Below are positions 1-32,071 of a stretch of 32,071 nt of DNA, in pieces. Location of the stretch: positions 1-32,071 of the forward strand of contig JAFGGB010000098.1 of NCBI GenBank assembly GCA_016930775.1. Reading direction: 5' to 3'. Both the position numbers and the translations under genes were made by a program. Source of the DNA: Deltaproteobacteria bacterium. GTDB lineage: Bacteria; Desulfobacterota; Syntrophia; Syntrophales; UBA2210. The notes under the pieces are model-generated. The model saw only the letters and a list, made by a program, of their open reading frames with translations, was not told the origin of the DNA and made no database searches. Every line of letters starts with the position of its first letter. Within the stretch, counting starts at the first letter, position 1.

Positions 1-720
1 CATCTCTGGTTCGAGCTGACAAACCGGCGGCGGGGCGAAAGAACCGTAAGTTATGCCGAGTCCCACGACCAGGCTTTGGTAGGGGACCAGACTCTCATGT
101 TCCGCCTCGCCGGGTCCGCCATGTACGACCACATGACCGTTTCAGACCCGCACCCGGGCATTGATCGGGCGCTGGCGCTCCACAAGCTGATACGGCTTAT
201 AACGCTGGCATCGGCCGATAAAGGCTATCTCACATTTATGGGGAACGAATTCGGACACCCTGATTGGATCGATTTCCCCCGGGAGGGGAATGACTGGTCC
301 TGTGCATACGCCCGTCGGCAATGGTCCCTTGTCGATGACCCTCTTCTCAAATACCGTTATCTCGCCCTCTTCGATGCAGACATGATCGCGCTGGTTAACA
401 ACACCGATCTTCTCTTGGCGCCTCAATCTAGCCTCCTTCATGAACATTCCGAGGACAAGGTGATCGCTTTCGAACGGGCGGGCCTCGTTTTCGCCTTCAA
501 CTTTCACCCCACCCGTTCATACGAAAGTTATCGTCTGCAAGCTCCGCCCGGCAAGTATCATATCATCCTCGACAGCGACGCCTCAAAGTACGGGGGCCAC
601 GGACGTGTGGATGGCGCCGTCGAACACTTTGCGGCGTTCATGGTGAATCACCCGAGAGGGAATCATGAATTGAGCCTCTATCTTCCGACCAGAACCGCCC
701 TTGTCCTGGCACGGGCATGA
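1..720 (+). CDS. 1,4-alpha-glucan branching enzyme, eukaryotic GBE1-like type, C-terminal part (5' truncated by window)
   Basis: Frame 1 is open from base 1. Motifs YAESHDQALVGD, FMGNEFGHPDWIDFPREGN, YARRQWSL, KVIAFERAGLVFAFNFHPTRSY and LDSDASKYGGHGR resemble GH13 branching enzymes of the GBE1 type. Confidence 0.92.
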   Translation, partial: HLWFELTNRRRGERTVSYAESHDQALVGDQTLMFRLAGSAMYDHMTVSDPHPGIDRALALHKLIRLITLASADKGYLTFMGNEFGHPDWIDFPREGNDWSCAYARRQWSLVDDPLLKYRYLALFDADMIALVNNTDLLLAPQSSLLHEHSEDKVIAFERAGLVFAFNFHPTRSYESYRLQAPPGKYHIILDSDASKYGGHGRVDGAVEHFAAFMVNHPRGNHELSLYLPTRTALVLARA

Positions 721-978
721 AAAATTGGCGCAATGGGTTCCTGAAAGATTTTTCCTGAGGAATTTGCCGTAAAATAAGAAATCGAGAAGCTTTGCAGTGT
801 ATGCATTGCCGAAGACAATGACGGATTTGCTTGCCTTTGGGGCAAATTTCTCCTAGAAAAGGATGCAGTGAATAAAAGCGTGAAAAGACTCCGCCGGATA
901 AGCGCGTACTATTCTCTTCGCATAACATGAGCCATGGAGAATTTCCGAGGAGAACGAGAGAGCTAGAGGTCGTAAAGG

Positions 979-1200
979 ATGCTGTATAATAATTTTTTTA
1001 ACAATATCGATCCTTCGGAACGTCTTCGGATAATGCGGGGAGTCGAAGAAATGTTGTCGCTGGCCGTAAGAAAATATGCCGCCGTTGCGGGCCTCAACGA
1101 GACGGCCGTTAGAAGCACTGTCTCGATCCGGAGCATTGATCAGGCCTTGAGGTGGATCGAAATTGAGTTTCAGGACAACTTGTTTCATTACCGAAAATAA
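979..1200 (+). CDS. small hypothetical protein (73 aa)
   Basis: ORF with upstream GAGGT and a terminator-like hairpin plus T-run directly after the stop; no family recognised. Confidence 0.5.
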   Translation: MLYNNFFNNIDPSERLRIMRGVEEMLSLAVRKYAAVAGLNETAVRSTVSIRSIDQALRWIEIEFQDNLFHYRK

Positions 1201-1201
1201 A

Positions 1202-1233
1202 TGCTTCCCGGTTATTCGGGATGCAATTTTTTG
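1202..1233 (+). terminator. intrinsic terminator after the 73-aa ORF
   Basis: TGCTTCCCG-gttatt-CGGGATGCA hairpin with one mismatch, followed by ATTTTTTG. Confidence 0.65.
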
Positions 1234-1487
1234 TCAGGCGCGAGAGATTTTCCGGCGCCCCTGTTTCGGGCAGAGGGCCGATGGTTCCCTGTCAGCATTG
1301 TTCCTCTGGGTCGTCCCAAATGATCGGGGCGTTGCAAAACCACTGGAAATGCAGTAATAAATACAACTTATGGGGATAGTTCTCGCTATACTCCACTGTC
1401 GAAGCCCGTTGAGCTGTGACAGGCATGCAGACGCTGGATCGAGCATGAAGAATCGTGCTGAGTCCGGCGTCAGAAACGGTATCAGCC

Positions 1488-3200
1488 ATGAACCAAACGA
1501 TACTGAACCGGCTTCGCTCCATTAAGATATCGGGCCGCTCGAAAGCCTTCTCGTCTTCTTCTGCAGCAGTGCCTCTTGGAGATGTCCTTATCAGAGAAGG
1601 CGTTCTCACGGAAGAAAAACTACAACTGGTTCTGAAAGAGCAAGAACGCTTAAAGGAACAGGGTTATTCGCCTCGGCAATTAGGAGAACTGGTAGTCTCA
1701 ATGGGATTGGCTACCGAAGTGGAGGTTCTTGGAGCCATTAATCGTTTCTACCGGATATCCGCCCACAATCTTGCCGGAAATTTTGCCGATTTGATACAAC
1801 GCAAAGAACAAATTAGGGGCAGAGGCACATCGGTTTTCCATCCGCCTATCAAGGTGAAGCTTGCCATCGCGGTTTTTGTCATTGTCGGGCTGACCATCGC
1901 AAGCATAAGCTCGCTGATTCTGCGACGGCAGCAGGAGCAGCTCTATCAGCAGACGGTGCGGATGGGCAAGGTCAGTCTTTCCTATTTTGCGAATAACGCA
2001 AAGCTTCATCTCATTGAGGACAACGTCCTGCAGTTGAACGCCCTGATCAAAGAAGCGTCATCGGTCTCGGGTCTTCTCTACTCCGTAATCGTCGACGGCA
2101 AAGGGGTGATAAAGGCTCATTCAGACACAAAGCTCATCGGCACACCATTCAAGGGTTTCGGCAATGTTCAGGAATCGGCCGAGAAGGACTCCATCAGCTA
2201 CTTCCGTTACAAGGATGAAAAGGGGTCCCTGATATTGAATGTCTCCAGGAGAATTGAATTCAGAGGTAAAAACCTGGGCGAGGTCCATGTAGGCATTTCC
2301 ATAGATTTCATTCAGGAACAGATACGGAGGGAACGTACGTTCATCCTTATCGTCGGGTTCATCATTGTCGCCCTGGGAATTATCGCCGCCGTCCTGTTTG
2401 GCATTACCTTTTCACGCCCCATCGGAAAACTGGTATCGGCGACGAAGGAGATTGCCCGGGGAAATTATGATTTCAAGGTAGAGGAAAAGCGAAGGGATGA
2501 ATTGGGCACTCTGGGCAGGGCATTCAATTACATGTCCGACGAATTGAAAATGAAATCGCTGCTCCAGGAAACTTTCGGACGATATGTAAGTCCCACGATC
2601 CTTAAGATGATTCTTGCCGACCCTGAAAAATCATGGCTCAAGGGAATGAGAACAGAGGCTACCATACTCTTCACGGACATACGGGGCTTCACCGCTTTCT
2701 CCGAAAAAACGGAACCGGAGAAGATCGTTGAAGACTTGAACGAGTACTTTGCCATCGCTACCCAGTGCATACTGGACCACGGCGGATATGTCGACAAGTT
2801 TATCGGCGACGCCGTTCTCGGCGTTTTCGGCGCCCCTGCCCCTATGAAAGACCACGCCCACCGGTCCATTCAAGCCTGCATATCCATGCAGCAGCAGTTC
2901 CTGCAGGCTGCGACGAACGGCAATCCTCTGTTGTCGAGGATCGGCATCGGCGTAAATGCCGGGATCATCGTGGCCGGCAATCTTGGATCTCAGGTAAAAA
3001 TGGAATACTCCGTCATAGGCGACCCTGTTAATTTAGCATCGAGGCTGAATTCGCTCGCCGGCGGTGGAGAAATAATTATCAGTAAAAGCGTATATGATGC
3101 AGTGAAGGATTCAGTGAGCGTGGAGACCCTGCCCCTTCAGCGGGTCAAGGGCAAATCTGAAGAAATTCAGGTTTTCCGCGTAATACTTCCGCAAGCATGA
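1488..3200 (+). CDS. membrane-bound class III adenylate/guanylate cyclase: MshEN-like N-terminus, two TM helices flanking an extracytoplasmic domain, HAMP, cyclase catalytic domain
   Basis: ORF track gives a GTG start at 1455; ATG at 1488 is an alternative. N-terminus has LGDVLIREGVLTEEKLQLVLKEQ...QLGELVVSMGL. TM segments, HAMP (SRPIGKLVSATKEIARGNYDFKV), and cyclase motifs FTDIRGFTAFSE, VDKFIGDAVLGVFG and YSVIGDPVNLASRL. Confidence 0.9.
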   Translation: MNQTILNRLRSIKISGRSKAFSSSSAAVPLGDVLIREGVLTEEKLQLVLKEQERLKEQGYSPRQLGELVVSMGLATEVEVLGAINRFYRISAHNLAGNFADLIQRKEQIRGRGTSVFHPPIKVKLAIAVFVIVGLTIASISSLILRRQQEQLYQQTVRMGKVSLSYFANNAKLHLIEDNVLQLNALIKEASSVSGLLYSVIVDGKGVIKAHSDTKLIGTPFKGFGNVQESAEKDSISYFRYKDEKGSLILNVSRRIEFRGKNLGEVHVGISIDFIQEQIRRERTFILIVGFIIVALGIIAAVLFGITFSRPIGKLVSATKEIARGNYDFKVEEKRRDELGTLGRAFNYMSDELKMKSLLQETFGRYVSPTILKMILADPEKSWLKGMRTEATILFTDIRGFTAFSEKTEPEKIVEDLNEYFAIATQCILDHGGYVDKFIGDAVLGVFGAPAPMKDHAHRSIQACISMQQQFLQAATNGNPLLSRIGIGVNAGIIVAGNLGSQVKMEYSVIGDPVNLASRLNSLAGGGEIIISKSVYDAVKDSVSVETLPLQRVKGKSEEIQVFRVILPQA

Positions 3201-3215
3201 ACGGAGGAGGCAACG

Positions 3216-4202
3216 GTGATTAGCGCACGAAGAACAATGGGGACAATTCTAGCGTTGTTAATCGGTCTTGGGGGCTGCGCCGGCATCATGGCGCCGGAAC
3301 GACGCTTTGAGGATTTCGTCATGGTCGTTCCCCGCGACAGCGACACCTTCGAAACTCTTGCACAGAAATACCTCAACGATTCAACTCAGGGCTGGATGAT
3401 AGCCGAGTATAACGGAATCGATGCAATCACGGCGGGCCAGGAGATTGTCGTTCCCCTGAAACTCCCGTCGCCGGGCAAGGTGACAACCCGCCAATATCAA
3501 ACGGTGCCGGTTCTTTGCTACCATAACTTTTCCCGCGATGTAACAAATGCCATGACGGTAACAGGGCGGGACTTCGACGCCCAAATGCAGTTCCTTCAGG
3601 ACAAGGGATACCATGTAATTTCCCTTGATAGCCTCTTCGATTTCATTGAGTATAAAAAACCCATTCCCGACAAGTCGGTGGTCATAACGGTCGATGACGG
3701 ATGGCGATCTTTTTATGATATTGCGTTTCCGATCCTGAAAAAGTACAACTATCCGGCCACACTCTTCATCTACATCGATATGATAGAGGAAACTAAAAAA
3801 TCGACATTGAATTGGAAGCAGGTGCAAGAGCTTGCGATGGCGGGCATCGACATTCAGAATCATACAAAAACCCATCGCAATCTCAAGGATCTGAAGCAGG
3901 GCGAATCGGTTGCGCAATATTTTAAATCCCTTCAGGAAGAATTGATCGGTTCCACACGGGTCATCAAGGAAAAACTCAATAAAGATATCAAGTATATTGC
4001 CTATCCCTATGGAGACACCAACGACATTACCGTTGCCATTCTTCGGAAAAACGGCTATCGAGGCGCCTTCACGGTCAAGCGAGGGAGCGCCCCGTTTTTT
4101 ATCGACCAGTTTCGTGTAAACCGTTCGGTGATTTACGGCGCGTATGATATGAAAAAATTTGAAAGAAACCTGACGTATGTCAGCTCAAAGGCCTTGCGAT
4201 GA
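3216..4202 (+). CDS. LysM domain plus polysaccharide deacetylase (NodB-type) lipoprotein
   Basis: GTG start after GGAGGAGG; lipobox LGGC; LysM-like stretch; deacetylase motifs VITVDDGWRSFYDIAFPILKKYNYPATLFI and QNHTKTHRNL. Confidence 0.88.
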   Translation: MISARRTMGTILALLIGLGGCAGIMAPERRFEDFVMVVPRDSDTFETLAQKYLNDSTQGWMIAEYNGIDAITAGQEIVVPLKLPSPGKVTTRQYQTVPVLCYHNFSRDVTNAMTVTGRDFDAQMQFLQDKGYHVISLDSLFDFIEYKKPIPDKSVVITVDDGWRSFYDIAFPILKKYNYPATLFIYIDMIEETKKSTLNWKQVQELAMAGIDIQNHTKTHRNLKDLKQGESVAQYFKSLQEELIGSTRVIKEKLNKDIKYIAYPYGDTNDITVAILRKNGYRGAFTVKRGSAPFFIDQFRVNRSVIYGAYDMKKFERNLTYVSSKALR

Positions 4203-5146
4203 AAAAATATTCGATGAAACTTCAATGGTCCGGGATCATTCTTGTTCTCCTTATGACTTCCGGGTGTGCCACGTTGACGCCTTCGGGTACTGTGGATCGT
4301 ACGATGCCGCCTCTATCGGAACGTTTAAAAATCCAGGCGGAAGAATTCGAACGGGCCGACCGTCTTCCAGAGGCCATTGATCGATGGAAAATTCTGGCGA
4401 GCCTCCGTCCCGGCGATGAAGCGGCGGTAAAAAAAGTGAGGGTTCTGGAAGAAATTGCATCGGCGAAGGCTGAAACTCATTATAAGCAAGGCGTCGCTCT
4501 GGCGGCGAAAGGGCAAATCGACGGAGCTCGCCGGGAATTCCTTTTGTCCCTGGGCTACAGGCCCGACCACCGGGAAGCTCTTCAGTATCTTCGAACCCGG
4601 CTCATTGACGATCCCTTCATCTCCTACACGACCAAAGAGCGGGACACGCTGTCGTTAATCGCCCAGCAATTCTATGGAGATGCCGGCGGTTCATCCATCA
4701 TTGCTTATTTCAACGATATCGACGAGAAGGCGCCTCTAAAAATCGGCATTTCCCTGAAGATTCCGAAATTGTCGGTCGATCAGTTGCCCGCGGCGGCGTC
4801 ATTGCAACCGACAGTCCGCCGGGCCGAAGAGATTGATTATGAAGAACTTCTCTTCAAGGCTGCCGATTTGTACGATGATAAGCGGTTCAAGGAAGCGAGA
4901 GTCTATGTGAACCGCATACTGGCCCATGATAAAGACAATATAGATGCGAAGGATCTTGTCAGTCGTTTTCAAAAAGACGCCGAGGATCACTACCGGGCCG
5001 GCGTCTATTATTTCATCAACGAGAAGATAGACGAGGCTATCGAGGAATGGACCCTTGCCCTCGATATTGAACCCGGTCATTCGGCCGCAAAAAAAGACAT
5101 GGAGAAGGCCCGTTCGCTCAAAAAGAAACTCCAGCAGATCAATTGA
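4199..5146 (+). CDS. TPR/LysM repeat lipoprotein
   Basis: 4-bp ATGA overlap with previous gene; lipobox TSGC; TPR-like repeats; LysM-like YTTKERDTLSLIAQQFYGD...KIGISLKIP. Confidence 0.8.
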   Translation: MKKYSMKLQWSGIILVLLMTSGCATLTPSGTVDRTMPPLSERLKIQAEEFERADRLPEAIDRWKILASLRPGDEAAVKKVRVLEEIASAKAETHYKQGVALAAKGQIDGARREFLLSLGYRPDHREALQYLRTRLIDDPFISYTTKERDTLSLIAQQFYGDAGGSSIIAYFNDIDEKAPLKIGISLKIPKLSVDQLPAAASLQPTVRRAEEIDYEELLFKAADLYDDKRFKEARVYVNRILAHDKDNIDAKDLVSRFQKDAEDHYRAGVYYFINEKIDEAIEEWTLALDIEPGHSAAKKDMEKARSLKKKLQQIN

Positions 5147-5202
5147 AATCCGAATAGCGACGAACGCTCTAGTTTCTCCATTGAAACCCCGTAAAAGGTT
5201 GA

Positions 5203-5229
5203 ACCCCGGGGGCTGCGGTTGCCAGGGGT
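5203..5229. terminator. possible bidirectional hairpin between convergent genes
   Basis: ACCCC-ggg-GGC-loop-GCC-a-GGGGT; imperfect, no clear T-run. Confidence 0.3.
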
Positions 5230-5274
5230 ATGAATGAGCCGATCGGGAGTTAATCAAGCCCCTGCCAGCACTCC

Positions 5275-5703
5275 TTAAAGAATCTCTACCAATTCGATGT
5301 CGAACGTCAGGTCCTTGCCGGCCAGGGGATGGTTGGCGTCGAGGGTCGCTTCGTTGTCGGTGATTTTGGTGACAGTTACGACGAGGGAATGACCGCCGGG
5401 CTTCGTCAATTCGAGCTGCTCGCCCACCCTGATCTTGACATCCGGCGGGAACTTATCGATTTCCGCAGTCATGAGCATTTTTTCATCGTAGGAACCATAG
5501 GCATCATTCGCCGGCACTGTAAAACTTTTCGTTTCCTTCTTCCACATTCCGATCACTGCTTCCTCAAAGGCCAGGATAAGCTCTCCTGCCCCGATTGTAA
5601 ACTCCAGCGGTTCCCTCATCAGAGAAGAATCGAAGACGAAGCCATCGTCCAGTTTTCCTGAATAATGCACCCTTACCCTGTCGCCCTTTTTTGCCTGATG
5701 CAT
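5275..5703 (-). CDS. FKBP-type peptidyl-prolyl cis-trans isomerase (SlyD-like, no His-rich tail)
   Basis: VRVHYSGKLDDGFVFDSS...PLEFTIGAGELILAFEEAVIGM and NHPLAGKDLTFDIELVEI are characteristic. Confidence 0.92.
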   Translation of the reverse strand: MHQAKKGDRVRVHYSGKLDDGFVFDSSLMREPLEFTIGAGELILAFEEAVIGMWKKETKSFTVPANDAYGSYDEKMLMTAEIDKFPPDVKIRVGEQLELTKPGGHSLVVTVTKITDNEATLDANHPLAGKDLTFDIELVEIL

Positions 5704-6089
5704 GAAACCTCCTTAATTAGACCTCAGCAGGCAGATGATTCCTTCAATCGAAAGATTGATGGGATACGAGCCAAGGCGGTCATATTGTTATGACTGTCGA
5801 GAACGTTGAGATGAATCAGCAGGGCATGCCATTGTCAATATCATCACAATCCAAGCCAGTATATCCCGGTCCGCGCAGACTAGCGGTCCCAATCGAACAT
5901 GTCAAGGGCAATACGGCATTCTGTAAAGGAATATTATTGCCGGCAAAGACCCTTATGGCGGGAAAGCGGCGATGTGTCCGATTCCCTCCTCCCGGCGCTT
6001 CATTTCAACGTTTGATATAATTAAGCATGATGGCGCCGGCGGTACCCGCGTAGAGGTCCGGTGCACGGGCTCCTAATGGCAATGATGCA

Positions 6090-7031
6090 TCACTCCTTCC
6101 GATAGAATTTGCTCTGCCAGGAATCCCTCCGCAACAGTTCCCTGTCGATTTCGTTCAGGACGGTCATTTTATTGCGAGCCCATTCGGGAGCGAGGTAAAT
6201 GTCCTGGTATCCGTCGGCCGTCAGTCGCTGTATGACCATCGCGGGGGGCAGGATTTCCAGGATGTCGCAGACTGTCCGCACATATTCCTCCCGGGAGAGC
6301 ATCGATATTTCACCCGCTTCGTAGAGGTCTCCCAGGCGGGTTCCCTGAAGAGCCAGCAGGAGATGGATCTTTATCCCATCGATTGGCAGGGCGGCGACGG
6401 CCCGCGCCGTGGCCATCATATCATCATGGCTCTCGCCGGGAAGCCCCAGGATTATATGGGTGCAGATATTGATCCCCCTCCCGGCCGTTTTCGCTACGGT
6501 ATCGGCGAAGGTCGTGTAATTGTGCCCACGGTTTAAAAGGGTCAGGGTTCTTTCGTGGATGGACTGAAGACCGTATTCGATCCAGACATGATGGGTCTTT
6601 GCATATTCTCCAAATAAATCAATCACCTTTCCGGAAATGGAATCCGGCCGGGTTCCCACTGAAATACCGACGATGTCCTGCTGAAGCAGAGCTTCGTCGT
6701 ACAGAGCCTTCAGCGTATCGTAAGATCCGTAGGTATTTGTCGCCGTCTGAAAATAGGCAATGAAGTGCTCCGCTCCCCTGAGACGGCGATAGAAATCTTT
6801 TGCCCTAGCGATCTGATCGGTGACGGACGGAAGGGGACCCTGCATCCGAAGCTTGGAAAATCGACCATCGCAGTATATGCAGCCGTTTCTCGAGAGGCTT
6901 CCATCGCGATTCGGACAGGTAAAGCCCGCGTCGATTTGGAGCTTATACGCAGGGTGTCCCAAGGTATTGACGAGATAACTCTTCAAATCGTAATAACGTT
7001 TTGTGTTGTTCCAAAATTCTGGTTTGCTCAT
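6090..7031 (-). CDS. TIGR01212 (YhcC-like) radical SAM protein
   Basis: TCPNRDGSLSRNGCIYCDGRFSK, GTRPDSI, WIEYGLQSIHERTLTLLNRGHNY, THIILGLPGESHDDMM. Confidence 0.92.
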   Translation of the reverse strand: MSKPEFWNNTKRYYDLKSYLVNTLGHPAYKLQIDAGFTCPNRDGSLSRNGCIYCDGRFSKLRMQGPLPSVTDQIARAKDFYRRLRGAEHFIAYFQTATNTYGSYDTLKALYDEALLQQDIVGISVGTRPDSISGKVIDLFGEYAKTHHVWIEYGLQSIHERTLTLLNRGHNYTTFADTVAKTAGRGINICTHIILGLPGESHDDMMATARAVAALPIDGIKIHLLLALQGTRLGDLYEAGEISMLSREEYVRTVCDILEILPPAMVIQRLTADGYQDIYLAPEWARNKMTVLNEIDRELLRRDSWQSKFYRKE

Positions 7032-7146
7032 GGACCGCCACTATCGGCCGGCATTCTCAGCCGGCTAAAACATTTTGTTTTCCTTTTAAACCATTTATTA
7101 TTAGAATGCCATTTCATTAGATAAGGATCGGCGATAAAGACCAGGC

Positions 7147-9090
7147 ATGAGTTTTCCAAAGGTTTTCGATGTAATTGTTGTGGGTGCGGGCCATGCGGGA
7201 TGCGAGGCTGCCCTTGCCGCTGCCCGTATGGACTGCTCGGTGTTGCTCTTCAATATCAATCTCGATTCCATGGCACTCATGTCCTGCAACCCCGCCATCG
7301 GGGGCCTCGCAAAGAGTCAACTCGTTAAAGAAGTGGATGCCTTGGGCGGCGAGATGGCCAGGGTTGCCGACAGGACGGCTTGTCACTTCAGGGTCCTCAA
7401 CAGTTCCAAGGGTCCGGCTGTGCAATCGACTCGGGTTCAGTGCGACAAACAGCTGTACCGTCTTGCCATGAAAGAAGCGCTGGAGAAGGCGTCGTCTCTT
7501 CATCTCCGCCAATCCCTTGTAGAGAGGCTTGTAATCGAGGGAGGAACCGTCAGGGGCGTTGTCGACACAACGGGATTCTTCTTCGAGGCGGTAAAAGTCA
7601 TTGTTACGACCGGAACCTTTCTGAACGGATTGGTCCATGTCGGTGAATCACGCCAACCGGCAGGACGTGCGGGAGAGATTGCCTCGGTCACACTGGCGGA
7701 AAATCTGAAAGAACTGGGCTTTCAGTGGGGACGGATGAAAACGGGAACGCCCCCGCGGCTCAGAGCCTCGACTATTGACTTTTCGGCCTTTGAAAGACAG
7801 GACAGCATTCCCGATCCCCGTCCGTTTTCCTACAGCACCGAGAGACTTCGCGAGGAGCGACTTCCCTCGTGGTTCGGAGCGACAAGCGATCTGACGCACC
7901 GGATAATACGCGACAACATTCAGCGCTCGCCCCTCTACTCGGGGATCATCAGGGGCGCGAGCGCTCGTTACTGCCCTTCTCTTGAAGATAAGGTAATGCG
8001 CTTTTCCGGCAGGGAAAGGCATCCCGTGGTCCTGGAGCACGAGGGTCTCAATACGGAAGAAGTATATGCAAAGGGTCTTGGAAACAGTTTTCCCCCGGAT
8101 ATCCAGGAACGGCTCGTACATTCCGTTTCCGGTCTGGAACAGGCTGAAATCATGAGGAGCGCTTACGCCATCGAATACGACTTTATTCAGCCAACCCAGC
8201 TTCGTCAGACCCTGGAAACGAAACCGGTCAAGGGACTCTATCTGGCGGGCCAGATCAACGGCACGTCGGGTTATGAAGAAGCAGCAGCACAGGGAATCTG
8301 GGCCGGAATAAACGCCGCGCTGGCCGTTCAAAGGCGGTCGCCCTTTGTCCTGGATCGTTCCGAGGCTTATATGGGCGTTCTCGTGGACGATCTTGCGACC
8401 AGGGGCGTCGACGAACCTTACAGAATGTTCACATCGAGGGCCGAGTATCGTCTTGTTCTCCGGGAGGACAATGCCGCAATACGTCTTATGGGCAGGGGCC
8501 ATGAATTGGGTCTCGTTTCCCATGAAAGCTTTTTAAAACTTACGGAGCAGATCAGGAAAATCAAAGAATTGAAAGACCGCTTGCAGTCCGTCATGATTTT
8601 CCCGATTTCTCCTGTTGTCGATAAATTGGAGAAACTCCGGTCGGCGCCGTTGAAAAATCCCGCTTCGTTGTACCAACTTCTCAAGCGGCCCGAGATTGCC
8701 TATGACGATCTGAGCATTTTCGAGGGATGGACGTCTGTTGACGATCCATTGTTGAAGAAAGAGATCGAAATCGATGCGAAGTATGAGGGATACATTCGGC
8801 GTCAAGAGGAGTCGATCGAGAAATTCAAAAACTTGGAGCAGAAAAGGATTCCGTCGGGCGTCGATTACGGAGCGCTGCCGGGCCTGTCGAATGAACTGAA
8901 AAAGAAGCTTACGGACATAGCGCCCACTTCGCTGGGGCAGGCAAACCGCATTGCGGGCATGACCCCGGGGGCTCTTTCGGCCCTTATGGTTTACCTCAGG
9001 AAACTGGAACTGGAAGAGAGACAGAGACGAAGAAACGGGGCAGCGAGCGGCGATGACGACGGCTCGGCCCCGCGACAGGGGGAAACCTGA
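7147..9090 (+). CDS. mnmG: tRNA uridine-5-carboxymethylaminomethyl(34) synthesis FAD enzyme MnmG (GidA)
   Basis: VIVVGAGHAGCEAALAAARMG-like FAD motif, SCNPAIGGLAKSQLVKEVDALGGEM, GRMKTGTPPRL, GQINGTSGYEEAAAQG, FTSRAEYRL. Confidence 0.97.
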   Translation: MSFPKVFDVIVVGAGHAGCEAALAAARMDCSVLLFNINLDSMALMSCNPAIGGLAKSQLVKEVDALGGEMARVADRTACHFRVLNSSKGPAVQSTRVQCDKQLYRLAMKEALEKASSLHLRQSLVERLVIEGGTVRGVVDTTGFFFEAVKVIVTTGTFLNGLVHVGESRQPAGRAGEIASVTLAENLKELGFQWGRMKTGTPPRLRASTIDFSAFERQDSIPDPRPFSYSTERLREERLPSWFGATSDLTHRIIRDNIQRSPLYSGIIRGASARYCPSLEDKVMRFSGRERHPVVLEHEGLNTEEVYAKGLGNSFPPDIQERLVHSVSGLEQAEIMRSAYAIEYDFIQPTQLRQTLETKPVKGLYLAGQINGTSGYEEAAAQGIWAGINAALAVQRRSPFVLDRSEAYMGVLVDDLATRGVDEPYRMFTSRAEYRLVLREDNAAIRLMGRGHELGLVSHESFLKLTEQIRKIKELKDRLQSVMIFPISPVVDKLEKLRSAPLKNPASLYQLLKRPEIAYDDLSIFEGWTSVDDPLLKKEIEIDAKYEGYIRRQEESIEKFKNLEQKRIPSGVDYGALPGLSNELKKKLTDIAPTSLGQANRIAGMTPGALSALMVYLRKLELEERQRRRNGAASGDDDGSAPRQGET

Positions 9091-10337
9091 TGACAGTAAG
9101 CAGAAAACCGGAAGATAAGATTTCGGCGTTGCTGCGAAAGGGAGTCTCGATACTGAATCCGTCGAGTGTCGAGATAGGCAATGATGTGGATATTGAAAGA
9201 ATATCGTCTCGGGGAGTCGTTCTTCACGGCGGGACGAAACTCTGTGGTTCGAAACTCTTGATCGGACCGGACGCGGTGATCGGTTTTGAGGGACCTGCGA
9301 CTGTCGTAGACTGTCAACTTGGCAAAGGCGTTCATCTCAAGGGAGGATTCTTCACAAAGTCCGTTTTCCTTGACAGGTCGGCCATGAGTCTGGGCGCCCA
9401 TGTACGAGAGGCCTGTCTCGTTGAGGAGGAAGCGAGCGGCGCCCATACCGTCGGTCTCAAGCATACGATACTTTTCCCCTTCGTGACCGTAGGCAGTCTC
9501 GTGAATTTCTGCGATTGTCTCATGGCCGGCGGGAACAGCCGGAAAAATCACAGCGAGGTGGGAAGCTCGTATATTCATTTTAATTACACGCCCAATCAGG
9601 ACAAGGCTACGCCCTCTTTGATAGGAGATGTTCCTCGGGGCGTCATGCTTCGGGAGCGGCCGATTTTTCTTGGCGGTCAGGGCGGCATCGTCGGTCCCTT
9701 AAGGATCGGGTACGGGACCGTCGCCGCTGCCGGCACGATCCTCCGTTCCGATTGTCCCAAGGGGGGATCGCTCATTGTCGAGGGAACGCCTCGCGGGATA
9801 GTCCGAAAATTTACGGGAGAGCTCATGGGGAACCTCCGGCGACGGGTTTGCAACAATGTCATCTATATTGCCAATCTGACAGCCTTGCGAGAATGGTACC
9901 GGCACGCTCGAAGAATCTTTTTCGCCGGCGACGGTCATGAAGAAGCCCTGTACCGGGGAGCGCTGGAAAAAATTGACATGGCCGTCGAGGAACGGGTTGG
10001 CCGTCTGGAATCTCTGGCCCTTGCACCGGAGAACCTTTCCGGCGGTGACGAGAAGCACGGCATGGAGGAACTGAAGAGACAGCTTGGCGACAAATGGGAC
10101 GAAGTGAAGGAGATGTTGTCCGATCTCGGTTCCGGCGGGGATGACGGCGATGGAAGAGACGTTTTTCTCGGGAGTCTTCTGAAGGCGAAAGAACGTCACG
10201 GCGACTATATCCCTGCAATTCAATGCCTTGCCGCATCGCAGGCTTCAGTCGGGACGCAATGGCTCCAGTCCATTGTCGATCGTCGCTGCAGCAGAGTTTT
10301 GGGATGTTTGCCTGCTATGAGGTCTTTATCCCGGTGA
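9090..10337 (+). CDS. left-handed beta-helix (hexapeptide repeat) protein, UDP-N-acetylglucosamine pyrophosphorylase-like
   Basis: 1-bp overlap (TGATG) with mnmG; hexapeptide-like repeats; motifs GGNSRKNHSEVGSSYIHFNYTPNQDKATPSLIGDVPRGVML and FLGGQGGIVGP. Confidence 0.75.
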   Translation: MTVSRKPEDKISALLRKGVSILNPSSVEIGNDVDIERISSRGVVLHGGTKLCGSKLLIGPDAVIGFEGPATVVDCQLGKGVHLKGGFFTKSVFLDRSAMSLGAHVREACLVEEEASGAHTVGLKHTILFPFVTVGSLVNFCDCLMAGGNSRKNHSEVGSSYIHFNYTPNQDKATPSLIGDVPRGVMLRERPIFLGGQGGIVGPLRIGYGTVAAAGTILRSDCPKGGSLIVEGTPRGIVRKFTGELMGNLRRRVCNNVIYIANLTALREWYRHARRIFFAGDGHEEALYRGALEKIDMAVEERVGRLESLALAPENLSGGDEKHGMEELKRQLGDKWDEVKEMLSDLGSGGDDGDGRDVFLGSLLKAKERHGDYIPAIQCLAASQASVGTQWLQSIVDRRCSRVLGCLPAMRSLSR

Positions 10338-10446
10338 AACGCCGCCGAGAGGAATGCATACGGGATGCAGCCGCACGAGAAAGACAATACGTTGTTGCTC
10401 TTCCGGGCGGTAAAGAGTCCGGCAAGAGATTGTAAAGGATTGAACT

Positions 10447-11238
10447 ATGCTTGGCGCAATATCGGGAGACATCATTGGTTCCGTCTTCGAGCATCAACCG
10501 GTTAAAACAACAGAGTTCCCTCTTTTCTCAAACGAATCCACCTACACCGACGACACGGTCCTCACCGTCGCCGTAGCGGAGGCGATCCTCAAAGGGGTGG
10601 ATTACGGTCTCGTTATAAGGAGTTACGGGAGAAAATATCCGAATGCTGGTTACGGCATCCGCTTTTATGACTGGCTCCATGATCCCAATCCCCGTCCCTA
10701 TTCAAGCTGGGGAAACGGTTCGGCCATGAGAGTGAGCCCTATCGGGTTCGCCTTCGGCACCGTTGATGAAGTGCTCCGCGAAGCGAGGAGAAGCGCCGAG
10801 ATAACCCACAATCATCCCGAAGGAATCAAGGGGGCGCAATCTGTCGCACTGGCCGTTTTCCTTGCCCGATCGGGCGCTGCGAAGGAGGACATCAAAAAGG
10901 AACTGGCAGGACGTTTCGGCTATGATCTTGATCGACGACTTGATGATATCAGGCCGAGCTATCGCTTTGACGCTTCCTGTCGGGGCACAGTTCCTGAGGC
11001 GATCATCAGTTTTCTAGAGGGTGACGGACTCATCGGCGCCGTGAGAAACGCCGTTTCCCTCGGAGGCGACAGCGACACTCTGGCTGCAATTGCCGGAGGA
11101 ATAGCCGAGGCTTTTTCCGGACCTGTCCCCGACGATGTGTTTATCGAAGCGGCAGCGCGGCTTCCCGGCGAGTTTTTGTCCGTAATCGGCGATTTTTATG
11201 AAGCGGCGGGATTGCCCCACCCCGGCGTTGACCGATGA
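10447..11238 (+). CDS. ADP-ribosylglycohydrolase (DraG/ARH family)
   Basis: MLGAISGDIIGSVFE, TYTDDTVLTVAVAEAIL, NGSAMRVSPIG, ITHNHPEGIKGAQ, GGDSDTLAAIAGGIAEA. Confidence 0.93.
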   Translation: MLGAISGDIIGSVFEHQPVKTTEFPLFSNESTYTDDTVLTVAVAEAILKGVDYGLVIRSYGRKYPNAGYGIRFYDWLHDPNPRPYSSWGNGSAMRVSPIGFAFGTVDEVLREARRSAEITHNHPEGIKGAQSVALAVFLARSGAAKEDIKKELAGRFGYDLDRRLDDIRPSYRFDASCRGTVPEAIISFLEGDGLIGAVRNAVSLGGDSDTLAAIAGGIAEAFSGPVPDDVFIEAAARLPGEFLSVIGDFYEAAGLPHPGVDR

Positions 11239-11256
11239 GAGGCGAACCTTCCGGAT

Positions 11257-12051
11257 TCAGCAGGGGAGATTTTTCAGGAGTTTCTTGGTCTCTGTCACTA
11301 TCCTCGGCATGATTTTGCCGGCCATTTCCGTTATCACCACGTCGGCAAGCCTGTCGCATGGCGTCGGGCTCATATTGACGATCACGAGCGACGCCCCGGC
11401 GGCCTTTGCGTAGCCCGGCATGAACGAGGCGGGCTGGACCGCAAGGGATGAACCGACGACAATGAAGAGATCGCAGGATTCGGCATGGCATGTTGCCGCT
11501 TCGATGGTGTTCAGAGGCAGTTGCTCCCCAAAGAAGACAACATTAGGTTTCAGCATTCCGTGGCACCGCTTGCACAGAGGGATCTCCTTGCCGTTCAGCA
11601 ACTGTTCTCTGATCGCCTCCATTGCAAAGAGACTGCTGCAATCGAGACATTTGGCCCATTGCATGTTGCCGTGAAGCTCGTAGACCCGGTCCTGGGAACT
11701 CCCCGCTTTCTGATGAAGATCGTCGATGTTTTGCGTGATGATGCAGTCGAGTCTGCCCATTTGCTCCAGTTCCGCTATGGCACGATGAGCCCTGTTCGGT
11801 TCGATGTTTCTGAACAGGCCCTCCTCAACGAGGATTTTCCACTGTTTTCTCCTGGTTTCATCGCTTGCTATGAACTTCTGGATTGTGAAATCGTCAGGAT
11901 CGAAACGGGTCCAAATTCCTCCGGGACTTCTAAAATCGGGAATGCCTGATTCTGTGCTGATGCCGGCGCCGGTGAATACAACAATACGTTCGGCCCGCGC
12001 GATCATCGACGCAACGAGCGCTATCTTTTCGGTTAATCCCTTTTCCGTCAC
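11257..12051 (-). CDS. SIR2-family NAD-dependent deacylase (sirtuin)
   Basis: VVFTGAGISTESGIPDFRSPGGIW, TQNIDDLHQKAG, ELHGN, Zn ligands CLDC/CKRC, KPNVVFFGEQLP, VVGSSLAVQPA. Confidence 0.95.
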   Translation of the reverse strand: MTEKGLTEKIALVASMIARAERIVVFTGAGISTESGIPDFRSPGGIWTRFDPDDFTIQKFIASDETRRKQWKILVEEGLFRNIEPNRAHRAIAELEQMGRLDCIITQNIDDLHQKAGSSQDRVYELHGNMQWAKCLDCSSLFAMEAIREQLLNGKEIPLCKRCHGMLKPNVVFFGEQLPLNTIEAATCHAESCDLFIVVGSSLAVQPASFMPGYAKAAGASLVIVNMSPTPCDRLADVVITEMAGKIMPRIVTETKKLLKNLPC

Positions 12052-12118
12052 TGTTTCGCCCCTCGAAATTTACTGAAGGTCTTCTACCACAGTTGCGCCT
12101 TCCGATCATTGGTATTTT

Positions 12119-13672
12119 TCAGACCTGCGAAGGGACTGCGGCGCTCTTGAAAGAGCCTTGGGTTGCCAGAGCGAAAAAGGGGGCATGGTTCGATGTGAAA
12201 ATCGGAGGATCCCGGTTGAGTATAACGGCTATGGCGGAATTGCGTTTGAATTCACGGTCGAGGAACTGCCGCACGAGGGACCGTTCCCAACCCTTGGGAT
12301 GTTTGAACCGCCGGTAGAGAGAAAGATCGCCCGGATAGAATTCATCGGTTTGAAGCCAGGCGGTGTCGGGACCATAGGCTGGCATGTTGAAAATGGCGAC
12401 GTTCAAAAAACTTATATCGTCGCGGTGATCAACGACGAATTCCATGGTCCGCCGCGCCTCTTCATAACTCTCGGGCGGTGTCCCAAAAAGAAGATAAACA
12501 TAGGAGGCTATCCCTGCCTTTCGAAGTTGTTTCAGCGCATTCGATGCCGTCGCAAGTTTAATTCCCTTCTGTAGAGCATCCAACACTCCTTGATCGCCGG
12601 ACTCAATGCCTAATTTGAGCATAACGCAGCCCGATCGCTTCAGATCCATGCAAAAACCTTCGTCGGCGAGCTTTTCCGTAACTCGTGCGAAGCCGTACCA
12701 TGGAACTCCCAATGGTACGGTCGCCAGATAATTCAGGAGAGCGGGGCTCATGGCATTATCCACAAAATGTACGAGAAAGGGTTTCGTTGTGGTGATCAAC
12801 GATTCAAGTTCACTGGCAATTTCATCGACAGGTCGTGCAGCGTAGACAGTTCCTTCCGCACGCTCCGGGCAGAATGAGCAGCGGTTCCAGTAACAACCCC
12901 AAGAAGCGCTGTAAGGAAGGATGAAACCGGGAGAGAGGTATTCTACGGTTTTGAAATCGGTGTAGTCGGAGGAGATTAAATCGTTATCCAAAGACAGACC
13001 GGCAAGATTAACAAGGGTCTCCTCGCCCGGCCCGGCGATCAGTTTGTCTACATAACCGGAGAAAGGGTTCGACCACAGAGGGTTGCTGAGCCACGACGTG
13101 ACGAGACCGCCGCCCAGGATAACGGGAACTGACGGAACAAGGCGACGTACGATGCCGATCATGGCAAAGGTCGTCAACGCCTGGCTCAGGTAATTGAGCG
13201 AAAAACCCAGGAATGCGGGTGTAGTCTTCTCAAGTGCGCCGGCGAGACGCTTCTCAAAATAAGGGCTAAAGGGGTTTTTTTCGGGGTGATCCGCCGCATC
13301 GATGAGGTCATCGCTTCGCAGCGGCGACTGGGCATGGTGCTGAAAGTTGCCGAGGCTAACATGGGTGTCGAAGGGACGCGAGAGTTCATCGAGAAGGCGA
13401 TTGAGATCCTTCACGGTTCTCCTGTAGCGGTCGATGTTTTCGTAAAGGCGCCACTGTCTAAGATATTTCAGATTGCTTTCTCGGTTGCGCAGAGCCCGTT
13501 TCGTCCATGTGTTCTCAACCACTGGGGATTGTCCCAGGAGATCAAGGAGTCCCTCGACATTCGCATCGATAATGTCGCAGGAACAACCATGCCGCCGAAG
13601 ACTTCCGGCCAATTTTGCGATGCCGGCCGGCGCCTCGCTGGGTTTCGTCACAGGCGGGTTGATGAGGAGCAT
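12119..13672 (-). CDS. B12-binding-domain-type radical SAM protein
   Basis: N-terminal LLINPP...GIAKLAGSLRRHG; radical SAM cluster motif SWGCYWNRCSFC (Cx4Cx2C); ...LKLGIESGDQGVLDALQKG... and YLLFGTPPES. Confidence 0.87.
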   Translation of the reverse strand: MLLINPPVTKPSEAPAGIAKLAGSLRRHGCSCDIIDANVEGLLDLLGQSPVVENTWTKRALRNRESNLKYLRQWRLYENIDRYRRTVKDLNRLLDELSRPFDTHVSLGNFQHHAQSPLRSDDLIDAADHPEKNPFSPYFEKRLAGALEKTTPAFLGFSLNYLSQALTTFAMIGIVRRLVPSVPVILGGGLVTSWLSNPLWSNPFSGYVDKLIAGPGEETLVNLAGLSLDNDLISSDYTDFKTVEYLSPGFILPYSASWGCYWNRCSFCPERAEGTVYAARPVDEIASELESLITTTKPFLVHFVDNAMSPALLNYLATVPLGVPWYGFARVTEKLADEGFCMDLKRSGCVMLKLGIESGDQGVLDALQKGIKLATASNALKQLRKAGIASYVYLLFGTPPESYEEARRTMEFVVDHRDDISFLNVAIFNMPAYGPDTAWLQTDEFYPGDLSLYRRFKHPKGWERSLVRQFLDREFKRNSAIAVILNRDPPIFTSNHAPFFALATQGSFKSAAVPSQV

Positions 13673-13826
13673 TACGATGGCGTTCGCTCCATTATAGTAG
13701 AGATATATTACTATAAAAAAAAAGAACGTTCCATTGCAACACTAAACATGACTGTACAAACGAGATTTTCTTTTGCCAGAAGATCCGACTCTGGTAATAT
13801 TCCGGCAAATTGAACGGGAGGTTAAC

Positions 13827-14279
13827 GTGTCTGCTGAACTTTCTTTTGAAGAAATAGATCCTGATCTGAAGCGGGCTGTCATGGAGCGTGTCAATCTGTC
13901 GCCGTACTGGTCGCTTCTCGGGATGCGACTTCTCGATATGAAGAAGGGTTGGGCTGTGGTGGCACTTCCCTTTTCGGACAAACTTCTGCAGAGTCTTGGC
14001 ATCGTTCACGGCGAGGCCATCTGTTCTGTTGCCGATTCGGCTATCGGACTCGCCCTGAAAGGGCTTTTGGATCCCGGGGAGGTTTTTGTAACGGCGGAAA
14101 TAAAGCTGAATTTCATAAAGTCCTTTGAGCGCGGTGAAGTGCAGGCGGCAGCCAGGATTGTACACCGCGGCGCCACGACGGCTCTGGGCGAGGTGGACGT
14201 TCGGAACGGCGCCGGAGAACTCGTGGCCAAGGGGCTTGCAACCTTTATTGTCAGGAAGACTCGCGATGAGGAGGGGTGA
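13827..14279 (+). CDS. hotdog-fold (PaaI-like) thioesterase
   Basis: GTG start after GGGAGG; motifs PFSDKLLQSLGIVHGEAICSVADSAIGLAL and AEIKLNFIKSFERGEVQAAARIVHRG. ORF track start is an upstream TTG at 13773. Confidence 0.85.
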   Translation: MSAELSFEEIDPDLKRAVMERVNLSPYWSLLGMRLLDMKKGWAVVALPFSDKLLQSLGIVHGEAICSVADSAIGLALKGLLDPGEVFVTAEIKLNFIKSFERGEVQAAARIVHRGATTALGEVDVRNGAGELVAKGLATFIVRKTRDEEG

Positions 14280-14293
14280 ACGATGATGAACGT

Positions 14294-14339
14294 GTAAAAG
14301 GTCGAAGGATGCAGCGAAAGGCAGCATCCGGACTTTTAC
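14294..14339. terminator. bidirectional terminator-like hairpin between convergent genes
   Basis: GTAAAAGgTCgaaGGATGC-loop-GCATCCgGACTTTTAC. Confidence 0.65.
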
Positions 14340-14355
14340 GAAGGCGTCGCATGAT

Positions 14356-15375
14356 TCATATCGCAATGGTTGCCCTTAATCGCCGGTAGAGAATACTCAA
14401 AAGACTGTTGGAGAAGACGGCGGCCGAGGTGATCAGGAGTATGCGTCGAACCTTGCCTCGTCCGATTTTCACGGTATGACCCAGGAAGAGATTGCGATTG
14501 TTTGCCACTTTTGCCAGGGACGCCGCTGCCATAAAAAGCGGCCACAGGCAGAAGAGCCGAAATCGGATGAAGCGGCGAGGAATATCAAGGCTATAGAGCA
14601 GAGCTTCATCAAGATATGACACAGCCAATCCGATGAGCCGACGGTAAACGGCGACGAAGGCCGCTTCATTGCCGATATAACCGTTAATTCGAGGATCGAT
14701 GCCTGCCTCCGTGAAAAAAGAGATCGGCACATAGCACCATCCCCTTTCGCGGTCTCCGTAAAAATCCTTGGCGATATTGGTCAACTGCAGGCCTAGACCG
14801 AAGGCTACGCTCCGTTTAATCAGTTGACTTTGCAAGGATTCCGAAAAAGGGGGAGGCCCGTCGGACGCGAGAGAGGTGATCATCAATCCCACGGTGCCGG
14901 CTACGTAATAACAGTACCTCTCCAATTCGTCCTGATCGTTAAGGAAGGCATTGCCCTGCTGCTCAGAGCCCTTTCGCTGAAAATCGGCCATTCCCCGGGC
15001 CATTTCCTGCACGTGTTTCGATATGATTGCTCTGTGACGCTGTGGGAGCCTGAAAAGCTCATTAAAAACCCGATTGCTGTTTTTCAGGAGATCAATTTCA
15101 TCGGAGTCATTCGACAGGGGGATGTCGGCAAGAAATTTTTCAACGGCCTCGCGAACGCTTCCCGGGAGGGAAAAAAGCGAGGCATATTCGCACAGTTTTT
15201 GCGATTTAAAATGCGCCTCCAGCAAAGGGTCGTCTTCGATTGTATCAACAATTCGGCAGAGCAGGTAGGCAACGAGGATGCTGCGGTAGAGATCGCCCCT
15301 GAGAACGCCGATATTCAGAGCGAATGTTCTGGATACTTTGGAGAGAAAGTAACGGCAGAATTCTAAGTCATTCAT
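14356..15375 (-). CDS. squalene synthase (farnesyl-diphosphate farnesyltransferase) family
   Basis: LCRIVDTIEDD, ERYCYYVAGTVGLMIT, AFGLGLQLTNIAKDFYGDRERGWCYVP. Confidence 0.88.
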   Translation of the reverse strand: MNDLEFCRYFLSKVSRTFALNIGVLRGDLYRSILVAYLLCRIVDTIEDDPLLEAHFKSQKLCEYASLFSLPGSVREAVEKFLADIPLSNDSDEIDLLKNSNRVFNELFRLPQRHRAIISKHVQEMARGMADFQRKGSEQQGNAFLNDQDELERYCYYVAGTVGLMITSLASDGPPPFSESLQSQLIKRSVAFGLGLQLTNIAKDFYGDRERGWCYVPISFFTEAGIDPRINGYIGNEAAFVAVYRRLIGLAVSYLDEALLYSLDIPRRFIRFRLFCLWPLFMAAASLAKVANNRNLFLGHTVKIGRGKVRRILLITSAAVFSNSLLSILYRRLRATIAI

Positions 15376-15507
15376 TTCGGATTGCTCAATACGGCGCCAC
15401 GCGATGCTTTACTCCTGAGGAGAGTACTCCATGGGAGTCTTGGATACAAGCACAAAGGTCCGTATGAATAGCTTGTTGGCATTTATTGGGGGGCTTTCAA
15501 AGGAGGT

Positions 15508-15533
15508 GGAGGGGCATCCTTGGATACCCCTCC
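15508..15533. repeat. strong inverted repeat / RNA hairpin in intergenic region
   Basis: GGAGGGGCATCC-tt-GGATACCCCTCC: 12-nt arms, one mismatch. Confidence 0.6.
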
Positions 15534-15647
15534 GACGGAGACTGTCAGCAACCGATCATCTGCAACAAATCTTCGCAAATACGCTTCAAGGGTTTCGCCA
15601 GAATAGGAGGAAGTTATTCATGGCTTTTAACGTATTTGACATTGTTA

Positions 15648-15665
15648 TATGCAATCGATGTGCCA
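15648..15665 (-). promoter_or_regulatory. sigma-54 (-24/-12) promoter reading leftward
   Basis: Minus strand TGGCAC-ATCGA-TTGCATA; GG-N10-GC spacing exact. Confidence 0.75.
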
Positions 15666-15828
15666 GGACGCCATATAATGGTTTAAGTGTTTGTTTATAT
15701 TAACAATCGTTCTTGGCAGCCGTGTCAGTTGAGCGGAGAGAGAAACGTAAAAAACGTCGAACCGTGGAGGGTCTTGCAAAATATAGTATTTAATATCAAA
15801 TAGATATATCGATACGGCAAATTCTCTT

Positions 15829-15846
15829 TTCGACAATTTTGTCGAA
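15829..15846. promoter_or_regulatory. 18-bp palindrome, candidate activator (enhancer) site
   Basis: TTCGACAA-TT-TTGTCGAA with perfect 8-bp arms, about 165 bp upstream of the -24 element. Confidence 0.5.
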
Positions 15847-16026
15847 CGACGACAAGGTTCTGCAACCAAATCTCTCTACTAAAATAGACTATGCCGTGGT
15901 ATAGAAAGATGGAAAATGCCGACAATGAGAAGTAACTATCATGATATAAAGGTGTTGTGGCGCTGGCCGCTCGTTCTTTCTTTTCCACGGTGGGTGTTGC
16001 ATTGAAAAAGCTTCAGGTGCGAATAT

Positions 16027-17775
16027 ATGACAGGTAAAATCAATAAGACATCGCTCTACATACGGCCTTTGACGGTGGCGTTGATAGCCGTCGTCTTCGT
16101 TACGCTGATTCTCTTTATGGGACTTATGGATCAGGGGAGACTTGATAAAGCCCTCGTTGGTTTCCTGGAGAACCGGGGACTCGACGTTATCAAGACGGTG
16201 GAAAAAGTTTCGCAGGAAAATCTGAATTATCTTTACCAGACGCTCCGGAGGGATCATAAAGGCGAATCCTTCGTTCCGATCACCAAGGACCCGTCCTCTT
16301 CGCAGGAATTGCTCATAAACGCTCTCGTCGACATAGGGCGTGAAGTTGATAAATCATGGCAGGCAGGAACGGTCAGTGAAGAAAGCCTCAAGGAAGTCGC
16401 CGAGCAGAGGAAATTATGGCTCCTCGCCCTCCTCGATCAGGATGAACGGGTTGTCCTGCGTACAAGGGATTTTCTTGAAGACACCCCGGTCGACTCTCGA
16501 GCTCCTCATTCCGACGATAAGGGCATGTTCATCGATCTGTTCAAGAAGATCGGCAAACTCGATGAGATCGGGTACATAGCTCTGCGACGGAAGGACGGGA
16601 GCGGCACCGTCGTGATCGCCTTGGACAATAAGGGGCTCCGATACTGGAGCACTAAAATTGCCGTTAAGAAAACAATAGAGGAAGTGGGGTGGGGTCATGG
16701 CCTGAAGTATCTCACCGTTCACGATCTAGATCATCAAACCCTCGCGCTGGCCGGCGAGATTCCCCGTGCCGTTCAGGAAGAAAGAGGATTCGTCGATGCG
16801 GTAGTTTCAGGGAAAACGGCAGGACTGAACCGCAAGATAACGATCGGCGAACTTCGATTGCTGGAAGTAATGGCGCCCATACACCTTGATGGCAGCATCG
16901 TCGCGTATGCTCGGCTCGGTCTTGAACGGGAAACGGCTGACAGAATACTCTATGAAAACAAGAATCGCATGTTTATCATGATGCTTCTCGTCGTTGTCAT
17001 CGGCGTTCTCTCCATATTGTTTCTCTATCAGAATCAGAACCGTCATTTGAATCGGATGGAGGAGATGACGAAGAAGCTGGAACGAGCGGAACGTTTCTCG
17101 GCGCTGGGCCAGCTTGCCGCTGGAGTGGCTCATGAGATACGAAATCCCTTGAATGCCATCAGTATGGCAAGCCAGCGCCTTCAGCGGGAGTACGCACCTA
17201 AAGACGAAGAAACCAAGGCGCGGGAGTTCCAGCGAATCACGGGAATCATCCGTGACGAAATACGTCGGCTCAACGGCATCATCGAGGAGTTTATTACATT
17301 TTTTAAGAGCAGGAAACTTGAACTGCACGATCAGAACCTCATAGATGTAATGGAAAAGATTGTCGAGCTTATTCGCGAGGAAGCAGTTTCCCGGGGGATC
17401 TCCATCGATACGCGATTCAACGGCGCCGGCATCATCGTGCCCATGGACGTTGATAAGATGAAGCAGGCCATTCTCAATATTCTGAAAAACGCCATGGAAT
17501 CAATTTCAGGAGAGGGACGGATCACCGTTTCAGTCGATGCCGAGAATCGAGATCAGGTCAGCATCAAGATAAGCGACAGCGGTTCCGGTCTAACGAAAAG
17601 GGAGATTAATAAGATATTCAGTCCCGAGTACACAACCAAGGAAAAAGGCCTCGGGCTGGGCCTGCCGCTGGCTCATGAGATCGTGAGCGGCCACCGGGGA
17701 GAGATACACGTAACTAGCGTTCAGGGTGGGGGAACTACATTTGACATCGTTCTGCCGGTGGGAGGTCAGAAGTAA
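16027..17775 (+). CDS. membrane sensor histidine kinase (HisKA + HATPase_c)
   Basis: Two TM helices; H-box ALGQLAAGVAHEIRNPLNAI; N-box NILKNAMES; G-boxes DSGSGL and EKGLGLGLPLAHEIV. Confidence 0.95.
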   Translation: MTGKINKTSLYIRPLTVALIAVVFVTLILFMGLMDQGRLDKALVGFLENRGLDVIKTVEKVSQENLNYLYQTLRRDHKGESFVPITKDPSSSQELLINALVDIGREVDKSWQAGTVSEESLKEVAEQRKLWLLALLDQDERVVLRTRDFLEDTPVDSRAPHSDDKGMFIDLFKKIGKLDEIGYIALRRKDGSGTVVIALDNKGLRYWSTKIAVKKTIEEVGWGHGLKYLTVHDLDHQTLALAGEIPRAVQEERGFVDAVVSGKTAGLNRKITIGELRLLEVMAPIHLDGSIVAYARLGLERETADRILYENKNRMFIMMLLVVVIGVLSILFLYQNQNRHLNRMEEMTKKLERAERFSALGQLAAGVAHEIRNPLNAISMASQRLQREYAPKDEETKAREFQRITGIIRDEIRRLNGIIEEFITFFKSRKLELHDQNLIDVMEKIVELIREEAVSRGISIDTRFNGAGIIVPMDVDKMKQAILNILKNAMESISGEGRITVSVDAENRDQVSIKISDSGSGLTKREINKIFSPEYTTKEKGLGLGLPLAHEIVSGHRGEIHVTSVQGGGTTFDIVLPVGGQK

Positions 17776-17782
17776 TTTTGTT

Positions 17783-19144
17783 ATGAAACGGATCAATATA
17801 CTCATCGTTGAAGACGGGCAGACGCAACGTGAAATGCTGCGGGATTTCCTTTCCAATGAAGGCCATGACATTGCCGAGGCGGAGAACGGCGAGCAGGCCA
17901 TAACCCAGGTTAAAAAAGGACATTTCGATCTTCTCCTTGTGGATTTTAAGATGCCGGGAATGAGCGGCTTGGAGGTATTGGAAGAAGTAAAAAAAATCAA
18001 TCCCGAGATCGACGTTGTCATGATGACCGCCTACGGCACGATCGAAACGGCAGTAGACGCCATGAAAGGGGGCGCTGTCGATTACATTACGAAACCCATC
18101 GATCTTGATGAGTTGCTGATGCTCATCAACCGTATAAGCGAGCGCAGAACGCTCATCAAGGAAAACGAGATACTCCGCGCTGAGCTCAGTGAACGGGGCG
18201 TGACGACCGAGCAAATTATCTACGCCAATCCGGCGATGCAGCAACTCTTAAATATGGCCGCCCGCATTGCGGTAAGCAGAACAACGGTTTTACTCGAGGG
18301 AGAGAGCGGTACGGGAAAAGAACTGTTCGCGCGCTTGATTCATTCCATGAGTCCCCGGTCGAAAAAAACCATGATAATAGTGAACTGCAGCGCCCTGCCT
18401 GAAACGCTTTTGGAGAGCGAACTTTTCGGCCATGAAAAGGGTTCCTTTACCGGCGCTGTAGCGCGGCGGATCGGCCGTTTCGAAGAAGCCGACGGAGGAA
18501 CTCTTTTCCTTGATGAAATCGGCGAGCTGTCACAGTCCGTTCAGGTGAAACTTCTCAGGTTTCTTCAGGAAAGAGAGTTTCAACGCCTCGGTGGAAACCA
18601 GACAATTCATTCCGACATACGGATCATCAGCGCCACCAACAAGAATCTTGCAGAGGTTGTAAGAGAAGGCCGCTTCAGAGACGATCTCTATTATCGCCTT
18701 AATGTCGTGGTCATGAGAATTCCTCCGCTCAGGGAGCGAAAAGAGGACATTGCACCGCTTGTAAAACATTTCCTCGGCAAATTTGCAGCGGAGAACAGCA
18801 AGGGCATCAATGGATTAAGCAGCGAAGCCATGGACATGCTTCTTAAATACGATTATCCCGGCAACGTGCGGGAATTGGAAAACATCATTGAGAGAGCCGT
18901 CGTGATCGCCCGGGATCCCATCATTTCCGTCAGGGATCTGCCCTTTCAGGACTCGTTGATCCATGCTGAGGGATTCAAAAGCGAGGGGGCCACGATGAAG
19001 GACTCCGTGGCTTCGCTGGAGCGGGAACTAATAGAACAAGCCCTCAAGGAGGCCCACTACAACCAGTCGAGGGCGGCGGACCTCCTTGGAACTACCGAAC
19101 GGACGCTCCGCTACAAGATGAAGAAATACGGATTCAAGGAATAA
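17783..19144 (+). CDS. sigma-54-dependent response regulator (NtrC/AtoC/ZraR type)
   Basis: Receiver domain with [15 protein letters not shown]+ motifs [28 protein letters not shown] (GAFTGA-type), [12 protein letters not shown]; Fis-type HTH at C-terminus. ATG at 17783 preferred over ORF-track 17726. Confidence 0.96.
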
Positions 19145-19158
19145 GTTTCCTCATCCGA

Positions 19159-20004
19159 TCATTTTCCATACTTCCGAAGCCCCAGAATCTTCCGCGCCTC
19201 TTCGGGCTTTGCCGGTTCGCGGCCGTAGTCCCGAACAAGAGGGAGGTACCTTTCGACCAATTCCGCGTTCGATTTTGCCAGAACGCCCTTTTTCAGGTAT
19301 ATGGCGTCTTCCATGCCTACCCGAAAATGTCCTCCCATGATGAGGGCTGCCATTACCATGTCCATCTGTCTGGCGCCGATGCCGATGTTCGACCAGGTGG
19401 CATTGGGAGGCGTATGATCGAGAAAGTGGAGAAAAGCCCTCAAGGTCGTCGGAGCGCCTGCCGGTGAACCGAGAACGAATTGAAAATGCAGCGGTTCATC
19501 CAGCTTGCCCTGGTCCCTCATCTTCAGGCTGTGAATTATCATTCCTAAATCGAAGATCTCTATTTCCGGTTTAACTCCATAATCACGCATGAGCTTCGCT
19601 GCTTCATCGAGGAATTCCACCGAGTTTATGAACGGTTTGTTGCCCAGATTGATAGAACCGGCATCGAAAGAAGCGAGCTCCGGGCGAAGGGCAAGGCACG
19701 CCAGGCGTTCCTCTGTCGGCAGATTTAATCCTGGGACGCCGCTGGTTGTCAGGCAGAGGATAAGGTCGGTTTTCGACCGAAGAGGTTCAACGACCTGGCG
19801 GTACAATTCCAGGTCGGGTGAACCCATGAGCGTTTTGGGATCGCGGACATGAATGTGAACTACCGATGCCCCGGCTTCCCAGCACTCGATGGCAGACTGC
19901 GTTATTTCCTCCGGCGTGAGTGGAATGTGGGGAGCTACGTCCCGCTGCATGCGGCTTCCTGTCAGTGCCGCAGTAATGACAACTTTGTTAGAAAGATCTT
20001 TCAT
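19159..20004 (-). CDS. beta-keto acid cleavage enzyme (BKACE / 3-keto-5-aminohexanoate cleavage family)
   Basis: KVVITAALTGSRM, PLTPEEITQSAIECWEAGASVVHIHVRDP, GSPAGAPTT, GGHFRVGMEDAIYLKKGVLAKSNAELVE. Confidence 0.93.
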   Translation of the reverse strand: MKDLSNKVVITAALTGSRMQRDVAPHIPLTPEEITQSAIECWEAGASVVHIHVRDPKTLMGSPDLELYRQVVEPLRSKTDLILCLTTSGVPGLNLPTEERLACLALRPELASFDAGSINLGNKPFINSVEFLDEAAKLMRDYGVKPEIEIFDLGMIIHSLKMRDQGKLDEPLHFQFVLGSPAGAPTTLRAFLHFLDHTPPNATWSNIGIGARQMDMVMAALIMGGHFRVGMEDAIYLKKGVLAKSNAELVERYLPLVRDYGREPAKPEEARKILGLRKYGK

Positions 20005-20101
20005 GTAGTACTCCTTTCTTTTTTATACTACTACTTATAATTACCCGATTCGTGAAAACACCTGCAATCATAAAAAACATTTTTTCCTTTCGGACGCATG
20101 C

Positions 20102-21262
20102 TCATGATGAACGAACGACATCGATAACGGTGATCTCCGGAGGCGACAGAAAACGGATCGGCGGTCCCCAGGTTCCCGCGCCTCTGCTGACATAGAGACG
20201 GGATGTGCCTCCATCCAATGAGAAGTAGCCGCTGTTAAAGGGATATGCCAATCTTGTAAAGAGAGCAAAGGGGAAAATTTGACCCCGGTGAGTGTGGCCT
20301 GAGAGCTGGAGGTCGAATCTTCCTAGGGACGAGGATTCCACCGAGGGGCGATGCTTGAGCAACACCGTAAAGGCATCTGCCGGGTTCTTTGGAAGAAGAT
20401 CATCCTCTGCGGGTGTGCTGTCGTAGTTGAATCGTCTGCCTGCGGGATCGTCGATGCCAACGAGCGTCAGGAAATCATTGACAGGAAAGCTCCTGTTCCG
20501 TAAGACCGTGAAGCCGCCGTCGCCAAGACATTGGAGCGCTCTATCCAGTCCGGCATAGAATTCGTGATTGCCGGTAACGGCGAACTTGCCGAGAGGAGCT
20601 TCAAATTCATTCAAGAGCGAAGACACCTCGTTCATATTACAGATATCTCCATCGATGAGATCGCCTGTGGCAACGATAATGTCCGGACTCTCGTTCTTCA
20701 CAAGATTCAATATCTCCCGAAGCCGGGCCGGGCCGTTCATGAGGCCGAGATGAATGTCGGAAATCTGGATCAAGCGTATTTTCCTATCGCCCGACGGGAG
20801 TTTGTCCGTTTCGATAGTGAGCCTTGTGATGCCGACATTCCGCGCTTCTGCAAAGCCGTAGACTGCCATGGCGACTGCGGCGATGAAAGGCAGAAGAAAG
20901 GTTGTCATACCTCGTGCATTGTGCGGCAAGATTGTTCCTGTTAGTCTGGATACGAGCCATAGAATTCCCCTCAGCCAATCGAGAAGAATCGATGCCGATA
21001 CGAACAGAAAGACGACGCCCATCCAAAGGTAGCCTCCGTATGCAATGATCCGGGCGACGGCCAGCTGTCCCTGTCCCTCTAGCAGTCGTGAGATAATCGG
21101 CGCGGCTATCATCAGCGCCATGAACGCCGCAACGGAAATCCTGATAAGAAAAACCGGTGAATAGGTCTTTGCGATCTTCATGAAGAGGTAGAAGTGAGCG
21201 GTTCCATAGATTGCGATGTACGAAAGCAGGAAGACCGTCAGTATTCGTGACGCCGGATTCAT
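20102..21262 (-). CDS. membrane-anchored metallophosphoesterase (YkuE/YaeI-like)
   Basis: N-terminal TM segments, then IRLIQISDIHLGLMNG, VATGDLIDGD, AVTGNHEFYAG, LLKHRP, LQLSGHTHRGQIFPF. Confidence 0.92.
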   Translation of the reverse strand: MNPASRILTVFLLSYIAIYGTAHFYLFMKIAKTYSPVFLIRISVAAFMALMIAAPIISRLLEGQGQLAVARIIAYGGYLWMGVVFLFVSASILLDWLRGILWLVSRLTGTILPHNARGMTTFLLPFIAAVAMAVYGFAEARNVGITRLTIETDKLPSGDRKIRLIQISDIHLGLMNGPARLREILNLVKNESPDIIVATGDLIDGDICNMNEVSSLLNEFEAPLGKFAVTGNHEFYAGLDRALQCLGDGGFTVLRNRSFPVNDFLTLVGIDDPAGRRFNYDSTPAEDDLLPKNPADAFTVLLKHRPSVESSSLGRFDLQLSGHTHRGQIFPFALFTRLAYPFNSGYFSLDGGTSRLYVSRGAGTWGPPIRFLSPPEITVIDVVRSS

Positions 21263-21294
21263 GGTCAGTTCCTCGGAACGTCGATGAGAAAATC

Positions 21295-21322
21295 AGTGGG
21301 GCGGCCCGGGGGCCGCCCCACT
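21295..21322 (-). terminator. intrinsic terminator after the aminotransferase gene
   Basis: AGTGGGGCGGCC-cggg-GGCCGCCCCACT perfect hairpin, followed on the minus strand by GATTTTCTC. Confidence 0.8.
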
Positions 21323-21369
21323 GCGACAGGGAGTGCAACGAAGGGCTCGCAGAAATCATCCATAAGAAA

Positions 21370-22719
21370 TTACAGCTTCTTTTCCTCCTGAATCTCGGCT
21401 ATGGATTCATCGAGAATTCCGACGAGTTTGTCAGTTTCCCTCTCCGTGATTATGAAGGGAGGCCCCAGGACTATATGGTCGCCATTCACGCCATCGGCGC
21501 CGCCGCCGCCGGGATAGGATATGAGGCCCTTCTGGAAAGCGCGATTGCCAATGAGAATGTTAACTTTCATTTTTGGATCGAAGGGTTCTTTCGTTTTTTT
21601 ATCTTTTACGAGTTCCACTCCAGCGAAAAGTCCGAGGCCGCGGATGTCTCCGACTATCCTGTGTCGGTTGAGCGTTTGCATCTTTTCCAGGAGATACCTT
21701 CCCATGCGGGCGCTTTTTTCCACGAGCCCGTGCGTGTCGATGTAGTCAAGCACGGCTTTGGAAACTGCGCAGGAACAGGGATTCTGACTGTAGGTGTGGC
21801 CGTGGACGAAAGCTCCGTTCTTTTCTTTGATGACCCGGTGGATTTCCTCAGTGGCGATGACGCAGTTGATCGGAGAGTAGCCGCCAGCAAGGCCCTTTGC
21901 CGCAACGATCATGTCAGGCGCCACATTCCAGTGCTCGATGGCGAAATATTTGCCCGTTCTGCCAACGCCCGTCATGACTTCGTCGGATATGAGGAGCACA
22001 TCGTACTTGTCGCAGATCGAACGAATCTTCTGAAAGTATCCGTCTTTAGGAACCAGGACGCCGGCCGTCGCGCCCACAACCGGTTCGGCGATGAAGGCCG
22101 ACACGGAATCCGGTCCTTCGTAGAGGATGGCTTTCTCCAGTTCATCGGCGCATTCGCATTGGCAGTTCTCCGGTTTCAGATTCAAGGGGCAGCGATAGCA
22201 GTAACAGGGAACAATATGAGGCGTATGAAGAATCAAAGGTTGATAGTATTTGCGCCGGCCCGTGTGTCCTCCCAAGGCAAGGGATCCCAGAGAATTGCCG
22301 TGAAAACTTGCCCACCGTGATATCACCTTGAATTTTGACGGGACCCCGCGATCAACCTGGTATTGACGAGCCATTTTCACGGCCGTTTCAACGGCTTCCG
22401 ATCCCGTTGAACAGAAATAGACTCTGGTCAGGCCCGGAGGCGATATGGCAATTATTTTGTCTGCAAGCTCTATGGCCGCCTGCGTGGTAAAGTGAGTGCC
22501 GTGGGTGAAGGATATCATGGAAGCCTGTTTCATCATTGCCTCTTGCACTTCCTTCACGTTGTGTCCAATATTCACAACGACAGCCCCCCCCGAGCCGTCG
22601 ATGTATTCCTTGCCGTCGATGTCGTAAATGTAGATTCCCTCCCCCCTTGCGGCAGTGGGGTAGAATTTTGTCGGATTCCGGTAAAAAACATGGTCATTGT
22701 TTGTCTTTGGCGTGGTCAT
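21370..22719 (-). CDS. class III (PLP, omega-type) aminotransferase
   Basis: GSGGAVVVNIGH, FCSTGSEAVETAVKMARQY, ISDEVMTGVGRTGKYFAIEHW, AKGLAGGYSPIN, GHTYSQNPCSCAV. Start at 22719 preferred, with GGAGGT upstream. Confidence 0.93.
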   Translation of the reverse strand: MTTPKTNNDHVFYRNPTKFYPTAARGEGIYIYDIDGKEYIDGSGGAVVVNIGHNVKEVQEAMMKQASMISFTHGTHFTTQAAIELADKIIAISPPGLTRVYFCSTGSEAVETAVKMARQYQVDRGVPSKFKVISRWASFHGNSLGSLALGGHTGRRKYYQPLILHTPHIVPCYCYRCPLNLKPENCQCECADELEKAILYEGPDSVSAFIAEPVVGATAGVLVPKDGYFQKIRSICDKYDVLLISDEVMTGVGRTGKYFAIEHWNVAPDMIVAAKGLAGGYSPINCVIATEEIHRVIKEKNGAFVHGHTYSQNPCSCAVSKAVLDYIDTHGLVEKSARMGRYLLEKMQTLNRHRIVGDIRGLGLFAGVELVKDKKTKEPFDPKMKVNILIGNRAFQKGLISYPGGGGADGVNGDHIVLGPPFIITERETDKLVGILDESIAEIQEEKKL

Positions 22720-22808
22720 TGCAAGACCTCCTTGTGTAGTATTATGTCCTTCAATCAAGTTTACACTCATTGCTGAAACAGGGCTGCTCACGACATGCGC
22801 TGCGTATG

Positions 22809-24812
22809 CTATGCTGCTGCCCCGGCATCATGTGTCGTTTGTCTGTTCTTTCTCATCCACTGAAGTCCGACGACAAGAATGAAAAGGACGAAGCCCGTCA
22901 GATCAGTTTTCCATCCCGGCTTGATCATTAAGAAGGCAGTCACGTACAGCAGGATGATTTCATACCAGGCGGCCTTGACAAGCATGCATCGCTGGACGGC
23001 TGCAGCAAGGCAAACAACGCCGAATACTGCCGTAATAAAAGTGAGAATTATCCTCCAGGGCTCCCCTATGAACAGCAGTGACGGCGCATAGACAAACATA
23101 AAGGGAATGATAAATCCCGCGATGCCGAGTTGAAAAGCGCTGATGCCCGTTTTCCATGGATCCGATCGGGCAATGCCGGCGCCTGCATAGGCTGCCAGTG
23201 CAACAGGGGGAGTGATGTCGGCTCTGGTGCCGAAATAGAGAATGAAAAGGTGGGCGGCGATGGGAACAACCCCCATCTGGGTGAGGGCAGGCGCCACCAG
23301 AGACGAAATGATAACATACTGGGCCGTCGTTGGAACGCCCATGCCGAGAAAAATACATGCGACCATCGTGAACGGCAGGGCCAGGTAAAGCTTGCCCATG
23401 GATGCGTCCACGATGAATGACGAAAACATGATGCCCAATCCCGACATGGTGATGCATCCGATGATAATGCCCGCTGCGCCGCAGGCTGCGGCGACTTCGA
23501 CGGCGCCGAGGGATCCCTCGATGAGCCCGTCGAGGACTGTTTTTCCAAAGATCTTTAAGGGTTCTTTTCTAACCACTGCCATTGCGAAGGAGGAGACAAT
23601 TGTGGCGAAGATGGCCCAAAAAACTGCGCGCTCCGGTGAAAAATTGTTCATTAGAAAATAGATGAGAATAAATATCGAAAATATGTGATGCCAGCCTTTT
23701 TTGAAGGCTTCCCCTATTTTGGGCAGTTCTTGACGAGACATGCCGCTCAGACCAAGGGAGACGGCTCGAAAGTGAACCTGCATAAATGTGGCAAAGAAGG
23801 CAAGGAGTGCGGGAATCGCTGCGGCGACGCAGACCTTGAAATAGGGTATAGACAAAAATTCTGCCATGATGAAGGCTGCCGCACCCATAATGGGAGGCAT
23901 GATCTGTCCCATTGTGGAGGCCGAAGCCTCGACGCCGGCGGCGAAGTGAGGCGGATATCCCGTTCGCTTCATCAAAGGAATTGTGAATGATCCCGTCGTC
24001 ACCGTGTTGGCTACAGAGCTCCCCGATATCATGCCGAAGAACGTGCTGGAGACAACTGCTGCCTTTGCGGGACCTCCCCGGCTCCATCCCGTCAGCGCAA
24101 AGGCGATGTCGGTGAAAAACTCGCCGGCGCCGGTTTTCCTGAGAAGGGCGCCGTAGAGAATAAAAAGAAGAATAAAGTTGGCGGAAACTCCCATGGGAAC
24201 GCCGAAAATGCCGTCCGTTGAGAGGGAAAGATAGGTAGAGATTCTTTTTATACTGTATGCCTTGTGGGCAATGATGTCCGGCAGATAGGGGCCGAAAATA
24301 GTGTAACAGATAAAAATAACCGCAATCAGAGGCACAGCGATGCCGGTGGTCCGACGCGAAGCTTCGAGAACCAACAGGACCATTGCTGTTCCCAGGATCA
24401 CGTCGATGGGCTGGTACGAGCCCGAACGATTGAGAATAGGGGTGGAATAAATAAATATCCACAGGCAAATGGCGGCCGTGACAATCAGAAGGGCGCCGTC
24501 GATGACGGTCATTCGGTTCCAAGGAGATCTTTTTTTAGAAAAAGGATAGAGGGCAAAGGCGAAGCATGACATGAAAAGCCAGTGAAACGCCCTGTGATCG
24601 AGGGCGAAAAAAGGATGCCAGTAAGCATAGTAAAGATGATATATGGAAGAAAGAACGGCGATAATGCTGATAACAAGACCCGGCAATCCCGTGAAGGAAC
24701 GTTTACGTTCAAAACGTTCGAGAATTTCCTGAGCTCTTCTCGCCGTTTCATCCAACGATTCAGCTTCCGGAGTTTTTCCTTCCAGGATAATTGTTTTTTC
24801 GCGTTCAATCAT
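22809..24812 (-). CDS. TRAP transporter permease, fused 4TM/12TM (TAXI type)
   Basis: Multispanning protein with SGSSVANTVTTGSFTIPLMKRTGYPPHFAAGVEASASTMGQIMPPIMGAAAFIMAEF, GMGVPTTAQYVI and RADITPPVALAAYAGAGIA. Confidence 0.95.
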   Translation of the reverse strand: MIEREKTIILEGKTPEAESLDETARRAQEILERFERKRSFTGLPGLVISIIAVLSSIYHLYYAYWHPFFALDHRAFHWLFMSCFAFALYPFSKKRSPWNRMTVIDGALLIVTAAICLWIFIYSTPILNRSGSYQPIDVILGTAMVLLVLEASRRTTGIAVPLIAVIFICYTIFGPYLPDIIAHKAYSIKRISTYLSLSTDGIFGVPMGVSANFILLFILYGALLRKTGAGEFFTDIAFALTGWSRGGPAKAAVVSSTFFGMISGSSVANTVTTGSFTIPLMKRTGYPPHFAAGVEASASTMGQIMPPIMGAAAFIMAEFLSIPYFKVCVAAAIPALLAFFATFMQVHFRAVSLGLSGMSRQELPKIGEAFKKGWHHIFSIFILIYFLMNNFSPERAVFWAIFATIVSSFAMAVVRKEPLKIFGKTVLDGLIEGSLGAVEVAAACGAAGIIIGCITMSGLGIMFSSFIVDASMGKLYLALPFTMVACIFLGMGVPTTAQYVIISSLVAPALTQMGVVPIAAHLFILYFGTRADITPPVALAAYAGAGIARSDPWKTGISAFQLGIAGFIIPFMFVYAPSLLFIGEPWRIILTFITAVFGVVCLAAAVQRCMLVKAAWYEIILLYVTAFLMIKPGWKTDLTGFVLFILVVGLQWMRKNRQTTHDAGAAA

Positions 24813-25305
24813 GGAGAACTCCTTTCGAATCTACAGTACGGATCAATACCAGGTCTCCTCCATTGGCTATCGACTGAAGCGGCACAACTCGATCATTGCA
24901 GGTAATCCGATGACCGGCAACGCGGCCAACCCGCAAGAGGAAGTTTGGAAAGGGCCGGTGCATGGTCACTCGCGTCCGTTTGCCTTCCAACGATATTGAA
25001 GCCTTTGCTCCAGGGTGGAATTCAAGTCCCGCGCCATACCAGTCGAACTCTTCCTGCAAGAGAATAATGGTTCCACCTTCTTCGATCACGAATGTGTCGT
25101 GAATTGGTGTGTGGTCCGATGAATGGGTATAATCAAGGTAAAAATGATCCCCCGAATGCACTGGCAGAGAAAGCAGCACCTTTTCCTCGGGCATCTTGAG
25201 CACCTGGAGCAATAACTCCCCTCCCATTGCAGCCGTCGTTACGGTTGCGACAGCCCACAAGAAGACCGTAAGAATAATAATTTCTTGTACGCGCCAGCGA
25301 GTCAT
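24805..25305 (-). CDS. DUF1850 domain protein
   Basis: Small protein between TAXI SBP and TRAP permease; LDYTHSSDHTPIHDTFVIEEGGTIILLQEEFDWYGAGLEF fits the TAXI-associated DUF1850 family. Confidence 0.85.
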   Translation of the reverse strand: MTRWRVQEIIILTVFLWAVATVTTAAMGGELLLQVLKMPEEKVLLSLPVHSGDHFYLDYTHSSDHTPIHDTFVIEEGGTIILLQEEFDWYGAGLEFHPGAKASISLEGKRTRVTMHRPFPNFLLRVGRVAGHRITCNDRVVPLQSIANGGDLVLIRTVDSKGVLHD

Positions 25306-25321
25306 AATGCACGAGAAGGCT

Positions 25322-25352
25322 TTCCGGCGGGAGGGGTTGCCTCCCGCCGGAA
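25322..25352 (-). promoter_or_regulatory. intercistronic hairpin between SBP and DUF1850 genes
   Basis: TTCCGGCGGGAGG-ggttg-CCTCCCGCCGGAA: perfect 13-bp arms; no T-run on the minus strand. Confidence 0.7.
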
Positions 25353-25378
25353 CGATTGGTGTTTGCCTGTTCCCCTTC

Positions 25379-26338
25379 TTATTTAGTTACTTCCTTGAAG
25401 TACTTCATGGCGCCAGGATGGATCGGAATAGGGCTGTTGATTGCGTTTGCAGGCGTTAGCTGCTCGGCGATGGGATGGATGTTGACAAGGGCGTATTTGC
25501 TGTCCTTGACATTTGTGAAGATCGCCTTGACTATCTTATAGGCGATTTCATCGGACATGTTTTTGTTGGCAATGAGAACATTAGAATCGCCGATGCAGAG
25601 AACATCGTAATCAACGCCGCTATAAGCGCCCTTGGGAATGGTAACTTTCAAATAATAGGGATATTTCTTTACAACCTTGGCGGCGAGCTGAGCGCTTACG
25701 GGCACCAGAACGATATCGCGGGTCGCAGCAAGATCCATCACGGCCGAGCCGGGGTAGGCAAAATTAAAGAAACAGGCGTCAACGACGCCGTCCTTTAAAG
25801 CCTGTGCCGATTCGGTCTGGGAGAGCCCCGCAAGTGTGAGGTCCTTGTCAAGGTTGAAACCCGCTTCGGAGAGGATTGCGCGGGCCATGTCGTGACAGCC
25901 GCTCCCGGGGACGTCAATTGACACTTTCTTGCCCTTCAGGTCGGCGATGCTTTTGATGCCCGACTGTTTGGTTGTTACAATATGCTCGGGCGCTGGATAC
26001 ATCTGGAAAAGGGTCACGACAGATTCCTTTTTATCGAAAGGCGCCAAGCCTTGAGAGGCCTTGTAGGCGACGCTGCCCATGACCATGCCCATGTCTGTTT
26101 CCTGCGCTCCCACGAGGCGGCTGTTCTCCACGGAGGCGCCGGTAGACTCCGCAGCGCACCGAAGTTCGGGAACAGTCTTTTCAATAATGACGGCCATCCC
26201 GCCACCCAATGGGTAGTACACGCCGCCGGGACTTCCCGATCCCAGAGTAAGAAATGTTTTCTTGGCCATGACGGGTCCTGCGAAGAGCAGTGACAGTGCG
26301 ACCATAAGGATCGCCGCTACAAACAAAGATCGTTTCAT
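25379..26338 (-). CDS. TAXI-family TRAP transporter solute-binding protein
   Basis: Signal peptide MKRSLFVAAILMVALSLLFAGPVMA; TLGSGSPGGVYYPLGGGMAVIIEK; KGKKVSIDVPGSGCHDMARAIL. Start at 26338 preferred over 26458. Confidence 0.94.
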   Translation of the reverse strand: MKRSLFVAAILMVALSLLFAGPVMAKKTFLTLGSGSPGGVYYPLGGGMAVIIEKTVPELRCAAESTGASVENSRLVGAQETDMGMVMGSVAYKASQGLAPFDKKESVVTLFQMYPAPEHIVTTKQSGIKSIADLKGKKVSIDVPGSGCHDMARAILSEAGFNLDKDLTLAGLSQTESAQALKDGVVDACFFNFAYPGSAVMDLAATRDIVLVPVSAQLAAKVVKKYPYYLKVTIPKGAYSGVDYDVLCIGDSNVLIANKNMSDEIAYKIVKAIFTNVKDSKYALVNIHPIAEQLTPANAINSPIPIHPGAMKYFKEVTK

Positions 26339-26535
26339 GACTTCCCTCCTCTGTTTTTTCTCGCTGGTGAAATTGTGGTTATTAAGTGCGCCCCGTAGGG
26401 CTCTTCTTTTGCAAATCGTCATGCCGCACCGGCATATTGTCCTGATTAAATAAAGCAACTCGCTTCATTCCAAAGGATTATTGTCGGTGATGAAACCCGG
26501 AGGGCAAGAACCGCAGTTTTGCAATCGAAGGAGAA

Positions 26536-26551
26536 TGAAAACTTGCATTCA
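26536..26551. promoter_or_regulatory. candidate operator copy 1 (TGAA-N8-TTCA)
   Basis: TGAAAACTTGCATTCA between rpiR-type gene and SBP gene. Confidence 0.25.
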
Positions 26552-26607
26552 CATCGGGCTGCACCGAAACCGGCTGTTAATTCTATGGTGGATCGCGAAA
26601 TCATCGA

Positions 26608-27486
26608 TCATGGAAGTCTGCGCCTCTTGTGTTCCTCATCCATGACGTAGATGCCCTTTTCTTTCCAGAGAGCTTCCCTGTCCCTGAGAGCTTTCAGGGT
26701 TTCCTCGGGATGTTGAATTCCTATTGCCGTTACTAGTGCATTGGCAATGCTAAGCGACGCAGTGAAGGATTCGATAAAGGAATCGAGTTTGCAGTGGGCC
26801 GGCAGCACCCAGTCGCTGTATTCGGCGAGGGGGGATAGCACTGAGTCTGTAATGGAACCCACCATGGCGCCTTGTCGGTGTGCGTATTCGACAACTTCGA
26901 TGGTGAGCCGTGAGTAACGGGGAAAGCTGATGCCGATGAGGAGATCGTCCGTAGTTATGCCGTGCATTGTGTTCCAGACATCGCCATACCCGGGGACGAG
27001 CAGCCGAGAGGCTTTTTTCAAGTACCTGAGATAAAGCGCCAGTATAAGGGCCGGTGCATGAGCGCCCCGGAGGCCGATCACGTATATGTTGCGGGCTTTC
27101 ATAATCTGCCCGACGGCTACCTGAAACATCTCGACGGGCATGTTTTGCAAGGTGAGGGACAGGTTCTGAATGTCCTCTTGAAGAACTTTCAAGAGAACGT
27201 CTTTTTCATCAGTGACACGCTGTACAGTCTGTTCGAGGCGCGCCGTAGTTGAAAGGCGGTTCTGCAAGTCTTCCCGGAGCATCTGCTGCATTTCAGGGTA
27301 GCCTTTCAGACCGAGACTCTGCGCCAAGCGCACTACCGTTGCTTCGCTGACGTCAGCCCTGCGGGCAAGCGCTGAGGCAGTAAGAAAAATAGCCTCGTCA
27401 TAATGCTCCATAATATGCTTCATGACAGTTCGCTGAGCTAGAGTCAGATCCTTTTGCTTGCGGGCCAGGAGCTCCTTGAAAGACAT
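26608..27486 (-). CDS. MurR/RpiR-family transcriptional regulator (HTH + SIS)
   Basis: N-terminal HTH (LTASALARRADVSEATVVRLAQSLGLKGYPEMQQMLRED) and SIS domain (IYVIGLRGAHAPALILALYL). Confidence 0.93.
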   Translation of the reverse strand: MSFKELLARKQKDLTLAQRTVMKHIMEHYDEAIFLTASALARRADVSEATVVRLAQSLGLKGYPEMQQMLREDLQNRLSTTARLEQTVQRVTDEKDVLLKVLQEDIQNLSLTLQNMPVEMFQVAVGQIMKARNIYVIGLRGAHAPALILALYLRYLKKASRLLVPGYGDVWNTMHGITTDDLLIGISFPRYSRLTIEVVEYAHRQGAMVGSITDSVLSPLAEYSDWVLPAHCKLDSFIESFTASLSIANALVTAIGIQHPEETLKALRDREALWKEKGIYVMDEEHKRRRLP

Positions 27487-27488
27487 GC

Positions 27489-27504
27489 TGAAATAATTCC
27501 TTCA
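27489..27504. promoter_or_regulatory. candidate operator copy 2 (TGAA-N8-TTCA)
   Basis: TGAAATAATTCCTTCA 2 bp upstream of the regulator start codon. Confidence 0.25.
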
Positions 27505-27597
27505 AATCGTTTTTGTGTTGTGTCTATTTCCTACATAGTCGCTCCGATATTGTCAAGGATAAAATGCGTGCGGCGTCATTCTCATGTCATTGCTGAC

Positions 27598-28794
27598 TTA
27601 TTTCCAGCAACCGGCAATGGGGAACCGGCAGTGAATGCAGCGATTGCCTTCTATATGGAAGTTTGCAACAGTATATCCAGTCCTCTCGATGATCCTGGCC
27701 TTGCAGGAAGGACAGTATGTGTGGCTGGCCTCATCGGGGGGGATGTTTCCGATATAGACGTATCGGATGCCCCTGTTCATCGCCGCAGATCTGGCCTCAC
27801 GCAGCAGGTTGATTGGCGTTGGAGGGAGACGGGTGAGTTTATATCGGGGATAAAACCTTGAAATATGGAGAGGCACGTCCGGTCCCAGGTTGTCGAGTAT
27901 CCATGCGGATATGTCAGTTACCATATCGATGCTGTCGGTGTGTGAGGGTATCATGAGGAGGGTAATTTCAATCCACACGCCCCGTTTTTTGAGAGTCGTC
28001 AACGTTTCCAGCACCGGCGCCAGTCGTCCGGCGTTGAGTCGTGCGTAGGTTGATTCCGAAAAACTTTTAAGATCCACATTTGCCCCGTCCAGAAGGTTTG
28101 CCAACCGATCCAGCGGTTCCTTGTTGATATAGCCGTTGGTGATCCAGACGTTCTTTATTCCTCTGGTCCGGGCGATTTCGGCTGTATCAATCATGTATTC
28201 GTAAAATGTCGTTGCTTCTGTATAGGTGTACGCGAGAGCCCTGCAATGTTCCTTCAAGGCATCCTCTGCGGCCTCATTCGGAGATAGGTCTTGAAATCGA
28301 ACCTCTTCCGGCTTTGCCTGGGAAATTTCCCAGTTCTGACAATTGAGGCAATTGAAGCTGCATCCCGTTGTGGCTACGGAGAGAGTGGAGGAACCGGGAT
28401 AGAAGTGATAGAGCGGCTTTTTTTCCACAGGGTCGATGTGAACGGCACAGGGATTGCCGTATGAGAGAGTGTACAGTCTGCCGCCCTTGTTCACATGAGA
28501 TCCGCAGCGGCTTCTGGCTTCCGGTGGAAGAACGCACTGGTTGGGACAGGTGAGACACTGGACGACGTCCCTGCTGAGCCGGCGCTTGAAGTAGACTTCT
28601 TTCGACCACTTCCAGAGGGTCTTCGGCGCGTCGTTGTTTGAGACTGATTTTTCGTTTTTATTCACTTGAAAGATCTGGGCGGCAGCTCTCTCAAGGGGCG
28701 TAAACATGAGGCATCCTGCTGCGCCCGCCCTGAGGACGTCCCTCCGCGTCATCCATGCCGCAGAATAACTGCTGATGCCTAGATATCTTTTCAT
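27598..28794 (-). CDS. AmmeMemoRadiSam-type radical SAM protein with twin-arginine-like leader
   Basis: MTRRDVLRAGAAGCLMF leader; CLTCPNQCVLPPEARSRCG; CSFNCLNCQN (Cx3Cx2C); C-terminal CPSC/CIHC pair. Confidence 0.9.
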   Translation of the reverse strand: MKRYLGISSYSAAWMTRRDVLRAGAAGCLMFTPLERAAAQIFQVNKNEKSVSNNDAPKTLWKWSKEVYFKRRLSRDVVQCLTCPNQCVLPPEARSRCGSHVNKGGRLYTLSYGNPCAVHIDPVEKKPLYHFYPGSSTLSVATTGCSFNCLNCQNWEISQAKPEEVRFQDLSPNEAAEDALKEHCRALAYTYTEATTFYEYMIDTAEIARTRGIKNVWITNGYINKEPLDRLANLLDGANVDLKSFSESTYARLNAGRLAPVLETLTTLKKRGVWIEITLLMIPSHTDSIDMVTDISAWILDNLGPDVPLHISRFYPRYKLTRLPPTPINLLREARSAAMNRGIRYVYIGNIPPDEASHTYCPSCKARIIERTGYTVANFHIEGNRCIHCRFPIAGCWK

Positions 28795-28795
28795 A

Positions 28796-30922
28796 TCATT
28801 CTATAAATTCCTTTTTTCTACTTATAATGAAGGCCAAAATTAAAAATTTTCCCAGGAAAAGGAGAAGGAGAGTCCGAAGAATGCCGATGAACGGAATGAG
28901 AAAAACAGCCGACAGGAAGGCGCCCGCTGCGGCGCCTGTAAAATCCGCCGCATAAAGAAGTCCCGCCGTTTCATAAGACGGCCTGTCGACAGATCGCCCG
29001 GCGACGGGGAATTCCGCGCCTGCGAGAAATCCGATGCTGGTTGTCAGAATAGCAATTGTGAATGCGTTCAAATATTTGCCTCCGCTGTTAAGAATGAGAC
29101 AAACAATCAAAAGATAGAGGATTATTCCCGCTTCCAGGCTTATCAACATGTTTCGAGCGCACTTCTTGATCCTGACGGCTGCGAAACTCCCCCCGGCGAG
29201 ACCGATCATGAATGACGCTATGATCATGCCGATGCCGCTATAGACGCTTCCGTTGACAATCTGATAGAGGAGCAGGATTGTCACCTCGACGGATGAGGCG
29301 ACTACGCCTGTTGAAAAAATAGTTTTTCCCGCAATGTCAAGCCTGGCGAAACAGAGAACGATCAGGAAAGCCGCCAAAAGCAGCGGATACCGGTAATGCT
29401 CCCGGAACATCGACAGCCAAACGGCGAGGGAAAGCATATAGGCCGCCGGGTGAAAATCTCTGTTGATCGAAGCCTGCCGATTTGTTCGGTCGGCCAGGGA
29501 GGCCAGCCGGGTTTCCGAGAGCCTGTCCGGCACGTAATGCTCGTTCATAAAAACCGTCGGAATGCCGAGCTTGTGAAGACGCGGGAGAACATCTAATGTC
29601 AGGGGACCGTTGGAGGCTAAAAATATTTGGCGTTCTCCCGGAACGATCAACACGCAGGAAAAGACCTGCCGGACCGTTTTTTCAAGAGTTGCCAACAGCT
29701 CTGCCTGCTCGTCGCTGATATAATTGGCAGATCCGGCGACGGCGAAGGCGAGGATGCCGCCAGCCATGAGATGAGAAGAGACCTCTCTGAAAAATTCAAC
29801 AGTATAAAAACGGTTGAGCTGAAGAGTTCGGGGATCGCCAACGCCAACGAGCACTGCATCGTACATCGCGCTTGTTTCGCTGAGGAAGCGCCGTCCATCC
29901 GCAATATGGATTGAAAGAGTCGATGGGAAGGCTGCTTGTGCATGCACGCGCGACATCTTGATCAAGCCCGGGTCGAGCTCGACGTAATCGATCCGAGAGG
30001 GCCGGTACTTCACGATTTCGTCTATCACGCCGGCAACGCCGCCGGAAACGATAAGGACGCTGTCCATTGCCTCCCGCTGGCCCATGGCAAAGTGAACAAT
30101 TTCCTCGCTGGCATAAATATCGGGAATGGAAAAGAGATGAGCTCCGTTTTCGAAGAAGGATATCTGGCTGGCGAGTTCCGTTACGACGATTCGGCCGTAA
30201 GGCGACTCGGCATGACCGAGAAGTTTCTGGGAGGGATACAGTTGACGCAGGCTGATATCGTCAAGAGGGAGGACAATGAGGGACGAAACAACCAGCAGTG
30301 CGGCAGTCAGTCCCGGGCCGTAGCGTGAGGCCCGGCTGTCCGTCGTTCTGCGCCGCATGAGGATATGAAGACCAATCAGGAGGAGCGCCGGAAAGAGAAG
30401 GACTGTAAGGGTGGAAAACCAGCGGACGAGTAAAAAAGTAAAGAGAAGCCCTCCAAGAATATCTCCCAGGTTGTCCAGAAAGTAGACGCGACCGATGGAG
30501 TCTTCTTGACGACGGCCCGGCTTCGTGAGGCCGCAGACCGCTGCCAGCGCGGCGCCCGTAACAAGGCAATAAGGCGTCATGATCAATCCCAGGAAAAGGG
30601 TTGTGGGCAGAAGGCCGGGGATCTCGCCCGGAAGAAAAAAAACGTTCCTGAGAAGCCGGATTGATAGAATCTGCAGGATGGGTAGAAGGGCTGCTATTAT
30701 CAGAGAGCTTCGGAAGAGGCGCAGTTGCAGAGTTGCACTCTTCACGGCAGCGCCGAGGCGGGCTCCGAGTCCCGAGAGAAGGAACCACAAGGCGATGACG
30801 ACGCCAAGGACAAGCTCATTGCCAGACTGAACATTGATGGCCTCGCGGGCTACGGTGATTTGGGTGATGATGTGTGAAATGCCAAGGGCGATCACCGCAG
30901 GGGCTGTTAAGGCAGGGGCCAT
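28796..30922 (-). CDS. multispanning membrane protein with central spermidine-synthase-like domain
   Basis: TM helices on both sides of SVLIVSGGVAGVIDEIVKYRPSRIDYVELDPGLIKMSR...LVGVGDPRTLQLNRFYTVEFFREVSSHLMAGG. Confidence 0.85.
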   Translation of the reverse strand: MAPALTAPAVIALGISHIITQITVAREAINVQSGNELVLGVVIALWFLLSGLGARLGAAVKSATLQLRLFRSSLIIAALLPILQILSIRLLRNVFFLPGEIPGLLPTTLFLGLIMTPYCLVTGAALAAVCGLTKPGRRQEDSIGRVYFLDNLGDILGGLLFTFLLVRWFSTLTVLLFPALLLIGLHILMRRRTTDSRASRYGPGLTAALLVVSSLIVLPLDDISLRQLYPSQKLLGHAESPYGRIVVTELASQISFFENGAHLFSIPDIYASEEIVHFAMGQREAMDSVLIVSGGVAGVIDEIVKYRPSRIDYVELDPGLIKMSRVHAQAAFPSTLSIHIADGRRFLSETSAMYDAVLVGVGDPRTLQLNRFYTVEFFREVSSHLMAGGILAFAVAGSANYISDEQAELLATLEKTVRQVFSCVLIVPGERQIFLASNGPLTLDVLPRLHKLGIPTVFMNEHYVPDRLSETRLASLADRTNRQASINRDFHPAAYMLSLAVWLSMFREHYRYPLLLAAFLIVLCFARLDIAGKTIFSTGVVASSVEVTILLLYQIVNGSVYSGIGMIIASFMIGLAGGSFAAVRIKKCARNMLISLEAGIILYLLIVCLILNSGGKYLNAFTIAILTTSIGFLAGAEFPVAGRSVDRPSYETAGLLYAADFTGAAAGAFLSAVFLIPFIGILRTLLLLFLGKFLILAFIISRKKEFIE

Positions 30923-31284
30923 CAGCGTTTTCTTCCTTTCAGCGGCCGCAGGCGGAAGGAGAGGGCAACTGCAAGAAGATAGAGGAACGTAAGAATTGCG
31001 ACCATGTGGAAAGTATTTTCGTTCACGTAGATGACATCTTCAAGATGGCGCATGATAAAGGATTCGTCAAGGATTCCACCATAACCGGCTCGCCGCTTGA
31101 GATAAGCCTCAAGATAAGTCAATGGACAGGCCGCGCCCGTCAATTGCATGACAACCATGGCTGCGAGGGAAAGGGCGTGAATAACGCGCCATCGGCCGGC
31201 ATTGAGACAGAGGAAAAGAGGGAACCCCGCGATGATGAAGATGATCCATAAAAAATGGATTGCGATTACGAGATCGGCGATCAT
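30922..31284 (-). CDS. DUF2784 domain membrane protein
   Basis: MIADLVIAIHFLWIIFIIAGFPLF...WRVIHALSLAAMVVMQLTGAACPLTYLE; 1-bp stop/start overlap with downstream gene. Start at 31284 preferred over 31356. Confidence 0.85.
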   Translation of the reverse strand: MIADLVIAIHFLWIIFIIAGFPLFLCLNAGRWRVIHALSLAAMVVMQLTGAACPLTYLEAYLKRRAGYGGILDESFIMRHLEDVIYVNENTFHMVAILTFLYLLAVALSFRLRPLKGRKR

Positions 31285-31588
31285 TGCGGTTGCCGTGCAG
31301 ATCACCTTGCACCCCTTCGTTCTGTAGGGAAATCTCACTTTATATAAGAATAGCATAGTTCTTGAGGCCGGGACAGGTTCCGTTTATTGGGAACCACTGT
31401 CGCAGTCATAGGCGAGCGGTTGACAGGAGGGGCGGAACAGTCTATTTCCTGGCTGTGGTGAATCGGCGGTTTTCCCCGTGCCGGATGCACTTTCGCCCCA
31501 ATGATCTCAACGATCCGGGGATTTCCTGATCAAGAGGAGATCGCGCTCTCATTCCATCAAACGGCATTAAGGAGGGAGGACAGGGTCC

Positions 31589-32071
31589 GTGTGTCTTATC
31601 TTGATGGCATTCCATGTCAATGCCCGCTATCCTCTTGTTGTAGCGGCTAACAGGGATGAATTTTACGACCGCCCATCCCTTCCTGCCGGATACTGGCCGG
31701 AGAATCCTTCAATCTTGGCGGGGAAGGACCTCAGAGGCGGGGGCGCCTGGTTCGGCGTTACGAAGGAAGGACGGTTCGCCGCGATAACGAATTTCCGTGA
31801 TCCCCTGACGAAACGGGAGGGACAACGGTCGCGAGGACTGATTGTTGCGGACTATCTCACGGGCTCTCGTGCGCCCGATGCTTTCGTAAAGGACCTTCGC
31901 AGAAGACTCAATCAGTATAACGATTTCACAGTTATTCTCGGATCGGCGGAAAGTCTTTTTTCATATTCCAATAGAGATGACGTCCTTAAAGAGGTCACTC
32001 GGGGATTTCATGGACTGAGCAATCATTTCATCGATACGCCTTGGCCTAAAGTGACGAAAGGTCTCGCAAAA
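31589..32071 (+). CDS. NRDE-family (TANGO2-like) protein, 3' truncated by window
   Basis: GTG start after GGAGGGAGGA; MCLILMAFHVNARYPLVVAANRDEFYDRPS...GGGAWFGVTKEGRFAAITNFR; open to window end. Absent from ORF track. Confidence 0.92.
   Translation, partial: MCLILMAFHVNARYPLVVAANRDEFYDRPSLPAGYWPENPSILAGKDLRGGGAWFGVTKEGRFAAITNFRDPLTKREGQRSRGLIVADYLTGSRAPDAFVKDLRRRLNQYNDFTVILGSAESLFSYSNRDDVLKEVTRGFHGLSNHFIDTPWPKVTKGLAK

Follow-up and report, generated by a model that had tools for sequence, protein, structure and literature searches.

The AmmeMemoRadiSam system combines a radical SAM enzyme (AmrS family, TIGR04337) with the Memo (PF01875) and AMMECR1 (PF01871) families, and is cytoplasmic. Memo and AMMECR1 are conserved up to humans, and Burroughs (JBC, 2019), in work on Memo contexts, reportedly proposes nucleotide-base and isoprenoid modification. 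Radical SAM enzymes need a low-potential electron donor, and they are assumed to work in the cytoplasm since that is where SAM and strong reductants are found; to our knowledge, neither the availability of SAM nor radical-SAM chemistry is known outside the cytoplasm. PMC6393860 includes AMMECR1 in its list of archaeal proteins without known function, and PMC13386939 gives it as a strong anaerobe marker; PMC7159879 cites work from 2019 on Memo-AMMECR1 systems. Judged by title, none of the papers found to name AmmeMemoRadiSam is a dedicated study of the system, and no paper among those searched was found to describe an exported radical SAM enzyme or an exported AmmeMemoRadiSam version. Provisionally, we regard the exported version described here as new and its families as already known.

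We analyzed an operon in a window of 32,071 nucleotides (the whole stretch of DNA under analysis) from a Deltaproteobacteria bacterium. It encodes an AmrS-family radical SAM enzyme (rSAM), a spermidine-synthase-like membrane protein (SPD) and a DUF2784 protein. Memo and AMMECR1, which mark an AmmeMemoRadiSam system when present within one genome, both occur in the window genome, each as its sole copy, in a single fused gene (G000:C146) that lies on a different contig from the operon and starts with an N-terminal signal-like sequence. The locus thus shares all three families with the cytoplasmic system, together with identical invariant Cys sets and a frequent AMMECR1-Memo fusion; it differs in export-type signals on all parts, a separate rSAM clade, an added 14-TM SPD and, often, an extra mini cytochrome-b-like protein. 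Since stand-alone AmrS and most Memo proteins are signal-less and cytoplasmic, and the proteins here carry Tat and Sec-type signals, we treat the locus as a variant of AmmeMemoRadiSam. SPD and rSAM probably belong to an AmmeMemoRadiSam system located outside the cytoplasm, with SPD as a nucleoside-binding partner in the membrane. The sequences themselves establish the grounds of this proposal: the family assignments, the intact catalytic cysteines, the linkage of the genes, signals of export type and a clade of their own.

Operon layout and the conserved neighborhood

The three minus-strand genes lie head to tail, DUF2784 first, then SPD and rSAM, with the following features.
30922..31284, minus strand: DUF2784 membrane protein (PF10861), a clade-specific neighbor of SPD
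30920..30924, minus strand: TGATG stop/start overlap between DUF2784 and SPD, read from the sequence
28796..30922, minus strand: SPD, a 708-aa membrane protein with 7 TM helices, an aminopropyltransferase-fold domain and 7 TM helices (PF01564, AF2, Foldseek)
27598..28794, minus strand: rSAM, a 398-aa AmrS-family radical SAM enzyme with a twin-arginine signal (TIGR04337)

Base 30922 belongs to both the stop codon of DUF2784 and the start codon of SPD (a 1-nt overlap), the SPD stop and the rSAM start are separated by a single nucleotide (28795), and the SPD and rSAM starts are both preceded by purine-rich Shine-Dalgarno-like stretches. The family assignments are well above threshold for DUF2784 (73.6 bits, 1.7e-20 against PF10861, gathering cut-off 29.7) and rSAM (340.3 bits against TIGR04337, cut-off 220, with PF04055 also matched), and SPD matches PF01564 Spermine_synth at 5.4e-18. 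DUF2784 comprises 120 aa from the ATG at 31284 in a reading frame open to 31356. All three proteins show membrane or export features: TM segments in DUF2784, 14 predicted TM helices in SPD, and a TRRDVLRAG motif followed by a hydrophobic stretch in rSAM. The sequence-only reading of this DNA had described three adjoining genes with this spacing, each product bearing a membrane or export signal, and both descriptions hold. A search for RNA elements found none, and a sigma-70 promoter scan gave 0 matches against 4 expected by chance. Downstream of the operon (window positions 24805-26458) lie genes for a TAXI TRAP solute-binding protein and a DUF1850 protein, and homologues of these genes again accompany the cluster in L133, L135, L143, L154 and L155.

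We then compared the neighborhood across genomes. Among 297 genomes of the window's phylum, 106 contained SPD homologues (E<=1e-30), and at least two AmrS homologues were present in 98 of these 106 genomes, versus 40 of the 191 SPD-negative ones (Fisher 1.8e-35). The window genome itself holds a second AmrS without a signal (L002, G000:C92). Within 5 kb of SPD, rSAM was found in 125 of 147 loci and Memo/AMMECR1 in 97; these loci were picked for SPD, come nearly all from MAGs and include some duplicates under different ids, and the fractions are therefore descriptive. Recurrent neighbors of SPD are rSAM and either fused Memo-AMMECR1 or a lone AMMECR1 gene. SPD and rSAM adjoin in many bacterial and archaeal phyla, and Memo-AMMECR1 is usually encoded alongside. 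At least 554 SPD relatives lie on genome contigs; the best 80, mostly from MAGs and many with the full set, belong to Deltaproteobacteria, Planctomycetota, Verrucomicrobiota, Bacteroidota, Ignavibacteriota, Nitrospirota and Omnitrophota, and to the archaeal Woese-, Nano-, Aenigm-, Alti- and Theionarchaeota. The system therein represented appears widespread among anaerobic bacteria and some archaea, with all of its soluble parts apparently exported.

The earlier reading had taken the three genes together as the system and proposed conservation of their neighborhood as the check. The SPD-rSAM order is kept across phyla, and the trio is kept within the order: DUF2784 adjoins SPD in the sister-clade loci L133, L134, L139, L140 and L141, and lies 3.3 kb off in L135. 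With the trio in five further sister-clade loci and the SPD-rSAM pair in more than 100 loci, the arrangement is not due to chance. That repeated gene order, and the translational coupling in the window, would fit a functional unit with DUF2784 as an integral component; we consider this unlikely, however, because DUF2784 adjoins SPD in only 1 of the 38 genomes of the phylum-wide sample that have both (the window's own) and is not found nearby in most SPD-rSAM loci. DUF2784 was accordingly rejected as a core member on adjacency and kept as a clade-specific partner. Judged by gene linkage, conservation centers on SPD plus rSAM and not on the trio; the usual partner, and third member in place of DUF2784, is a predicted exported Memo-AMMECR1.

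Some neighbors are more local. Downstream of rSAM, sister-clade loci encode a Memo-domain protein that lacks a signal and has roughly 90-140 additional aa at its N-terminus (L133:2707-3939, L135:8526-9890, L143:3584-4852, L144:3133-4350); no second Memo of this type was found for the window genome. The altiarchaeal cluster in L193 sits among genes for a UbiA-type prenyltransferase, a polyprenyl synthase and an FMN enzyme (L193:229-3084 and 11354-12148), with an AA_kinase-family gene, possibly an isopentenyl phosphate kinase, also in the neighborhood. No isoprenoid family was enriched around SPD over the 147 loci, so that the isoprenoid link is a lead only.

Export signals of the radical SAM enzyme and Memo-AMMECR1

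The nearest solved relative of rSAM by sequence is the pyruvate formate-lyase activating enzyme 3c8f. The alignment is limited to the radical SAM core; beyond it, rSAM has extra Cys sets towards both ends and a Tat signal, located as follows.
28678..28752, minus strand: predicted Tat signal region, residues ~15-39, M-TRRDVLRAGAAGCLMFTPLERAAA, with an RR/RK-x-[FVL]-[LI] motif and a hydrophobic stretch aligned in homologues
28504..28557, minus strand: N-terminal four-Cys set C80, C83, C87, C97, invariant in alignment A1
28339..28362, minus strand: radical SAM CxxxCxxC motif, C145-C149-C152, invariant in alignment A1
27628..27714, minus strand: C-terminal four-Cys set C361, C364, C386, C389 (metal or Fe-S site), invariant in alignment A1

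The CxxxCxxC motif was present in 129/129 rSAM homologues, and the Memo PHAG and AMMECR1 RGCIG motifs were kept in 60/60 SPD-linked fusions. Given this conservation and the invariant Cys sets, the exported proteins are not decayed copies.

Export signals were scored by our own pattern and hydrophobicity rules, not by SignalP/TatP; on this basis Tat-type N-termini were found in 115 of 123 SPD-linked rSAM proteins versus 0 of 20 stand-alone AmrS controls, the latter drawn from the window's phylum only. The 115 motifs, each followed by a hydrophobic stretch, comprise 80 RR, 23 RK and 12 KR; RK and KR signals are taken less readily by Tat than RR. The other eight proteins are three with another hydrophobic N-terminus (two of them, from Omnitrophota loci L189 and L222, of Sec type), three cytoplasmic AmrS proteins encoded 1.5 kb from SPD (L084-L086), and two without a readable start. 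In a tree computed without the signal region, one branch with 100% support split 52 exported from 24 cytoplasmic AmrS-family proteins, the controls again coming from the window's phylum only, and the window rSAM fell in the exported clade. Its twin-Arg TRRDVLRAG, ahead of the hydrophobic stretch, fits the pattern of a Tat substrate, and TatC is present in the window genome. Five archaeal loci on DPANN and Altiarchaeota MAG contigs carry tatC (PF00902, 178-211 bits) at most a few kb from the SPD and rSAM genes (L158:11032-11718, L161:4970-5668, L165:12152-12844, L170:4470-5165, L193:9566-10270), as expected if rSAM there is a main Tat cargo.

For Memo-AMMECR1, 54 of 60 SPD-linked fusions passed the hydrophobic N-terminus cut-off versus 2 of 30 control Memo proteins, one of which comes from an SPD-positive genome (G189); the six fusions below the cut-off include visible signals, such as MRAPMGPKRPPLLLILLLFFVSSC in L221. 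The signals are of Sec or lipoprotein (lipobox) type.

The hydrophobic N-termini might alternatively serve as membrane anchors, with rSAM and Memo-AMMECR1 forming an ordinary cytoplasmic AmmeMemoRadiSam system tethered at the inner face, where SAM and reductant are located; the catalytic residues, all intact as in the cytoplasmic paralogue, would suit such an arrangement. Against an anchor stand the conserved twin-Arg motif, the tatC genes adjoining the cluster in archaea, the Sec-type N-termini in Omnitrophota, the lipobox-type Memo-AMMECR1 signals and the predicted outside position of the SPD domain in 142/142 homologues, which together make this explanation distinctly improbable. Export of both proteins is the preferred interpretation.

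The spermidine-synthase-like membrane protein

The AF2 model of SPD (pLDDT 88.4, pTM 0.88) consists of seven helices, a soluble domain (about residues 230-505) and seven further helices, the spermidine-synthase-like region being placed as follows.
29396..30268, minus strand: spermidine-synthase-like domain, residues 219-509, predicted extracytoplasmic from K/R counts; E315 and D342 kept, Gly at position 360

Summed K+R in the loops was 17.6 on the side of the N-terminus versus 4.8 on the opposite side, with all 142 homologues in agreement. The K/R counts place the N-terminus inside and seven helices precede the domain, which is therefore predicted to lie outside. The domain has the aminopropyltransferase fold (Foldseek 1uir/3anx, TMt 0.73) and shares with spermidine synthases the Glu and Asp of the nucleoside pocket: D342 is invariant in SPD homologues and E315 occurs in 133/142, positions that we take, by motif, to be those holding the nucleoside. 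SPD also scores 63 bits against NF037959, the fused MFS/spermidine synthase (cut-off 40). It differs from spermidine synthases and NF037959 alike in the predicted outward-facing domain between 7+7 TM helices, in a catalytic Asp that is not conserved, and in a signature consisting of an invariant P364 and a near-invariant N370-R371. Of 142 homologues, 67 keep the first catalytic Asp, at position 360; 40 have Asn there and 16 have Gly. The window SPD has Gly, reading GVGDP where spermidine synthases have the catalytic Asp pair (DxxDP).

These data bear on whether SPD is a true aminopropyltransferase, making or modifying polyamines or aminopropylating an envelope molecule, with rSAM a mere genomic neighbor. 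The closest folds are indeed aminopropyltransferases, and the first catalytic Asp is retained in those 67 homologues; its replacement by Asn or Gly elsewhere, the family-specific signature and the linkage to rSAM and Memo-AMMECR1 across phyla argue against the assignment, which we judge very unlikely. Because the nucleoside-site Glu and Asp are kept and the base for aminopropyl transfer is lost, we favor nucleoside binding as the role of SPD. A protein annotated as spermidine synthase in Geobacter sulfurreducens, GSU2502, is numbered beside the omcT/omcS cytochrome genes (PMC10599522).

A proposed scheme and its electron supply

On balance, we lean towards a scheme of Tat-exported radical SAM catalysis outside the cytoplasm, common to many anaerobic bacteria and to DPANN/Altiarchaeal archaea, in which SPD and a mini cytochrome b or DUF2784 would feed SAM and electrons across the membrane and the enzyme would act with exported Memo-AMMECR1 on an envelope molecule. 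rSAM would be folded and loaded with its [4Fe-4S] cluster before Tat export, and Memo-AMMECR1 would follow the Sec route, often as a lipoprotein. SPD would reside in the membrane with its spermidine-synthase-like domain on the same outer side as rSAM, binding SAM or a SAM-derived nucleoside; most likely it would supply the exported rSAM with SAM or take care of the 5'-deoxyadenosine that rSAM produces, the SAM-donor role being a guess. The rSAM radical would be formed on a substrate in the envelope, be it lipid, isoprenoid or protein, with Memo-AMMECR1 helping in its processing. The suggestion from the sequence-only reading of an envelope-located modification system is well supported as to location; modification of a target is our conjecture. 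If the scheme is correct, a conserved exported system in bacterial and archaeal phyla would overturn the cytoplasm-only view of radical SAM, and SAM would then have to be present in the periplasm or an equivalent compartment. The exported version would also give genetics a handle on Memo and AMMECR1, as its location is defined, its membrane partner is linked and its possible substrates are limited.

In this scheme a reductant must pass through the membrane, and it may do so by way of a small two-TM protein (mostly 79-95 aa, two conserved His) encoded beside SPD in ~21 loci, several times overlapping the SPD stop codon. It shows a weak, sub-threshold likeness to cytochrome b561, and no curated family reaches its cut-off. 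Sister-clade examples are L139:6573-6812, L140:396-635, L141:3602-3841 and L153:4545-4784; others occur in L157, L160, L162, L163, L166, L167, L169, L177, L178, L181, L193 and further loci. A search of the window genome, run without a positive control, did not find this protein, and we speculate that DUF2784 may stand in for it there. DUF2784 has invariant H34, H60, CPxT and E83, both His lying in predicted helices, and its model is helical with TM segments (AF2 pTM 0.66). With that pTM and no PDB structural match at E<=0.001, it is only on the two invariant His that a heme role would rest.

Beside DUF2784 in the sister clade we observed a signal-bearing protein-L-isoaspartate methyltransferase (PCMT; L133:8159-8929, L141:202-966). 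This enzyme is SAM-dependent and predicted outside, which hints that SAM may be available there. The PCMT gene of L133 adjoins one for a second membrane protein with a Spermine_synth domain (L133:8936-10621).
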